Assembly (NCBI RefSeq): GCF_033100135.1
Contig: NZ_CP136920.1
Span: forward strand, 4,955,001 to 5,019,000
Source: Rubellicoccus peritrichatus
GTDB lineage: Bacteria; Verrucomicrobiota; Verrucomicrobiia; Opitutales; Cerasicoccaceae
Direction of reading: 5' to 3'
DNA length: 64,000 nt
This document shows positions 1 to 64,000 of this stretch, piece after piece (the first letter of the stretch is position 1; every line of letters starts with the position of its first letter). The notes beneath the pieces are model-generated. The model did not search any database and had not been told where the DNA came from. It saw nothing but the letters and a program-made list of their open reading frames with translations. The translations under genes were made by a program, and so were the position numbers.

Positions 1-759
1 AGAAGGCACGAAGAGATAAGTATCACTCATCCCAATCGGAGTCAGCACTGTGTTGGAAAGATAAGTCCAGTAGTCGTCAATGGGATCACTGGAAAAGCCT
101 TCATTGAATTGATAAGGCAACAACAATCCAAGAATACCGATGCTGATGTCCGAATAGAAATACGGCGCCGGAAGGGTTGTTGCTGTGGGAGGACTGACAT
201 TAAAGTTCATTGGCGTCGTATTCTCCAAAAAGGTGATCAGATCCGGTGCCGTATACTCCTGGATTGTAGGGCGACTATTGGGTGCGCAGCCGGGGACATT
301 ATCATTGGAGCAAAGCGTAGGTGTCGATGGGAGACCGCTGTTCATCACGCCCAGCTCAAGCAGACTGAGCGGTGCCATGCTCGGCTCAAGCGAAGTAATA
401 ATCTGGGCGTAATCCGAAGCGGGCGTGCCCAGAGCAAGACTGCCTTCGGCAACTTGTCTGCCAAACCCGGCTGTGGTCAAAACCTTGGTCACAGAGCCAA
501 TCTCAAAGATCGTGTCAGTCGTGAATGCATTTCCCGAAGAATCACTGACACCATATTGGTAGAAGAAACGCTGACCATTCCAGGTAATACCTATCGCCAC
601 TCCCACGGCTTGACCTTCTTCCACCAAGGGCTCTCCATAAAGCGCGGCAAGCTCGGCAAATTCCTGGACAAGATATTCATTGGTCGATTGGGCCAATGCA
701 GTGGTAGACGAAGCCAAAGAAGCGATGAGTAGTATGAGTGAGTGTCCTAATCGTAGCAT
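1..759 (-). CDS. Beta-lactamase-family serine hydrolase, secreted (3' part beyond left edge)
   Basis: Partial gene: the minus-strand frame is open from the start codon to base 1, giving 253 residues with no stop. The N-terminus is a typical Sec signal (MLRLGHSLILLIASLASS, then Ala-Leu-Ala-Gln). A Ser-x-x-Lys motif follows in FEIGSVTKV (SVTK), the catalytic Ser/Lys of class C beta-lactamases, DD-peptidases and related esterases. Further on, PYFYSDISIGILG matches the position of the Tyr-x-Asn motif, here Tyr-Ser-Asp. The KTG box would lie beyond the edge. ATG at 759 places the signal peptide best; an in-frame ATG at 774 would add five residues. The family covers penicillin-binding-protein-like hydrolases and esterases, so real antibiotic resistance is not implied. 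No convincing Shine-Dalgarno is visible. Confidence 0.8.
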   Translation of the reverse strand, partial: MLRLGHSLILLIASLASSTTALAQSTNEYLVQEFAELAALYGEPLVEEGQAVGVAIGITWNGQRFFYQYGVSDSSGNAFTTDTIFEIGSVTKVLTTAGFGRQVAEGSLALGTPASDYAQIITSLEPSMAPLSLLELGVMNSGLPSTPTLCSNDNVPGCAPNSRPTIQEYTAPDLITFLENTTPMNFNVSPPTATTLPAPYFYSDISIGILGLLLPYQFNEGFSSDPIDDYWTYLSNTVLTPIGMSDTYLFVPS

Positions 760-876
760 GAGCGGAACATCCATAAATCTGTCCAACAAGTAAAGATGAT
801 AGACAATTTATAAGGTGCCAGCCCTAGGAGTTTAAGTATGTTACATAGTAAATGAACATCAGTGGACTCTGCTCAG

Positions 877-920
877 GCGTACGTAGGCCCGACTGACGCG
901 TTAGTTGCGCCTACATACGC
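877..920. repeat. Long imperfect palindrome (REP-like) in intergenic region
   Basis: The arms GCGTACGTAGGC (877-888) and GCCTACATACGC (909-920) pair with one mismatch. The 20-nt centre, which contains ACTGACGCGTTAGT, is itself nearly self-complementary. It lies between two minus-strand genes and has no T-tract, so it is a REP-like extragenic palindrome rather than a terminator. Whether it recurs elsewhere in the genome cannot be judged from here. Confidence 0.5.
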
Positions 921-986
921 GCAATATCCTTCTACATAAACGCAAGATGCATCATCTGACATACAACTTCCTTGTTCATACAACAA

Positions 987-1016
987 AAAAGCCTGCTTCT
1001 TACGAAACAGGCTTTT
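987..1016 (-). terminator. Rho-independent terminator of the STAS gene
   Basis: AAAAGCCTG (987-995) and CAGGCTTTT (1008-1016) form a 9-bp stem with a 12-nt loop. On the minus strand the stem is followed by a run of T (T6). It sits about 20 nt past the stop of the STAS gene. Confidence 0.85.
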
Positions 1017-1037
1017 CTAAAATTGTGTTAGCTGGCT

Positions 1038-1373
1038 TTAGGAAAGTGATTCCAAAGCTTCTTCACGCGTGGCGAAGATTGGGAAAATGCTGGTGAAACC
1101 AGAGATCTCGAAAACCTGCTTTACATTAGGGTTCAGAGCAGAGAGGGCAATCGAGCCATCAAGCTTCTTGAACTGCTTGGCACCTGCGAGAAGAACCCGG
1201 AGGCCAGCACTACTAATATAATCCAGCTCCCGGCAATCAACTAGAACCTTGGCTTCTCCAGCTTCAACGAGCGAGCCCAGGGCTTCTTCCAGTGATCCAG
1301 AGGTACCAGCATCGAGACGGCCCTTTACGGACACAACGTTAACATTGTCTTGTTTGTCTTGTGTAATTTCCAC
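1038..1373 (-). CDS. STAS-domain anti-sigma-factor antagonist (SpoIIAA/RsbV-like)
   Basis: This 111-residue single-domain STAS protein belongs to the family that is phosphorylated by an anti-sigma kinase and, when dephosphorylated, binds it to free a sigma factor or another partner. The hallmark loop DYISSAGLRVLL lies at about residues 51-62, with the phosphorylatable Ser before Ala-Gly. Length and secondary-structure pattern fit a complete family member. The start is GTG at 1373; no in-frame ATG lies near. No kinase or phosphatase partner is adjacent. The position just before the EPS initiating transferase suggests a link to envelope or EPS control, but that is inference. A terminator follows directly. 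Confidence 0.88.
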   Translation of the reverse strand: MEITQDKQDNVNVVSVKGRLDAGTSGSLEEALGSLVEAGEAKVLVDCRELDYISSAGLRVLLAGAKQFKKLDGSIALSALNPNVKQVFEISGFTSIFPIFATREEALESLS

Positions 1374-1562
1374 GGCAAATGCGTAATTGAGTGTTGTTTG
1401 AAGTAACAGATGAGAGACAAAGCATTGCAGCTCTCTGTTTCAAGCCCTATCTTAAAAAGCCTGAATGGCACCACAACAAGCAAAATCGTTGTCCTAAGGC
1501 AACTTACGGGAGTGAACCAGCTCATTTTGTTATTAGGAGCTTTAAAACGAAAAACGAACCAA

Positions 1563-2975
1563 TTAATAAGCAGTCGGCGGGGGGCGAAAGACAATCACAG
1601 CCGTCCGCGCGAGAATCTCCAGGTCGAGCCAAAGTGACCAGTCATTGATGTATTCCAAATCATACTGGACTCGTTGCCTGAGCACATCCGCATCGGTGAT
1701 TTCCCCACGGAAGCCATTGCACTGGGCCAGCCCAGTGATGCCTGGTTTGACGAAATGACGTTGCGGATAGACTTTCACGTCTCTGGAAAAAATAATGTCA
1801 TGCTGAGGCAAATGAGGACGAGGCCCAACCAGGCTCATGTCTCCTTTGAGCACATTCCAGAATTGTGGCACTTCATCCAGACTCGTCATACGCATGAATC
1901 GGCCAAAGCTGAATACCCGCGGATCCTCCCGTTTAGCTTGCTCTGATTCATCGACAGAAGGCCCATTAACATGCATTGTCCTGTATTTATAGAGCGTAAA
2001 CTCCCGACGATTAAACCCACGACGAACCTGGGAAAAGAAAACCGGCCCCGGGCTTTGCTGATTCAGTTTGTATCGAACAACCAGATACAGGACTGGTAGG
2101 ACAAAGACCACAATTGGCAGGGAAATGACGATATCCAGCCAGCGCTTGAGTATACGATTTGCCGGACTTTCCAACGGCTCTTCTCTCAAGGTAAAAAAGG
2201 TGTGCGGCCCTTCTTTGATACTGACCAACGGCTGATCAAAATACTCAGCCCATGGATTATAAATAAGCACCTGGCATCCCTCTTCTTCCCCAATGGCCAA
2301 TATCCGTTGAATCCAGACTCTGGACTTCTTGGTTTCCAGAAGAATGATCTGGTTTGCCCCATGTGAGCGAATCAAAGAACGTAGATTCTCAACAGTGCCT
2401 AAAGTGGGCAATTTAAGCGAATGTGGTTGGGGTTCCTGATCGGGAACCACAAGGCCAATAACATCCAACCCAAGGACCTCCTTTTCTGTCAGCCAGGATT
2501 CCATCGTTCCGCAGGCTTCAGTGGTTCCAACCACCAGGCAGGTTCTTAGATTACGGCCTTTAAGAACGATACGCGACAAGGCCGTCGGAAGCGTAAGATT
2601 CAGCGCAAAGAGCATTGCATAAGCGCAAATCAAGTAACTACCAATCAGAATACGGGAGATTGCCTTGTCTTTAGTGGCAAAAATAATTCCAAAAAGAACC
2701 AGAATCAGAATAAAAGCCTGAAGATTGGTGACCTGAAAGACTTTTGCCCGGTCCGGCTTGGCCAGAGAACTTGATAAAGAGGAATAAAAGTTGAAGAAAA
2801 TAAAGCCAGCAGCCGCAATACCGCCTGTATAGAGCGGAAAATTGATCAAATCATAGGAAAAACGATCGGAAGACTCGACTCCAATGACTGCCATAACCAC
2901 GAAAAGCAATGGAAGCGCACAGAGTATAATGATACCATGCAGCAGAAGAAGGCCTTTGGAACGATTATCTAGCAT
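1563..2975 (-). CDS. Polyprenyl-phosphate sugar-phosphate transferase initiating EPS synthesis (WbaP/WcaJ type)
   Basis: This 470-residue protein starts a polysaccharide repeat by moving a hexose-1-phosphate from a nucleotide sugar to undecaprenyl phosphate at the inner membrane. The N-terminal third carries four to five hydrophobic helices. A Rossmann-like central domain (about 140-250, starting [11 protein letters not shown]) resembles the CoA-binding-3 region of this family. The C-terminal bacterial sugar transferase domain (about 275-470) has a membrane re-entrant helix, the KYRTM motif, the acidic [15 protein letters not shown] motif and SLVGPRP. It is the only EPS gene on the minus strand, diverging from the antiterminator gene, so the 270-bp gap probably holds both promoters. 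Sugar specificity cannot be read from sequence. Confidence 0.92.
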
Positions 2976-3096
2976 CTAGTAAGAGTTGAGTTCGACCAAA
3001 CTCCCTTGCAATAAAGGGAAAACAGAGAGTTTGAACCGATAAAGAGATTTGTGACTCCTTTCCTGGCGGTGCGCAAGATTAGAGTTGATACCCTAT

Positions 3097-3117
3097 TTAA
3101 GCATTAATATTGCTTAA
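3097..3117. promoter_or_regulatory. 7-bp inverted repeat in the divergent EPS promoter region
   Basis: TTAAGCA (3097-3103) and TGCTTAA (3111-3117) are perfect inverted arms around a 7-nt A/T spacer. The site lies between the divergent starts of the initiating transferase (2975) and the NusG-like gene (3246), where a dimeric regulator controlling the EPS operon would bind. No regulator for it is encoded nearby, and no convincing -35/-10 pair can be called in this 270-bp gap. Confidence 0.4.
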
Positions 3118-3245
3118 GTAATTGAATATGAACCATTGCCTACCATGACGTTGATCCATCATCATGTCTAAACGAACATCCATTGTCAGCGAAATCACTT
3201 GGCGAAATACATTCGATTCCTTTTTATTTTTCTTATCTTTACTAC

Positions 3246-3785
3246 ATGAGCGAAAGCACCGAGCAGCTACCATGGTTTTGTATACGCTCCCAACCACGCA
3301 GGGAAAGAATTGCATGGTCCCAGCTCTCAATCCTGCCTGGTGTCACTGTCATGTTTCCACGAGCCCGCTATGTGCGTAAGGGAGCCAAAGGCAAAAGACT
3401 GATAACCGAAGCCATTTTCCCCAATTATCTCTTCGCTCAATTCGATCCCAAGCAAAGCGCCCGGGCTGTCGGTTATGCAAAAGGCGTTAGCTATATCGTG
3501 AAGAAGGGGGATGCGTTTGCCAATGTCCCCGCCAGCGTCATCGCTGAATTGGACGAACTCACAGATGAAGGGATCTTCGAGATGCCACCAGCCCCACTGA
3601 AAATGGGTGACGAAATCAAGGTGGTTGCTGGCATCTTTGAGGGCTCAGAAGCCGAAATTGTAGGCCTGGTCCCAGCCAAAGACAGAGTGCGAATACTTTT
3701 AGATCTGCTAGGAAGAGCTACAGTTGTCGATATTCATACCGATGAAGTCGATCGCCCCTCTTCCCACCCATTGCAGAGCGGATGA
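3246..3785 (+). CDS. NusG/RfaH-family transcription antiterminator of the EPS operon
   Basis: This 179-residue protein starts at the ATG at 3246 (MSESTEQLPWFCIRSQPRRE); an upstream in-frame start would add a non-conserved tail. The N-terminal NGN domain is seen as WFCIRSQPRRE, then FPRARYVRKG, FPNYLFAQFDP and KGVSYIVKKGD. A KOW-type C-terminal segment follows at about 125-165 (MGDEIKVVAGIFEGSEAEIVGLV). Specialised NusG paralogues such as RfaH, UpxY and LoaP let RNA polymerase read through long polysaccharide operons. Its place as first gene of a run of about 24 genes and 24 kb fits that job well. It is not the housekeeping nusG, which normally sits by secE and ribosomal genes. Its stop overlaps the next ATG (ATGA). 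Confidence 0.88.
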   Translation: MSESTEQLPWFCIRSQPRRERIAWSQLSILPGVTVMFPRARYVRKGAKGKRLITEAIFPNYLFAQFDPKQSARAVGYAKGVSYIVKKGDAFANVPASVIAELDELTDEGIFEMPPAPLKMGDEIKVVAGIFEGSEAEIVGLVPAKDRVRILLDLLGRATVVDIHTDEVDRPSSHPLQSG

Positions 3786-3880
3786 GCTTCCACATCTCTG
3801 CTAACAACAAAGAACAGAAAAAGAACGATTGGCTTGGCAGGATTTTCCAGCCTACGGCCAAGGGCGGCAGCATCTCATAG
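3782..3880 (+). CDS. 32-codon ORF translationally coupled between antiterminator and WecG-like gene
   Basis: The ATG overlaps the TGA stop of the NusG-like gene (ATGA at 3782-3785). The ORF encodes 32 residues beginning MSFHISANNKEQKKND and rich in Lys, Asn and Gly, and ends in TAG at 3878-3880. The last G is also the first base of a GTG in frame with the WecG-like gene (TAGTG). Overlap at both ends is the pattern of a translated cistron or a coupling leader. No known family is recognised. The alternative is that it is chance and the next gene starts at TTG 3829. Confidence 0.4.
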   Translation: MSFHISANNKEQKKNDWLGRIFQPTAKGGSIS

Positions 3881-4662
3881 TGGCCGAAGCAATAAGCACT
3901 CCAGCAAAGACTATAACCATTCTGGGTATTCCGTTTTTCAATGGAACGATCGAAGCAGCAATCACACAAACTATTGAAGGTGGGCTCTTGCTGGCACCAT
4001 CAGGTCCCGGACTGGCCGAAACCGACTGGAATCACAGCTATTACAAGGCGCTACTCTCTGCCGATACTGTCTTGATCGACAGCGGATTAATGGCCCTGAT
4101 CTGGCCTTTGATTGGAAGACAAAAACTCAGTAGAATTTCCGGACTGAGAATGCTTAAAGCGCTCCTCGCCAACTCCACTTTTAGAACGAGTAGAAAACAC
4201 TTCTGGGTGATGCCAAGTGAAGCAGAAAATAAACTCAATCGAGAATACCTAGCCTCAATCGGAATGCATCTAACAAGTGACCAATGCTACAATGCTCCCT
4301 ACTATTCCGATAATGATGATGTAACGGATAAAAACCTGCTCAGCTTGATTGAAGCCCAGAAACCGCGTTTCGTTGTAATCAACATTGCAGGAGGCAAACA
4401 GGAAATCTTAGGAGCATGGCTGGCTCAAAAGCTATCCTATCGTCCATCCATCATATGCACAGGTGCTGCCATTGCTTTTCTGACTGGTGAGCAAGCACCA
4501 ATTGGCGACATTGACGATCGCATTTATCTGGGTTGGCTCAAACGTATCATTTTCGAACCAAAGAAGTACCTTGGACGCTATGTAAAAGCATTCCGACTGA
4601 TTCCCATGCTCTTAAGGTTTCGAGAGAAGTCTCCGACAAATAACCAACCCTCTACTGTCTAA
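3880..4662 (+). CDS. WecG/TagA/CpsF-family glycosyltransferase
   Basis: About 260 residues. Members of this family add N-acetyl-mannosamine(uronic) or other sugars to a lipid-linked acceptor at the cytoplasmic face of the membrane. Family features run in order: an N-terminal ILGIPFFNGT, the active-site region DSGLMALIWPLIGRQKLSRISGLRM corresponding to the D-G-x-P/G...R-x-x-G motif, a Rossmann strand RFVVINIAGGKQE, and C-terminal CTGAAIAFLTGEQAP followed by Trp-Leu-x-Arg. The start is uncertain: GTG at 3880 overlaps the stop of the small upstream ORF, while TTG at 3829 would add 17 residues without conservation. It probably adds the second sugar after the initiating transferase. Confidence 0.85.
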   Translation: MAEAISTPAKTITILGIPFFNGTIEAAITQTIEGGLLLAPSGPGLAETDWNHSYYKALLSADTVLIDSGLMALIWPLIGRQKLSRISGLRMLKALLANSTFRTSRKHFWVMPSEAENKLNREYLASIGMHLTSDQCYNAPYYSDNDDVTDKNLLSLIEAQKPRFVVINIAGGKQEILGAWLAQKLSYRPSIICTGAAIAFLTGEQAPIGDIDDRIYLGWLKRIIFEPKKYLGRYVKAFRLIPMLLRFREKSPTNNQPSTV

Positions 4663-4673
4663 TAAATTAAGCC

Positions 4674-6026
4674 ATGGCAAAAGCTTCAACCAGGAGCATC
4701 GTCAAGAACCTGATTTGGTTCTATCTCTTCCTGCTCATTTTTGACGGTGCACTCAGAAAGTGGTTCCTGGTTCCACTGGCAGATGTTCTTTTGATTTCAA
4801 GAGTACCTCTTACTTTTTTGATTTATCTACTGGCACTACAGGGAGGCTTTTTTGTTATCAATGGATTTGTTGCTGGCGCTTTATTACTCGGAGTTGCAAC
4901 AGGAGCCATCGCCTTGCTGCTTCACGGTAATGTCTTTATCGCAACATTTGGAATTATCGCAAACTATGCGAGCATCCCACTTATTTTCATCATCCCAAGA
5001 GTATTCGACTACTACGACACTGAAAAGCTTGGAAGAGTATTACTTATCCTGGTTCTACCGATGACCTTCATCATTGGGCTCCAATTCTACTCACCACAGG
5101 AAGCCTGGATAAACCGGGGCGTGGGTGGTGATGAAGGCACTGGGTTTTATGGAGCCCTGGATAAATACAGACCACCAGGAACATTCAGCTTTGTCACAGG
5201 AATTGCCCAATTTTACACACTGGCATTTGCCTATTTTATAGCGCAGTTCATCAATCAACGAACGCTCCCCCATACCTTTCTTTATGCAATTGGTGCCGCA
5301 TTCGTACTCTCGATTTATCTTTCGATCAGTAGGCTTCTAGCCCTTTCGATGGCAGTAGTTTTCGCTGGTGCAATGCTGGGGTTGGTTCTCAATGGCAGAC
5401 GCATCGGCAATACATTCAAAGTCATCATAGGATTGACGGTCGCGTATGTCATTGCCGCTCAACTACCCATTTTCGACTCTGCCACTGAAGCATTTTTTGC
5501 ACGCTGGGAGGCGGCAACTGGCGAAGAAGCTGGTGGTGTGGAAGAAGCAATCATTATGAGGACAGTTTCCGGCTTTACCGACCCTTTCCTTTATATTGAT
5601 TTGACAGAACCAATGGGAAGAGGCCTTGGCATTGGAACCAATGTGGGCGCTAAATTCGCCGTAGGCAGACGAACATTCCTCGCGGGAGAAGGTGAATGGT
5701 TTCGCATTATCGCGGAGCTTGGGCCTATTTTCGGTCTGGGATACATTATTTATCGTATCGCTCTGGCAATTTCACTGACCAGTTTTTCCTATCGAATGCT
5801 GAAACGCGGCAATTTACTTCCATGGCTAATTTGTTCTTCTTGTTTTCTTTTAATACTGAATGGTCAATGGGGCCAGCAAACCACGCTGAGCTTTGCTATT
5901 TTATCTGCAGGCCTTGTTTTTTCAGCGGGTCAAATGCCGAGGCAAAGCAAGCAGGTAAATAGAACCGATCAGAAACAGAACACGAATGAGAAAAAGGTAA
6001 AATCACACCAGCCACAGATGTCGTGA
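4674..6026 (+). CDS. Wzy/WaaL-like O-antigen polymerase or ligase membrane protein
   Basis: This 450-residue integral membrane protein has about ten to twelve hydrophobic helices and a soluble charged C-terminal tail. It begins with a cytoplasmic stretch followed by FDGALRKWFLVP, a motif common near the start of polymerase-like proteins. A long extracytoplasmic loop (about 295-340) contains EEAIIMRT and GRGLGIGTNVG, as in Wzy/WaaL-type enzymes, which join lipid-linked glycans to each other or to an acceptor. Finding it beside an ABC exporter is notable, because Wzy normally partners Wzx; a ligase role is therefore possible. The gene ends with a GTGA overlap into the permease gene. Confidence 0.75.
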   Translation: MAKASTRSIVKNLIWFYLFLLIFDGALRKWFLVPLADVLLISRVPLTFLIYLLALQGGFFVINGFVAGALLLGVATGAIALLLHGNVFIATFGIIANYASIPLIFIIPRVFDYYDTEKLGRVLLILVLPMTFIIGLQFYSPQEAWINRGVGGDEGTGFYGALDKYRPPGTFSFVTGIAQFYTLAFAYFIAQFINQRTLPHTFLYAIGAAFVLSIYLSISRLLALSMAVVFAGAMLGLVLNGRRIGNTFKVIIGLTVAYVIAAQLPIFDSATEAFFARWEAATGEEAGGVEEAIIMRTVSGFTDPFLYIDLTEPMGRGLGIGTNVGAKFAVGRRTFLAGEGEWFRIIAELGPIFGLGYIIYRIALAISLTSFSYRMLKRGNLLPWLICSSCFLLILNGQWGQQTTLSFAILSAGLVFSAGQMPRQSKQVNRTDQKQNTNEKKVKSHQPQMS

Positions 6027-6877
6027 GCCACTCATCCCCCAAACAAATAATCCATATAAAACCAAATCAATCCTGGCTCAGGATTGATCTGAAAAGTATT
6101 TATGAATACCGCGACCTGCTCTGGCTCCTGATCAGGCGTGACTTTGTCTCAAAATACAAGCAGACAATTCTTGGTCCCAGTTGGGCTGTGATTCAACCAA
6201 TAATGTTGTCTGTGGTTTTCTCACTCATCTTTGGCAAAGTAGCCCAAATTCCCACTGATGGCGCACCACCATTTCTCTTCTACCTTTGCGGGCTGCTCCT
6301 GTGGCAGTTTTTTGCTGGAACCGTTCAAACAGCAGGCAACTCGCTACAAGGAAACGCTGCGATTTTGGGCAAGGTTTACTTCCCGAGGATCATACCTCCG
6401 CTAGCAACAACAATATCACAGCTCATTCCTCTGGCCATACAGTTTTGTATCTTCATCGGATTCTACATTTACTTTTCCTCACAGAGCACTAATAGCCAAT
6501 TGCAAATCAGTAGCAGCATACTGCTACTCCCTCTCCTGCTTCTCCAAGTTATGATCTTCGGTCTCGGGATTTCACTTTGTTTTTCAGCACTCACCGCAAA
6601 GTATAGAGACTTCCAACATGCACTCACCTTTACAATCCAGCTTTGGCTTTATGCAACACCAGTCATTTACCCTGCTTCGAAATTAGCTAATTACGACTGG
6701 TTGCTATGGATCAACCCCATGGCAATGCCAATAAGCGGCATGAAAATGATCTTCCTCGGCACTGATGGCTTTAGCCTAACAAGTTGGGGACTCTCCTCAT
6801 TGATATCAGTCGTCATTCTAATCATTGGACTGCTCTGGTATCAAAGAACAGCCCGCACCTTTATCGATACGGCATAG
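6023..6877 (+). CDS. Polysaccharide ABC exporter permease (Wzm-like)
   Basis: This 284-residue ABC-2 type permease has six membrane helices after an amphipathic N-terminus (YEYRDLLWLLIRRDFVSKYKQT, a conserved start of this family). It would form the channel through which an undecaprenyl-linked polysaccharide crosses the inner membrane, powered by the ATPase in the next gene three bases downstream. GPSWAVIQP and the late NPMAMPISGMKMIFLG fit the family. The start is GTG at 6023, whose GTGA overlaps the preceding stop, indicating translational coupling. No feature suggests a drug exporter. Confidence 0.92.
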   Translation: MSHSSPKQIIHIKPNQSWLRIDLKSIYEYRDLLWLLIRRDFVSKYKQTILGPSWAVIQPIMLSVVFSLIFGKVAQIPTDGAPPFLFYLCGLLLWQFFAGTVQTAGNSLQGNAAILGKVYFPRIIPPLATTISQLIPLAIQFCIFIGFYIYFSSQSTNSQLQISSSILLLPLLLLQVMIFGLGISLCFSALTAKYRDFQHALTFTIQLWLYATPVIYPASKLANYDWLLWINPMAMPISGMKMIFLGTDGFSLTSWGLSSLISVVILIIGLLWYQRTARTFIDTA

Positions 6878-6880
6878 TTA

Positions 6881-8080
6881 ATGAGAAACGCAATTATCGA
6901 GGCTAAAAATCTATCAAAAAGCTACCGACTCGGTTACGTTGGCGCTGGCAGCTTGCGTGAGGAAATGGAGCGCTTTTGGAGATCTTTCAGGAATACGGAG
7001 AAAAAAGCCAGTGGATCAAAAAACGATGTGTGGGCCCTTAAGGATGTTTCTTTTGAAATAAACCCTGGAGAAATTACTGGTATCATTGGCAGCAATGGCG
7101 CAGGTAAATCCACGCTTCTTAAAATACTCTCGAGGGTGACCGAACCGACTTCAGGTGAGGCAACCATTCGTGGAAGGACCGCCAGCTTACTTGAAGTCGG
7201 TACTGGCTTTCATCCGGAACTATCCGGACGTGACAACGCCTTCTTGAGTGGCTCGATCATGGGAATGACAAACAACGAAATCCGCAGCAAGTTTGACGAA
7301 ATTGTGGCGTTCGCGGAAATCGAGAAATTCATCGACACTCCTGTTAAACGCTATTCAAGTGGGATGTATGTTCGGCTAGCATTTGCAGTCGCAGCACATC
7401 TCGATCCTGAAATATTATTTGTGGATGAAGTCCTCGCCGTAGGCGATATACAATTCCAACGCAAATGCATCGAAAAGATGCGGGACCTTACTAGATCCGG
7501 GAAAACCATTCTCTTTGTCAGCCACAACTTATACACACTACAAACGCTTTGCACCCGGGGAATATTCCTTCGCAACGGAAAAATCGAAAATGATGGCAAC
7601 ATGGCTGACGTTTTGTCTTACTATCGTGCCTCTATAGGGGCAAAGGCAGAGTCAGACAGTAATTCAGACCTTAAAGGTTCAAGTGCATTGGAAATTACAG
7701 AGTGGAAACTCAACGGAAAGTCCGAACGTTTAGTGACTGCCAACGATGTATTCGCTCTGGATATTAATTGGACCCTGAACGTCAAAGAGGCCACCACAGT
7801 CTACTTCGGAATTAGTATTAGAACAGCCGAAGGGCTTTGGCTATGCGGACTCAGTACATTTCTGGAAAAGAAACCAACAATGCTCACACCAGGAGTGCAC
7901 ACCAGTGGCATTCATCTCCCAGCAATTGACCTTCCATCTGGTTCTTATTTCATCCAAATGAGTGTGATGGATGAACAAGGCCTAGCATCACACGTAAACA
8001 TTGCCACCGCAGGGGTCATCAATGTTACCAGAAGAAGTGTATTCATGGGCATGATTGGCTTACCGCATCAATGGAGCTAA
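6881..8080 (+). CDS. Polysaccharide ABC exporter ATPase with glycan-binding C-terminal domain (Wzt-like)
   Basis: 399 residues. The N-terminal ATPase has Walker A GSNGAGKST, the signature YSSGMYVRLAFAVA, Walker B EILFVDEVLAVGD and the switch His in FVSHN. After about residue 255 comes a 140-residue beta-rich domain of the Wzt-C type. In O9a-type systems such a domain recognises the chemically capped non-reducing end of the glycan before export. Its presence predicts that the exported chain carries a recognisable terminus, such as a methyl or sulfate group; methyltransferases and a sulfotransferase lie downstream. Works with the permease just upstream. Confidence 0.93.
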   Translation: MRNAIIEAKNLSKSYRLGYVGAGSLREEMERFWRSFRNTEKKASGSKNDVWALKDVSFEINPGEITGIIGSNGAGKSTLLKILSRVTEPTSGEATIRGRTASLLEVGTGFHPELSGRDNAFLSGSIMGMTNNEIRSKFDEIVAFAEIEKFIDTPVKRYSSGMYVRLAFAVAAHLDPEILFVDEVLAVGDIQFQRKCIEKMRDLTRSGKTILFVSHNLYTLQTLCTRGIFLRNGKIENDGNMADVLSYYRASIGAKAESDSNSDLKGSSALEITEWKLNGKSERLVTANDVFALDINWTLNVKEATTVYFGISIRTAEGLWLCGLSTFLEKKPTMLTPGVHTSGIHLPAIDLPSGSYFIQMSVMDEQGLASHVNIATAGVINVTRRSVFMGMIGLPHQWS

Positions 8081-8117
8081 AAACATCACTGTCTCCTGAA
8101 GAAACAGTTTTCATACA

Positions 8118-8156
8118 ATGAAACTACTTATTCTCCCCAGTGTATCTAAAGTTTAA
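8118..8156 (+). other. 12-codon ORF abutting the sulfotransferase start
   Basis: ATG at 8118 opens MKLLILPSVSKV and stops with TAA at 8154-8156, directly touching the ATG at 8157. The peptide resembles the opening strand of a GT-B glycosyltransferase. It could be the stump of a deleted gene or a coupling leader. It lies in one of the few untranslated gaps of the EPS run (8081-8156). Too short to call as a gene. Confidence 0.25.
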
Positions 8157-8993
8157 ATGGCGAAAAGGCAGTCGAACAACGAAATTTCTTTCGCACGAAT
8201 AAGATCAATACTTAGACCGTTGCGGCAGCATACACAGCATCAGATTCGCATTCGACAAATTCGCCATAAACTACGTAATCCTCATGACTTACAGTATCTT
8301 TTCATCCTGGGATTCATGCGCTCAGGAAGCTCCTTACTCTCTAACATTCTATCCAGTAACAATGGACTTTGCGGCTATGGAGAAACCCATCGCGTATACA
8401 CCAGACAAGAAGACCTGATTGATCTTTCTTTCGACTTGTGTATTAAGTCCGATGTCTTGCCAACACCAAGACTCGTATACTTCGACAAAATCCTCCATGA
8501 CTATATCGAAGACGAATCATACTATTCATTGCCTAATATTTTGTTTCTCTTCCTCATTCGCGATGCGCGTGACACAGCATGCAGCACCCAAAGAATGTTC
8601 ATGAGAGAAAATGAGAACCCCAATCAAATGACACTTGATTACACCCGAGACCGCAGCAAAAAGCTTCAATCTATTCTTAATCAAATTAAAATTAAAAAAA
8701 ATATAGCTGCTCTAAGATATGAAGACTTAGTCAAACATCCAAACAAAACATTAACAGCACTAAGGCATTTCATTGGTTTATCCGAAGCTCTCACACCAGA
8801 TTATAAAAGAAGCTGGCACACCGGTGTTAAAGGACTTGGCGATTCCTCGGATGCAATTAAAACCGGTAAAATCGTCAAAGCACAAGGTGCCTTAAATTCG
8901 ACCTTACCCGAAGAAATCCAGCTCTCCTGCGAACAGTCCCAACGCCCTTTAGTCCAGGAACTTGAAAATCAAGGCTTCTTCCTCAACATATAA
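8157..8993 (+). CDS. PAPS-dependent sulfotransferase family protein
   Basis: 278 residues. Sulfotransferases move sulfate from PAPS to a sugar hydroxyl. The 5'-phosphosulfate loop is visible as LGFMRSGSSLLSNIL (about 51-65), and the 3'-phosphate-binding segment as FLIRDARDTACS (about 135-146). LRYEDLVKHPNKTL (about 180-193) is the usual late motif before the final helices. The first 45 residues are basic and not part of the fold. Base composition is visibly more A/T-rich than in neighbouring genes (an A-run near 8690-8703), which with the flanking gaps may mark later acquisition. In this operon it most likely sulfates the exported polysaccharide, a common trait of marine glycans. Confidence 0.85.
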   Translation: MAKRQSNNEISFARIRSILRPLRQHTQHQIRIRQIRHKLRNPHDLQYLFILGFMRSGSSLLSNILSSNNGLCGYGETHRVYTRQEDLIDLSFDLCIKSDVLPTPRLVYFDKILHDYIEDESYYSLPNILFLFLIRDARDTACSTQRMFMRENENPNQMTLDYTRDRSKKLQSILNQIKIKKNIAALRYEDLVKHPNKTLTALRHFIGLSEALTPDYKRSWHTGVKGLGDSSDAIKTGKIVKAQGALNSTLPEEIQLSCEQSQRPLVQELENQGFFLNI

Positions 8994-9037
8994 GCTTAGT
9001 ATTGGGAAACAATTAACTGTCATCGCTTAAACACAAC

Positions 9038-10042
9038 ATGGATAAGCAAACTAATGTCGCCATCATTGACGTCTGGTTAGGTCCTTGGCCCATCTGGACT
9101 CAGGCATGGCTTTTAAGCTGCTATCACAATCCTACCATCAACTGGCTGGTCTTTTGTGAAGAACCTCCACCCAATGCCAAAGACTATCCGAATGTCAGCT
9201 TTATTCCCATATCCAATGCTGAATTCGAAAATCGTGCCTCAAAAATACTCGGATTCGATTGCAAAATTCCGCGGGCGCACAAGATCTGTGATTACAGACC
9301 ACTCTATGGCCTTATTTTTGAAGAGGAATTGAAAGGGTTCGATTTCTGGGGTTGGGGCGACAATGATATTATATGGGGAGACATTCGTAAGTTCATCACT
9401 GAAGAACGCTTGACTAAGTATGACATTTTGACAGGCCTTCGCTGTTGTATCGCCGGACAATTCACTATCATTCGAAACACACGGAAGACCAATTTCCTTT
9501 GGCAAAAGGTTCCGGAATATAAGGAAAAACTACTCGGATCAGATAAAAGCGCGAACGTATGCGAGCGAGGCATCAATGAGGTACTCTTGCCTATCGAAAA
9601 GAGTGGCGATATTAAAGTATGGCGCAGGCAACTTCAGACCACGGATATCTACTGTGAGCCCTGGGACAAATGGGCACTTCAGGTTGAAGCAGAAGATCCA
9701 AGCGAAGACCTTTCCTACCGTTGGAGTTACGGACCATGCCACTGGCGAAAAGGACAACTCTTTGACACAACATCAGGTGAAGAATTCATGTTCTTCCATT
9801 TTCAACACTGGAAAGGAGCCTTCAAAACACTTCCACCCGTTTACTGTCCGTTGGACACTGCGAGAATAGATATAGATACGACAGGTATTTGGCCAGTTTT
9901 TGAAAAGAACAGTATCATTCGTCAGGCTCAAACTTACCTCCATCAATCACCAGCCTTTCTTAAAAACCCAAAACTTCTTCGCGAAAGACTTGGGCTTCAT
10001 CGTGGTCGCTATCGGACTAATAAAGCTGCATCCGACTCCTAA
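9038..10042 (+). CDS. DUF6625 family putative glycosyltransferase
   Basis: 334 residues. The sequence follows the pattern of the DUF6625 family found in capsule and LPS loci: a first strand with WLGPWPIWTQAWLLSCYHNPTINWLVF, then KICDYRPLYGLIFEEEL, then FWGWGDNDIIWGDIRKFI, where the Asp-Asn-Asp resembles a GT-A metal-binding DxD. A C-terminal FHFQHWKG could supply metal-binding histidines. The function is inferred to be sugar transfer; donor and acceptor are unknown. The stop TAA shares its last A with the ATG of the next gene. Confidence 0.75.
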   Translation: MDKQTNVAIIDVWLGPWPIWTQAWLLSCYHNPTINWLVFCEEPPPNAKDYPNVSFIPISNAEFENRASKILGFDCKIPRAHKICDYRPLYGLIFEEELKGFDFWGWGDNDIIWGDIRKFITEERLTKYDILTGLRCCIAGQFTIIRNTRKTNFLWQKVPEYKEKLLGSDKSANVCERGINEVLLPIEKSGDIKVWRRQLQTTDIYCEPWDKWALQVEAEDPSEDLSYRWSYGPCHWRKGQLFDTTSGEEFMFFHFQHWKGAFKTLPPVYCPLDTARIDIDTTGIWPVFEKNSIIRQAQTYLHQSPAFLKNPKLLRERLGLHRGRYRTNKAASDS

Positions 10043-11385
10043 TGCCTAAAGCGCATTACATTTTCGCATTACCAGAATGGCTGCCTAAGCTTGGCGGACT
10101 CGCTACCTTCTATGTGCAATTGGGAAAACTCTTTTGTGAACAAGGTATAGAGGTAACGGTACTTGTTGCGCAAAAAGATTTAGACACATCCGGATGGCCG
10201 GGGTTACGAATTGTCAATCTGGAGAAAGCCAAAAATCAATGGCGCGGCGAACTTTCCAAATTCTTGCCTGAAGATTGGTCACTATCATCCTATGCCCTAG
10301 CTCATGGCTTTGCCATACGAGATTGGCTGATTGCCAATACTAAAGCCGACGATAAAAACATCGTTTTTGCAGCAGAGTTTTTAGGGTATGCATCAATACT
10401 CTGCGACGAAAAGCTTCCTCCTATTATTGTGACAGCACATGGTTCCATTGGTCAGATGGAAAAAAACTCTCAAGAGCAACTTGGTGCAGGTGATATTGAT
10501 TTTATCCGGTCACTTGAAAGTGAATCTCTCTTAAGAGCTGACGTCGCAACGGCCTATAGTCCATCGAATGCAAAAGAATGGACTAAGGCTTTGAGGCAAG
10601 AAATCACATTTGTTCCGCCACCTTTCATACTGCCAGGTCGATTAGAAAAACAATCATCCGGAAAAGAAATCAAAGGAATAGTGGTTGGTCGATTACAAGA
10701 CTGGAAAGGCGCGATAGTTCTTGCTCAAGCACTCGAAAAATTACCCGATACTCTTCCCTTGAGTATCGATTGGATCGGCGCTGACACACAGTCCTCACCC
10801 AAAGGTGAATCCATGGCAAAATGGCTGGAAAGCGAATTCCCCAAGGTATGGGCCAGGCGTTTTAATTGGCTGGGACCCCTACCCCGCAACGAAGTTGCTC
10901 AAAGACAAAGTGAAGCAGACTTTGCACTGATTCCATCAAATTGGGACACACTCAATTTCACTGCTTTGGAGGCCATGAGCGCGGGAACTCCAGTCATTAT
11001 ATCAACCGCCGCTGGAGCAAGCTACCTTGTAGAAAGCGGGCACAATGGTTTTGTCTTTCCGGCTGGCGATGCAGATGCCTTAAACAAGATCCTGATGCAA
11101 CTTACGAATGAGCCATCCACCTTGATCGATTGTGGAATCAAAGCCCGCTCAACAATGGAAGCTCAATTCAAGCCTGATGAAATAGTTCGACGCTACAGTG
11201 AGCTTGCAGAGAATGCAAAAGAAGCTGCCGCAAATCCACTTGCCTATCTTCGCAAAGGTGGAACCGCAACAGCCTTGAGTTCGATTATCGACACGCTCTC
11301 AAGTGGCAACGATTTACCCAAGCGCGGTGGCCGAGAGCTATTTTCGGCACTTACCCAAAAGCTCGGCAATCGCATCGGGTTCTAA
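10042..11385 (+). CDS. Glycosyltransferase family 4 protein
   Basis: 447 residues with the two Rossmann halves of a GT-B enzyme. The N-terminal half contains LPKLGGLATFYVQLGK, the glycine-rich start of many GT4 donors' partners. The C-terminal half begins IKGIVVGRLQDWKGA and holds the donor-site segment IPSNWDTLNFTALEAMSAGTPV; the usual E-x7-E pattern is partly replaced (Asp-Thr in place of Glu-Gly-Phe). A retaining transfer from a nucleotide sugar is expected. It lies in the EPS run, overlapping the previous stop by one base and abutting the next ATG with no gap. Confidence 0.85.
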   Translation: MPKAHYIFALPEWLPKLGGLATFYVQLGKLFCEQGIEVTVLVAQKDLDTSGWPGLRIVNLEKAKNQWRGELSKFLPEDWSLSSYALAHGFAIRDWLIANTKADDKNIVFAAEFLGYASILCDEKLPPIIVTAHGSIGQMEKNSQEQLGAGDIDFIRSLESESLLRADVATAYSPSNAKEWTKALRQEITFVPPPFILPGRLEKQSSGKEIKGIVVGRLQDWKGAIVLAQALEKLPDTLPLSIDWIGADTQSSPKGESMAKWLESEFPKVWARRFNWLGPLPRNEVAQRQSEADFALIPSNWDTLNFTALEAMSAGTPVIISTAAGASYLVESGHNGFVFPAGDADALNKILMQLTNEPSTLIDCGIKARSTMEAQFKPDEIVRRYSELAENAKEAAANPLAYLRKGGTATALSSIIDTLSSGNDLPKRGGRELFSALTQKLGNRIGF

Positions 11386-12330
11386 ATGAATGATAGCAGT
11401 AGCACTCCTATTGTTTCGGTTCTTATGCCGGTATATAATGCTGAGCATTACCTCAAAGAAGCCGTGGAGAGTATCTTAGCTCAAACATATAAAAACTTCG
11501 AATTCGTGATTGTTGATGACGGCTCCACGGATCGCAGCTTAGAAGTTCTAAATGATTTTGCGAAAAATGATTCTCGCATAAAAATCATTTCCAGACCCAA
11601 TACAGGTATTGTCGGAGCTTTGAATGACGGGCTGAAGAACTGCAGTGGAAAATACACAGCCAGAATGGATGCTGATGATATTGCCCATATCCAACGGCTT
11701 GAAAAACAAAGCAACTATCTCGAAAACAATGAAGACACTATAGCAGTTGGATCACGTGTTCGAATGGTAGACTCTGAAGGTGACTTCATTTGGGATTATC
11801 AACCTCCAATCAACAACAACGAAATACTTGAGCAATTAAGTACCGGCAACGGTGGTGCCTTGATTCATCCTGCCGCAATGTTTCGTAGCAAGGCTCTGAT
11901 GACCGTTAATGGTTACAAAGAAAAATGGTGCCATATCGAAGATCTCGATCTTTATCTCAGACTGTCAGAGTTGGGAGCTTTCCATAATCTATCCGACGCT
12001 CTCTTAGATTACAGGCAGCATTTTACAAGTGCCAATGCTACCAAAGCCAGGGAACAAGCAGATCTCATAGCTCAGCGCTTAGCAGAAGAGGCGGTAACGA
12101 ATGCAACGTCAGCCTTAAGAACAAAGCCAACTTCCCAGCTGGATATACGGTTACAATGGACTCGTTGGGCCATCGACATCCACAACTACGCAGGATTTCG
12201 AAAGCATGCACGCGGCATCTTGAAGACTGCGCCATTTTCAAAACATAGCTGTGCACTCCTAAGCATGACTATTGCACATATATTCCATCGACTCACTCGC
12301 TTGGTAACTAGAGGGAGTTCCCATCAATGA
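11386..12330 (+). CDS. Glycosyltransferase family 2 protein
   Basis: 314 residues. A GT-A fold domain occupies the first 220: VSVLMPVYNAEHYL, the nucleotide-binding VDDGSTD, then the DxD-like MDADD, and a late EDLDLYLRL for the catalytic-base region. The rest is a helical tail. Inverting sugar transfer from a nucleotide sugar is expected. It overlaps the next gene by ATGA, so the two are probably translated together. Confidence 0.9.
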   Translation: MNDSSSTPIVSVLMPVYNAEHYLKEAVESILAQTYKNFEFVIVDDGSTDRSLEVLNDFAKNDSRIKIISRPNTGIVGALNDGLKNCSGKYTARMDADDIAHIQRLEKQSNYLENNEDTIAVGSRVRMVDSEGDFIWDYQPPINNNEILEQLSTGNGGALIHPAAMFRSKALMTVNGYKEKWCHIEDLDLYLRLSELGAFHNLSDALLDYRQHFTSANATKAREQADLIAQRLAEEAVTNATSALRTKPTSQLDIRLQWTRWAIDIHNYAGFRKHARGILKTAPFSKHSCALLSMTIAHIFHRLTRLVTRGSSHQ

Positions 12331-13244
12331 AGCGTCTTGCTGTTATCATCTGCACTTATGCTCCGAATATGGATTTCCTGACGCGGACGTTGGATGCCCT
12401 CAACAAACAAGATCTATCCACTGAAAAATGGCGCTTGGTCATTGTAGATAATGCATCTCCTAATCCTCTGTCCAAAGACTTATTGAAGCCACTCATCAAG
12501 CGCGATTTCGAACTCATAACAGAAGCAAAGCCGGGACTCGTTTTTGCAAGACTGGCTGGCTATGAGGCAACTGATGAAGAAATTCTTGTTTATGTTGATG
12601 ACGATAATCTACTCGCTACAGATTATCTCTCCAAAGCGTTGGAGATTGCTGAGCAATATCCGTTCCTCGGTGCCTGGAGCGGGAATCTGGTCGGTGAATT
12701 TGAAAAAGAACCGACACCAGATCTCATTCCTTATCTTGATCATCTTGCCCTGCGAGAAGTGAAGCAAGAGGCATGGGCAAATTTCCCAAACTACAATTGT
12801 TCTCCATGGGGAGCAGGCATGTGCCTTCACCGTAGAGTTATGACTGCTTACAAAAAGAGCATGGACTCACCTCATCGTTCAAGCCTGGGCGTCAAAGGGA
12901 AATCTTTGGCACGTGGTGAAGATACAGACATTGCCTATATCGCTTGTTCCATTGGTCTTGGCATTGGTGTCTTTCCACAACTTATATTGACTCATATTAT
13001 TCCTACGAATCGCCTTGAAAAAGATTATCTACGACGCATTGCAGAAGAATCTACATTTGCCAATGTCATGGTAAGTTTCTTACACGGACTTCCATTACCC
13101 CCTACGCCAACGACACTGGGCAGAATCAAACGCTTATTCAGTCGTCTGACTCAAGCTGGGACTTTTGAACACGAAATTGAAGAAGCGAACATCAGGGGCA
13201 TTAAACGTGCTTTAAATGCGATTAAAAACAGTAATTCAAATTAA
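12327..13244 (+). CDS. Glycosyltransferase family 2 protein
   Basis: 305 residues. GT-A features: AVIICTYAPNMDFL at the N-terminus, VDNASPNP for nucleotide binding, VYVDDDN as the DxD metal site, and WGAGMCLHRRV plus GEDTDIAY downstream. It resembles the gene at 15787, which has the same 'VDNAS...DDDN' spacing, suggesting the two are paralogues acting on successive or alternative sugars. The ATG overlaps the previous stop by four bases. Confidence 0.9.
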   Translation: MKRLAVIICTYAPNMDFLTRTLDALNKQDLSTEKWRLVIVDNASPNPLSKDLLKPLIKRDFELITEAKPGLVFARLAGYEATDEEILVYVDDDNLLATDYLSKALEIAEQYPFLGAWSGNLVGEFEKEPTPDLIPYLDHLALREVKQEAWANFPNYNCSPWGAGMCLHRRVMTAYKKSMDSPHRSSLGVKGKSLARGEDTDIAYIACSIGLGIGVFPQLILTHIIPTNRLEKDYLRRIAEESTFANVMVSFLHGLPLPPTPTTLGRIKRLFSRLTQAGTFEHEIEEANIRGIKRALNAIKNSNSN

Positions 13245-13247
13245 AAA

Positions 13248-13967
13248 ATGTTTATTACAAAAACAATACGCGAATTCCTAGAAAAGAAAGGTTATCGGGT
13301 TTTTAATCAAGAAAACTTACCGACCGGGATCGATCTTGCACTTGATCTTCAACGAATCCCCCAGACACCTGATTTACAGATAATTTTTGATATTGGCGCG
13401 AATGAAGGACAAACCGTTTTCGCTATGCGAAAACAATTCCCCCAAGCAAAGATCCATGCTTTTGAGCCTGTAGCAGAAACCTTTTCCAGACTTAAGGAAA
13501 ACACCAAAAATCTGCCTGATCTAATTACTGAAAACATTGCTCTTGGAGACACAACCAGAACGCAGGAAATCGCATTACATAAAAATAGTCATATCAATAG
13601 TTTACGCAGCATCAAACCTTCCAACGACAATACCAAAACAGAATCAATCAGTGTAGTAACTCTAGATGAATATTGCAGCAAGAATGGCATCAAAAAGATT
13701 GATCTCCTCAAAATTGATACCGAAGGATTTGAAATTGAAGTTTGCAAAGGTGCTGCCAAGACCCTGAAGGAAGCGACAATTCCTTTCATACTAGCCGAAG
13801 TCGACTTCAGGAATGAAAGGAGTGGGCATACGCCTTACTGTGAGCTAAGTCAGTATCTTGCGCCATATGGCTTTAAGACACATGCATTTTACGATATCAG
13901 CCATTCTCCCGATGATCCACGAGACATCAATTATTGTAACGTCCTCTTCGCCCGAAATAGCTCATAA
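13248..13967 (+). CDS. FkbM-family SAM-dependent methyltransferase
   Basis: 239 residues. The SAM-binding first motif is IIFDIGANEGQTVFAM; the acidic strand-two end is IHAFEPV. A family signature, LLKIDTEGFEIEVCKGA, lies at about 155-170. FkbM-type enzymes O-methylate sugars or polyketides. Here methylation of a glycan sugar or a chain-end cap is likely, which would suit recognition by the Wzt C-terminal domain. A second, more distant FkbM protein is encoded at 18614. Confidence 0.88.
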   Translation: MFITKTIREFLEKKGYRVFNQENLPTGIDLALDLQRIPQTPDLQIIFDIGANEGQTVFAMRKQFPQAKIHAFEPVAETFSRLKENTKNLPDLITENIALGDTTRTQEIALHKNSHINSLRSIKPSNDNTKTESISVVTLDEYCSKNGIKKIDLLKIDTEGFEIEVCKGAAKTLKEATIPFILAEVDFRNERSGHTPYCELSQYLAPYGFKTHAFYDISHSPDDPRDINYCNVLFARNSS

Positions 13968-14998
13968 TGCTAAATGAGCGCATGGACATAAAAAGAACAT
14001 TACCAGCGAATTACCGTAAAGAAGACGAAGCTTTGTTTCGTGAGCACTTAAGCTACGCATTACCTCAAACCGGACCGATTCATTTTCACAATACTCTGGC
14101 TTCTGGCATGAGCTATCTAGTTCAAGGCATACGCTTACTTCCTGAATCCTTTCCTGATACACTGGAATCCTCGGAATGGAAATGGGAATGGAATGCACAT
14201 GCGAAAATTGGTACTCGAATAAGAACTCTCCTGAATATCTGGCGCCATCGTACAGGCAAAAGCATTTCGGAACCCGCGATTTGGTTTACCGACACGTGGT
14301 CCCTCAGTTACTATTTTTGGTTTATCGAAACCCTTCCGCGTTTATGCTCTGTTGAATCGCTTTGGCGAAAAGGTAATCCAGTTTTTTTACCTGAGCGCTT
14401 TTTGGACGTCGAGTTCGTCCGTGATAGCATTGAAAGATTCAACATACCTCGCCTCGAAACAATTCCAGCTACACAAAGTCTACTTTTCAAAGATCTGGTC
14501 ATTCCCAAAAGAACAGCTGGGATACATCACACGCATCCGACTTATCTCACTCGAGCAGCTGAAATCCTGCGAGGGGAAAACCCACCGCAACCAAAGCGAA
14601 AAATCCATATCAGCCGCAAAAAAGCTCGAATGCGAAAATTTGTTAATCAAGAGGAAGTGGATGCAGTCTTCGACAAGTTTGATTACGAAACAGTGAACAT
14701 GGAGGATCTATCGTGGAATGAGCAAGCTCAACTGATGATAGAGGCTCGTGTCCTTGCCTCTATTCACGGAGCAGGACTGGCTAACATGGTGCTAATGCAG
14801 CCGGGAAGCCTGGTATTGGAAATGCGTATGAAGGGGCCGTTCAATAGTAGTTACTTCAATATGGCTAGCGCATGTAAGCACCCGTATTTCTATATGACCT
14901 GCGAACCTGCACATGAGGGAGTTCATGAGCAGCAAAATGATTTCATTATCGATATAAATGAGTTAGGCAAAACTCTCGAGCAAATCGAATCCTACTAG
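13967..14998 (+). CDS. GT61 (DUF563) glycosyltransferase
   Basis: 343 residues. Members of this family are best known from plant xylan and glycan xylosylation and eukaryotic O-GlcNAc transfer; bacterial ones sit in capsule loci. Visible signatures: SLSYYFWFIETLPRL early, the basic IHISRKKARMRKFVN in the middle, and SIHGAGLANMVLMQPGSLVLEM near the end, the most conserved block of the family. The start ATG overlaps the preceding TAA by one base; an internal ATG at 13982 is possible. Sugar unknown. Confidence 0.87.
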   Translation: MLNERMDIKRTLPANYRKEDEALFREHLSYALPQTGPIHFHNTLASGMSYLVQGIRLLPESFPDTLESSEWKWEWNAHAKIGTRIRTLLNIWRHRTGKSISEPAIWFTDTWSLSYYFWFIETLPRLCSVESLWRKGNPVFLPERFLDVEFVRDSIERFNIPRLETIPATQSLLFKDLVIPKRTAGIHHTHPTYLTRAAEILRGENPPQPKRKIHISRKKARMRKFVNQEEVDAVFDKFDYETVNMEDLSWNEQAQLMIEARVLASIHGAGLANMVLMQPGSLVLEMRMKGPFNSSYFNMASACKHPYFYMTCEPAHEGVHEQQNDFIIDINELGKTLEQIESY

Positions 14999-15001
14999 TC
15001 G

Positions 15002-15787
15002 TTGAAACCCATTTTATCCATCATCACACCAGTTCTAAATGCCGAGCATTTCATTGTCGGATGTCTTGAGAACGTTGCATCTCAAAATCGCAAAGATATT
15101 GAACATCTCGTCATTGATGGAGGATCTACTGACAATACTCGATCATTCACATTGGCATTTGCGGAAACTACGGAACATACCGTACGCCTAATAGACGGAG
15201 AGGGCACCAGTCAAAGTGAAGCATTAAACCTTGGCATTAATGAAGCCCAATCAGATATACTTGGTATCCTAAACGCTGATGATTTCTATGAGGCAGGAGT
15301 AATTGAGCGTGTAATACAACGCTTCAATAAAGTTAAAAAAAAATGCTCATTTCTATGTGCTAATTGCAATGTCCTGAATCAGAAAGATGAGGTTACTTCT
15401 GTAAATAGACCTTCGAAAATGAAGCTTAGTGACCTCTTGGCTGGTCGCCCCTATCCCTGGAATCCGGCCGCCTACTTCTACCATAAGCTATTACATGAGA
15501 AAGTCGGCCCTTACGATAACATGGACCCATTGACGATGGACATTGATTTCATCCTCCGAGCAGTTCAGCATGCACATGTTGTCTATTTTGACGAAACATG
15601 GGGCAACTTCCGTTACATCCCAGGTGCAAAAACTTTTCAGCAAGGCGATGCCATTCTCGATAAAGTCGATAGTGTCCGAAAACGTTATTTAGACAGTGCC
15701 AGTATGAGAGTCAAAAGTGCCGCTCGGTGTAAGCAATTGATAGATAAACTTTCACACAAAGCAGGAAGAAAATTCGGAAGAACCTGA
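15002..15787 (+). CDS. Glycosyltransferase family 2 protein (WcaE-like)
   Basis: 261 residues starting at TTG 15002, three bases after the previous stop. GT-A motifs are SIITPVLNAEHFIV, VIDGGSTDNT and LNADDFY. The 'VIDGGSTD' variant and the layout resemble the WcaE/PGL-type colanic acid glycosyltransferases. A late MDIDFILRA occupies the catalytic-base position. It overlaps the following gene by one base (TGATG). Confidence 0.88.
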   Translation: MKPILSIITPVLNAEHFIVGCLENVASQNRKDIEHLVIDGGSTDNTRSFTLAFAETTEHTVRLIDGEGTSQSEALNLGINEAQSDILGILNADDFYEAGVIERVIQRFNKVKKKCSFLCANCNVLNQKDEVTSVNRPSKMKLSDLLAGRPYPWNPAAYFYHKLLHEKVGPYDNMDPLTMDIDFILRAVQHAHVVYFDETWGNFRYIPGAKTFQQGDAILDKVDSVRKRYLDSASMRVKSAARCKQLIDKLSHKAGRKFGRT

Positions 15788-16770
15788 TGGTGGAAAGTGA
15801 TACGAACTTGGGTTTAAGCATCATTGTCTGTTGTCATAACAGTGCCAAACGGTTACCCGAGACACTAACTCACCTTTCCCATCAGGACATTACAGAGGAT
15901 TGGGAAGTTATTGTGATAGACAACGCGTCCAGTGATAACACTTCAGAAATCGCAGAAACCTTTGCCGATCGTTTACCTCTCCGCGTTGTGCCTGAACCGC
16001 TCCCTGGGCTTTCTCATGCACGTCATCGTGGTTTTACCGAATCGAGTTTCGGGGTATTGGGATTCATCGATGATGACAATCACGTGCAAGCAGATTGGGC
16101 ACGACTTCTCTTAAACAACTTCAAAGAGCGAAGAGAAATTGGTGCCTGTGGTGGTCCAATCGTGGAAAAATGTGAAGTAAAACCACCTGAATGGTTTGAG
16201 AATTTCAAAGGCAATTACACCATATGGGCACCTCTTGATACGGCAGGTTATATGAACAGCCCGCTCTGCGGGGCAGGTCTTGGGATTCGAAAACAGGCAA
16301 TCGAACAACTACTCGCTAAGGGGTTCAAATCAATGCTCAGTGATCGCAAAGGTGCAAATCTAAGCTCAGGTGGTGACTTCGAACTAGGCTATGCCTTGCT
16401 TCTTACTGGTTGGAAGCTCTACTATGATCCAGCACTTATGCTGGAGCATTTCATCCCAAAAGAACGCCTTGTTTGGGATTACCTTTGTCGACTTAACTAT
16501 GGATTTGGCATGCAATCAGTCATCTTGGATATCTACAAAGCCTTGGCTGGTAACAGTCCTATGCCCAATTGGAGTAACGAAGTGAGTCGAACTCGGCTTG
16601 CTCGGTGGCGTCAACTGCCATCGCACATCATTACGAGCCTTGGTGGCAAAGAAGGTTCACCTGGAGAGATCCTTTGGCAATCCCAGTCCGGACGACTTTG
16701 GGCGCTATTGCAATGTAAACATGATTATTCAGGAATGGTTGAGACAGTAAGAGGACTGCGAAAAAACTGA
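15787..16770 (+). CDS. Glycosyltransferase family 2 protein
   Basis: 327 residues. GT-A motifs: LSIIVCCHNSAKRL, VIDNASSDNT, GFIDDDNHV, and a late GGDFELGYAL. The order of motifs and the unusual double-Asp 'DDDN' site match the gene at 12327, so the pair may come from an old duplication. It ends the first block of tightly packed EPS genes; a 220-bp gap follows. Confidence 0.9.
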   Translation: MVESDTNLGLSIIVCCHNSAKRLPETLTHLSHQDITEDWEVIVIDNASSDNTSEIAETFADRLPLRVVPEPLPGLSHARHRGFTESSFGVLGFIDDDNHVQADWARLLLNNFKERREIGACGGPIVEKCEVKPPEWFENFKGNYTIWAPLDTAGYMNSPLCGAGLGIRKQAIEQLLAKGFKSMLSDRKGANLSSGGDFELGYALLLTGWKLYYDPALMLEHFIPKERLVWDYLCRLNYGFGMQSVILDIYKALAGNSPMPNWSNEVSRTRLARWRQLPSHIITSLGGKEGSPGEILWQSQSGRLWALLQCKHDYSGMVETVRGLRKN

Positions 16771-16990
16771 ATGAGTCAAACTCGCCAATCAGGTAGATTG
16801 ATAAAAACTACTTGTCTAAATCGGCTTCAAATAAACCAACGAGACAATAGATAAAGAAGGCGAAAATGCTTCACTACACCCCTAAAAACTGCTTTTTTTT
16901 AAAATATTAGTTCCAGTAAATTTATTAAGGCACCAATCACACTACTTTAAACCAAATTGAAAACTACTCCTAACATATTATTCTTGAATC
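16771..16990 (+). other. Intergenic gap inside the EPS gene run
   Basis: This is the longest gap in the otherwise packed run, A/T-rich and without a recognisable gene. A 27-codon frame opens at ATG 16771 (MSQTRQSGRLIKT...) and stops before 16860; nothing resembling it is known to me. T8 at 16893-16900 has no convincing stem before it, so no terminator is called. The gap could hold an internal promoter for the genes from 16991 onward, or the scar of a lost gene. Confidence 0.4.
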
Positions 16991-17680
16991 ATGCCTAGAG
17001 TCAGTTGTGTCGTTTTTGCAGCCAAGCATATAGATCCTCAATGGATTAGAGGTAAATCCGTCATCGACGTAGGAGCATGCGATTTCAACGGCTCAATCCG
17101 CCCATTAATAGAGCAATGGGGATGTGCCTCATATCTCGGGGTTGATATGATCTCAGGTCGAGGAGTCGACAAAGTAATCAATGCTGACAATCTTATCGAT
17201 GAGTTCGGCGAAAACTCATTCGATGTAGTCCTTTCTTTGGAAATGATGGAGCACTCACGAAACTGGCAAGCTTCGCTGCATAACATGAAGCGCATCTGTA
17301 AGCCTGACGGTCTCCTAATCATCACAGCGCCATCCAAAGGTTACATGTATCATGGCTATCCGACAGACTTTTGGCGCTACCAACCTGAGGATTTTACTAA
17401 GATTCTCAGCGATTTTGATGTTATCGCCACTGAGTATGATGATGCCGGCCCTGGTGCATTTGTAGCAGCTCGAAAACCAACTGATTTCCAAGAGAAGGAT
17501 TTGGAGTACTATGAACTTTTCAGTGTCGTCACTGGCACTCATATATTCAAAGTTAAGGAAGAGCACTTCCAATGTAAATATTTCAAGAAAACCGTTCTTA
17601 AAATGAAGATTAAAGGCGGTCTTGAACAAACTTACCGCAAACTTGGTCGCATTTTGACCAAGCTACTTGGCATCAAATAA
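16991..17680 (+). CDS. Class I SAM-dependent methyltransferase
   Basis: 229 residues. Motif I is VIDVGACDFNGS, motif II is YLGVDMISG, and the Methyltransf_11-type LSLEMMEHSRNW lies at about 85-96, followed by the LIITAPSKG strand. Catalytic residues do not reveal the substrate. In this cluster a sugar or polysaccharide-end methylation is the natural guess. It is the first gene after the 220-bp gap and is followed by a GT gene 10 bases later. Confidence 0.82.
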   Translation: MPRVSCVVFAAKHIDPQWIRGKSVIDVGACDFNGSIRPLIEQWGCASYLGVDMISGRGVDKVINADNLIDEFGENSFDVVLSLEMMEHSRNWQASLHNMKRICKPDGLLIITAPSKGYMYHGYPTDFWRYQPEDFTKILSDFDVIATEYDDAGPGAFVAARKPTDFQEKDLEYYELFSVVTGTHIFKVKEEHFQCKYFKKTVLKMKIKGGLEQTYRKLGRILTKLLGIK

Positions 17681-17690
17681 GACGTCGAAA

Positions 17691-18554
17691 GTGAAACTGG
17701 ATAAAATAATTACCTTGGCGAATGAGCATGTGCGATTGCCATTCCTTGCATTCGAGCGATCACTTCGAGCCACTGGTTGTAATCTTCCATTATTCGTAAT
17801 TCCTTATGATGATAATCAATTCGACTTACCTGACAACGCAACATGGTGGGTCGATCAAGAGTTCATTGAGTGGATCGACACCAACGGACGGCGTCCAGTC
17901 ATGCGAAAATATCAAGTCCTACTTGAATCCAACTATCAGTTCCTTGATACAGATGCTGTTTTTTTAAAGAACCCTGTAGATGTCTTAGCTCCGCACACAG
18001 GATGGATTAATTCCTGCTGCCATTGGAACAATCCTGCGGCTACCACTACAGCTCAATCTCGTGTAATACTACGCCAAAGATCAACGACTTGGGCTCAAAA
18101 GATATTCAATACAGGACAATTCGCTTGCGACAGACAACTCTATACTGCTGAAACTCTAAAACGCACATGCGATGATGCGGTAATAAGTCAAATAGTGCTG
18201 GAAGATGAATTCCATGAACAACCGGGCCTTAACATTCTAGTTCACCTTTCGGAAATACCAATCACCAACTTGACACTCCCTCCATATTGCATGGAGTCCA
18301 CATGGGCGGGTGATTACCTTGATGACAATTATACTGCAACATGGGGAAGTGAACAACGTAAGCCTTACATCATTCATTGGGCAGGCAGAAAGATGGATGG
18401 TTCGACTCCCATTGACACCTTGGCATTAAATTACCTCACTGCGAAAGAGCAGGATGAATGGATAAGCAGGCTCAAAGAAAATGCTGCTTCAACGATTCCA
18501 GAACGCTTTCGTCGCAGTATAAAATCAGCTATAAGCAGTTCAATAAAGGGCTGA
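17691..18554 (+). CDS. Putative glycosyltransferase (GT8-like, DxD)
   Basis: About 287 residues. GTG at 17691 lies 10 bases after the previous stop and is preferred over an upstream in-frame TTG (17667) that overlaps the neighbour. The start VKLDKIITLANEHVRLPFLAFERSL and the central QFLDTDAVFLKNP, with its Asp-x-Asp in a Leu-Asp-Thr-Asp-Ala context, fit GT-A enzymes of the GT8/GT24 type or related nucleotide-diphospho-sugar transferases. Late IIHWAGRKMDG gives a His near the position of the second metal ligand. Exact family uncertain. Confidence 0.68.
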   Translation: MKLDKIITLANEHVRLPFLAFERSLRATGCNLPLFVIPYDDNQFDLPDNATWWVDQEFIEWIDTNGRRPVMRKYQVLLESNYQFLDTDAVFLKNPVDVLAPHTGWINSCCHWNNPAATTTAQSRVILRQRSTTWAQKIFNTGQFACDRQLYTAETLKRTCDDAVISQIVLEDEFHEQPGLNILVHLSEIPITNLTLPPYCMESTWAGDYLDDNYTATWGSEQRKPYIIHWAGRKMDGSTPIDTLALNYLTAKEQDEWISRLKENAASTIPERFRRSIKSAISSSIKG

Positions 18555-18613
18555 ATCGCGAAGACCCATAATAGGTCAATCAGCGCAACACTAATGATAC
18601 TACGTTAACATCA

Positions 18614-19408
18614 ATGAGTAATCTGATCGCTCGTCTTAAACAGTTACGTTACGAAACATGTGCTTTCAATGGACATAACTTTCCTTACTTTGGTGCAAAA
18701 GTTTTTTTCGAGAAAGGAGATATAGTAGCTTACCGTGCATGGAAGGAAGGGATATATGAGTGCGATATTATCAATCTCCTTATTAAGTTCATGGACAAAG
18801 ATTCCTACTATATTGACGTAGGCGCCAACATAGGACTTATGGCACTTCCTGCATTGTCTCTATTACCTTCTATTAAATGTGTCAGTATTGAGCCTTCGCC
18901 AAATACATTTCGGCTTTTAGAGAGGACTGCTCAAAATTCTCCCTACGCTGACCGCTGGATCACTAGAAATTGTGCACTCTGGTCTCAAGAGACAAATTTG
19001 GACTTCCATGTTTCAGAGAAAAACCACGCAGCATTTGACTCAGTTACAGCAACAGGCCGAACAGCTGTTTCCAATGTCCAAACCGTTAAAGCCACGACAT
19101 TGGATCACGAATGGAAGAAACTTGATCGCCCTAAAATCTCTGTCATCAAGATTGATGTTGAAGGGGCTGAGCTAGAAGTACTCAAAGGAGGAAAAGAGTT
19201 ATTAGAGAAAGAAAAGCCTATCCTCTGTTTCGAAGCCGAGTCGCAAAACCTTAAGGCTTTTGGATTATTGCCACAGGACCTATGGACTTGGGCTGACACA
19301 AATGCTTACCAGCTTTTTACAGTCCCAAGCCTTGCACATATTGGAAGAAAAGAACATGTTGCAATTCAAATCAAGGGAAGTGAAATGCTATTAGCAGTTC
19401 CTGTATAA
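18614..19408 (+). CDS. FkbM-family SAM-dependent methyltransferase (second copy)
   Basis: 264 residues. Motif I is YYIDVGANIGLMALPAL, followed by SIEPSPNTF; the family signature ISVIKIDVEGAELEVLKGG is at about 176-194. It shares the family but little detailed sequence with the FkbM gene at 13248, so the two probably methylate different positions or sugars. Separated by about 60 bp from each neighbour. Confidence 0.87.
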   Translation: MSNLIARLKQLRYETCAFNGHNFPYFGAKVFFEKGDIVAYRAWKEGIYECDIINLLIKFMDKDSYYIDVGANIGLMALPALSLLPSIKCVSIEPSPNTFRLLERTAQNSPYADRWITRNCALWSQETNLDFHVSEKNHAAFDSVTATGRTAVSNVQTVKATTLDHEWKKLDRPKISVIKIDVEGAELEVLKGGKELLEKEKPILCFEAESQNLKAFGLLPQDLWTWADTNAYQLFTVPSLAHIGRKEHVAIQIKGSEMLLAVPV

Positions 19409-19468
19409 GGTGATTTTTTTGATTAGGGCGCATCACCTTCATAAAATCCAGGCACAATTGACTTTTTC

Positions 19469-20323
19469 ATGAGTTCTCCTTTTTACTCAGTAGTCATACC
19501 AACATACCATCGCAACGACCTACTTGCTCTTTGCCTTCAGAGACTCACCCAAGGGTTTCAATCTGTAGATGCAGACTATGAGATCATCGTTAGTGACGAT
19601 GACCGCCAAGAATCTGCTAAAAATGAATTAGGCAGCCTTTTCCCTACTGTAAAGTGGACAATAGGACCAGGCCGAGGTCCTGCTGCCAATCGTAATAATG
19701 GAGCATCGCAAGCATCGGGCTCATGGTTGATATTCACGGATGATGACTGTCTGCCTGACCCTGATTGGCTGAAAGGCTTTCACGACTCTCTTGAGACCTA
19801 TCCATCACTTGATGTAATGGAAGGCAGAACAATCCCAAGTGACGAGCGTTGCTCTCTAAGCCAAAGCGCACCAGTCAATGAAGCTGGCGGCTTCCTATGG
19901 TCGTGCAACCTATCTATTCGTCGTCAGAAATTTGAAGAACTGAATGGCTTTGATGAAAATTTCCGTCATGCATGCATGGAAGATGTAGACTTGGCAGACA
20001 GGATTCAAGCGAGCCAGTTGCGTCACACTTTTGTCAGTAACGCCATCGTACGTCACCCATGGCGGGAGGCAAAAAAAAGTTGGGATGACGGCAATGGAGA
20101 TGAGATATATTATCCTGCATTGTGCTATTACTTAAAGAAACATCCAGAAAAAAAACCGGTACACTCAGCTCAAATCTATCTCAAGAATATGCTGAGAGAA
20201 CTCCTGAAGGAAACATTACCCGGTTTAATAGCTTATCGTGGGAAAGGCGTTATGTATGCATTGATGCATCACTATTACCAGTTAAAGCTAGCCTTTCGCA
20301 TTGCAGTGAAAGGCGACCTATGA
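19469..20323 (+). CDS. Glycosyltransferase family 2 protein
   Basis: 284 residues. GT-A motifs: YSVVIPTYHRNDLL, IVSDDDRQE, then GPAANRNNGA and the metal site FTDDDCLPD; a later GGFLWSCNLSIRR and MEDVDLADRI complete the pattern. The last 60 residues are helical and basic. The stop overlaps the next ATG (ATGA), indicating coupling. Confidence 0.9.
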   Translation: MSSPFYSVVIPTYHRNDLLALCLQRLTQGFQSVDADYEIIVSDDDRQESAKNELGSLFPTVKWTIGPGRGPAANRNNGASQASGSWLIFTDDDCLPDPDWLKGFHDSLETYPSLDVMEGRTIPSDERCSLSQSAPVNEAGGFLWSCNLSIRRQKFEELNGFDENFRHACMEDVDLADRIQASQLRHTFVSNAIVRHPWREAKKSWDDGNGDEIYYPALCYYLKKHPEKKPVHSAQIYLKNMLRELLKETLPGLIAYRGKGVMYALMHHYYQLKLAFRIAVKGDL

Positions 20324-21318
20324 GCAACAGCATTGTTTATATTAATTCAACACTTCAGCCATGGTCAGATCTTTATCGAGATGGAGATATTTGCCCTTTG
20401 CATTACTGGGGTTATTCTGATTTCCAACAAAACAATCTGCTTTGCATTAAAAACTCACGAATTGCCATCCAACTGCGTTATCGGCTAGGAGGGCTAGATA
20501 TCCCAGTACTATGGAGAACATATCAAAGACTAAAAAAAGGTGCAAAAGCGATATACCTGGTTACGCCTCCAGATATTCTGGCAGCCTTACCATTCCTGCG
20601 TTATCGATTCCCGAGTAAACCAATTGTTACTTGGGTATGGACAGCTGATGATGTTCGAAAGCATCATCGCAAACTGAAACATGCTACCCATATTTTCTGC
20701 CTTACTGAAGATGCTAAAGAAGCATTAGACTATCATGGCATGGAAAAGAAATCGTCCTTCCATCTCTGGGGTGCTGCTCCTGAAGCTTTTGTCGATCAAT
20801 CCGAACCGAAACTCGAGTATGATTTGAATTTCCTGGGACTGTCACGCAGAGATTTAACCATGATAAACAATCTGCTCGAATCTAAATCTTATTCGGTAGT
20901 AACCACACCAAAAGCTGCATCAGCATTAGAGACCACAGGTCAAGTTCAGCCTAACTTGAGCATGCACGAACTTCATGGATTTTCCGCACTCAAACGAATA
21001 TTGAAAAAAAGCCGTGTTACAGTAATTCCAATTTTCAGCGACGACAATCAACCATCTGGCTATACTAACCTAGTTGAATCACTTTTATGTGGAACACCTG
21101 TTGTCATTCCCAAGGAATCTTTAATTCCACGTAGAGCGCTTTATGCAAAGGGAGTTTTTCACTATGAAGCGGGTAACTATCAATCCATGAAACAAACACT
21201 TACAGAAGCTGTAAAAACTGGAAGCGACCCAGATGCCAGACAATTGATACAAGAAAGTGCATCTACGCTATTCAATGGAAAAAGCATAAAAGACTCATTA
21301 CGAAACCTGCTTCAGTAA
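20320..21318 (+). CDS. Putative GT-B glycosyltransferase
   Basis: 332 residues from the ATG at 20320, which overlaps the previous stop; the same frame is open further upstream inside the neighbouring gene but is shadow there. A first half with GAKAIYLVTPPDILAAL and WVWTADDVRKHH leads into a second half with YDLNFLGLSRRD, then QPSGYTNLVESLLCGTPVVIP. The last segment, Glu-Ser-Leu-x-x-Gly-Thr-Pro-Val, occupies the GT4 donor-binding position. Specific family not recognised with certainty. Confidence 0.7.
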   Translation: MSNSIVYINSTLQPWSDLYRDGDICPLHYWGYSDFQQNNLLCIKNSRIAIQLRYRLGGLDIPVLWRTYQRLKKGAKAIYLVTPPDILAALPFLRYRFPSKPIVTWVWTADDVRKHHRKLKHATHIFCLTEDAKEALDYHGMEKKSSFHLWGAAPEAFVDQSEPKLEYDLNFLGLSRRDLTMINNLLESKSYSVVTTPKAASALETTGQVQPNLSMHELHGFSALKRILKKSRVTVIPIFSDDNQPSGYTNLVESLLCGTPVVIPKESLIPRRALYAKGVFHYEAGNYQSMKQTLTEAVKTGSDPDARQLIQESASTLFNGKSIKDSLRNLLQ

Positions 21319-21339
21319 AAGAATTTTTGGAAATTTCGC

Positions 21340-22428
21340 GTGGGACTTAGTCAAAGAGTATTCGCACTGCTGCTTAAGCCTCTTGGGAAAGCTCAACCAC
21401 TGCCCAAATCGCCACAGGCAATTTTCGTCTTACGGAATAATGACCTTGGAGATGTCCTGGTTATCACACCAGTGTTTGCTGCACTCAAAAAACGTTTCCC
21501 GAAAGCCCGTATTATTGCAGGAGTTGGTGATTGGGCTGCGCCACTCCTGAAGGGCAACCCAAATATTGATGCGATTGTGACGATGAACGCACCATGGCAT
21601 AACAAAGCGAATTGTCGCCATAGTCCGAATAGTCCCATGGGCTTTCTTTTGTCTCTTAAATACATTTTATTCTCTACTGAAGCGAAGGCATTGAGACAAG
21701 AGAAAGCCGATGTAGGGATAGACATTCTCGGTAGTCCACAGGGCACCCTCCTCATGGCACGAGCTGACATTCCCTACCGAATCGGTGTCCGTGGTTACGC
21801 CGGAGGCGATACTGGTTGTCAAGCGTCGGTAGATTTCGATTCTAACCAAACTGTCGCGAACCAGGCATTCAAGCAATTGACACTCTTAGGGGCAACCTCA
21901 CCAGAAGAAACACGACCGCAAATATACTTGAGCCAAAGTGAGATTGACGAAGCTCAAACGCGTTGGGGCGAACGCAAACGTCGTCTTGTAATAGCACCTG
22001 GCTCGGGAATTATTGAAAAGAGTTGGCCTATAAAAAACTTCTGCAACTTGGCAAAATTGTGCAGCCAGGCAAGTTGGGATATTGCAATTATCGGTGGCGC
22101 CAAAGACAAACAACTCGGTGCGGCTATCAATAAAGCAATAGATGGCAAGGCACTAGACATGACAGGATCTCTGACTATGCGGGAAACTTGTGCCATGGTT
22201 CAAAGTACTCACTCACTAATCGGCAACAGCAGCGTCGCTATTCATATAGCAGCAGCATTTTCCATCCCTACCCTTGTCGTCCTCGGTCCGCTTTTTGAAT
22301 CAGCAAGTCAGCATCAAAAACAATGGGGATCTCCTGGTCAAATCCACTTGGGTCGCGACACAGACAAACCACAGATTGCAACTCCGGATGAAGCCTATAC
22401 TGCGCTCGAAAGTCTAAGCAGTAAATGA
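21340..22428 (+). CDS. GT9 heptosyltransferase-like glycosyltransferase
   Basis: 362 residues from a GTG at 21340. The N-terminal FVLRNNDLGDVLVITPVFAALKKRFP is the hallmark of heptosyltransferases (Gly-Asp catalytic Asp), and the C-terminal GNSSVAIHIAAAFSIPTLVVLGP is their donor-binding loop. The central RRLVIAPGSGIIEKSWP matches the second-domain start. Donor may be a heptose or another sugar; in an EPS locus this cannot be decided. Ends with ATGA overlap into the next gene. Confidence 0.88.
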   Translation: MGLSQRVFALLLKPLGKAQPLPKSPQAIFVLRNNDLGDVLVITPVFAALKKRFPKARIIAGVGDWAAPLLKGNPNIDAIVTMNAPWHNKANCRHSPNSPMGFLLSLKYILFSTEAKALRQEKADVGIDILGSPQGTLLMARADIPYRIGVRGYAGGDTGCQASVDFDSNQTVANQAFKQLTLLGATSPEETRPQIYLSQSEIDEAQTRWGERKRRLVIAPGSGIIEKSWPIKNFCNLAKLCSQASWDIAIIGGAKDKQLGAAINKAIDGKALDMTGSLTMRETCAMVQSTHSLIGNSSVAIHIAAAFSIPTLVVLGPLFESASQHQKQWGSPGQIHLGRDTDKPQIATPDEAYTALESLSSK

Positions 22429-23573
22429 AGATCTGTTTTATCTGCGGTTCCATTGCCCCAGGCCGCGACGGCGTCGGCGACTACACGACTTCGCTTGCTA
22501 CTGTGCTCACTCAGAATGACCGAGAATCTTGCGTCATTTCACTGACCGAACGTACTACTGGAAAAGACGACTTCCCATTCGCCCATCTGCGCTTAACTGC
22601 AGACCTCGACTGGAAGGAGAAATCTTCTCTCGTAAAGGAATTTCTAGCTACCGAGAAACCGGACGTGATCAGCCTTCAATATGTCCCTTATGCATTTGAT
22701 CCCAAGGGCTTGCCCAAAGGATTCAACCACTGGCTTAAAGAGAATATTGGACCAGTAGATTTTCATATCATGTTTCATGAGCTTTGGGTAGCGGCAGAAC
22801 ATGGAGCATCATTCAAGTCCCGCATACTTGGCACACTTCAAAAGCGAATGATCAGCAAGATGCTGAGTAGTCTAAACCCCATTAGCGTTCATACGACTAA
22901 CCGCGTTTACAAACAGCTACTCAAAGGCATTGGAATAGACGCAAACACACTTTCTCTATTTAGTAGCATTGATCCATCGAAAGATAACGTCGATGCTTTC
23001 ACAATGTTTGAGAAGGCTGGAATCGAGCTAAGCAACGTAAATAGAAAAGGCTGGTTGCTGGCCGGAGTCTTTGGAACTATTCATCCGACATGGAATATCG
23101 AGCGTGCTTTTGAATTGCTCGCAAGTGCAACGCAATCTTCAGGGAAGAAAGCTGTATTTGTTTTGATCGGGCGAAATGGAACAGCAGCTGAAGCAGGCAT
23201 AAGCAAAGCCCAGGAACAATACCCAACCGTCACAGTCGCCCGACTTGGCGCGCTTTCCGACGCTGAATTCAATGCTGCAGTTAGTAATCTCGATTTCGCT
23301 TTCAGTGCATCGCCATGGGCTCTGCTGGGCAAATCCGCATCTGCCTCAGCTTTACTTGGGCAACGCTGTCCACTCGTTTTCACAGATGATCGCTGGCGCC
23401 TTTCAAAAGGCACAACGCCTCTTCCAGAACTCAAAACTGGCCTTTATCTTGATGAACCAGAACTGGAAGAAAAAATAGTACAAGGGCTTGAAAAGCCCGC
23501 ACTTCCACCAACTGTCGAAACAATTGCAGAGCAAATGTATCGGGACATAGAAAAAGGGCACCAAGAAAAGTGA
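22425..23573 (+). CDS. GT4-like glycosyltransferase
   Basis: 382 residues. The opening CFICGSIAPGRDGVGDYTTSLA is a glycine-rich GT-B acceptor loop like those of GT4 enzymes. The second half starts GWLLAGVFGTIHPTWN. The normally conserved Glu-x7-Glu donor motif is not obvious; ALLGKSASASALLGQRCPLVF takes its place, so this may be a divergent or altered-specificity member. Four-base overlaps link it to both neighbours (ATGA upstream, GTGA downstream). Confidence 0.72.
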   Translation: MKICFICGSIAPGRDGVGDYTTSLATVLTQNDRESCVISLTERTTGKDDFPFAHLRLTADLDWKEKSSLVKEFLATEKPDVISLQYVPYAFDPKGLPKGFNHWLKENIGPVDFHIMFHELWVAAEHGASFKSRILGTLQKRMISKMLSSLNPISVHTTNRVYKQLLKGIGIDANTLSLFSSIDPSKDNVDAFTMFEKAGIELSNVNRKGWLLAGVFGTIHPTWNIERAFELLASATQSSGKKAVFVLIGRNGTAAEAGISKAQEQYPTVTVARLGALSDAEFNAAVSNLDFAFSASPWALLGKSASASALLGQRCPLVFTDDRWRLSKGTTPLPELKTGLYLDEPELEEKIVQGLEKPALPPTVETIAEQMYRDIEKGHQEK

Positions 23574-24769
23574 TCACCCTATCCCATCCAACGGGCAACG
23601 CCAATGTCCGCCAGGCTTTGCAAGCACTCCATGAAGATAATCTTCTGGCTGAGTTCAGGACAACACTTGGTTTCTCGAAAACTCAGCTAGATAACATGCC
23701 CGACTTTCTGGCGAATAAATTGCGTCGCCGTGCTTACAATTTGCCACCTGAGCTAATACAAGCGCGGCCACTTCGTGAATCACTTCGCCTTATGACTTCA
23801 GGCAAGGTTTTCTCGATTGATCAGGTGTATTACGATCTTGACCAAGTCCTTGCCGAATCCATTTGCGATGATCAAGCAACACATGACCTTCGTGGCGTCT
23901 ACTGTTATGAAGACGGTGCTGAGAAAACATTTATCGAGGCAAAAAAGAAAGGCCTACTTTGTTTCTACGAGCAGCCAATTGGTTATTGGCGTGCAGCTCA
24001 AAAAATCTACAAGGAGGAAGCTGAGCTTCAACCTGAATGGGCGGCTACTTTAGATGGCTTGAATGATTCCGAAGAAAAACTTGCACGCAAAGATAGCGAA
24101 CTTGCTAAAGCTGACATGATATTTGCGGCGACTTCATTTACCCGCAAAACCCTGGACCATTTTCCCGAAACATTAGCACCAATTCAAGTCATCCCCTATG
24201 GAGCTGATCCCAGCCCCAATCCTCCGAATCATGACACGGAATCCAATAAGTTGAAAGTGCTGTTTGTTGGAGGCTTGAGCCAACGCAAAGGATTATCTTA
24301 CTTGTTCGAAGCTGTTGATATGGTCCAAACAGCAGTTGAACTTACGATCATTGGACGCAAGGGAAATGACTCATGCCCATTGCTTGATAGCGCCTTGAAC
24401 AAACACACATGGCATGAAACACTGCCACACCATAAAGTCATTCAAGTCATGCGACAGAATGATGTTCTGGTTTTCCCATCAATTTTTGAAGGCTTCGGAC
24501 TCGTCATCACTGAGGCTATTGCACAGGGAATCCCGGTCATAACCACCGACCATACGGCAGGCCCGGAAGTCATCGAAGATGGCAAAAGCGGTTTCATGGT
24601 TCCGATACGTGATGCCAAATCCATCGCAGAAAAGCTGGAGCTGCTACATCGGGACCGTGACCGACTCGCTGAGATGAAAGAAGCTGCTTGGAAGCGTAGC
24701 AAAGTATTATTCTGGGGAAGCTATCGTGCAACTCTCTGTAAAAACATTCGGGAGTTGATGCATGCCTAA
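23570..24769 (+). CDS. Glycosyltransferase family 4 protein
   Basis: 399 residues from GTG 23570 (GTGA overlap). The donor half begins LKVLFVGGLSQRKGLSYL and contains the complete GT4 signature FPSIFEGFGLVITEAIAQGIPV with Glu-x7-Glu. The first half includes MITLSHPTGNANVRQAL and a stretch of charged helices. A retaining transfer is expected. The 3' end overlaps the next gene by eight bases. Confidence 0.9.
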   Translation: MITLSHPTGNANVRQALQALHEDNLLAEFRTTLGFSKTQLDNMPDFLANKLRRRAYNLPPELIQARPLRESLRLMTSGKVFSIDQVYYDLDQVLAESICDDQATHDLRGVYCYEDGAEKTFIEAKKKGLLCFYEQPIGYWRAAQKIYKEEAELQPEWAATLDGLNDSEEKLARKDSELAKADMIFAATSFTRKTLDHFPETLAPIQVIPYGADPSPNPPNHDTESNKLKVLFVGGLSQRKGLSYLFEAVDMVQTAVELTIIGRKGNDSCPLLDSALNKHTWHETLPHHKVIQVMRQNDVLVFPSIFEGFGLVITEAIAQGIPVITTDHTAGPEVIEDGKSGFMVPIRDAKSIAEKLELLHRDRDRLAEMKEAAWKRSKVLFWGSYRATLCKNIRELMHA

Positions 24770-25928
24770 AGTCCTGCTCGTTCGCAACTACGCAGCCGAT
24801 GGTCAGGAAAGCATGCTTCGCTTTGCTGATATGTTGGAGGGCAAGCTTCCAGGGGAGGGTTGGGAAGTTTTATCAATCGCGCCTGAGGTCAGGCTGGGCA
24901 AAGGTCAAAACACTTTGTCAGGCAAAGGTAAATGGCTAAGCTATATTGATAAATACATCCTGGCACCATCGACATTCAAACGTGCGGCGAAGGATCTTCA
25001 ACCCGACATTGTTCATGTATGCGACCATAGCAATGCCATGTATCTCCCACACTTCTCCAATTATCCAAGATTGGTTAATTGCCATGATCTTCTGGCCATA
25101 CGGGTTTGGCTGGGGGAAGTCCCGGGAGAGAGCAAATCACGGATTGGCGGAGTTCAGCAGAAGTGGATTTTTTCAAATCTACGCAAGAGTCCAAATATAT
25201 CCTGCATCTCTCAGGCAACACGTGACGAACTGACGCGACTCGCTCCAGAGACCGAACCGTATTCACGTGTCATTCCCATGGGACTGAATTATCCCTATCA
25301 AAAAATCCGTAACGAAGAAGCACGTAAACGCATTGAACATGCTGGAGGCCTCAGGGCAAAATCAGGAGTGGGTTTTCCAGAACAATGGCTGCTGCATGTT
25401 GGCGGAGGCACATGGTATAAAAACCGTTCCGGAGCGATTGAAATATTTCGTAAGCTCCTTGAACAATCACCAAACAAGGAACTTGGCCTGGTAATCGCAG
25501 GTGCTCCACCAAGTGATAAGATCTTGAAGGCGGCGATTGGACTTGAAAACAGAATCACGTTCATAGCATGCCCGGACAATGCGACGCTAGAAGCACTTTA
25601 CTCGATGGCCACTCTTTTCATTTTTCCTTCTTTGGCGGAAGGTTTTGGCTGGCCGCCTATTGAAGCACAAGCTTGTGGTTGCCCTGTTGCTGTTTCCGAA
25701 ATTGAGCCATTGAAATCGAACTGCGGATCAGCAGCTATTTATTATGATCCCAAGCAAACGGAATCCGCAGCCAAACAAATCGCCACAGTTATTCATGACA
25801 GGGATGCCCTCAATGAACTTTCTGAAGCTGGCATGAAAAACGCCAAACGCTTTACCGCGCAAACCATGGTTGCCGCTTATTCAAACTTCTATCATCAAAT
25901 CATTAATGAAAATACTGCATCTCGTTAA
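24762..25928 (+). CDS. Glycosyltransferase family 4 protein (mannosyltransferase-like)
   Basis: 388 residues. The donor half opens EQWLLHVGGGTWYKNRSG and has FPSLAEGFGWPPIEAQACGCPV; the 'EGFGWPPIEA' form is frequent among GT4 mannosyltransferases. The N-terminal half contains DIVHVCDHSNAMYLPHF and VNCHDLLA. Specificity is only suggested by resemblance. Overlaps neighbours at both ends (8 nt and 23 nt). Confidence 0.88.
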   Translation: MPKVLLVRNYAADGQESMLRFADMLEGKLPGEGWEVLSIAPEVRLGKGQNTLSGKGKWLSYIDKYILAPSTFKRAAKDLQPDIVHVCDHSNAMYLPHFSNYPRLVNCHDLLAIRVWLGEVPGESKSRIGGVQQKWIFSNLRKSPNISCISQATRDELTRLAPETEPYSRVIPMGLNYPYQKIRNEEARKRIEHAGGLRAKSGVGFPEQWLLHVGGGTWYKNRSGAIEIFRKLLEQSPNKELGLVIAGAPPSDKILKAAIGLENRITFIACPDNATLEALYSMATLFIFPSLAEGFGWPPIEAQACGCPVAVSEIEPLKSNCGSAAIYYDPKQTESAAKQIATVIHDRDALNELSEAGMKNAKRFTAQTMVAAYSNFYHQIINENTASR

Positions 25929-27039
25929 TACACTGGATCCTCGCGGTGGAGGTGTGACTGAGGCTGTCAAACAATTCAGTGTAACGTTGACGGAATCAGG
26001 GCACGAAAATGAGATTGTAACAGTAGATGCTCCCCAAGACAAATGGGACGATTTGGATGGCATTCCGATCCATCGCATCGGGCCAGCCAAAAGTGCTTAC
26101 GGTTATAGCGAAAAACTCATTCCATGGTTAAGGGAACATGGCAAGCGCTTCGACCTGGCGATCACACACGGCCTCTGGCAGTATCACGGGCCCGCAACCC
26201 GTAAGGTGTTTCGTGAACTGGGTCGACCATACTTTGTTTTTGCCCATGGCATGCTCGATGTCTGGTTCAAAACCAACTACCCGCTAAAGCATTTAAAGAA
26301 ATGGCTCTTCTGGCCATGGGCTGACTATCGAGTCATGCGTGACGCAAAGTCTGTGATTTATACGAGCGAAAACGAGATGATCAGCTCGCGTAAGTCATTC
26401 TGGCTTTATCGCTGCCATGAGAGCGTCGTGCGCTACGGGATCATGTTGCCTGACAAAGATCCGAAAACAGCCGAAGCTGCTTTCCTGGAAAAATATCCGG
26501 AACTCAAAGGCCAGCGCTTCCTTCTCTTCATTGGCAGAATCCATGAAAAGAAAGGACTTGATTTGCTATGCAAAGCCTGGGCTGAAATCGATCAGGAAAA
26601 GCGCCCTCCTCTCGTCGTTGCTGGTCCGGAAGAGCAACCCGAGCTTCTAAAAACGGCCAGAGACTTAGCAGGCCCAGATGGTTTTCATTACCTGGGCATG
26701 CTTGATAACGAAGAGAAGTGGGGAGCGATGGCGGCAGCCGAGGCAATGATTCTGCCATCGCATCAGGAAAACTTCGGACTGGTCGTCGCAGAGGCCATGA
26801 TCATGGGCACGCCGGTTCTGATCTCAGACAAAGTCAATATTTGGAAAGAAACGACAGAATCAGGCGCCGGGCTTGTTGCACCTGACACACTCGAAGGGAC
26901 GCGCGTACTTTTGGATTCCTGGCTCGCGATGAGTTATGATCAGCGAGACTCCATGGCCGCCTGCGCTCATCCCGCATGCGAATCGCTCTTTGACCTCCGA
27001 CAAAACACAGAGGCATTGATCGAAGTGTTGGAGCGTTAA
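25906..27039 (+). CDS. Glycosyltransferase family 4 protein
   Basis: 377 residues from ATG 25906 (MKILHLVNTLDPRGGGVTEAV), a typical GT4 opening with a glycine-rich acceptor loop; a farther upstream in-frame start lies inside the neighbour and is not needed. The donor half opens RFLLFIGRIHEKKGLDLL and carries LPSHQENFGLVVAEAMIMGTPV with Glu-x7-Glu. Last gene of the EPS run; a terminator starts 24 bases after its stop. Confidence 0.92.
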   Translation: MKILHLVNTLDPRGGGVTEAVKQFSVTLTESGHENEIVTVDAPQDKWDDLDGIPIHRIGPAKSAYGYSEKLIPWLREHGKRFDLAITHGLWQYHGPATRKVFRELGRPYFVFAHGMLDVWFKTNYPLKHLKKWLFWPWADYRVMRDAKSVIYTSENEMISSRKSFWLYRCHESVVRYGIMLPDKDPKTAEAAFLEKYPELKGQRFLLFIGRIHEKKGLDLLCKAWAEIDQEKRPPLVVAGPEEQPELLKTARDLAGPDGFHYLGMLDNEEKWGAMAAAEAMILPSHQENFGLVVAEAMIMGTPVLISDKVNIWKETTESGAGLVAPDTLEGTRVLLDSWLAMSYDQRDSMAACAHPACESLFDLRQNTEALIEVLER

Positions 27040-27062
27040 AAAGAATTTATCAGAAGAAAAAT

Positions 27063-27095
27063 AAAGCCGTAGCACATCGCTGCGGCTTTTTCTTT
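27063..27095 (+). terminator. Rho-independent terminator of the EPS operon
   Basis: AAAGCCGTAGC (27063-27073) pairs with GCTGCGGCTTT around ACATC with one G/T mispair, followed by T-rich TTTTTCTTTT. It lies just downstream of the last glycosyltransferase gene. Confidence 0.88.
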
Positions 27096-27101
27096 TGGTG
27101 A

Positions 27102-27158
27102 GGCGCAGTCCCCGGACAAGCAGAACGTCTAGGTGACGGCTTGTCAGGAGACTGCGCC
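27102..27158. repeat. 57-bp bipartite palindrome (REP-like)
   Basis: Nested inverted arms: GGCGCAGTC (27102-27110) with GACTGCGCC (27150-27158), and GACAAGC (27115-27121) with GCTTGTC (27139-27145), separated by short 4-nt bulges on both sides and a 17-nt loop. All pairs in the two stems are perfect. It lies between the EPS terminator and the convergent NUDIX gene, the usual place of REP-type extragenic palindromes. There is no T-tract. Confidence 0.65.
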
Positions 27159-27170
27159 CTACCCAATGAA

Positions 27171-27746
27171 TCAAACTTGCTCTTTTAAATAGCCTTCGAG
27201 CAAGAACAGTGCATTCACGGCAATCGTGTGGCTGATTTCGCCTCGGCGCGCCATCGCAATGGCCTCTTCCGGTTGGACGAGTTTTACGGTCAACTCTTCG
27301 TTTTGATCGAGACTTTGGCTGGTTACCAACTCACAGTTTTCAATCAGGACAAAGTGAGTGCGGTTTTCTTGGAGAGCCGGGTTCGGATAACTGAAACCCA
27401 AAACCTTGCCCGTATCACCAACGTATCCGGTTTCCTCAACCAGCTCGCGAGCGGCAGCATCTGCCGGGCTCTTGTCATGTGGGTCCATGACCCCTCCAGG
27501 GACTTCCCAGGACAACTGGCGACTCCCAAAGCGATACTGATTCACCAAAATGATTTCGCCGGATCTGGTTAGCGGAATCGCCTGCACCCAGTCGGGAGCA
27601 CGCATGATATAAAAAGTCCCCTCCCTGCCATCAATCGGATGTCTGGCCTGTTGTTCGAAAACCCGATAGACTTTACAGTCGGCAACTTGCCGCTCTGAGA
27701 GAATTTCCCAGGCGGCTGGTTTTGGCTCATCAGAAGGATTACTCAC
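27171..27746 (-). CDS. NUDIX hydrolase (ADP-ribose pyrophosphatase-like)
   Basis: About 191 residues. GTG at 27746 overlaps the stop of the upstream LysM gene (GTGAGTAA) and fits the family length; a longer upstream frame is shadow of the LysM gene. The Nudix box is seen around GGVMDPHDKSPADAAARELVEETGY, with the essential R-E-L-x-E-E-x-G. The first half is two residues longer than usual and has Lys where Glu is common. QAIPLTRSGEIILVNQYRFG before it is typical of ADP-sugar pyrophosphatases, which clear ADP-ribose or nucleotide sugars. ENCELVTSQSLDQNEELTV fits the conserved late Glu. Confidence 0.85.
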   Translation of the reverse strand: MSNPSDEPKPAAWEILSERQVADCKVYRVFEQQARHPIDGREGTFYIMRAPDWVQAIPLTRSGEIILVNQYRFGSRQLSWEVPGGVMDPHDKSPADAAARELVEETGYVGDTGKVLGFSYPNPALQENRTHFVLIENCELVTSQSLDQNEELTVKLVQPEEAIAMARRGEISHTIAVNALFLLEGYLKEQV

Positions 27747-28428
27747 GTGAATGACTACTGTGAGGAATTTTGATTCGCTGTCCAACCTGCAAACGGCGAG
27801 GATCAGCGTCCGGGTTGGCTGCAAGTATTTCGTCGACCGAGACCTGGTACTTCTTTGAAAGCTTTGCGAAGGTATCACCGCCGGAGATGACATGCTCACG
27901 ATGCTTGGCGATGGAAGAACCATTCGGCAGGACTGCAGTTGCGCTGCTTTGTTCCGATTCTTCTGCTGCCACAACATCCTGTGGAGGCAGAGACGCACGA
28001 GCAGGCGCTCTCGCCACGACTGCCGACTGCATTTTCTCAGCAATCTCGTTCACCTTGGCGGCAGTGGCCGTAATTTGCTGGCGTGACGAATTGATTTCCT
28101 GGCCGACTTGATTGAGCGCGGATTGGGTCTGGCTCGCCATAACCCGTATCTTCTGGTCCTGGTCGGAAAAACTGGATTGGAGCTTGGCTAATTGCTGCTC
28201 AAGACCATTCAAACGCAACTCGAGGGCTGTGGTCTGCTCTGTAGCCTCCTCCAGCGCAGACTGAGTCGCCTCCGATTTGCCGGAACCAGACATGGTGAGG
28301 AACAAAGCGACGCCTCCCAAAACAACACCAAGCAAGGCAATTGCTATTGGAATAAAAATCGCGGAGCCAGTGGATGGGCTAGCAGAACTCGCTTCTGATT
28401 GAAATGGATTATCGGTTTCGTCTGACAT
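27739..28428 (-). CDS. Membrane-anchored LysM-domain protein with coiled coil
   Basis: 229 residues in three parts. A short cytoplasmic N-terminus leads into one membrane helix (about 22-46, IFIPIAIALLGVVLGGVALFL). A long helical coiled-coil segment (about 55-145) is rich in Gln, Glu and Ala. A C-terminal LysM domain (about 178-224) has HVISGGDTFAKLSKKYQVSVDEILAANP and a final GQRIKIP. LysM domains bind peptidoglycan, so it probably links the inner membrane to the cell wall. It is translationally coupled to the NUDIX gene. Confidence 0.88.
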   Translation of the reverse strand: MSDETDNPFQSEASSASPSTGSAIFIPIAIALLGVVLGGVALFLTMSGSGKSEATQSALEEATEQTTALELRLNGLEQQLAKLQSSFSDQDQKIRVMASQTQSALNQVGQEINSSRQQITATAAKVNEIAEKMQSAVVARAPARASLPPQDVVAAEESEQSSATAVLPNGSSIAKHREHVISGGDTFAKLSKKYQVSVDEILAANPDADPRRLQVGQRIKIPHSSHSRE

Positions 28429-28719
28429 TGCTAAAAAAGGCAGGATAAAGACCCTAAGCTCTTTGGCGCAAGCAGCTTATTATGCCGAACTGCCAATCTG
28501 CTTTGAGATCATATCGTCTCAGAAATATGTCGATTCCGCACCATCCAACATGCATGTCGCACCACCGGACGCGCACGAAAGAAGCATCGAATGCGCGGGA
28601 ATTCCGTCTTTCACGCAGATTCATCAGAAAAGACTGGCAGAAACGTAGTCTTTCCAAGCATCATTTACGTTCAATCCGCCTGCAAGCGCGGTTAAGCATC
28701 ATCATATTTCAGATATCAC

Positions 28720-29454
28720 ATGAGTAGTGACGTATATTTTGTATTGGGTAGCTCAGGCTCCGGAAGACGCGAAGTTGTTGTAGACCTCATCGAGGGAGGT
28801 TTCGATGCAGGCGATAACATCACCGTCGCCGTAGCGAATTCAGAAAAAATTTCGCCGATGGATGAGCAGCTATCGGCCCGTCAACATACCGAAGTCGTAA
28901 GTTACGACTATCCAGCTGACGTCCAGATTGCAGACGATAGCACCCTTTTCCTGATTGCCAGGGGCGACACCGAACCTGGTGATGAAATTGAAACTTTTCA
29001 AAGCTGGTTGAAACAAAGCGGCGCAAACCTCTGCCGGATTCTTATGGTAACCGATTGCAGCCTGGCCGAACGCGAACCCAAGCTGGAACCCTGGTTCGAT
29101 TGTTGCATTCATTTTTCAGATGTCGTTCTACTGAATCGCCGCGAGACAGTCTCCCCCAAATGGATGCGTGCATTTGAGAAGCGCTATACCAGCATGCATC
29201 TACCTTGCCTGTTCGAGCTGGTTAAAAAAGGACGCGTCGCCAATCCAGCCCAGGTGCTGGACCCACTGGCCAGACGCTATTCCCTACTCTTCGACGATAT
29301 TGATGCAGTCGATCAAATGGATTTCGATCCCAATAACTTACCAGAGGAAACCATCGATCTAGTCGCCCCAGCAGATCCCTGGCTTGAACGTCTGCCATCT
29401 GGTCAACGCGCAAAACCTGTGCCCGATATTCGCGAGTATCTGGCGAAGGATTGA
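28720..29454 (+). CDS. Uncharacterised P-loop-like protein (possibly CobW/G3E-related)
   Basis: 244 residues, no signal peptide. The N-terminus YFVLGSSGSGRREVVVDLIEGG has the strand-loop-helix spacing of a Walker A site, but Arg-Arg replaces the usual Lys-Ser/Thr. Later FDCCIHFSDVVLLNRRETVSPKW resembles the base-recognition strand of COG0523/CobW GTPases (normally Asn-Lys-x-Asp), here Asn-Arg-Arg-Glu. The C-terminal third has no similarity I recognise. The altered Walker Lys and NKxD suggest nucleotide binding may be lost or changed. Transcribed alone, divergent from the LysM gene. Confidence 0.6.
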   Translation: MSSDVYFVLGSSGSGRREVVVDLIEGGFDAGDNITVAVANSEKISPMDEQLSARQHTEVVSYDYPADVQIADDSTLFLIARGDTEPGDEIETFQSWLKQSGANLCRILMVTDCSLAEREPKLEPWFDCCIHFSDVVLLNRRETVSPKWMRAFEKRYTSMHLPCLFELVKKGRVANPAQVLDPLARRYSLLFDDIDAVDQMDFDPNNLPEETIDLVAPADPWLERLPSGQRAKPVPDIREYLAKD

Positions 29455-29470
29455 GCGAGGAGAATGCCCT

Positions 29471-29614
29471 TTAACCGCAAAGCACTCAGAGAGCGCAGAG
29501 AAGAAGTTCTGTGCCTTGTAGGACTTCGTGGTGAAAATCAGTAGTTTAGAGGAAAATTATTTTGGTCATTACCCCAATATAAAACTCTGCGTTCTTTGCG
29601 TGCTCTGCGGTTAA
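29471..29614. repeat. Inverted pair of an interspersed 30-bp repeat
   Basis: The left arm at 29471-29500 (TTAACCGCAAAGCACTCAGA...) and the right arm at 29585-29614 are inverted copies matching at 26 of 30 positions. The spacer also holds a related piece (CCTTGTAGGACTTCGTGGTGAAAA). A third, single copy lies at 34537-34566. Such 'CTCTGCG...GCGGTTAA' repeats are scattered in intergenic DNA of several bacterial groups; here the pair could fold into a large hairpin between two convergent genes. Confidence 0.7.
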
Positions 29615-29641
29615 TCTAAATCCTGAGATGAAATGACACCT

Positions 29642-31768
29642 TCACTTTAACTCATTCATCAGGAAAGTATACACCAGCGCTTCGACGAAAGCCCTTTGTT
29701 CATTATTGGCAGCGCCACCATGGCCGCCTTCGATGTTCTCATAATAGATTACGTCGTGGCCCTGATCTTTCATTTTTGCAACCATCTTCCGGGCGTGTCC
29801 GGGATGAACGCGATCATCACGAGTAGACGTAGTAAAAAGCACACGAGGGTATTCCGCATCCTTCTCAACTAAATGATAAGGAGAGTAGCGTTGGATGTAT
29901 TCCCACTCATCGGGATTATCCGGATCACCGTATTCTCCGACCCAGCTTGCACCCGCCAACAGCTTGTTGAAGCGTTTCATATCGAGGAGAGGAACACCGC
30001 AAATGATCGCTTTAAAAAGATCAGGCCTTTGAACCAGCATATTGCCAACGAGCAGGCCGCCATTGGAACCACCTCTGATTCCAAGGTGCTCCGGCGAGGT
30101 TACTTTCCGCTCAATTAAATCCTCCGCCACGGCAATAAAATCATCATAGGAACGCTGGCGATTTTCTTTCAATGCAGCTTGATGCCACTTGGGACCAAAC
30201 TCGCCTCCGCCTCGAATGTTTGCCATCACAAAGACACCCTCCTGCTCCAGCCAGCCAGAGCCAACGATGGCGCTATAATTGGGGAGCATTGGAATTTCAA
30301 AGCCACCATAACCATAGAGCAGCGTTGGATCTTTGCCATCGTGCTTCATCCCTTCACGACTGACCTGAAAGTACGGCACGCGGGTGCCATCTTTGGAGAG
30401 CACTTCGAATTGCTCGACGATCAATCCTTCCGTATCAAAAAAGTCCGGCAAAGATTTCACCTTTTCCGGGAGGCCCTTGCCGACTGTTCCATAATACAAG
30501 CTGGAAGGTGTGATGAAGTCTGAAATGAGCAACCAGTAATCATCTGAGTCATGCCAGTCGACACTCCAGATATCTGCCTTCTTGACATCTGGGATTTCAA
30601 CTGCCTGTCGTTCCCAGCCATCTTTCGTTTTCCTCAGGCGATAGATTTTGTTTTTAACATTCTCGAGGACATTTAAAAGCAGCCAGTTCTTTGTCCCGCT
30701 CTTTGAATCCAAAGAACTTCGCTCAGTCGGCGTAAAAAGTAAGTCCATATCCCGGTTACCTTCGAGATAGGCATCAAAGTCACAGGCCAGGAGCGCACCT
30801 GCCGGATAAGTCTTTCCATCCACTTTCCAATCCGAACGCAAGGTTAGCAGAATCTGATCCCGAAAAGTGTCCACTTCGGCGTCATCTGGTTTCTCAATCT
30901 TCACCCACTTGTCGCCACGCCGGACCAGCACTTCGTTCGTCCAAAAGGTCACTGAACGACTAAGGAATTCGTAAGGATACTCGGTATCATGCTGGACGTG
31001 AACGCCTGCGCTGACATCTTCCTTTTTCCCTTCGAAAATCGTTTTTGCATCAGCCAAATCCGTCCCGCGCTTCCAGGACTTTATGATGCGGGGATAGCCG
31101 GAATCGGTCAGTGACCCTTCACCGAAATCCGTGCCGACGTACAAAGTATCTTTATCTTTCCAGGCAATATCACTCTTGGCTTCGGGCAGGTGAAAACCGC
31201 CATCGATAAATTTCTTCTCCTTGAGACTGAATTCGCGAATGACTGACGCATCAGCCCCTCCCCTCGACAGTCGAAGTAAACTGCGATCATAATCCGGATA
31301 CAGTGGCGTGAAGCCCTGCCACACCCAGTTTTCATTCTCCTCTTTGGCCAGCAAATCAAGATCGAGGACCGTTTCCCACTCAGGGTCATCTTTTCGGAAC
31401 TCCTTGAATGTGGTCCGCCTCAAGATTCCCTTGGGGTTGGCCTCGTCCTGCCAAAAATTATAAAAGTAATCGCCATACTTCCTGACATACGGAATCCGCT
31501 CATGCGAATCGAGGATCGTCAGAAATCGCTCTTCAAGCGGCTCAAAGGTTTTCGATGCCTTCAGCTCGGACGTGCTCTCGTCATTCTGCTCACGCGCCCA
31601 ATCAAGTGCCTGTTCGCCTGTGACATCCTCCAGCCATAGATATTTGTCTTCTGTCTCCATTTTCTTTGCGGCGTAAATTGAACTACCATCGAGAGAGAAT
31701 AAACCAGCAAATAGAACCAATTGCAGCCCAATGGCAGGAAGAAATAATGAATGCACTGTTGATAACAT
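29642..31768 (-). CDS. Prolyl oligopeptidase family serine peptidase (S9A), secreted
   Basis: About 708 residues. ATG at 31768 gives a signal-like start (MLSTVHSLFLPAIGLQLVLF); a TTG two codons upstream is less likely. The first 420 residues form the beta-propeller that gates access (opening DKYLWLEDVTGEQAL, the family start). The catalytic hydrolase domain has Ser in IRGGSNGGLL (about residue 568), Asp in TSTRDDRVHP and His in EGGHGG, all present. It cleaves short peptides after proline and probably acts in the periplasm. No operon partner is seen. Confidence 0.93.
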   Translation of the reverse strand: MLSTVHSLFLPAIGLQLVLFAGLFSLDGSSIYAAKKMETEDKYLWLEDVTGEQALDWAREQNDESTSELKASKTFEPLEERFLTILDSHERIPYVRKYGDYFYNFWQDEANPKGILRRTTFKEFRKDDPEWETVLDLDLLAKEENENWVWQGFTPLYPDYDRSLLRLSRGGADASVIREFSLKEKKFIDGGFHLPEAKSDIAWKDKDTLYVGTDFGEGSLTDSGYPRIIKSWKRGTDLADAKTIFEGKKEDVSAGVHVQHDTEYPYEFLSRSVTFWTNEVLVRRGDKWVKIEKPDDAEVDTFRDQILLTLRSDWKVDGKTYPAGALLACDFDAYLEGNRDMDLLFTPTERSSLDSKSGTKNWLLLNVLENVKNKIYRLRKTKDGWERQAVEIPDVKKADIWSVDWHDSDDYWLLISDFITPSSLYYGTVGKGLPEKVKSLPDFFDTEGLIVEQFEVLSKDGTRVPYFQVSREGMKHDGKDPTLLYGYGGFEIPMLPNYSAIVGSGWLEQEGVFVMANIRGGGEFGPKWHQAALKENRQRSYDDFIAVAEDLIERKVTSPEHLGIRGGSNGGLLVGNMLVQRPDLFKAIICGVPLLDMKRFNKLLAGASWVGEYGDPDNPDEWEYIQRYSPYHLVEKDAEYPRVLFTTSTRDDRVHPGHARKMVAKMKDQGHDVIYYENIEGGHGGAANNEQRAFVEALVYTFLMNELK

Positions 31769-31939
31769 TATCAAGTAGACTACGGACTCGATCAGATAAT
31801 TCGCAATCTCGCTTTATACCATTCAATCATCCGAAATCATGGAAACATTTAGCAGGTAGAAGGCTTAATTTCGCCTTGCACAAGCACTCACTTCGTTTTC
31901 TAAAGTAACTTCTCAAAACTACTAAAACACCATACTACT

Positions 31940-32521
31940 ATGACAATGAAAACTGTATTCCTGGCAGCAGTGATGGCTGCATCACTCATGCCCTCAATAG
32001 CCCACGCAGCTGTTACAGTCACAATCAGCGGAGGCTCTGGCAGCCCACTAAGCATTACTACGACAGAAGATATCACTTTCACTGGGGTTACACCTGGTTT
32101 AACAGGTTATGGGTTTTTCCTCGCTGATGCAGCCGCCGGCAACACGATACTATCATCATCCAATCATACAGGTACAATGGATTGGAATAGTACAGGTAAC
32201 ATATCTGGTATTGGTGGAATGGGTACCTTCCCGCTTGGTTTTATTCAAGTTACGGATTTATTTATATTTTGGAGTGAAACAGGGGGCAATCAACCAGTAT
32301 CTACAGCCACAATGACGCTGACCGCAGGCACTCGAACCAGCACAGCAAACGTCAATTCCAATGTCATAAATGGGACTGCCAGCTATGAGATCTTCATGTA
32401 TGCTACAAGTATTGAAGGTAATGCCGGCACACAAGTCCCGGAGCCTTCGACCTATGCCGCCTTGGGCGGATTGGCCATGCTGGCGTTCACACTTTACTTT
32501 AGATATAAGAACATCGCCTGA
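31940..32521 (+). CDS. PEP-CTERM sorting-domain secreted protein
   Basis: 193 residues. A signal peptide (MTMKTVFLAAVMAASLMPSIAHA) precedes a Thr/Ser/Gly-rich beta-type mature region with no family I can name. The C-terminal anchor is VPEPSTYAALGG, then a hydrophobic helix (LAMLAFTLYF) and a basic tail RYKN, the tripartite signal read by an exosortase. Such proteins are placed on the cell surface or in the polysaccharide matrix. No exosortase is encoded in this window. Confidence 0.88.
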   Translation: MTMKTVFLAAVMAASLMPSIAHAAVTVTISGGSGSPLSITTTEDITFTGVTPGLTGYGFFLADAAAGNTILSSSNHTGTMDWNSTGNISGIGGMGTFPLGFIQVTDLFIFWSETGGNQPVSTATMTLTAGTRTSTANVNSNVINGTASYEIFMYATSIEGNAGTQVPEPSTYAALGGLAMLAFTLYFRYKNIA

Positions 32522-32842
32522 GAGTCGGAATCATCCAATCAAAGCCACTCCGTTACTTTAGTGTTTTTTTACATCTGAGGTTTATTCATTTCTTTCCGGT
32601 GCCCTTAAACTAGAGTATGATGCTCTAGTTCGAGCTAAGGAGAGCTCTGCATAAACTCATTTTCCGTGAAAAAACCGCTTGCCAAGCTCCCTGAGCCGTC
32701 TATCTTTCTCGCCTTTTTGCAGGTTTTCGGTGTCCCGACTCCGTAGACCCAAAGTAGATAAATAGAATCCAAACAATCCAAGATCCAAGGTTTGCCGCCC
32801 ATTTTTTCGGGAGGGTGCGTGAATACGGAGCCCAATAGTATA
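32522..32842 (+). promoter_or_regulatory. Intergenic and leader region before rpsB
   Basis: This 321-bp region holds no gene. A perfect 8-bp inverted repeat, AACTAGAG (32608-32615) and CTCTAGTT (32623-32630) with a 7-nt loop, has no T-tract after it. It could be an operator or the base of an mRNA leader structure. rpsB leaders in other bacteria bind S2 for feedback control; I cannot match this one to a known leader motif. Confidence 0.35.
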
Positions 32843-33769
32843 ATGAATATCACAGTAAAAGACCTACTCGACGCAGGTGTCCACTTCGGCCACCAGACGC
32901 GCCGCTGGAATCCGAAGTCCAAGCCATACGTTTATGACCACAGGCATGGCATTTCGATCATCAACCTGGAGAAGACCTATGCACTTCTCGAAAAAGCAGC
33001 AAATTTTGCTGAAGAAACCGTAGCATCGGGCAAGGACATTCTTTTTGTCGGCACGAAGCGTCAGGCACAGGAAATCCTCCGCGAAGCCGCCACAACGGTT
33101 AACATGCCGTTCTGCGTCAGCCGCTGGCTCGGTGGTGCTTTGACCAATTTCCAGACTGTTGAGCGCAGCCTTGGAAAGTACAAGCGTTACCTTGCGATGG
33201 AAGCCGATGGATCCCTCCAAAAGCTACCAGGTAAGGAAATTGCAGCAATCCGCCGTGAAATGTCACGTATGCACCGCAATTTCGAGGGTATGATCGATTT
33301 GAAAAAGCGCCCTGCTGTGCTTCTCGTAATTGACACCCGCACTGAGGAAATCGCAGTTGCTGAGGCACGCCGCCTCAAGATCCCGGTTATCGCTCTGGTT
33401 GACACCAATTCTGACCCGAGTCTCGTCGACTATCCAATCCCTGGTAATGACGATGCAGCCAAGGCAATCCGCCTAGTGGTGGAAGTTCTCCTCGAGTCCA
33501 TCCAAAACGGTCTGGCTCGCCGCGCAGAACCAATTGCCCAGCAAAAGGATATCTCGAACTTCGTCCGTCAGGACTTCGTTGAAAGCGAAGCTGAAGTAAC
33601 AATTTCACCTGACATCCTTGCTGAGCAGGAACAAGCCGAGAAAACTCGCGCTGCAGAGCGTGCTGCTGAAGCAGAATCACAAGCAGAGGAAGCTCCGGCA
33701 ACACCTGCCGAAGAAGCAGCTCCAACTGAAGCCGAAGCACCAGCTGCAGAAGCAACCAAGGAAAGCTAA
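32843..33769 (+). CDS. rpsB: 30S ribosomal protein S2
   Basis: 308 residues from ATG 32843 ([30 protein letters not shown]), the conserved start; an upstream in-frame start is not needed. The core (1-235) has [45 protein letters not shown] and [22 protein letters not shown]. The last 70 residues are an Ala/Glu-rich low-complexity tail absent from E. coli S2, as seen in several Verrucomicrobia-like proteins. It is in the classic rpsB-tsf order. Confidence 0.97.
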
Positions 33770-33815
33770 ATCCTATTTAACTCCATAGAATCCTACACAC
33801 TTACCGAATAACATC

Positions 33816-34406
33816 ATGGCAAACATCACCGCAAGCATGGTCAATGCTCTCCGTCAGCGCACTGGCCTCGGGCTCATGGACTGTAAAAAAGCGCTCGTCG
33901 AATCAAACGGCGACGAAGATAACGCGATCGACATCCTCAAGAAAAAGGGAGCGATTAAGGCAGCCAAGAAGGCTGATCGCGAAGCAGCTGAAGGCATCAT
34001 CGAATCTTACATCCACATGGGTGGCAAAGTCGGTGTTATGCTGGAACTCAATTGCGAATCCGACTTCGTAGCCAAGAACGACGCTTTCAAGGACCTGGCA
34101 CGGGACATCTGCATGCACATCGCAGCAGCCAGCCCCATTGCAGTAAGTCGTGAGGAAGTGTCAGAGGATATCATCGCAAAAGAGCGCGAAGTTGCTGAAG
34201 CTCAGGCAGAAGGCAAACCTCCTGCAGCAATCGAGAAGATTGTTGAAGGCAAGATTAACAAATTCCTCTCAACAGTATGCCTCGTCGATCAAGCATTCGT
34301 TAAAAACACGGACCAGACGGTTGGTGAGCTTATCACAGAGAGCATTCAGAAAATTGGTGAGAACATTAAGATCAAGCGCTTCGCCCGTTTCTCAATTGGC
34401 GAGTAA
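33816..34406 (+). CDS. tsf: Elongation factor Ts
   Basis: 196 residues, the short EF-Ts form (as in Thermus) rather than the 280-residue E. coli type. The N-terminal UBA-like part has LRQRTGLGLMDCKKALVESNGD. The exchange region GVMLELNCESDFVAKNDAF contains the Asp-Phe that inserts into EF-Tu to expel GDP. It lies 46 bp after rpsB and is probably cotranscribed with it, ended by the terminator at 34433. Confidence 0.97.
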   Translation: MANITASMVNALRQRTGLGLMDCKKALVESNGDEDNAIDILKKKGAIKAAKKADREAAEGIIESYIHMGGKVGVMLELNCESDFVAKNDAFKDLARDICMHIAAASPIAVSREEVSEDIIAKEREVAEAQAEGKPPAAIEKIVEGKINKFLSTVCLVDQAFVKNTDQTVGELITESIQKIGENIKIKRFARFSIGE

Positions 34407-34432
34407 TTGAGATTAAATACTTTTCGACAAAG

Positions 34433-34461
34433 GCGTGCCTTTCTTTGGGGCACGCTTTTTT
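34433..34461 (+). terminator. Rho-independent terminator of rpsB-tsf
   Basis: The perfect 7-bp stem GCGTGCC/GGCACGC (34433-34439 and 34449-34455) is followed by T6 (34456-34461). It begins 26 bases after the tsf stop. Confidence 0.92.
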
Positions 34462-34536
34462 GTTATTTGAACAACGGTACTGAGGCATTTTATTATTACT
34501 CTGAATGCGCTTTATAAAATTAATGCGCATATTCTT

Positions 34537-34566
34537 CTCTGTGTTCTCTGCGCACTCAGCGGTTAA
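34537..34566 (-). repeat. Third copy of the interspersed 30-bp repeat
   Basis: CTCTGTGTTCTCTGCGCACT... matches the right arm of the 29471-29614 pair at about 25 of 30 positions, in the same orientation, and also ends in GCGGTTAA. A separate short inverted repeat, ATGCGC/GCGCAT (34505-34510 and 34525-34530), lies just upstream. The rest of 34462-34698 shows no gene. Confidence 0.65.
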
Positions 34567-34698
34567 TCCTCAAGCTGACAGCGACAACTAAAAAAGAAAA
34601 CAGCCAGGTTCAGTTTGAGCTTCTATTGTTGGAAGACTTTAGCTTATCTGAAATAAAGCAATCGAATCGCCTCTCAACTACTCAGAAACAATAGCATT

Positions 34699-35481
34699 AT
34701 GCCTGAAACAACTTCATTCACCGCAAGCCTGAAAAACGGTACGACCGCACCAAGCCCTACCGTTACGCCCTACATACCTGAGAAACCAGGTTTTGGAGGG
34801 ATCAGTCTGATCATTTTTCCTGGTGGTGGTTATGGCAAGCTGGCTGACCATGAAGGGCATGGACTGGCAGAGTTTTTCTGCGCCGAAGGAATCGCATGTT
34901 TTGTCGTCGAGTATCGACTCGGCGTCGATGGTTTTCACCACCCTGCCATGATTGAAGATGCCTATGCCGCTATCGCTACGGTGCGGGCAAGCGCTCGTGA
35001 GTTTGGTATCGATCCACGGCGCATTGGCGTTATTGGGTCATCTGCAGGCGGACATCTCGCGGCTCACGCATCAGTCGCATGGGATACTTACGAGAGTGAC
35101 GTCTCACTCCGCCCCGACTTTACTATCCTATGCTACCCTGTGGTCTACATGGATGGAGACTTCTGTCATGAGGGCACACGAACCAACTTATTAGGAGAGA
35201 ATCCATCGGATGAGCAGCTCTCAGCTACCTCAGTTGTTGAGCATGTCAACGACAAGGCGCCTCCTACATTTATCTGGCATACCGTCGGCGATGAGGCAGT
35301 AGCAGTCGAGAACAGTATCGGCTATGCAACAGCGCTTCGTGTCAATGGAGTCCCATTTGAGATGCACATCTATCAGCGTGGTGGCCATGGTCTCAGCAGA
35401 AAAACCGAACTTGCCTGGACAACTGACCTTTTCCGTTGGCTTCGCGAATTCGCAGACGGACGTCTGATGCTGGCAAAGTAG
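34699..35481 (+). CDS. Alpha/beta-hydrolase esterase (BD-FAE / acetyl-esterase-like)
   Basis: 260 residues, no signal peptide, so cytoplasmic. The oxyanion segment is IIFPGGGYGKLADHEG, the nucleophile elbow IGSSAGGHLAAHAS (Ser at about 115), the acid in HTVGDEAV, and the catalytic His in RGGHGLS. The pattern is that of small carbohydrate-ester or acetyl esterases (BD-FAE/xylan acetylesterase group). The substrate may be acetylated oligosaccharides, but it stands alone, away from the polysaccharide locus. Confidence 0.83.
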   Translation: MPETTSFTASLKNGTTAPSPTVTPYIPEKPGFGGISLIIFPGGGYGKLADHEGHGLAEFFCAEGIACFVVEYRLGVDGFHHPAMIEDAYAAIATVRASAREFGIDPRRIGVIGSSAGGHLAAHASVAWDTYESDVSLRPDFTILCYPVVYMDGDFCHEGTRTNLLGENPSDEQLSATSVVEHVNDKAPPTFIWHTVGDEAVAVENSIGYATALRVNGVPFEMHIYQRGGHGLSRKTELAWTTDLFRWLREFADGRLMLAK

Positions 35482-35502
35482 AGTCTAATGTAAATCAGTC
35501 GG

Positions 35503-35916
35503 CTAATAATCCTGCCGCCCGCGCATAGCTTTGGTTTGGCTGCGTTTTTTCTTTGAGTCCAGACGGCGCTTTTGAGAACCCTTGGTTGGTTTGGTTGGAC
35601 GGCGTTTTTTCTGTGTCGCAGTGGCGACAAGTATCATTTGCTTAAGCCGAAGCAAGGCGGCTTCCTTATTCTTTTCCTGGGAACGATACTCCTGCGATTT
35701 AATAATCACCACGCCCTCTGCCGTGAGGCGATGATCATTTAAACGCAATAAACGCTCCTTATAAAAATGTGGTAGCGAAGATGCTTTCACATCAAAAAAA
35801 AGGTGTATCGCCGTCGAAACCTTGTTCACATTCTGACCACCCGCACCCTGCGAGCGAATAGCTTGCAGAATGATCTCCTCTTCAGGGATGCTAACACTGG
35901 ACGAAAGGCGAATCAT
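35503..35916 (-). CDS. arfB: Peptidyl-tRNA hydrolase ArfB (stalled-ribosome rescue)
   Basis: 137 residues. The catalytic GGQ motif is in RSQGAGGQNVNKVSTAIHL (about 22-40), and the release-factor domain continues to about residue 100. The C-terminal tail from about 100 is strongly basic (KKRRPTKPTKGSQKRR), the part that enters the empty mRNA channel of a stalled ribosome. Length and order match E. coli ArfB (YaeJ), which frees peptides from ribosomes on mRNAs lacking a stop codon. Confidence 0.94.
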   Translation of the reverse strand: MIRLSSSVSIPEEEIILQAIRSQGAGGQNVNKVSTAIHLFFDVKASSLPHFYKERLLRLNDHRLTAEGVVIIKSQEYRSQEKNKEAALLRLKQMILVATATQKKRRPTKPTKGSQKRRLDSKKKRSQTKAMRGRQDY

Positions 35917-35966
35917 AATCAGATTTCAAATCCAACCACACGCGGACCTATTTGTCGCCTCATAAA

Positions 35967-37043
35967 TTACGGTGCGGCTCTTTCGACAAAGGCGTTTGTT
36001 TCGCTATTGAAGATAAAGAGACCATCATCCGTCACGAAGAATACACGCCATCCCCCATCAGGAGCAGCATCAAAAAAGAATGGATAAACGTCCCTACCCG
36101 ACCATATCCAGGTATTTCCGATCAAATCGAACATCCAAAAAGTCTCATCCTGTGCCTGTACATTCGGATCAACGATATCTCCAACAACGAAGAACCAGCC
36201 AAGGTTTTCCTGGAAAAGCCAAGGATGGGCACCAGCATAAAAACTAGCGAACCAGGAAGAGAAGAACCAATCGCTTGCAATTGGAGAGGCTCCATTTACG
36301 ATCTTAGAGGTATCTTTGGATGAGCCTCTATCGTTGCCACCGGCATCACCATTGCCGCTGTCTCCGCCACCAGTATCGCCGCCACCGCTGTCATCGCCAG
36401 TATCGTCGTCACCGTTATCAATTGGGTCAGCGACTAACTTGATGATCGCATACTGATCTATTTCCTCAGCACTCATGAGGTGAATATCATCACCTGGGAT
36501 TCCCGTGTTAGGAGTAGCGGTTAAAGTGAACCAATAAAAATCTGCATCGATCTTCATCTCCGCATAATAATCCAAATAGAGATCATGCGCCGGACTATTC
36601 ATTGGATAGTCAGCCCCGGAGACATTACTCCCATCGCGCCATGGATGAACTCCGACCTCCACATTGCTGCCAAGTGATCGCGTAGCACCCGCGAGAAAGA
36701 AATCCACACCACCGGAAAAAATCCCCCCATTATCGAGCACGTGTGTATGAAGACCAGCAGCCCGGATTTTACGTGAAGCCTGGAGATTGGCATTATCATT
36801 ATCCGAACCAGGAATGATGTAGATATCAATGGCGGTAACGTTCGGATTATTTGCCAACAATGCATCTACAGCACTTGGTGTTGAGCCATCAATGAAGCCA
36901 TTCATCCGAGCCCTATCGCCATTGACCGTAAACGAAGCCGGGTTGCTATTGGCTTCGTTAAACTCTTCATTGGTATAGCCAAAGGCTAGTCCGGAAAATA
37001 AAGTAAGTAGAAGCGCAGTAATAGTGATAGTTCCACTGAGCAT
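35967..37043 (-). CDS. Secreted ClpP/crotonase-like protein with C-terminal Trp-rich module
   Basis: 358 residues from ATG 37043, with a signal peptide (MLSGTITITALLLTLFSGLAFG). Residues 25-205 resemble secreted ClpP-like proteins (COG3904 type): DGSTPSAVDALLAN, then NGGIFSGGVDFFLAGATRSLG with the Ser-Gly-Gly turn, GVHPW with a His, and a long FYWFTLTATPNTGIPGDD. Whether a full Ser-His-Asp triad exists is unclear. A Gly/Asp linker (about 215-245) leads to a Trp-rich module (about 258-340; HPWLFQENLGWFF, NTWIWSGRDVYPFF). A similar module occurs in the secreted protein encoded at 40019. Confidence 0.65.
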   Translation of the reverse strand: MLSGTITITALLLTLFSGLAFGYTNEEFNEANSNPASFTVNGDRARMNGFIDGSTPSAVDALLANNPNVTAIDIYIIPGSDNDNANLQASRKIRAAGLHTHVLDNGGIFSGGVDFFLAGATRSLGSNVEVGVHPWRDGSNVSGADYPMNSPAHDLYLDYYAEMKIDADFYWFTLTATPNTGIPGDDIHLMSAEEIDQYAIIKLVADPIDNGDDDTGDDSGGGDTGGGDSGNGDAGGNDRGSSKDTSKIVNGASPIASDWFFSSWFASFYAGAHPWLFQENLGWFFVVGDIVDPNVQAQDETFWMFDLIGNTWIWSGRDVYPFFFDAAPDGGWRVFFVTDDGLFIFNSETNAFVERAAP

Positions 37044-37099
37044 AACCAATACTAGTAAATACCCCCTATGACAAGATCAATCAAGGACTTTAACTGAGC

Positions 37100-38722
37100 C
37101 TATGTACTGACTCCTGCTTCTTCCTCAATTCGAGCAATGTATTCACTGACGTTACAGGTCAGCATACGACTTCCATCCGGACGCACTTCGAGGACCTTGT
37201 TGACTACCGGGTCAAGGAAGTCACGGTCATGGCTGACAAGAATCATGGTGCCAGGGAACAATTTGATCGCATCCTGAAGCACTTCCTTACTGCGCAAATC
37301 AAGGTGATTCGTCGGTTCGTCCAGAATCACAAAATTGGCCGGACGCATTAGCATCTTGGCCAGCGCAACACGATTGCGCTCACCACCAGAGAGTACATCA
37401 ATCGACTTGTGCTGCTCACCACCACTAAAAAGCATCGCCCCTAAAGCTGCACGAGGATTCATATTCGGGTCGTTATTGGCAGCAAGTTCAACCTCCTCCA
37501 GGACGGTCTTCTTCGGGTCCAATTCTTCTGCCTGTTGCTGGGCAAAGTAGCCAACCACTGTGTTAACACCCGCGATGCGCTCACCTGCATCAATTGGTTC
37601 TACTCCGGCCAGGATGCGGGCCAATGTGGATTTACCCGCACCATTAACACCAACCACTGCAATGCGGTCTCCCTTATCAATGCGTAAGTCAATGCCGGTA
37701 AAGACTTTTAGGTCACCATATGCTTTGTGAACGCCTTCCAGCTCAACAACCTTTCGGCTGGCGGCGGGGGGCTCAGGAAAACGGAAAAACATTTTCTTTT
37801 CCTCACGCTCCACTTCGACACGTTCGACCTTATCCAATTGCTTAATACGGCTCTGGACCATACTGGCCTTCTTCTGGTTGGATCGGAAGCGATTGATAAA
37901 TTCCTTCTGGCGCTTGATTTCCTTATCCTGATTGTCGGCCTTCTTCCGCTGAGTCGCAATACGCTCGGCACTGGCTTTCTCAAAAAAGGAATAATTGCCG
38001 TTGTAGGTATGAAGTGCGCCAAACTTTAGCTGGTAGGTCTTATTCGTAATGGTATTGAGGAAGGCCTTATCGTGGGAAATCACCATCAGCGAGCCGTGGT
38101 AGTTCTCAAGATACTTTTCCAGCCAGTGTTGCGAAAGGATATCCAGGTGATTCGTCGGCTCGTCCAACAGAAGGAGCGACGGGTTCTGCAAAAGTAATTT
38201 TGCCAGGGCGATACGCATCTGCCAGCCACCAGAAAACTCTCCAGTGTCGCGCTGAAGATCCTCTTGTTTGAAGCCCAGACCAATAAGAATCCGCTCAATG
38301 CGGGATTTCATCTTTTCGGGCTCATGGTCTTCCAACTGCTGCTCCCACTCCCCTATTGTATCGATTAACTCGTAGTATTCCTCTTCTTCAGGGTCCATCT
38401 CATACATCCGCTCACTGGCTTCATCGATCTTAGCCTGAAGCGTGAGTGTATCGGCAAAAGCTGATTGTGCCTCCTCGAAAAGCGTTTTGCCACTGGCCTC
38501 AATACCATCCTGAGGCAGATAACCAAGCGTGACATAACCGGGCTTCTCAATCGTGCCACTATCAATTTCAAGCTCATTCAGGAGTGCTTTAATCAAAGTC
38601 GACTTGCCAGACCCATTGACACCAACGAGCGCGATACGGTCCCGCTGCCCAATCGTAGCATTGATTTCGTTGAAAATCACCTTTTCCCCGTAGGCGAGGC
38701 TGACATCTTTCAAAATAATCAT
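37100..38722 (-). CDS. ABC-F family ATPase
   Basis: 540 residues, with two ATP-binding cassettes and no membrane segments. Cassette 1 has GVNGSGKST, FSGGWQMRIALAKLLL and LLLLDEPTNHLD; cassette 2 has GVNGAGKST, LSGGERNRVALAKMLM and FVILDEPTNHLD. Between them is a charged helical linker (about 240-310, KKADNQDKEIKRQ) of the kind that reaches the ribosomal peptidyl-transferase centre. ABC-F proteins act on ribosomes (EttA, Uup, YbiT, resistance types); which one cannot be decided. Confidence 0.93.
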   Translation of the reverse strand: MIILKDVSLAYGEKVIFNEINATIGQRDRIALVGVNGSGKSTLIKALLNELEIDSGTIEKPGYVTLGYLPQDGIEASGKTLFEEAQSAFADTLTLQAKIDEASERMYEMDPEEEEYYELIDTIGEWEQQLEDHEPEKMKSRIERILIGLGFKQEDLQRDTGEFSGGWQMRIALAKLLLQNPSLLLLDEPTNHLDILSQHWLEKYLENYHGSLMVISHDKAFLNTITNKTYQLKFGALHTYNGNYSFFEKASAERIATQRKKADNQDKEIKRQKEFINRFRSNQKKASMVQSRIKQLDKVERVEVEREEKKMFFRFPEPPAASRKVVELEGVHKAYGDLKVFTGIDLRIDKGDRIAVVGVNGAGKSTLARILAGVEPIDAGERIAGVNTVVGYFAQQQAEELDPKKTVLEEVELAANNDPNMNPRAALGAMLFSGGEQHKSIDVLSGGERNRVALAKMLMRPANFVILDEPTNHLDLRSKEVLQDAIKLFPGTMILVSHDRDFLDPVVNKVLEVRPDGSRMLTCNVSEYIARIEEEAGVST

Positions 38723-38858
38723 GAGGCGAGGAAATTGTCTAAGAGCAAGCTACTTGTCAATGATCGCGCCATGCCCGGCCACAAGAAATCTGTCGATTCA
38801 CCAAAGAAACGATCAAAATGAGTGTATTTTCAAAACAGATTATGCATTTTCAAATGAG

Positions 38859-39935
38859 ATGAAGTTATCAGTCCCAGAGCGAATAGAGGAAATCACTCCA
38901 GAGTGGATTACAGCTATGCTGAAGGCCAATGGCCATCTAACGGATGCCTCGGTTGTCAATACAAACGCGACCAAGCTGGGTCAGGACATGGGGTTTCTTA
39001 GCTGTGTGGCCAAGTTCGACCTGACTTATGATATGGACGAAACTACAGCCCCTAAAAGTATTGTGGTTAAGATCAGGCCGCTTGATGAGCAGTTATTGGA
39101 GATCGGTGAGGCCATGAACGCATTTGAGCGTGAGATCCGTTTTTATCAGGAAGTTGCGCCCAAAGTGGATGCCCGCCTGCCAAAATTTTACGCAACCTCA
39201 GGCTCAGGCCCCGAATACGCATTGATCATGGAAGACCTATCATTCTGCAGGGCTGGTGATCAAGTCGAAGGAATGCCTCACGAAATGGTTGCAAAAACAG
39301 CAAAATTGATGGCGAAGATCCAAGCCAGATTCTGGAACAATGATGACCTCAATAACTTGGACTGGATGCCTGAAAGCAACCATGTGGAGTGTACTTTTAC
39401 GGACAAATGGGATTCATTCGTCGAACACTTCGGACATCTGGTAGACAAAGAAGGGCTGGCATTGGGCGAAAAACTGGCTCCCAATATAGATTGGGTCATC
39501 AACGAAATCGCCTGTCGTCCTAAAACAATTACCCATAGTGATCTCCGTGAGGATAATCTGCTCTTTGGGCCGGATGGGACAGAAGACGAGGTCATTATAG
39601 TCGATTGGCAGTTGGCCACCCGGTCCATGGGGGTGTTCGATGTCACTCGACTCATGGCTGGTAGCTCAACCCCTGATGAACGCCGCGGGCATGAAATAGA
39701 AATTCTCCGTGCCTGGCATAACACCTTAAAGGCAGAAGGGATCGACTACTATTGGGAAGAAGCTCTCTATGACCTGCGCCTGGCGATGCTCCAGTGCATT
39801 TGCCATCCGGTCCATTTTCACACTGCTTTCATCGACAAACAGAAAGGGCGCTCCAAGCTCCTGACCGAGGCAATTGTGCGTAGACATTTCGCCTCAGCAG
39901 TAGACTTGCAGGCTGAAGTTGCCCTACCCGGCTAA
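38859..39935 (+). CDS. APH/ecdysteroid-kinase-like phosphotransferase
   Basis: 358 residues from ATG 38859; the frame upstream overlaps the 5' end of the ABC-F gene and is shadow. The kinase fold has IVVKIRPLD as the ATP-binding Lys strand, then EYALIMEDLS as the hinge. The catalytic loop is THSDLREDNLLF (His-x-Asp...Asn), and the metal-binding segment is IIVDWQLA. Family members phosphorylate small hydroxylated molecules such as aminoglycosides, steroids or choline. Its substrate is unknown and the context does not help. Confidence 0.82.
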   Translation: MKLSVPERIEEITPEWITAMLKANGHLTDASVVNTNATKLGQDMGFLSCVAKFDLTYDMDETTAPKSIVVKIRPLDEQLLEIGEAMNAFEREIRFYQEVAPKVDARLPKFYATSGSGPEYALIMEDLSFCRAGDQVEGMPHEMVAKTAKLMAKIQARFWNNDDLNNLDWMPESNHVECTFTDKWDSFVEHFGHLVDKEGLALGEKLAPNIDWVINEIACRPKTITHSDLREDNLLFGPDGTEDEVIIVDWQLATRSMGVFDVTRLMAGSSTPDERRGHEIEILRAWHNTLKAEGIDYYWEEALYDLRLAMLQCICHPVHFHTAFIDKQKGRSKLLTEAIVRRHFASAVDLQAEVALPG

Positions 39936-39949
39936 AAAAGTGTAACGGC

Positions 39950-39967
39950 ATGTGATTAAGATCACAT
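39950..39967. promoter_or_regulatory. Perfect CRP/FNR-type palindrome
   Basis: ATGTGATTAAGATCACAT contains TGTGA-N6-TCACA (39951-39966), the exact consensus of CRP-family regulators. It ends 52 bp upstream of the ATG at 40019. A TTGACA (39980-39985) follows, with only a weak -10 at the right distance. Confidence 0.6.
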
Positions 39968-40018
39968 ATGTCATTACTTTTGACATAATCCACTAATTCT
40001 TCATCATTGTTAACCACA

Positions 40019-41629
40019 ATGAGAAAAGCCTCACGATTTCTGCTCACGACAATTTCGCTCTTCCTCTTCTTCCATTCGACCCAGGCGCAAAGCTTCTATG
40101 ACAATGCCCAGGAGAGCACAACTACCGGGATACTTACGATCAATGAGTTTGGCCCCTATGTTGATCAACTTTCCATTGGATGGATCTTTGAATTCGATTT
40201 AGGCTGGATGTTTTCTTACGATGTCGGGAACGGTAGCGCCTGGTTTTACAGCCAAGACCTGAATAGCTGGCTTTGGACAACGCCGGAATTCTATCCCGCC
40301 TTCTATCATGAATCCAGTGGTGCATGGTGGTATCTGGAAAAAGAATCCGACCCTCGTCTTTTTTTCAATTTCGGGACTCAACAGTTTGTTGATATAAATG
40401 GAAATCCATTCTCCAATCATGGGAAGCAGGATTTTCACTTGCAGCTGGAACAATACTATGTGCCTGCAGACCCAAATATCGAATATGAAGGTCCCACCAT
40501 TTCAGATAATGGCGAGCAGCTGATATTTAGAGGCAAAGTTTCAGGCGAGCCGGTCATTTTTGTAAGCCAATTCGAAAACGAAAACTGGACTGTGCCAGAA
40601 GTTGCTTTTTCAACTTCAACAGAGGTTCAAAATCACGATGCCAAGATCATCAGTTTTTCACAAAAAACAACCTCAGGAGCATCGGAAAATTTTAACGGAC
40701 CGATGATAGCTGATGATGTTGCTACATTTGGTGCAGAGATTGACACAGGTGAAGACGGTGTATTCTACGCAAAAAGAGTTGATGGCAATTGGCAGACTAA
40801 ATTGATATTAAAAACAAATGACGCCATAGCTGGCAAAACTGTTTCTTCAGTCGACGCACCCTATGTCAGTGAAAACAAAATTTTCTTTTTAACCACGCTA
40901 ACCGATTCAAGCACGCAATCTAGTAATACTATTTTTTGTTTTGATATACCCAAAGAGAAATTGGACGTCATATTGGATTCAGATGACGGAGACGTTGATC
41001 AGTTTTGGGACATGTCCGTCAACAAAGCACGTTTCTCGATAAGAGCTGAAAATAGCATTACCAATAATCAAAATATTTATATTTACGAAGCCATTGGTCA
41101 GGGACTGCGATCCATTTACCCCGATTTTATTTTACCCACAGGTACCAATAGCTTCACGGTAGGCGGGCCGACCTATTTCGTTGAAAATGATGAGAGTCAT
41201 GTGGCAAACCTAGTCTTCTTCAAGAATGACGACATCGTCCAAACTTATCAAATATACACCAACTTGCTGTCTGAATTTGTCTGGATAAAGACGGGGGATG
41301 TCGTAGGCGACAGCAACGATCGATTAGGGGCTCTGGCAAACCCTACCCTATCCGTGGAGGAAGATGCAGCCTGGATGTTCTTCCAGGCAACAACTTTGGA
41401 CTCAAATCAAATCGGTGCGTATTTGTCCTACATCGATTTCGATAATGCTTCTTTCGAAAAAGTTTCTTATGCTGTGGCGCAACCAGGCGACTCCTTTAAC
41501 CAGGATTCTGCCACTATTAATCAGGTATTACTTGGACCAGTGAGCTTGAGAAACAATCGAATCGCTATGACAATCCAATCAGACAGCAATCAATATGCTT
41601 TGGTCGTTTATCAAATTAGACCGCGCTAA
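40019..41629 (+). CDS. Secreted protein with N-terminal Trp-rich module and propeller-like repeats
   Basis: 536 residues from ATG 40019, with a signal peptide (MRKASRFLLTTISLFLFFHSTQAQ). Residues 50-110 form a Trp-rich module: SIGWIFEFDLGWMFSYD, AWFYSQDLNSWLWT, YPAFYHESSGAWWY. The remaining 420 residues show repeated strands such as PTISDNGEQLIFRGK and PMIADDVATFGAEID, spaced like blades of a beta-propeller. No catalytic motif or PEP-CTERM anchor is seen. The same Trp module ends the protein encoded at 35967. A CRP-like palindrome precedes the gene. Confidence 0.7.
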   Translation: MRKASRFLLTTISLFLFFHSTQAQSFYDNAQESTTTGILTINEFGPYVDQLSIGWIFEFDLGWMFSYDVGNGSAWFYSQDLNSWLWTTPEFYPAFYHESSGAWWYLEKESDPRLFFNFGTQQFVDINGNPFSNHGKQDFHLQLEQYYVPADPNIEYEGPTISDNGEQLIFRGKVSGEPVIFVSQFENENWTVPEVAFSTSTEVQNHDAKIISFSQKTTSGASENFNGPMIADDVATFGAEIDTGEDGVFYAKRVDGNWQTKLILKTNDAIAGKTVSSVDAPYVSENKIFFLTTLTDSSTQSSNTIFCFDIPKEKLDVILDSDDGDVDQFWDMSVNKARFSIRAENSITNNQNIYIYEAIGQGLRSIYPDFILPTGTNSFTVGGPTYFVENDESHVANLVFFKNDDIVQTYQIYTNLLSEFVWIKTGDVVGDSNDRLGALANPTLSVEEDAAWMFFQATTLDSNQIGAYLSYIDFDNASFEKVSYAVAQPGDSFNQDSATINQVLLGPVSLRNNRIAMTIQSDSNQYALVVYQIRPR

Positions 41630-41680
41630 GAATCAACCAACTTTCTGCGACCTAAAACTCCCTAAGACCCATTTCAAGCA

Positions 41681-42121
41681 TCATTTGATCGAGAAGATAA
41701 TATTCGCATGATCCGGATCACGGCGAATAGCGAATGGTTTCCAGAAAACAACTAAGTCTTTGCCCAAAAAACCAAATAGCATCATTGAACTGACAAATCC
41801 GGTCCAGCCCCATCGATTAATCGGGAATTCTACATCCGGCAAAAACAGGGCTAATATGATACCAGCCAGAATCCCAAGCATTCCAAGGGTCGACTCAAGG
41901 CACATGCACTTCATTCTCCGCTTTGGATTGTTTTTCTCCATGGTCTTCTGGAGGTATAGCAAATAAAGATCCCTGATAAAGCCCTGAAACAGAAGAATCA
42001 AAGCTGCCAAGGCACAGGCCCAGCCCAATTGCAAGCTGCCCGGCAATACAGAATTTGCCCCATAAACAAGCGCAACAACACATGGGATAAGCAAAAGTTC
42101 TACTTTTTCATGCAGTTTCAT
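41681..42121 (-). CDS. Small membrane protein of unknown function
   Basis: 146 residues from ATG 42121 (MKLHEKVELLLIPCVVALVYG); a farther upstream start adds a non-conserved stretch. There are about four hydrophobic helices, with a basic cytoplasmic loop KNNPKRRMKCMC in the middle. I do not recognise a family. It is convergent with the propeller-like gene and divergent from the tRNA. Confidence 0.6.
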   Translation of the reverse strand: MKLHEKVELLLIPCVVALVYGANSVLPGSLQLGWACALAALILLFQGFIRDLYLLYLQKTMEKNNPKRRMKCMCLESTLGMLGILAGIILALFLPDVEFPINRWGWTGFVSSMMLFGFLGKDLVVFWKPFAIRRDPDHANIIFSIK

Positions 42122-42297
42122 TATTATGAGAACAACTCCTCTCAAGAACAGTATACGAATGGCCTTCAAATCCCATCAAATTCCCATATCTTAGGGATTT
42201 CACGTTGATGAAATAATTTCGATTTTCCAGTTGACCGATACGAACGCCAAAGTAGTATCCCCCCGTTTTCCTGTTTCATCCGAGGCATGGATCAAAG

Positions 42298-42373
<76 letters not shown>

Positions 42374-42846
42374 TTTATTCCTTATCGTCAAGCCTTCAGG
42401 GTTTTACGAATTCTGATTTGGCTTTGATTTAAGTTTCACGTTCTCCACTCTACTTTTCCCCAATTTCCGGAATTCTGGAGTCGGCACGCTAAAAATCTAC
42501 TCAATGATACTCCCGGAACGGATTGCATACTGCAAAAGAACTTCAATCTCGGGACCCATTCCCAGATCATTTAGTAGAAGTAACTAGTGAGGGGTCTTAC
42601 TGAGAGTATCCTTTGATATTCGATTTTAGCATCCACTCAAAGCACCGATGTGCAAATGCACTGTATAAAACTTGCTTAAATAACAACGTGCCCCTCATTC
42701 ACTAAGTGGCCAATGCAAACGGAGAACATCACGCAAAACCGTTTATGCTAGAAAACCTGCACATACATCATCTTAATTTATTTATACTCTAACTTGAGTA
42801 TTTTTCCTAATGCACATAGTAGTAAAGAGCATTTATGTAGTCTGTT
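42374..42846 (+). other. 473-bp noncoding region after tRNA-Phe
   Basis: No gene is seen. The 3' 250 bases are A/T-rich. An inverted repeat, ATACTC/GAGTAT (42784-42789 and 42796-42801), is followed by T-rich TTTTTCC and could be a weak terminator or an operator 45 bp before the mscS-family ATG. If the 3' tRNA copy marks an integration event, this is the inner edge next to the intact tRNA. Confidence 0.4.
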
Positions 42847-45483
42847 ATGAAATTGCGCTTTTACTACATTCTCTGTCTGCAAACAGCCTTGTTTTTTTCA
42901 GGCGATCTGTTTTCGAAGGACAATACTGAAGTTGGCGAAAACTCTTCTCTCCATGATAACTATGAGCCGCTGAGACCCGCCAACACTGCCAGCCCTCGCG
43001 ATACGCTTCGCAGCTTTCTTGAAGACTATTCAGTAGCTCTAAAGGAATCTCGTGAGACAGGTCGCTTGACCAGTCGAACAGGTTTAGCTGCCTATGATCG
43101 CGCGTTGCAAACACTCAATTTCTCGACCACGCGCGATGGAGCAGCTCGCACGATTCAGGCTCAAAGATTGATTTATCTGAAGGAGATTTTGGACCGTCTG
43201 GAGTTACCCCCATATGACGAAATCCCTGGACCTGAAGAGGTTCGAGAAATGGGCCTGCGCGAATGGGTAATCCCTAAAACACAAATGCGAATCGTATTTG
43301 AGGAAAACGGCCCTGCCCCGGGTACTTGGCGATTTTCACCACGGACTGTAGAACTATTGCCTCGCTATTTCCGTCAGGCCAAGGTGCTGCCTTATCAGCC
43401 CGGTGCCACTGAAGGACTGCATGAGGCAACCGAAAACCATTCCAAGCGAGTGATGAGCTCAGAGGCAGAAGTTGGTTTTCGGTTGCGTGAGGCGAATATT
43501 GAAAGCCCTCGCGATACTTTGGATACATTTCTTATCAATATGAATCAGGCTTACGAGTTAACGATGCAGGCTAATGAGATGCTTCGTGAAGATCGTAATC
43601 AATTTACAGATGAAGAGATCGAGAGCCTGGATAACAAAATCAACGATAGTCTAAGAAGAGCTGTTGAGACACTGAATCTGTCCCAGGTTGCCAAGGCGTT
43701 GCGCAATGACGTGGGCTTAGAATCAGCGATGCAAATCAAAGAGATCATGGACCGAATGGGATTGCCCCCGATAGATATGATTCCCGACATTCACATGGTT
43801 GAGGACCTTCGGAAGCAAATGCATAATGAAGGCCAGCCGATTCGCTGGACATACCCTAATACTAATATCGAAATCGTTGAGGTCATGGAAGGAGACCTCA
43901 AAGGTTTCTTTTTGTTCAGTTCACGTACAATCGACCAGGCCGCAGAGAGCTATGAAAAGGTAAAGGATATCGAGTATCGGCCCGACTCAGACGTTTATTA
44001 TCACTTTAAGTCAAAATACGAATCACCGAACATATCGCCTGGCTTCTACGAGTTTTATGTTTCGACGCCAGGTAACATGATACCTCAAGCCACACCTCTT
44101 GGGCGCTTTGTTGAGAATTTACCCGACAGCTTCCACAAAAGTTTTTTGGGGCAGTCTTTATGGCATTGGGTTTTCACACTAGTAACATATCTGCTGGCCT
44201 TGGTGGTATCAGTCATCATATTTGTAGGTATCGGACGCTTTGGTGCTAATCGCAGTATGCTCTTGAAGTCTTGGTTGAAGCTTTTTCCACCGTTGCTGGT
44301 ATCCTTACTGATTTTCTTCGCAACGATATTCATCACCGATTATATCAACATCACTGGAACGCCGATTTTTACCATCATAAACATCGATGGTGTGGTCAGG
44401 TCTGCTCTCCTTGCCTGGGCTGTTTTCTGTCTTTGCCGGGCATTGACTGAAACCGTCATAGCGTTGCCACAGATTAAAGACGAAAGTGTTGATGCTAGCC
44501 TTTTGCGCCTCACCTCGCGCATTATTGGTGTGCTCTTGTTGCTTTGGGTTCTACTGGCTGGATTGAAAGACCTGGGCCTCGATATCTGGCCGCTCATTGC
44601 CGGACTCGGAGTCGGCGGCCTCGCTGTTGCGCTAGCCTTTCGTCCCACCATGGAGAATATTATCGGTAGCTTCATGATCTTTGCTGATAAGCCTTACAAA
44701 ATCGGCCAGCGTGTAAAAGTATTAGGAGCGGATGGCACCGTTGAGTCCATTGGGTTACGCTCGACCAAGATCCGTTTGTTGTCCGGCCATATAACCACCA
44801 TTCCCAATGAAAAAATGACGACTGTGGCAATTGAGAATGTCGGTCAGCGTCCATACATCAGACGGGTCTTTGATGTAACCATTACTTACGACACCAAGCC
44901 CAAGCAGATCAACCGCGCGGTCGAAATCATCCGTGACATTCTTTCCGTACCTGATGATCAGGTAGCTGATAGAATGGCAACCGCTGAAGAGAAAAGCGTT
45001 CATCCGAATACTGCCATCAACAAGCCTGACTTTCCTCCGCGCGTTTTTTTCAACAACCTCAATTCAGATTCGCTCAACATTCTAGTGATTTACTGGTATC
45101 ATCCACCAGAGTATTGGGAATTTCTTGAACACGCCAATTGGGTCAACGTCCAAATCATGGAGCAATTCAATGCCGAGGGCATTGACTTTGCCTTCCCGAC
45201 ACAGACGCTTCACCTCGCCGGTGATCCGAACAGAGAGCTATCGGTCGGAACACACTGGGAAACTGATGAAAAAGGCCAGTCGGCAATTAATCTATTTTCG
45301 CAAGCGGCAGCTTTTGGCGCCCAAAGCGCTCTGGGTAATGTCTCCTTTGCGACTGCCAGTGATGAAATTCGCCCTGAAAACCGGCAGTTAAATCCTGAGA
45401 AAGAAAATAAAAGCGGTGATACGAGCGATGCGGCAATCGAAGATGATATCGTTGACCCTGACAACAATAGCCAGCAACAATGA
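42847..45483 (+). CDS. Large MscS-family mechanosensitive channel with duplicated periplasmic domain
   Basis: 878 residues. Signal peptide, then two tandem periplasmic repeats of about 165 residues: repeat 1 (about 48-195) has SPRDTLRSFLEDYSVAL, LPPYDEIPGPEEV and RFSPRTVELL; repeat 2 (about 218-380) has SPRDTLDTFLINMNQAY, LPPIDMIPDIHMV and LFSSRTIDQA. Four or five membrane helices follow (about 430-600). The MscS pore and beta domain start with GLGVGGLAVALAFRPTMENIIGSFMIF and VKVLGADGTVESIGLRSTKI. A 90-residue charged tail ends the protein. Such channels release solutes in osmotic down-shock. The gene lies between the tRNA-Phe and its 3' copy. Confidence 0.9.
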   Translation: MKLRFYYILCLQTALFFSGDLFSKDNTEVGENSSLHDNYEPLRPANTASPRDTLRSFLEDYSVALKESRETGRLTSRTGLAAYDRALQTLNFSTTRDGAARTIQAQRLIYLKEILDRLELPPYDEIPGPEEVREMGLREWVIPKTQMRIVFEENGPAPGTWRFSPRTVELLPRYFRQAKVLPYQPGATEGLHEATENHSKRVMSSEAEVGFRLREANIESPRDTLDTFLINMNQAYELTMQANEMLREDRNQFTDEEIESLDNKINDSLRRAVETLNLSQVAKALRNDVGLESAMQIKEIMDRMGLPPIDMIPDIHMVEDLRKQMHNEGQPIRWTYPNTNIEIVEVMEGDLKGFFLFSSRTIDQAAESYEKVKDIEYRPDSDVYYHFKSKYESPNISPGFYEFYVSTPGNMIPQATPLGRFVENLPDSFHKSFLGQSLWHWVFTLVTYLLALVVSVIIFVGIGRFGANRSMLLKSWLKLFPPLLVSLLIFFATIFITDYINITGTPIFTIINIDGVVRSALLAWAVFCLCRALTETVIALPQIKDESVDASLLRLTSRIIGVLLLLWVLLAGLKDLGLDIWPLIAGLGVGGLAVALAFRPTMENIIGSFMIFADKPYKIGQRVKVLGADGTVESIGLRSTKIRLLSGHITTIPNEKMTTVAIENVGQRPYIRRVFDVTITYDTKPKQINRAVEIIRDILSVPDDQVADRMATAEEKSVHPNTAINKPDFPPRVFFNNLNSDSLNILVIYWYHPPEYWEFLEHANWVNVQIMEQFNAEGIDFAFPTQTLHLAGDPNRELSVGTHWETDEKGQSAINLFSQAAAFGAQSALGNVSFATASDEIRPENRQLNPEKENKSGDTSDAAIEDDIVDPDNNSQQQ

Positions 45484-45509
45484 TGTATGAAACTGGAAAT
45501 CAACAATAT

Positions 45510-45559
45510 GGTGACCGAAAATCCCTGTCTCTTCAGTTCGATTCTGGGCCTGGCCATCA
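45510..45559 (+). repeat. Degenerate copy of the tRNA-Phe 3' half (possible attachment-site scar)
   Basis: From 45517 the sequence GAAAATCCCTGTCTCTTCAG... aligns without gaps to tRNA-Phe 42331-42373 at 37 of 43 positions, covering anticodon, variable loop, T arm and 3' acceptor strand; weaker identity reaches into the anticodon stem (45510). The offset is exactly 3186 bp and the orientation is the same. No 5' half exists, so it is not a tRNA gene. Integrases using tRNA 3' ends leave this arrangement. Confidence 0.8.
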
Positions 45560-45732
45560 CTATCAGTTCTCCAAGTGAGTTGTAAGATGGGGAGCAGCAT
45601 GCCATGGCTGTCCAACCCATTTGCTCGACTTGCTTTAAGTTGTCAGGACCAAGCCCGCTGTTCGATCACAGCAGTTAGGCGAAGAAATTTTAGGCTTTAT
45701 GATAGCATTCATTTCGGGCTATATGCGTTGTC

Positions 45733-46767
45733 ATGAAGCACCTCTTATTCCTATTTTCTTTTTCCTTCATTGCAATCTATATGACTAACTCACGCGTTAA
45801 TGCCCAGTCCAGTGCTGATTATGCAGATGGACTTTATGCTGAAATCAACACCTCAAAAGGGTTAATTGTTACCGAGCTCGAGTATCAAAAAACTCCTTTG
45901 ACTGTGATCAACTTTGTTGGCCTGGCCGAAGGCACAAAGGATTCCAACAAACCTGCGGGTGAGCCATTCTATGATGGGCTGACTTTCCATAGAGTTATTC
46001 CGGATTTCATGATCCAAGGCGGAGACCCTCAGGGCAACGGCTCAGGCGGACCGGGCTATAAGTTCGAGGATGAAATAGACCCAAGCCTGAAACACTCTGG
46101 CCCTGGCATTCTCTCCATGGCAAATGCTGGCCCCGGAACCAATGGTAGCCAGTTTTTCATCACTCACAAGGCGACAACCTGGCTGGACGGTAAACACACC
46201 GTATTCGGCAAGGTCGTAAAAGGACAGGATGTTGTCGATGCCATAGATCAGGGGGATACCATTGAAACCATCAAGATTGTTCGCGTCGGTGACGACGCCA
46301 AGGCCTTTAAAGCCGACCAAGCTGCTTTTGATGAGCTGGCATCCCAAAGTGAAGCCAAGAAAAAACAAGCAGCACTAGAAGCCGCAAAAAAAGCCGAAGC
46401 CATGATCGAAGAGAAATGGCCTGACTTGAAAACAACCGAATCCGGACTGCGCTATAAAGTGCTTCAAGCCCCAGAAACAGAGGACAAACCAGCTCCCGGT
46501 TCCACAGTTACGGCCCACTACAAGGGGACGCTTGTGGATGGTAAGCAGTTCGACAGCTCCTATGACCGGGGACAACCCATTCAACTGCCAGTGGGCGTTG
46601 GACGTGTGATCAAGGGCTGGGACGAAGCGCTTCTTGATATGAGCAAAGGTGAAAAGCGGTTGCTTGTCATCCCATCAGACCTCGCCTACGGCCCTCGGGG
46701 ACGCCCGCCAGTTATACCGCCTAATGCGACCCTGGTCTTCGAAGTCGAACTGATTGATTTCAAATAA
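45733..46767 (+). CDS. Secreted cyclophilin-FKBP fusion peptidyl-prolyl isomerase
   Basis: 344 residues. After a signal peptide (about 1-24) comes a cyclophilin domain (about 33-190): [25 protein letters not shown] with the catalytic Arg, and [15 protein letters not shown] helical linker rich in Lys/Ala (about 195-230) leads to an FKBP domain (about 235-344): [43 protein letters not shown] and LAYGPRG. Two unrelated isomerase folds in one chain are known but rare (FCBP/CFBP type). It probably assists folding in the periplasm. Confidence 0.92.
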
Positions 46768-46786
46768 AAACATGTGAGCAGCGAGC

Positions 46787-46868
46787 GTAGCACGAATGCA
46801 CTTGTGCTACAACCAACGACATACACCAACAAGCAAGCCCAGAGAAGTTAAACTCCTCTGGGCTTTAT
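46787..46868 (+). terminator. Hairpin plus bidirectional Rho-independent terminator
   Basis: The terminator proper is AAGCCCAGAG (46835-46844) paired with CTCTGGGCTT (46856-46865, after one skipped base), with T-tract TTTATT on plus and a matching AA-rich 5' side for the minus strand, so it can serve both the convergent fusion isomerase and fucosidase genes. A second small stem, GTAGCAC/GTGCTAC (46787-46793 and 46804-46810), lies just before it. Confidence 0.75.
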
Positions 46869-46900
46869 TGTCTCCCCATACATCTATACAAAAAATCGTC

Positions 46901-48370
46901 TTACTGTAACTCCACTGCCAGACAGTTAGTGTATTGCGTAGGCAGTGAAGCAGGTAGCTTGACCGTAAGAATCCCAAAACTCTGACTGAATTCACAGGCT
47001 CCGGCACCAAGCAGCTTTACAGATGCAACCCTGTCACTTTCGGTCAGGCTCTTGATCACCGCAACACGGCTTTCAGGAGCTTCAAGCATGAATGCGTAGA
47101 GTGTATTGCCTTTCTGAGTGAAGCGTATGTCTGCACTGTTCCAGCTTACCTTATCCTCTTTAAAACCATCAAGAACGACCCGACTATCTCCTTCACCAAA
47201 AGTACGCCATGGGCGCGTGCCATGAATGGCTTCACCGCAAATAGCGAACCATGAAGCCATTTCGTCGAGTAGATAGGTCGCTTCCGGGTCGAGAGAGCCA
47301 TCAGGACGCTGCAGGATATTGAGCAACATGTTGCCATTCTTTGCCACAATATCGATCAACATCTCGATGACATGACCAGGTTTCTTGAAAGTTTGGCGAA
47401 CATCATAGAACCAGTTACCAATGCAGGTATCCGTCTGCCATGGATCTTCCATAACACCCGGCATCTGGCTTTTCTCGATATCGAGCACACCAACCTTGTA
47501 AATCTCCGGGCGACGATCCTTCTGGTTGTAAACGAAACGGTTCTCTCCATACTTACGGATCGAGGTATTGTAATAATAAGCAATAGCCTCCAAGCCGTTC
47601 GCATAAAGCGGATCATTTTGTTCAGCTTCATGCAAAAGCCCAAAAGGCACACCACCATCAGTGTAAAGCAAATCGGGTTCGAACAAATCGATCAGCTCCT
47701 TCATGACCGACAACCAGTAGTCGTGAAATTTTTTATCCTTTGTATACCATGGGCGACAGGTAACCTTGTCAGGGTATGTCTTGAGCTCCTCTTCGTTATC
47801 AAAATAAAAGTCACGATACTCTGGATCACCACCGTCATACTTCACACCAGCATAGGGACCGTCTTCATCAGAGGATTTGTTCGCCTTCCACCAACCAAAC
47901 GCTGCACCCAGGTGCTCAGTCAATCCGAATGGTAAGCCCTGCTTCTCCGCCGCTTGCTTCCATAAACCGCAGATATCCTTGCCTGGACCGACATCGAAAG
48001 AATTGAAGCGATTGATCTTGGAAGGATAATTGAAGAAGTTATCATGATGCATCGCCTGGCCGACAAAGTATCTTGCCCCAGCCTTCTTATACATTTCCAT
48101 TAGACCTTCCGGGTCAAACTTCTCTGCCTTCCAAAGTGCACATATATCCTTATAGCCGAATTTGGAAGGATGGCCGTAATGGCGTAGATGGTATAGATAC
48201 TGCGGACTTCCCTCCACATACATATGGCGTGCATACCAATCGCCATACATAGGAACACTTTGTGGACCCCAATGGCTCCAAATACCGAACTTCGCATCCC
48301 GGAACCAGTCCGGACAGGTATATTGCTTTAAGGAATCGAAAGTAGGCTCAAAGGAAGTCATGGTAGTCAT
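46901..48370 (-). CDS. GH29 alpha-L-fucosidase
   Basis: 489 residues. Family features: DWFRDAKFGIWSHWGPQSVP near the start, YFVGQAMHHDNF with the substrate-binding His pair, NSFDVGPGKD, and the nucleophile Asp in DLLYTDGGVP (D238). A second beta domain ends the protein. It retains configuration and removes alpha-L-fucose from glycans. No signal peptide is visible, so it acts in the cytoplasm or the gene starts farther upstream. It follows the GH86 gene by 84 bp and is probably cotranscribed; a fucose-bearing substrate is implied. Confidence 0.92.
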   Translation of the reverse strand: MTTMTSFEPTFDSLKQYTCPDWFRDAKFGIWSHWGPQSVPMYGDWYARHMYVEGSPQYLYHLRHYGHPSKFGYKDICALWKAEKFDPEGLMEMYKKAGARYFVGQAMHHDNFFNYPSKINRFNSFDVGPGKDICGLWKQAAEKQGLPFGLTEHLGAAFGWWKANKSSDEDGPYAGVKYDGGDPEYRDFYFDNEEELKTYPDKVTCRPWYTKDKKFHDYWLSVMKELIDLFEPDLLYTDGGVPFGLLHEAEQNDPLYANGLEAIAYYYNTSIRKYGENRFVYNQKDRRPEIYKVGVLDIEKSQMPGVMEDPWQTDTCIGNWFYDVRQTFKKPGHVIEMLIDIVAKNGNMLLNILQRPDGSLDPEATYLLDEMASWFAICGEAIHGTRPWRTFGEGDSRVVLDGFKEDKVSWNSADIRFTQKGNTLYAFMLEAPESRVAVIKSLTESDRVASVKLLGAGACEFSQSFGILTVKLPASLPTQYTNCLAVELQ

Positions 48371-48454
48371 TAAATGCCCCGTATTACATGTGTAAAGAAG
48401 CTGGGTTTAATTGATCCAGTACAAAAGGCAAGTAGTTTGCCCTAACATTATGTT

Positions 48455-50341
48455 CTACTGGATCGTTTTGAGCGGCTTATCCGCCGCACCCAATGTCTCT
48501 GTTGCCAGAACCAATGAACTTAAATGCCCACCACTATCAGGAAAGGTTATGCTGACCGTTGTCTTATCACGAATAGCATCCATTGGAACCGGTATCTCAA
48601 TTGCACCAAAGAAATCACTGCGATTGGCCTGATCGTAACCTGCCCAGTTTTCAGGAACAGGAACGTTGATTCCGTTCACCTTCACAATAGGCTGCTTTGA
48701 TCGATCATGCTTGCGACCAATACTCATACGCAGAAATGCCCGGCCTTCTCCAGTTGGCACATCATTGAACTCAAATACAATGGGCTTATTCGCAACAATC
48801 GGCTGCATATAAGTCTTTGAGTATGTCATGTGGAAATTCGCTTGAGCATCGAAAACAAAAGGTTCAGAAGCCGTATATATCAAAATGACGGTTTCCTGTG
48901 GCTGAAGGTCAATGTGATCCATTACATCATCGATTGCTTCTTCCGAGTAATCGGCAACTTCCCTATTAGGCACATCAAGGCGGCGAATGACTTTACGATC
49001 TAATTGAGGTAACACGGAATCTATTTCAAGTGAAACTCGCCGCTCTTCGTCATTAAGATTATTGAGGCAAATAAATGCGTCTTTACCATCAACAAAAGCA
49101 CGCACCATCACATCCGGATCATCCGAATAAGCGACAACGCGTTCCCCATGCACTCCCGCCCAGAGCTCGTAGAAATACATTTTCATGGTTGGCAGGAACT
49201 CCGTAGCGTAACCATTCACAATCGAATCCGGATCCGGTCGCCAAAGGTCAGCACCGTAAGGTTGATAGTTGTTATGCTCGCCATAAAACCATGGGGATTT
49301 ACTCGTGATAAAAGGAATTGAGGTGCTAATCCGATCCTGACGCTCCAAAAAAGTAAAAAGTAAGTGATTGATTGCACGGAGTCCCTGTGAGCTTTTCTCA
49401 TCACTATACCCCTCAGGGAAGCCTTTAACAATATCACCATATTCGGTAAGTGCGTGAGGTTTCACCCTCCCCCATTTGATAAAACTGTAGGTCTCAATCA
49501 GATCCAGAATTGCTTCGGCATTACTGCCGGACCGGCGATTATCCTGCCCGGTAACATTAGTACCGTCGTACAAGTGCACAGAAAAACCATCCATGTAGTC
49601 ACCTGCAACATCCATGAACATCTTCATCCGTTCGTTCCAATGCTTAAAATCCCAGAGTTCCATTGACGGCCATGCACTGGCATACCCCACAACCTGAACC
49701 GGCATATCGCGCTCCTTGAAGGCTTTACCGAATTCACGAAACCAGACAGCCATACGCTCTCGGACCTCAGCATGATCTTCGCCAAAATCACCAGTATGCA
49801 CAAAAGGCTCATTCATTGGCTCGTAAAAGGCTGGTCGTTCCACATCACTGAAGAAATATTGAAAGTATGCAGCCGCCCATTCAGCTGCCGCTTCCGGGTC
49901 TGTATCCATTGAAAAAGCGTCACGCGGATGGTCAGTGTAAACGACGCGATTGGATTGGTAGGGGTAAAGTGGATGTGTTTGCGTACGGTCAATTATTGCC
50001 CTGGACAAGGCCTTGGCTTCCGCTTCACTCGGAAACCCACCCTCTGACGCTGCCGGATAATACCAAAACGGCCCATTAAAAACACGCCCCATGCTCACAT
50101 CCAATTCGTTGACGAGTAACTCCATATCATCCGGCGTCAGCCCCATGGACATGTAATTGGAGTGAATATTAAAGTATTTCTCTCTGTCCAATGAGGATTC
50201 CCCATCCAGAAAACGCTGGGTGGACAAGTCAACGACCACTTTTGCTTCAGGTGTTTTGGCCGAAAGCAGCGAAAAGAAAGATGTACAAGCAGCCATGAGA
50301 ACCATAGAAGCTTGAGGTAACTTGAAGTGAGGGTAAGGCAT
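48455..50341 (-). CDS. GH86 beta-agarase/beta-porphyranase
   Basis: 628 residues. A hydrophobic signal (about 11-28, MVLMAACTSFFSLLSA) precedes the family start KVVVDLSTQRFLDGE. The (beta/alpha)8 barrel has the acid/base Glu in YEPMNEPFVH (E178) and the nucleophile Glu in ALTEYGD (E300), with GFSVHLYDGTNV in between. C-terminal beta-sandwich domains end with VNGINVPVPENWAGYDQANRSDFFG, shared with the GH86 protein at 61628. GH86 enzymes cut beta-1,4 links in agarose or porphyran. First gene of a two-gene unit with GH29, its promoter lying in 50342-50693. Confidence 0.9.
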   Translation of the reverse strand: MPYPHFKLPQASMVLMAACTSFFSLLSAKTPEAKVVVDLSTQRFLDGESSLDREKYFNIHSNYMSMGLTPDDMELLVNELDVSMGRVFNGPFWYYPAASEGGFPSEAEAKALSRAIIDRTQTHPLYPYQSNRVVYTDHPRDAFSMDTDPEAAAEWAAAYFQYFFSDVERPAFYEPMNEPFVHTGDFGEDHAEVRERMAVWFREFGKAFKERDMPVQVVGYASAWPSMELWDFKHWNERMKMFMDVAGDYMDGFSVHLYDGTNVTGQDNRRSGSNAEAILDLIETYSFIKWGRVKPHALTEYGDIVKGFPEGYSDEKSSQGLRAINHLLFTFLERQDRISTSIPFITSKSPWFYGEHNNYQPYGADLWRPDPDSIVNGYATEFLPTMKMYFYELWAGVHGERVVAYSDDPDVMVRAFVDGKDAFICLNNLNDEERRVSLEIDSVLPQLDRKVIRRLDVPNREVADYSEEAIDDVMDHIDLQPQETVILIYTASEPFVFDAQANFHMTYSKTYMQPIVANKPIVFEFNDVPTGEGRAFLRMSIGRKHDRSKQPIVKVNGINVPVPENWAGYDQANRSDFFGAIEIPVPMDAIRDKTTVSITFPDSGGHLSSLVLATETLGAADKPLKTIQ

Positions 50342-50693
50342 AATTTAAATCAAAGGTGATGTCTCGTTCATTTCGACACTTATAGAGGTAATGTCTGACG
50401 AAAGAAATTTTTGCAGAGAAAATTCACATACTGCCGTACTCAAGAAAACCTAGCATCAAAATAAGAACGCTGGCTTAGTTCCAAGGCAATTTGATCGATA
50501 TCCATATTCGAATAAGAACCATATATGAACACGATAAAATCCACATGCGAACAATAAATAAAAATATTCAAATATGGACATATTTATTGCACAAATTACT
50601 CATTATCATATAATTATGACATTGATTTTGCTATCCTTAAAGCCATTATAAATCATCCAAAAGGCAAAAATTCTAAAACCAATAAATTCAAAT
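50342..50693. promoter_or_regulatory. Divergent promoter region with a cluster of putative IclR operator sites
   Basis: This 352-bp A/T-rich region separates GH86 (minus) from the PEP-CTERM gene (plus). It holds four related sites: TCCATATTCGAATA (50501-50514), ACCATATATGAACA (50518-50531), TCCACATGCGAACA (50540-50553) and, reversed, TCCATATTTGAATA (50578-50565). A related TTCAAATATGAA (50687-50698) overlaps the ATG at 50694. CCATATATGAACA (50519-50531) recurs exactly at 60823-60835, beside the IclR gene. Confidence 0.6.
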
Positions 50694-51392
50694 ATGAACA
50701 CAAAAATAATAACACCCCTAATGCTCGTCCTAGCTGCAAGTTTTTCACATGCACAGACGATAACATATACAGATGCAGTCAGCGGCGCCTCTGGTAATAC
50801 CTTTGCCACTGGCGGATCACTTTCGAACACATCCTGGCTGGGCGCCCCCAATACCTCGGCTCAGAGCAATACCTTGTGGGCAGAACGCACGCCATTTGCA
50901 AACAATGGAAATGTTTTCCAAGCCAATCCGTCTGTTACTGGATCGATCCCTGAACTGACTACAGAAGTCACTGGTCTGCTTGATGGAACATATGACGTGT
51001 GGGTTTTCTTTTGGACCAATAACGAACCATGGAATATATCAGCGGGACTGACATCCGGTTCACTGATGACGTACAGTCCTCCGGGCGGAGGCGGACTGGG
51101 CAACACTACTGATGCAGTACTTGCCAGCACTCTGAGCTACGACGTAACCCCTTTACTAACCGAAGCTCCTGATAGGTTAATGTATGGTGTCAATATTGGA
51201 CAAGCCACAGTTACAGGCGGATCTGCGATTAATGTGTTCATTGGTCATAACCTTGGAAGCAACACCGCTAATCGCACATGGTATGATGGTGTCGGAGTTG
51301 CCGCGACAATTCCCGAGCCAAGCTCATTTGCCCTTATTGTCAGCAGTATCGCATTAGGCATTTTAATTATACGCCGTCAAAGGAATGGCTAA
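50694..51392 (+). CDS. PEP-CTERM sorting-domain secreted protein of the polysaccharide locus
   Basis: 232 residues. Signal peptide (MNTKIITPLMLVLAASFSHA), a mature part with beta-rich, Asn/Thr/Gly-rich sequence including TYDVWVFFWTNNEPWN, then the anchor IPEPSSFALIVSSIALGILII and basic tail RRQRNG. The mature domain resembles no enzyme I recognise; it could bind carbohydrate or matrix. Being divergent from GH86 and sharing its putative operators, it is probably switched on with the locus. Confidence 0.87.
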   Translation: MNTKIITPLMLVLAASFSHAQTITYTDAVSGASGNTFATGGSLSNTSWLGAPNTSAQSNTLWAERTPFANNGNVFQANPSVTGSIPELTTEVTGLLDGTYDVWVFFWTNNEPWNISAGLTSGSLMTYSPPGGGGLGNTTDAVLASTLSYDVTPLLTEAPDRLMYGVNIGQATVTGGSAINVFIGHNLGSNTANRTWYDGVGVAATIPEPSSFALIVSSIALGILIIRRQRNG

Positions 51393-51416
51393 AATGGCCT
51401 TTGAACGTTTAAGAGC

Positions 51417-51445
51417 CCCACTCTTACTAAAGCAGTGGGGTTTTT
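51417..51445 (+). terminator. Rho-independent terminator of the PEP-CTERM gene
   Basis: CCCCACT (51417-51423) and AGTGGGG (51434-51440) are perfect arms with a 10-nt loop, followed by T5. It lies 24 bases after the stop. Confidence 0.9.
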
Positions 51446-51452
51446 CATAACT

Positions 51453-52775
51453 TCAATCCAGCAAAGGAGCCAAGACACTGTAATTCTGCTTTGCCAATTC
51501 TTCTGAACCTTGTGCATGAAAATGTACATTGTCCTTGATCTGTATCTCCTCCAGACGTGGCATCGCAAATGAGTACAGATCATTCACCAGAATTCCATGT
51601 TTTCCCATGATTGCTTTGGCCGGACCATTGTATTCCTCCAAATCAAGGTAACGGATAGAGCCGGGTGAGCCTTTTGGAATAGGCGTCGTGGTTGCAAAAA
51701 CAAGTGTGGCGCCTGTGCGTTTTAATTCATTCACAAAAGCTTCAAGGTTTTCGACATACTCTTCCGGGGTAAACTGAATATGAGCCCCAGGCTTACCCGG
51801 TTCACTGCCCTTGTTATTCTCATCAACGTACTTGACAGCATGAAGTCCCCAATTGAACTGGATTACATCCCAGCCACGATCCCCACCTTTCTTTATATAC
51901 TGATCAACAATTTTCTTCCAGTTTGGATTAGGGTCATTGTATGTAGTGCCGCCTGAATAAACCGCTGCTGATCCTCCAAAAAGATTTCGTGTAGCTCCAT
52001 AATAACCACCTACGATCGAATCACCAACGATCAGAATCCGAGGACGGTCCGGATTCTGCCCTTCATTGAATGCTTCCAGAATGTTATTAGCAACCTGCTC
52101 AGCCATCAACTGCTCGCCAATATCAGTTGGAAGGTTGGAGTTTTGGCGAACCATCTCATTTCTTCGAGTTCTAGTGTAATCAGCCAGATCATTAATCTTA
52201 ACTCCATTTGGTCCCAGCAATTGCTTAAAGCGGCTCCCATAGGTCCAATCAACGTCTCCGGCATAACCGGACATATTTCCTCGAACTGGAGTCGTCGTAC
52301 AGCCAATTAAAAATGCATCTGACTCACCTAGCGTTTTTATTAATGATTCATAAATTCCCCAGACCTCGGCTTTGTCACCCAATGGCATTCCATCATTGGC
52401 TTCTTCAACGGGATGTCCGTCTGCATCAACATGCAGCATGAGTTCTCGCCCATAAGAAAAATGAATTACGTCCCAGCCCAGTCCCTGAATGTATTCTTCG
52501 CTAAATGCATCCCAATCCGGACTGGCTCCCTGTGGCATACTGATAAAAGTACAATTCGCCTTATCTCCAATCAAGCCTACGAGCTCCTGCTCATAGGCAA
52601 ACATCACATCATCCCCCAAGAGAAGAACATTCTTTAAAGACGGGTCTTCATTCTCTGGCCGATGCACGGTAATCTGTTGTTCTTGATCTTTATCATCTTC
52701 TTGCGCAACAGCCACACAACTCATTGAAGCTGCAAACAAACAGCTGAAGGCAAAGTATATGAATTTTGTTTTCAT
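51453..52775 (-). CDS. Secreted tandem SGNH-hydrolase protein, first domain degenerate
   Basis: 440 residues with a signal peptide (about 1-24). Two SGNH-type domains lie in tandem. Domain 2 (about 244-440) keeps the motifs: Ser in VGDSIVGG (S253), Asn in IQFNWG (N308) and Asp/His in DNVHFH (D415, H418). Domain 1 (about 46-236) aligns over its length but has LLGDDVMF in place of GDS, FSYG in place of FNWG, and no Asp/His pair, so it is probably inactive. Carbohydrate esterases of this fold remove acetyl groups from glycans. Last gene of the long operon. Confidence 0.85.
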   Translation of the reverse strand: MKTKFIYFAFSCLFAASMSCVAVAQEDDKDQEQQITVHRPENEDPSLKNVLLLGDDVMFAYEQELVGLIGDKANCTFISMPQGASPDWDAFSEEYIQGLGWDVIHFSYGRELMLHVDADGHPVEEANDGMPLGDKAEVWGIYESLIKTLGESDAFLIGCTTTPVRGNMSGYAGDVDWTYGSRFKQLLGPNGVKINDLADYTRTRRNEMVRQNSNLPTDIGEQLMAEQVANNILEAFNEGQNPDRPRILIVGDSIVGGYYGATRNLFGGSAAVYSGGTTYNDPNPNWKKIVDQYIKKGGDRGWDVIQFNWGLHAVKYVDENNKGSEPGKPGAHIQFTPEEYVENLEAFVNELKRTGATLVFATTTPIPKGSPGSIRYLDLEEYNGPAKAIMGKHGILVNDLYSFAMPRLEEIQIKDNVHFHAQGSEELAKQNYSVLAPLLD

Positions 52776-52850
52776 GTATTCTCACAAAACAATCTCAACA
52801 TTTAGCGAATCAACAATAGCCTTCAAACCAAGTGATGATACATCCTAAAA

Positions 52851-55800
52851 TCATTCCCACTGAACCGAGTATTCGCTTCCATCAGTCAAAGTAATTTGAC
52901 AGCCGTCTTTAAGGGTATCGCCAATCGATTTGACATTCGCCAAAGGATTAAGCTCATCATCACTCCATGGTTCACCCGCAGGCTTAGACAACATGAATGT
53001 AATGTAGCATGCTGCACCACTCTTTGGATCGAAGTTATCCGATGTATTGATGACAGTGCTAAACATCGACTCAGGGTGCAGGCCTTCACTATCAATAAAA
53101 TCAGCCTTCTCCCAGCCTAACACGGGAATCAATGCCAATTGATACTTACCATTAGACATCAGATAAATCTCGCGACCAGCAATATTACGAACCTCCTGCA
53201 CCATCGGTTCATCAAGCAACGGTAAGGCATAGTGGCCAAGTCTGACATTCATTGGCACTTTACTACGGTTAAGATCCACTCGAAGCATACCGTTCCTCAA
53301 AGGGATATCCGCCAGAGAAAACTGAACACCTTCATCCTCCTCCAAAGTCAAATCGCGATAGTAGACCCCATTCTCATATTTCTTAAAACGGTAGAGGTTA
53401 GATGAAAGCCAGTCATGCCCTGCTAACTTGAAGCGATAAGCCATTGAAACTTCCCCATTCGAACCATCTGCCTGCCAAGGGAAATTACTGCTATAAGCTA
53501 GACGATTGTAATTCTCGGAATCCCGACCATGGTCATGGGGATTCTTTTTCACATGGCACCAGGCACGAATTTCGGAGCCACCAATATTGGTAAAATCCGT
53601 CAGGAGAATATCTGAATCTTTGAAAAACTTTGCATTGGCGTTATGCTTGGAAAGCTCCGGCCATTTTCCTTCGGTCTCCACCGATGTCCAAAACGGATGG
53701 TCCGGTGGAGTGGCCAGGCCGAGCCAAAACTTCCCCATCCAGTAAACACTGCCACGTGTTAGGTATTCCTGAACCGCAGGTTCAAAATGCCTATAGAATC
53801 CAAGAGTAGGAACACCATCTTCCATAAAATCGGGATGTTGAAGAAACTGCAACATATTGGCCGATGCGATATGCCGTAACCACCCCCAGTCAGGGTCGGC
53901 ATCTTCAACATAAGTTGCCAGAGGGAATACGCAGCTTGCTGCAAAGCGGTAGCTAATCGAACGCCCCCACATGATCATCTCTCCATTACGGGCAAACATC
54001 AACGGGAAGTCCGGCAGCATTTCTTTAAAGTTATTGGTAAGCTGCTTGGCATACTCAGGATAAAATTCATTGCCAAAGTAGTGTGACCAGAAGATGCCGT
54101 ACATCTGGAAACCCCAAACACTGTAATAATCGTAGCATGGGTTGTCATTGTACCAACCTTCACCGCGGTAATGCCTTAATGACTTCTGAAGATACTCCTC
54201 AAGTAACTTTTCATTTACTTCGTAGCCACGACTTTTAAGAAAACTCAGGGCTATGATATTAAAAAACTTCCAATTCGAATCCACAGTAGGTCCGTCGGCA
54301 TAAGAGTTTATTTTTTCAGCCAGGGCATCACGCTGCTGTTTCGTTAGGGGGTCCCAGAGAACCTCGGGTGCAACGAAGAGACTCATAGACAAAGCACCGA
54401 ATTCCACCAGTGTCTGTCCCGGCCAATCTCCTGTCTTATTTTTAATATAAGTGGGACTTTCGGGGTCGCATATTGCATTCAAATGATAGCGATAATAATC
54501 CGCAAGTTTGATACCATTAATCGTCAAATCAGGATCATCCCTCATCAACGCTGCAGCAATAAAAAGCGTTCGGCAAAGCGTCTCCAGACGCGCAACCGCA
54601 TCAGCGGATTGACGACTTTTACCTGGTAACTTGGGAAAGAGCATAGAGTCTTCAATCGATTCCACATAACCGAATGCTCCTTCGAGTAAATAGACACCTG
54701 CATCTTTCCAATTTTGCCGAGTCATACCCGTATATGGACTCAGTTCAAAATCCGGATTTTTAATTTCAAAGACTGGTTTATTGTTCATAAGTATATAAAC
54801 TTCACTGCCTGCAGCCAGAAAAGCACCGACACCATAAACTTCCGTTTTATCTGCCCATGCCTTTCCTGGTGCAGCACCTACGGGCTGCACATAACCAAGC
54901 ATTCCATCATTCGACACATGACTGACAAGAGAATCCCAAGCCTTCATCACTACCGGTTCGTAAGTCTGACGATCGAGTAATCCATTATTAATCCCCCAAG
55001 CCAACCCGTAGGTAAAGAATGCAGTGCCACTTGTTTCTGGTGTCGGATAGATATCTGCCGCTAGAAGACTCATTGCCCAATGTCCTTGCTCAGTCTGCAA
55101 ATCAGCAATTGCCGGAGCCATTTCCATAAACAAATTTGTATAGTACGAACGCTGCTCGCCGTCTGGTAGCTCATCAATAATCAAAGGCAAACTGCCAAAG
55201 ACCCAACCATTGCCTCGTGACCAAAAAACTTTGCGGTCGTGATCACGGCGATCAATATAGTGTTCGTCACGAAAGAATAGATTTTCTTCCGGGTCATACA
55301 AATGATCAGTCGTCGCTTTATATTCCTCAAACATCCAGTCACGAAAAGATGGGTCTCCAGTGATATTTGATAGTTTAGCCCAAACCGGAGGAGCCATGAA
55401 CAGTGCGTCGCACCAAGTCCAACGTTGTGTAAATTTATAGCGATTCAGCCGCATCGGCTGCTCACTCGGATTATCACGTATCCATTCAGTTCGCCTTTGA
55501 ACCTTCTCAATCATCTTCGGATCGCCATACTTTCGGTAAAGCTCAAGGTAAAGCTGCCCAACGACCTGTTCATCCGCGTGATAGCGACTACGCCCGAGAT
55601 CCCACTCATTCTCCTCAGCAATACTTTTGAGAAACTCATAATAAGTGTCATCGTTGGCCATCTCTGCCCATTTCAACATACCGACATAAAGGGCACCATA
55701 AGTCCAGGCGACTAGGCGGTTATCTGCATCGTGGTAACGATTATAGTCATCGCGTAAATGCTCGATCTGCCAATCCGCAACTTTTTGCATGACTGCCTTT

Positions 55801-55916
55801 ACCTCCTCAGGCGTGCGGGCAGGAGGCAAAGCCAAAGCTGGCTTAATAACTGCAGCAGAAACTAGCAGCATTACACAAAACCGAGAGGCAAGAAATAGGG
55901 TACGATGTTTTTTCAC
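52851..55916 (-). CDS. Two-domain glycan hydrolase: GH105 fused to DUF2264 (GH154-type)
   Basis: 1021 residues. Signal peptide, then a GH105 domain (about 30-390) of unsaturated uronyl hydrolases: [18 protein letters not shown] with the catalytic Asp, [58 protein letters not shown] short linker is followed by a DUF2264 domain (about 398-1000; [27 protein letters not shown]-like [14 protein letters not shown]-like [27 protein letters not shown]). DUF2264 is associated with GH154 exo-glucuronidases. Both halves act on uronic residues. Middle of the uronate operon. Confidence 0.87.
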
Positions 55917-55940
55917 TTCTAAAAGGTTAATAAGGGAATG

Positions 55941-57434
55941 TTAAGATGCAGCGTTTTCTGCATTCTTTTCTTCAGGTTCTGCACTGTCGTGCATGAATTC
56001 GTATTGCTCGACCTCTTTCTGTTTGATCTGCCCTGTTTCCACTGGCAACCAAAGAGAAACTGCCGGTACATAAGTGATGACCATCAGCGCCGCCACCATC
56101 GCAAGAAAGAAAGGTATCATCTTGCTGGTGACCTTTGCGATTGTGGTTTTTCCAACCCCACAGCCAATAAAGAGGCAAGTCCCAACCGGCGGCGTGCAGA
56201 GTCCAATACAAAGATTTGCGATTAACATTATGCCAAATTGAACCGGATGCATTCCCAACTGGGTGACCACAGGTAAAAAAATCGGCGTAAAGATAAGCAC
56301 TGCAGGCGTCATATCCATAAAAGTGCCAACAAAAATCAGCAACAGATTGATTGTTAGCAAAATAAGGATCGGATTGTCAGAAAGTCCCAACAATGACTCG
56401 CTAACTGTCTGCGGAATATTGGCCATTGTCATGATCCAACTCATGCCGGAACTTGCACCGATCAACAGCATAACGACGGCAGTGGTGATACCTGTATCGC
56501 GCAGAATGGAAGGAAGTTCCTTAAAGGAAATTTCCCGGTAAATAATTACCGAGAGGAAAAATGAATAGACCACAGCAATTGCCGCAGCTTCCGTTGCTGT
56601 AAAGATGCCCTGCAGAATCCCGCCAATCACAATCACGATCAGGAGAAGGGTCGGAAATGCACGTCTTAAAGATTGAAAGCAGATCAAGCTGACGATGATG
56701 GCTCCGACAACCACTCCGCCACTCAGAGTTTTGCCTTCACCTTTGGCCAGAAATGCACCGACTAAAAAAACGATAACAAGCGCCGTACTTAGCCATGGCT
56801 TCCATTTTGGTATTTCATTAGACTGGCCTCGGTAACCATTTATTATGGAAATAATTCCCGCTACCAGCATGATAAATAATCCCGTAATAATTCCCGGAAA
56901 AACCCCGGCCATAAACATGGCTGCAATCGAAACGGAGCCTGCCGCCACCGAATAAACGATCATGATATTACTTGGTGGAATAAGCAGACCTGTCGTTGCC
57001 GCAGTCGTCGTGAGCGAGACATTGAACTCACGATTATAGCCTTTACGATTCATCTCAGGAATCATGAAACCACCGACCGATGAAACCGCAGCAGCGGCTG
57101 AGCCGGAAATGGAACCAAACAGCATACACGTCAAAGTGTTCACATAACCGAGGCCACCTGGAAACGCCCCAACCAGAACAGCGGCAAAATCGATCAATCG
57201 GCGAGCGAGTCCACCCTTCCCCATGAGGTACCCCGACAGGATGAAGAAAGGAATTGCCAGGAGCGCAAAACTGTTCACCCCATTCGCCATCTTAGACGCA
57301 AGAATTACCGAAGGATCAGAGCCCTCAGCTAAAATCGCTACAAAGCTGGCTAGTGCAATTGATACCGCAATCGGAACGCGTAGCAGTAACAACGTTACAA
57401 AAGTAATGACCAGAATAAGTGCAACAACTCCCAT
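55941..57434 (-). CDS. dctM: TRAP transporter large membrane subunit (DctM)
   Basis: About 497 residues with twelve or more hydrophobic helices. ATG at 57434 is preferred; its TGATG overlaps the DctQ stop by one base. Family marks include FFILSGYLMGKGGLARRLIDFA, GSISGSAAAAVSSVGG and FVGTFMDMTPAVLIFTPIFLPV. It carries the substrate across the membrane using a sodium gradient. In this operon the likely cargo is a uronate or small acidic sugar. The last 25 residues are an acidic soluble tail. Confidence 0.95.
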   Translation of the reverse strand: MGVVALILVITFVTLLLLRVPIAVSIALASFVAILAEGSDPSVILASKMANGVNSFALLAIPFFILSGYLMGKGGLARRLIDFAAVLVGAFPGGLGYVNTLTCMLFGSISGSAAAAVSSVGGFMIPEMNRKGYNREFNVSLTTTAATTGLLIPPSNIMIVYSVAAGSVSIAAMFMAGVFPGIITGLFIMLVAGIISIINGYRGQSNEIPKWKPWLSTALVIVFLVGAFLAKGEGKTLSGGVVVGAIIVSLICFQSLRRAFPTLLLIVIVIGGILQGIFTATEAAAIAVVYSFFLSVIIYREISFKELPSILRDTGITTAVVMLLIGASSGMSWIMTMANIPQTVSESLLGLSDNPILILLTINLLLIFVGTFMDMTPAVLIFTPIFLPVVTQLGMHPVQFGIMLIANLCIGLCTPPVGTCLFIGCGVGKTTIAKVTSKMIPFFLAMVAALMVITYVPAVSLWLPVETGQIKQKEVEQYEFMHDSAEPEEKNAENAAS

Positions 57435-57958
57435 CAATCGAGTCCTCTCTCCTCATTTGATGTTTCAACGGAAGTCTTGGTAAGCAAAGTTTCAAACAGA
57501 TCTTCAATCGTATAGAGTACAATAAAAAAACCAGCAATAGGAAGCGCAAGATACACATAGCCCATTTTCCAACCGAGTGCTGGCGTCATCTGCTCCAATC
57601 GAAGGGCATCAATAACAACACGCCCACCGCCATAAATAAAAATAGAAATCGCAAAGAATAGAACAATCAGATGAACCAGAACGGCAACTGCTTTACGAAT
57701 TTCAGGAACGAATTTCTCGGTCAGGTAATCTACGCCAAGGTGAGACTTGGAACCGAAGGCAACCGCACTCCCAATCAAGGCCACCCAGATAAGAAGAAAG
57801 CGCGCCAGCTCTTCCGACCATTTAGCCTGTTCTCCCATAACATAACGCGTAAACACGCCCCAGACAACATCACAAAGCAGCAGTGCAACTGCAACAATCA
57901 GCAACCACTCCAATGCCTTGGTGAGCACAGTCTTGAATCTGATCAGCGCGTTAACCAT
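57434..57958 (-). CDS. dctQ: TRAP transporter small membrane subunit (DctQ)
   Basis: 174 residues with four helices. The conserved pattern TRYVMGEQAKWSEELARFLLIWVALIGSAVAFG marks the DctQ fold. It pairs with DctM and is needed for assembly and transport. It sits one base after dctP and overlaps dctM, fixing the operon order P-Q-M. Confidence 0.94.
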   Translation of the reverse strand: MVNALIRFKTVLTKALEWLLIVAVALLLCDVVWGVFTRYVMGEQAKWSEELARFLLIWVALIGSAVAFGSKSHLGVDYLTEKFVPEIRKAVAVLVHLIVLFFAISIFIYGGGRVVIDALRLEQMTPALGWKMGYVYLALPIAGFFIVLYTIEDLFETLLTKTSVETSNEERGLD

Positions 57959-57959
57959 T

Positions 57960-58979
57960 TCATTGTGTATTGCGAATAATATCCAATAAACGCTTCACTT
58001 CAGGGTCTTCCACTTCATCGTACATCGGTGCGACTTTTTCGGCGAAAAGCGAAGTATCGACTTCATAAATAGTGACACCCTCGGCTTTTGCCTGTTCGAG
58101 CGCTTCCTCGGTCTTCTCTTTCCAAAGTTCCCGTTGAACATCCGATGACTCATTAGCAGCCTGAGTAATCCACGCCTGAACTTCCGAGGATAACTCATCC
58201 CACACTTTTGTACTAATCAACAACAAGTCAGGAATACGCGTGTGCGCATCCAGGGAAAAGTGTTTGCTAACTTCGTAGTGCTTGTTGGAAGTAAAACTCG
58301 GTGGATTGTTTTCCGCGCCATCCACAGTCCCCTGCGCAAGGGCAGAATAAAGCTCCCCCCAGGCAATAGGTGTTGGCGAGCCGCCCAGAGCCTTAACCAT
58401 ATCGATCGCCGTAGCACTATTCATCACTCGAATCTTCATGCCCTTCAAATCTTCAGGCGTCAGAATCGGTTTGTCCTTTGTGTAAAAGTTACGACTACCT
58501 GCATCATAATAACATAGTCCACGTAGATACTTAGCTTCCCCCTCCTGTAGGAGCTCCTGCCCTAGCTCACTATTCAGAACATCCCAATAGTGTTCTCCAT
58601 CTCTAAAGATATAAGGCAGACCAAAAACCGACATCGAAGGAATAAAATTCTCCATCGCAGCCGCCGAGGTTTTTGTCATAGCGAGTGAACCATTCTGCAA
58701 TTGCTCAATGCACTGTACCTCCGAGCCCACGACACCGCTGGGATAGATATCGATCGTCACGGAACCATCGGATAGTTCTTCCAACCGTGTTTTCATATGC
58801 TCCATCGCCATATGGACTGGATGCTTGGTATCCAGCCCATGGCCAAGCTTGAGCACCAGCTGTTGAGCATTACCAGCACCAGACTGCTGTTTTTGCGAAC
58901 GCAAAAACAAAGCAAAACCTACCGTGGCGACAAGCACACCAACCAGTAATCCTGCAATAAATCCTGAAGCCTGTTTCAT
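57960..58979 (-). CDS. dctP: TRAP transporter substrate-binding protein (DctP)
   Basis: 339 residues with an N-terminal hydrophobic helix (about 7-28), cleaved signal or anchor. It binds the substrate in the periplasm and delivers it to DctQM. The conserved ligand-binding region is KGMKIRVMNSATAIDMVKALGGSPTPIAWGELYSALAQGTVDGAENNPPSF, whose Arg normally binds a carboxylate. This argues for an organic-acid sugar. It follows kduI by 21 bp. Confidence 0.94.
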   Translation of the reverse strand: MKQASGFIAGLLVGVLVATVGFALFLRSQKQQSGAGNAQQLVLKLGHGLDTKHPVHMAMEHMKTRLEELSDGSVTIDIYPSGVVGSEVQCIEQLQNGSLAMTKTSAAAMENFIPSMSVFGLPYIFRDGEHYWDVLNSELGQELLQEGEAKYLRGLCYYDAGSRNFYTKDKPILTPEDLKGMKIRVMNSATAIDMVKALGGSPTPIAWGELYSALAQGTVDGAENNPPSFTSNKHYEVSKHFSLDAHTRIPDLLLISTKVWDELSSEVQAWITQAANESSDVQRELWKEKTEEALEQAKAEGVTIYEVDTSLFAEKVAPMYDEVEDPEVKRLLDIIRNTQ

Positions 58980-59000
58980 ATTAAAAATTGCCTTAAGACA

Positions 59001-59828
59001 TCATAGCAAATCCTTGATCGCAATGTGATCCATGTCATCAAAACGCTGATTCTCTCCACCCATTGCCCAACAGAATGAATAAGATTTTGTGCCACATCCC
59101 GAATGAATCGACCACATTGGCGAGATCACAGCCTGCTCATTGGCCATCGTGATATGACGTGTCTCATTACCTGGCCCCATGAAGTGAAAGACTCGCGACC
59201 CCTCATCGAGCCCGAAGTACATGTAAACTTCCGTACGGCGCTCATGTGTGTGGCATGGCATTGTGTTCCAAACACTACCCGGCTCCATTTGTGTAAAGCC
59301 CATAACCAGCTGGCAGCTCTTCACTCCATTCTCATGAATATACTGGTAGATGGTACGTTTATTAGAATCTTCCATGCTGCCAAGGTGTAAGGCATTCGCA
59401 TCTGCCATTCTTACCAAGGCAGTCGGATACTCGGCATGGGCAGGATAACTGACCAGATAAAAACGCGCTGGTGCTGAACCATCCAGACTACTGAATGAAA
59501 TGTCCCTACTGCCACGACCGACATACAGTCCATCAAGGTTATCAAGCGCATAAACATTGCCATCAACTGTGACTGTCCCTTTAGCACCAATATTCAGAAC
59601 ACCAACCTCACGGCGCTGACAGAAATAATCGGCGGCAAGCTCCTTTCCTGCCTCAAGCACGATCTCTCCACCCGTCGGAACCACCGCACCGACAATACTG
59701 CGCTCCACTTCGCAATAGAGGAGGTTGAGCTTCCCATCTTCAAATAAATCCATGAGGAAAGCATCACGCAGTTCGCGCGTTGACATACGTTTGTATTCAT
59801 TAGTACCGACAGTGTATCTTACATCCAT
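59001..59828 (-). CDS. kduI: 5-keto-4-deoxyuronate isomerase
   Basis: 275 residues, the usual length. It converts 5-keto-4-deoxyuronate (from unsaturated uronates) to 3-deoxy-D-glycero-2,5-hexodiulosonate. The start VRYTVGTNEYKRMSTRELRDAFL and the zinc site CHTHERRTEVYMYF (His-x-His and Glu) with a later His in MWSIHSGCGT match the cupin family. It makes the substrate of this operon a polymer whose breakdown yields unsaturated uronic acid. KduD, KdgK and KdgA are not in the window. Confidence 0.95.
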   Translation of the reverse strand: MDVRYTVGTNEYKRMSTRELRDAFLMDLFEDGKLNLLYCEVERSIVGAVVPTGGEIVLEAGKELAADYFCQRREVGVLNIGAKGTVTVDGNVYALDNLDGLYVGRGSRDISFSSLDGSAPARFYLVSYPAHAEYPTALVRMADANALHLGSMEDSNKRTIYQYIHENGVKSCQLVMGFTQMEPGSVWNTMPCHTHERRTEVYMYFGLDEGSRVFHFMGPGNETRHITMANEQAVISPMWSIHSGCGTKSYSFCWAMGGENQRFDDMDHIAIKDLL

Positions 59829-59843
59829 TAAGTAATCTTTCTA

Positions 59844-60731
59844 TTACAGAAATGTTTTTAAATAGTTCTCCCATGCAGCAGATGTTTTTATGGCACCAGC
59901 CTTCTCCCACCCATAACCGGCATAGTAAGTAATTTGGCCTTCCGAATCCGTCTCCGCAATGATAGCAACATGGCCCGTGTCTTTTCCTGTTGGTTCAATG
60001 ACAACGATTTCGCTGACTTCGTCGGGATTCACAATCACTCCAGTTCCAAGTCCGGAACCATCAAGTATCTCCCAGCAGGCAGCCCATCCCTCGGACTGAT
60101 CATAACTTACAGAAGCCTTGCCATCATGTGTCGCAAGACCGATGGCAATCGGAAGACCTGCTGCCGGTTCACCGTTTTTCCAAAAGGTGGAATTCGCTTT
60201 AAATAAACGTTGTCCTAATTCAATCGTGATTTCTTTTACTTCCTTGTAAACATCGCCGTCGATCTCGTTCTCGTAAGTCAGGGCAAAAACAGTTCGTTCA
60301 GGACTCGACTTCAGAATCTCCCATTCCGTAAAAGTTTCCAGCGGTTCACGTTGACCATCCAGCCAGATTGCGGTGCCGCCACAGCCTGCGGATGCTCCAG
60401 TATGGTAGTTATCCAGCCCTTCACCGTGATCGGTGTGATAGCTTTTTCCCTGATTGATCGATTCATCATACCACTTGTTGATGATAGGGTATGGAACTCG
60501 CTTCAACCAGCAGTCGATTCCTGCATTTTCTGCCCCATCACGCGAAGCAGGCCCATAGGCTCGAAAAGCAATCAAGTCATTTTCCCAGGCGAAATCATCC
60601 TTACGTTCGGGGACAAAACGAGCATAAGTTTCGGCATCAGCAACAGAAGTCGCGGCATCGTCCGCTACTGATTGACATCCGAAAGCCAAAGAGAACACGG
60701 TGACGGTTATAATGAATTTTATGGCGCTCAT
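59844..60731 (-). CDS. DUF4861 family secreted or lipoprotein
   Basis: About 295 residues. ATG at 60731 gives a signal (MSAIKFIITVTVFSLAFGCQS), possibly a lipobox with Cys; an in-frame start at 60791 only adds a non-signal tail. The mature part opens YARFVPERKDDFAWENDLIAFRAYGPA, typical of DUF4861, whose members accompany polysaccharide lyase and uronate genes. VVNPDE-like VIVNPDEVSEIV and HVAIIAETDSEGQ lie near the end. No known activity. First gene of the seven-gene operon. Confidence 0.82.
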   Translation of the reverse strand: MSAIKFIITVTVFSLAFGCQSVADDAATSVADAETYARFVPERKDDFAWENDLIAFRAYGPASRDGAENAGIDCWLKRVPYPIINKWYDESINQGKSYHTDHGEGLDNYHTGASAGCGGTAIWLDGQREPLETFTEWEILKSSPERTVFALTYENEIDGDVYKEVKEITIELGQRLFKANSTFWKNGEPAAGLPIAIGLATHDGKASVSYDQSEGWAACWEILDGSGLGTGVIVNPDEVSEIVVIEPTGKDTGHVAIIAETDSEGQITYYAGYGWEKAGAIKTSAAWENYLKTFL

Positions 60732-60789
60732 GATAATCGAGAGATCAAAGAGAAAACCCCAACTACACACGATAAAGTATAAGCTTGTC

Positions 60790-60845
60790 AAAGCTTAATG
60801 TTCAATTACGATTGCCTAGCATCCATATATGAACAAGCTTAAGCC
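60790..60845. promoter_or_regulatory. Divergent promoter/operator between operon and IclR gene
   Basis: TCCATATATGAACA (60822-60835) contains the 13-mer found exactly upstream of GH86. It is flanked by inverted half-sites: AAGCTTAATGTTCA (60791-60804) on the left mirrors TGAACAAGCTT (60830-60840) on the right. The region lies upstream of both the IclR gene and the uronate operon, where an autoregulating repressor would bind. Confidence 0.6.
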
Positions 60846-61598
60846 ATGAACAATTACTCCATTCCCAATCTGAAGAATGCCTGCCTTGCGATAAAGCGAC
60901 TGGCCGACGAGGAAACTGGGCTCAGTATTGCAGAGCTTGTTGAAGAACTTGAAGTTCCCCGGACATCCATGCTGCGCATTGTCAGCACTCTCGAGGAAGA
61001 AGGTTTTCTGAGGCGATCCGGGCGCAAATACCAATTGGGAACAACCATGCTGGCATTCGGTTTAACCGCCCTTAAAGAGAGCAACATCCGTGAAGTCGCT
61101 CGCCCGATGCTGAAAGACCTGTCTTTGGCCACAAGTGAAACGTCACACATTGCACAACTGGCTGGGAAGCAAATCCTCATCATGGAAGTCTGCGATAGTC
61201 CGCATCCGGTTCGAGCAGCATCGAGAGCCGGCACACTGGCGGATGTTCATTGCTCTGCAACAGGCAAGGTACTACTGGCTTACACAGTGTCCGACCTGGC
61301 GGACTTCTTCGACGACATGACGCTAACCAGACGAACTGCCAATACAATAACCACCCTGCCCGACCTTGCCAAAGAGGTTGAACAAACACGTCAGCAAGGC
61401 TTCGGAGTTGACAATGAGGAATACACGATCGGTGTGCGCTGCCTTGCCGCACCCGTTCGCAATGCAGTCAATGATGTCGTCGCTGCAATCGGTATTACTG
61501 CGAGCGTCACAACCTTCACCCAGAGACGCATTAAGGAAATCTCAGAGATAGTTACAGCCACTGCCCAGGAACTTTCCTCGCGTCTGGGCGCTTCCTAA
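60846..61598 (+). CDS. IclR-family transcriptional regulator
   Basis: 250 residues. An N-terminal winged helix-turn-helix (about 5-65; TGLSIAELVEELEVPRTSMLRIVSTLEEEGFLRR) precedes an effector-binding IclR domain (about 80-248; HCSATGKVLLAY, GVDNEEYTIGVRCLAAPVRN, AAIGITASV). Family members such as KdgR respond to uronate breakdown products. It diverges from the kduI-TRAP operon and so is its most likely local regulator. KdgR-like function is inference. Confidence 0.93.
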   Translation: MNNYSIPNLKNACLAIKRLADEETGLSIAELVEELEVPRTSMLRIVSTLEEEGFLRRSGRKYQLGTTMLAFGLTALKESNIREVARPMLKDLSLATSETSHIAQLAGKQILIMEVCDSPHPVRAASRAGTLADVHCSATGKVLLAYTVSDLADFFDDMTLTRRTANTITTLPDLAKEVEQTRQQGFGVDNEEYTIGVRCLAAPVRNAVNDVVAAIGITASVTTFTQRRIKEISEIVTATAQELSSRLGAS

Positions 61599-61627
61599 TT
61601 AATCACCAGCGCAAGCACGAAACGCCC

Positions 61628-64000
61628 TCATTCCACCGTCGCAACAAAACGGAAAAAGACGAGAGATTCGGTTAACTCGATTTCGACTTTTAGCTCTTTG
61701 CCATCTCCAGTAACTGGATCACCAAAGGCAACCCAATTCGGCAAATCGGTTGCCCGCTGCAGCTGGTAACGAATTCCCGGGAGCGTATTAATCGTCATCT
61801 CAAACAGATCATCAACTTGATTCGCTGTGGCAACCACCTCCCACTCCTCCACAGCGTGCGTTTCTGAAACCTCAAGGATGACACTGCTGATGTAATCAAT
61901 GCTTTCATCTGAGTCGAAGCTGACTTCAATCGAATTATTCGCCTGCACCCGTTCAGGTGGAACATTGAATGTGATAACCCCGGAAAAATCACTGCGTCTC
62001 AATTGATCTGCCCCCAGCCAATCAACTGGAACAGCCAAAGGCTCTCCATTGAAAAAAACACTGGGGACAGGATTCGAACCATGAGGTCGTGTCACACCCA
62101 CTCGCAAATCAGCACCTTGCACGGAATTAAGGGCACTACTCACTGCGACATCAAAAAGCTGCCTGGAGCCGGTATATTCCACAACCGTTCGATCACTATA
62201 AAAGACATGCCGGTGTAATTGATCAAAACGTCGAGGTTCCTGGTTCAAGGTCAAAGTGAGGCGAACATACTCCTCTGGCTTAAGTACAATTTGCGACCAG
62301 TCAATTACCGGAACATTTTCAGTCATGACCGGTTCGGCACCATTCCAGTATATGCGCGTCAAGGTCGCAGCTTGTACGGATGCATCCGAGTCCAGCAACG
62401 CCTCAACATCCACGACATGCTGGGCTCCTTCATCGATCGATCCCAGCAACAGGTTAACAGTAGCACCATTGACAAAAGTCAAGGCCAGGACATCGGCTTC
62501 ACTCACAGTCACCGGAAACTGATTCCCATCCACCCCCTTGAAGTATTGATAAAACTTCATAAGGTGGGTTTCTTCGTAAGGCGCTGAACCATCAACACCA
62601 TCCGGTCGCCGATAGACGACCCAGGGATAAGCACTGGGCCCGTCGTACCAGCTGCCAGTCTTGCCCGTGAGAAAAGGAATAGACTTAATGATTCGATCAG
62701 GCCGCGTAATGAACTGCATTGTTTTCCCCAGACATGAGCGCAGAACCGTCCAGTCTCTCAAAGGAGAATATACATCAAACCAACTCGTCCCATTGCTAAA
62801 ACCACCACCGTATTCCGAGATCAACATAGGCATTGGCGCACCATAAACGCTGTTTGAATAGCTTTCGATCAGATCGAACATATAGTCGACATTCGAACCC
62901 AAACGATCCGGTGTGGTACTTCCTGAATCATTCATGGTTGAATAGATATGCCATGATACAAAGTCTGCCCGGTCACCTACATCATCGATAAAATTCTTTA
63001 TCCGGTCGTTCCAATGACCATATCTGTTTCTTGAGAATTCAGGCCATGCACTGCACGGCCCACCAACTTTTACACTCGGGACATCGGCGTGCAGCTTATC
63101 AATCACGGCGGCATGATAATCAATCACACCTTGCGCATCGATCGTCTCTCCCGTCGTCGGAAGTGTTATCTTGCCCATATGGACAAAAGGCTCGTTGACT
63201 GGCTCCAGATAGAGCGGCAATTCCGGTTCAGTCCACAGGTTTTGATATATCACTGAATACCATTCCGCAGCAGATTCATAATTAATGGGAATGAAACGCG
63301 TCTCCCCCGTTGCGCGCACATGAGGCAGCCCGGATGTATGATGAGTATAAACCATATCTTCGCGACTCTTGTCGGGAAACAAGCGGCGTGCCCAGTCATC
63401 CGAATGGGAATCCTGATTGGCCTGTCCATATGCCGCCAGACTTGCCGCATGGATGTATCCGGGGCGGTTGGGATCTTCATCGGTCACCTGATTACTGATC
63501 CAATCGAACCCACCGACATTGCGACCGATATGAACGCCCAGATCAATCAGCATACGGTTGGCCTCACTCGAACTGTAAGTGTGCGATTGCAGCTGACCAT
63601 GAAAATTCATGAACTGTCTCCGAGAAAACTCGCTCACACCTCCGATGAACAACTGCCGTGTGAGGTCCATCGATACATCAACCGGAATAATCGACAGACC
63701 GCGGATAACGGCAAAGGAATCAACCTGACTGGCAGCAAAGCCGGAACCGACCAGATCGTTGTTTCGCATGGCAGGGTGCAATCCTGTTGCTGAGTACGTA
63801 TCTGGATCTGAAACTTCATAAGCGATGCTCCCAAGCGCTTCTCCGGAATCAACATCGTCTACGCTAACCGTAATACTGAAGTTGTTCCCGGTCGCCAGCC
63901 GGGTAATGCTCATTGCAATCCGAAACCAGTGCGTGTTGGTTATGCCATTACTGTAAGCATCCTCTAGTGGAACGGACAGGTATTGGGCCGTATTTCCAAA
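61628..64000 (-). CDS. GH86 beta-agarase/beta-porphyranase, second copy (5' part beyond right edge)
   Basis: At least 790 residues; the frame is open up to base 64000, and an internal Met at 63913 is not the true start. The upstream part (THWFRIAMSITRLATGNN, SITVSVDDVDSG) looks like a concanavalin-type LamG module. The GH86 barrel starts near PVDVSMDLTRQLFIGG; the acid/base is in LEPVNEPFVHMG and the nucleophile in LISEYGG. Beta-sandwich domains end FNGEPLAVPVDWLGADQLRRSDFSG. The last 70 residues (YQLQRATDLPNWVAFGDPV, FFRFVATVE) form a C-terminal module common in secreted Verrucomicrobia proteins. Confidence 0.9.
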   Translation of the reverse strand, partial: FGNTAQYLSVPLEDAYSNGITNTHWFRIAMSITRLATGNNFSITVSVDDVDSGEALGSIAYEVSDPDTYSATGLHPAMRNNDLVGSGFAASQVDSFAVIRGLSIIPVDVSMDLTRQLFIGGVSEFSRRQFMNFHGQLQSHTYSSSEANRMLIDLGVHIGRNVGGFDWISNQVTDEDPNRPGYIHAASLAAYGQANQDSHSDDWARRLFPDKSREDMVYTHHTSGLPHVRATGETRFIPINYESAAEWYSVIYQNLWTEPELPLYLEPVNEPFVHMGKITLPTTGETIDAQGVIDYHAAVIDKLHADVPSVKVGGPCSAWPEFSRNRYGHWNDRIKNFIDDVGDRADFVSWHIYSTMNDSGSTTPDRLGSNVDYMFDLIESYSNSVYGAPMPMLISEYGGGFSNGTSWFDVYSPLRDWTVLRSCLGKTMQFITRPDRIIKSIPFLTGKTGSWYDGPSAYPWVVYRRPDGVDGSAPYEETHLMKFYQYFKGVDGNQFPVTVSEADVLALTFVNGATVNLLLGSIDEGAQHVVDVEALLDSDASVQAATLTRIYWNGAEPVMTENVPVIDWSQIVLKPEEYVRLTLTLNQEPRRFDQLHRHVFYSDRTVVEYTGSRQLFDVAVSSALNSVQGADLRVGVTRPHGSNPVPSVFFNGEPLAVPVDWLGADQLRRSDFSGVITFNVPPERVQANNSIEVSFDSDESIDYISSVILEVSETHAVEEWEVVATANQVDDLFEMTINTLPGIRYQLQRATDLPNWVAFGDPVTGDGKELKVEIELTESLVFFRFVATVE

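Follow-up and report, generated by a model that had tools for sequence, protein, structure and literature searches.

The window analysed here, by which we mean the whole 64,000-nt stretch of Rubellicoccus peritrichatus DNA, carries the gene iclR (60846–61598, plus strand), which encodes an IclR-family regulator of 250 aa with matches above cut-off to HTH_IclR (PF09339, N-terminal) and IclR_C (PF01614, C-terminal). Divergent from it is a minus-strand row that comprises a DUF4861 protein gene (59844–60791), kduI for 5-dehydro-4-deoxyglucuronate isomerase (59001–59828), the TRAP transporter genes dctP (solute-binding protein, 57960–58979), dctQ (small permease, 57434–57958) and dctM (large permease, 55941–57437), a GH88 and DUF2264 fusion resembling unsaturated uronyl hydrolases (52851–55916) and, at the end of the row, a gene whose 440-aa product matches no Pfam or NCBIfam family (51453–52775). 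The real start of the DUF4861 protein is likely the ATG at 60731, from which the sequence reads MSAIKFIITVTVFSLAFGC (translated by eye) and is lipoprotein-like. A plus-strand gene at 50694–51392 encodes a secreted protein with the PEP-CTERM-like tail IPEPSSFALIVSSIALGILIIRRQ, recognized by reading the sequence and without a family match. Across a gap from it lies a GH86-type porphyranase gene (Porphyrn_cat_1 + BPA_C; 48455–50341, minus strand), downstream of which, on the same strand, is a GH29 fucosidase gene (46901–48370).

A sequence-only reading of this DNA had proposed that a 13-mer repeated in the two divergent regions is the operator of the IclR protein. Exact copies do lie at 50519–50531 and 60823–60835, and these are the only 2 matches in the 5.8-Mb genome, both on the plus strand and both inside the window, with 0 in a reversed control. 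At 3 mismatches, 20 copies were found in the window and 18.1 were expected, and because this is the chance level the loose count proves nothing. The unit itself proved to be not the asymmetric 13-mer but a 16-bp palindrome that includes it, TGTYCA-N4-TGRACA. The window was scored with a half-site matrix fitted at N4 to the iclR upstream regions of 37 relatives only, with the window excluded. Its six best matches all fall in the two divergent regions, and the only window positions that score 12 or more are 50499, 50516, 50538, 50565, 50685 and 60820.

Facing the GH86 gene, TATCCATATTCGAATA (50499–50514, plus strand, score 14.1), GAACCATATATGAACA (50516–50531, plus, 13.0), which contains the first 13-mer, AATCCACATGCGAACA (50538–50553, plus, 13.0) and TATTCAAATATGGACA (as read on the plus strand; 50565–50580, minus, 18.8) are spaced 17, 22 and 27 bp from neighbour to neighbour, their centres lying 121–232 bp away from the start codons that face each other on either side. 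The three additional degenerate copies claimed earlier are therefore real, those at 50499–50514 and 50538–50553 on the strand of the 13-mer and that at 50565–50580 inverted. The best site of the window, AATTCAAATATGAACA (50685–50700, plus, 19.6), was absent from the earlier list; it spans the ATG of the PEP-CTERM gene at 50694. At the other region, CATCCATATATGAACA (60820–60835, plus, 17.6) lies directly upstream of iclR and contains the second 13-mer, and a decayed partner, TGTTCAATTACGATTG (60799–60814, plus, 6.7), recognized in part by alignment with relatives, has its centre 21 bp away. Near iclR, promoter-like hexamers either overlap each of the two sites or lie next to it; the left gap showed no promoter-like excess (1 found, 2.2 expected).

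Operator function might be confined to the iclR/kduI site, the cluster at 50.5 kb being AT-rich promoter DNA with a chance likeness to it, in which the start-codon site is favoured by ATGAA. That start does supply half of the 50685 site, three of the five cluster sites score just 13–14, a level expected about 50–130 times per genome, and genome-wide the excess of sites scoring at least 16.5 is modest (at least 11 outside the window plus 3 inside, 7.4 expected). Yet the left gap of ~350 bp holds five sites of at least 12.5, whereas a Markov model predicts 0.008 per 360 bp and 1.4 per 64 kb, and the exact 13-mer is common to these two regions only. We regard a chance origin of the cluster as distinctly unlikely. 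At the highest scores, placement in the genome was non-random, as the operator proposal would have it: two sites reach at least 19.5 among the positions scored, with 0.2 expected, one at the studied locus and one upstream of another GH86 gene. The latter, the strongest site outside the window (at 1868143, score 19.7), is 340 bp from that GH86 gene, but is 360 bp from mutS on the opposite side.

Elsewhere in the genome, 7 of the 9 GH86-like genes have no site of at least 12.5 within 500 bp upstream, and neither the eda locus nor the best kduD-like loci showed a site of at least 12 (7 of 13 loci scanned). Anhydrogalactose-type genes to the right of the window (ALDH, cycloisomerase-like and two more GH86) have no site of at least 9.5 nearby, the sole such site in that right-hand 20 kb (12.6) being inside a GH43-like gene; by this motif, therefore, the agar locus as a whole is not part of the regulon. 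Sites also occur near a sulfatase gene (3833118), a GH42 gene (3563419), a second PEP-CTERM gene (5046871), an AraC-type regulator gene (2988278, score 19.0) and other genes, all of which we treat as leads only because of the chance expectation for sites of 16.5 or more. A 2-mismatch palindrome pattern was discarded as too loose for genome-wide use (704 sites, 418 in the control).

For comparison with relatives, of which there are more than 80, we kept 80 iclR loci from an alignment-based scan of genome contigs, 29 assigned to Verrucomicrobiota or Planctomycetota ('PVC group' included) and 50 to others. One of the 80, a Pelagicoccus match without the N-terminus (L094), was left out. From a separate set of homologue loci, L004, L008 and L009 were dropped as duplicates of L056, L073 and L071; loci L015–L032 of that set (at most 31% identity) and two closer homologues, G012:C66 (43%) and G025:C14 (33%), were outside the tested set. 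The palindrome is present upstream of iclR in 36 of the 37 relatives taken as Verrucomicrobiota or Planctomycetota, with no site there in L013. N4 was the best spacing in 32 of these 37, on which the matrix had itself been fitted at N4, and in 7 of 7 gammaproteobacterial kduD upstream regions that were outside the fit, but in just 1 of 50 upstream regions of more distant iclR homologues. In Gammaproteobacteria, iclR closes kduD-kduI-TRAP-iclR operons and no site was found directly upstream of it; the palindrome stands ahead of kduD instead. In Planctomycetota the site at iclR overlaps or adjoins the start codon. Of 26 second sites in relatives (score of at least 5, within 40 bp), 25 are 19 or 20 bp away; 11 of the 37 relatives have none.

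Matrices were also carried across phyla. One made from 7 Planctomycetota and 3 gammaproteobacterial promoters (3 of the 7 loci, so as to avoid near-duplicates) put five window sites at the top of about 64,000 positions, and one made from 22 Verrucomicrobiota promoters ranked the iclR/kduD upstream site first in 8 and second in 2 of those same 10 foreign loci. With the Verrucomicrobiota-only matrix, position 51844, inside the gene for the 440-aa protein, ranks fourth in the window, and of 5 Rheinheimera-type loci, 3 have a different place (13.6) that outscores the kduD site (12.1). Loci of this type share a second conserved place (12.0–13.6), located in a gap with a 486-aa frame beginning 136 bp further on (L083).

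Of 29 named loci, 23 have kduI within the examined stretch, and GH88, DUF4861 and DctPQM frequently accompany it. Six loci without a kduI match in that stretch (L056, L064, L065, L067, L071 and L075) retain the site upstream of iclR, which therefore is tied to iclR. With a strict pattern, 9 places were found in 4 of 6 whole genomes of relatives, 6 of them at the iclR/kdu locus; since the 12 strand hits barely exceed the 9 of the reversed control, the evidence here is location and not number. Footprinting in relatives thus supports the proposed operator, in that the palindrome is kept upstream of orthologous iclR/kdu operons across phyla. It also bears on the suggestion that a different regulator uses the palindrome, for example the IclR-HTH paralogue at L140:2187–2924, at whose own start codon there is a similar palindrome, ATTCCATATTTGGAAT (14.2). 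That paralogue gives only short, insignificant alignments to this IclR and is missing from the set of IclR homologues, whereas the motif accompanies this iclR across phyla; in the 220 bp upstream of three other paralogues, N4 pairs reach 8.1 bits at most. Assignment to another regulator appears highly improbable, and the palindrome is most likely the operator of the IclR protein encoded at 60846–61598.

KdgR of Gammaproteobacteria is an IclR-family repressor of pectin/uronate genes. The protein described here is of the same family and is encoded among comparable pathway genes (kduI); the sites and the gene order around kduI, here and in relatives, point to control of such unsaturated-uronate genes. 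The effector domain of E. coli KdgR (1ysp) is among its nearest solved structures. By sequence, its closest solved full-length relative is the IclR-family protein 1mkm, which we take to be from Thermotoga maritima. However, it scores 119.8 bits with the NCBIfam KdgR model, for which the cut-off is 275, and the published KdgR box, RWWGAAACGNCGTTTCAKKA (PMC8222616, Table 1), has the half-sites in reverse order. For Thermotogales, the presumed group of 1mkm, only group 2 motifs are reported (PMC8222616), unlike the group-1-type half-sites observed here. Group 1 operators (Suvorova and Gelfand 2021, PMC8222616) have the same inverted half-sites in the same order (TYCR ... YGRA) and likewise occur as tandem copies, separated by some two turns and placed close to the start codon or over it; the distance between copies, 18–22 bp in many groups, accommodates that seen in our relatives, and near iclR in the window it is 21 bp with a weak partner. 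In contrast, the TGT-to-ACA spacing is 10 here and 11 or 12 in the four main subgroups (TGT-11-ACA, GTT-11-AAC, WTT-11-AAW and NGT-12-ACN). Table 2 of that report lists no Verrucomicrobiota or Planctomycetota among its taxa.

The sites, their conservation, their spacing and their tie to iclR/kdu operons are direct computations. From these we infer, on sequence evidence, binding, repression as the sign of control, the effector and a GH86 response. We read the protein as a putative KdgR-like regulator acting on uronate catabolism, and think it quite probable that the sites are its operators, through which it represses the uronate row, iclR, GH86(-GH29) and the PEP-CTERM gene until released by a uronate product. 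Each 16-bp palindrome would take one IclR dimer, and two dimers seated some two helical turns from one another would combine into a tetramer, a behaviour known for the IclR family. When substrate is lacking, IclR would act from 60799–60835 to repress both iclR and the divergent DUF4861-kduI-dctPQM-GH88 row, and from the five sites at 50499–50700 to repress GH86(-GH29) and the PEP-CTERM gene; release would come from a product of uronate breakdown, for which 2-keto-3-deoxygluconate (KDG) is the likeliest candidate. Alternatively, the protein might activate, or both activate and repress, so that uronate products switch on GH86 via a bound activator. The IclR family does include activators and dual regulators (PMC8222616), and the distances of the four cluster sites from the facing starts also suit activation, but the positions of the sites at iclR, at promoter-like hexamers here and at the start codon in Planctomycetota, argue against it, as does the description of the IclR-family KdgR of Caldicellulosiruptor as a repressor (PMC8579813). 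We consider activation rather unlikely.

With regard to the earlier claim of one regulon, conservation supports it for iclR and the uronate row. GH86 porphyranase genes seem to be part of the regulon; for the GH86 and PEP-CTERM genes, control by IclR is predicted from the sites themselves, and as the genomes of 20 relatives gave 0 GH86 matches, which does not prove absence, these sites have no footprint in a relative. GH29 would belong only as the gene downstream of GH86, if the two are co-transcribed. We suggest tentatively, at somewhat under an even chance, that a KdgR-like IclR with TGT-10-ACA spacing captured red-algal galactan genes in this one verrucomicrobial genome, such that uronate breakdown induces attack on porphyran/agar. 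A keto-deoxy-sugar acid may be a common signal for the two pathways, since anhydrogalactose breakdown also passes through one, 2-keto-3-deoxygalactonate (PMC9706016). The captured genes would be GH86 porphyranases at two places and the PEP-CTERM surface protein, and the operator would lie outside the published main classes while being conserved from Planctomycetota to Paraglaciecola.

Many Verrucomicrobiota and Planctomycetota degrade algal sugars, and a defined cross-phylum operator would make this regulon readable from their genomes. The spacing, one base shorter, represents a testable change in how the IclR dimer may be seated on DNA, and, if porphyranase genes do answer to a uronate regulator, one seaweed sugar would be expected to prime attack on another.

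As had been claimed by the sequence-only reading, which proposed it as an IclR operator, the 13-mer CCATATATGAACA is present exactly at 50519-50531 and 60823-60835. These are the only 2 copies in the 5,798,774-base single-contig genome, and the reversed control gave none. Read together with its flanks, each copy supplies the centre and right arm of a palindrome: TCCA-TATA-TGAACA is an instance of TYCA-N4-TGRA, which extends to TGTYCA-N4-TGRACA (N4, a 4-base spacer). A 16-column palindromic matrix, fitted to 37 iclR upstream regions of relatives with the window excluded, gave scores of 19.6 (50685), 18.8 (50565), 17.6 (60820), 14.1 (50499), 13.0 (50516) and 13.0 (50538); the next-highest place in the 64 kb reached 10.7. 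The further copies suspected in the left gap were borne out and make up, with the exact copy there, 4 palindromic sites within 50499-50580; a fifth site in that gap, the top by score, spans the start codon of the PEP-CTERM-like gene (50694). The strong site near iclR has a decayed partner, TGTTCAATTACGATTG (score 6.7), at a distance of 21 bp.

The right gap separates iclR (60846-61598, + strand, with HTH_IclR and IclR_C domains) from an opposite-strand row in the order DUF4861, kduI, dctP, dctQ, dctM, GH88/DUF2264 and an unknown gene; KduI scored above its NCBI equivalog cut-off. The left gap is flanked by a GH86-type porphyranase and a GH29 fucosidase on one side and the PEP-CTERM-like gene on the other, GH86 being the CAZy name for these porphyranase Pfam domains. 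Rightward, the locus continues with sulfatases, an aldehyde dehydrogenase, an enolase-superfamily/GH43-like fusion and 2 more GH86 proteins. Judged from enzyme families, the locus would be an agar/porphyran kit. Several frames in these loci are fused: GH88 and DUF2264 form one 1021-aa protein at 52851-55916, and occupy separate places in the stretch L053; DUF4861, GH88 and a BNR domain lie within a single frame in Pelagicoccus (L062:4553-7918); and, to the right of the window, a 721-aa frame (L052:4493-6658; genome 5023493-5025658) that adjoins the aldehyde dehydrogenase combines an enolase-superfamily (MR_MLE) enzyme and a GH43-like domain. Possibly, to go by its families, this last fusion unites an anhydrogalactonate cycloisomerase with a sugar-freeing hydrolase.

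Relatives of the window IclR at 38-51% identity occur in further families of its order, and the matches listed include Opitutales, other Verrucomicrobiota and Planctomycetota, with more distant ones in Gammaproteobacteria, Chloroflexi and others; in nine other genomes searched from the window's own family, IclR matches were only ~20-28% identical. The proposed operator is conserved upstream of orthologous iclR genes, where the palindrome recurs, for example as TGTTCACATTTGAACA, TGTTCAGATTTGAACA, TGTTCATATCTGAACA and TATTCATATATGAATA. No more than 6 of 200 shuffles equalled the best site in 36 of the 37 regions, and none did in 32, a result with some circularity, since these same regions had served to build the matrix; the region upstream of iclR in L013 lacked a site (174 of 200 shuffles reached its best score). 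A second site (score of at least 5, within 40 bp) was present in 26 of the 37 regions, 19 or 20 bp away in 25 of these. In seven Planctomycetota loci (L055, L060, L064, L074, L076, L078 and L090) an operator-like palindrome has its centre one base ahead of the iclR start, and the start codon therefore falls within it.

Other tests were free of the circularity. A matrix of 7 Planctomycetota and 3 gammaproteobacterial loci gave its five highest window scores, in descending order, to 50565, 60820, 50685, 50516 and 50499; the place after these scored 10.0. A weaker matrix, of 22 Verrucomicrobiota loci, ranked 50685, 50565 and 60820 first to third, followed by 51844 inside a 440-aa gene; applied to the 10 foreign loci (the same 7 and 3), it put the iclR/kduD site at the top in 8 and in second place in the remaining 2. 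The gene row in Rheinheimera and Paraglaciecola is kduD-kduI-dctPQM-iclR, with the palindrome upstream of kduD scoring 19.9 and 20.1 in two Paraglaciecola loci and 12.1 in five Rheinheimera-type loci, 3 of which hold a higher-scoring place (13.6) elsewhere. Four Rheinheimera-type loci share a second palindrome (12.0-13.6) at the same place (L083:12922-12937, and like places in L080, L082 and L126), which in L083 lies 136 bp ahead of a 486-aa frame. When half-sites were scored at spacings of 0-10, N4 was best in 32 of the 37 fitted upstreams and in all 7 gammaproteobacterial kduD upstreams, and in only 1 of 50 regions ahead of less closely related iclR homologues. Outside the fitted stretches, sites were found ahead of functionally related genes: directly before kduI in Pelagicoccus (L062:8828), as a 19-bp tandem ahead of a TonB-dependent receptor gene in L065, and between TonB receptor and DUF4861 genes in Paraglaciecola; the same scan also returned intragenic sites (L060:2869, L090:14641) and sites before genes without evident link (L059:8864, L072:1433, L090:361).

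Across the genome, a third-order Markov model of the stretches of its DNA that were analysed predicted 7.4, 2.8, 0.8 and 0.2 sites by chance at scores of at least 16.5, 17.5, 18.5 and 19.5, respectively. We observed at least 14, 8, 4 and 2, of which the window holds 3, 3, 2 and 1; these counts are lower bounds, since only places reached by pattern search were scored. The two scored sites of at least 19.5 are 50685 and genome position 1868143. The latter stands between two divergent genes, 340 bp ahead of another GH86 gene, which has CBM domains, and at 360 bp from mutS. Strong sites occur at 2 of the 9 GH86-like genes of the genome, the other 7 having no site of at least 12.5 within 500 bp upstream. 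Chance could account for the further sites, which were seen at a GH42 gene, a sulfatase and a second PEP-CTERM-like gene. In this last gene (L158:2881-3606; genome 5046880-5047605) a palindrome of score 18.0 overlaps the start codon just as the window one does, a placement partly expected by chance because of ATGAA starts. In the whole genomes of six relatives a strict pattern found 9 places, 6 of them at the iclR/kdu locus, the total being barely above the reversed control. An IclR-HTH paralogue elsewhere in the genome (L140:2187-2924; genome about 1645186-1645923) has an N4 palindrome over its own start codon and another, with a 5-base spacer, at -27; it may be self-controlled.

The earlier proposal of one regulon is supported by candidate sites at GH86 (with GH29 downstream of it), the PEP-CTERM-like gene, the uronate operon and iclR. 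Such a regulon would not cover the whole pathway. No matching site was seen at the anhydrogalactose-type genes of this locus or in the kduD-like and eda loci scanned (7 of 13), and the regulon, if real, is therefore a patchwork. Evidence for its GH86/PEP-CTERM part comes from a single genome, since GH86 was matched in 0 of 20 relatives that carry iclR, a result that falls short of proving absence. The best kduD-like gene and another IclR paralogue are ~7 kb apart (genome 1557707-1558456 and 1550345-1551070), so the genome may have a further uronate locus under a separate regulator; in the stretches scanned there, the motif described here had no good copy.

PMC8222616 divides IclR operators into two groups. 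The consensus of group 1 is GKTYCRYW3-4RYGRAMC, and in its main subgroups the outer triplets are 11 or 12 bases apart; that of group 2 is TGRAACAN1-2TGTTYCA. The window motif resembles group 1 as described there in its half-sites, their order, tandem distance and positions, but its TGT and ACA are separated by 10 bases. The main subgroups given there do not accommodate it, and a small TGT-10-ACA group may already be listed in the supplement or in RegPrecise. Within the literature collection searched, full-text queries returned no paper on the motif, on Verrucomicrobia IclR with kduI, on IclR binding sites in Verrucomicrobia polysaccharide utilization, or on porphyranase with IclR.

In the right gap, 3 promoter-like pairs were found versus 0.4 expected; the left gap showed no excess in the same scan (1 versus 2.2). 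From the + strand pair TTGTCA-16-TACGAT (60785-60812) the iclR transcript would begin at ~60819, so that the strong site at 60820-60835 would sit on the transcript start, and the -35 element of the - strand pair TTGAAC-18-TATACT (60805-60776) falls on the weak partner site. This placement, predicted from sequence, is a suggestive hint only; the layout would be that of an autorepressor that also represses a divergent operon. The window IclR scored below the NCBI cut-off for the KdgR equivalog. An IclR-family KdgR of Caldicellulosiruptor is described in PMC8579813 as repressing the KDG pathway of unsaturated-uronate breakdown, and by that precedent the window IclR is probably a repressor, for which KDG would be the inducer. 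Through the sites at 50499-50700, this IclR would then also control GH86(-GH29) and the PEP-CTERM-like gene.
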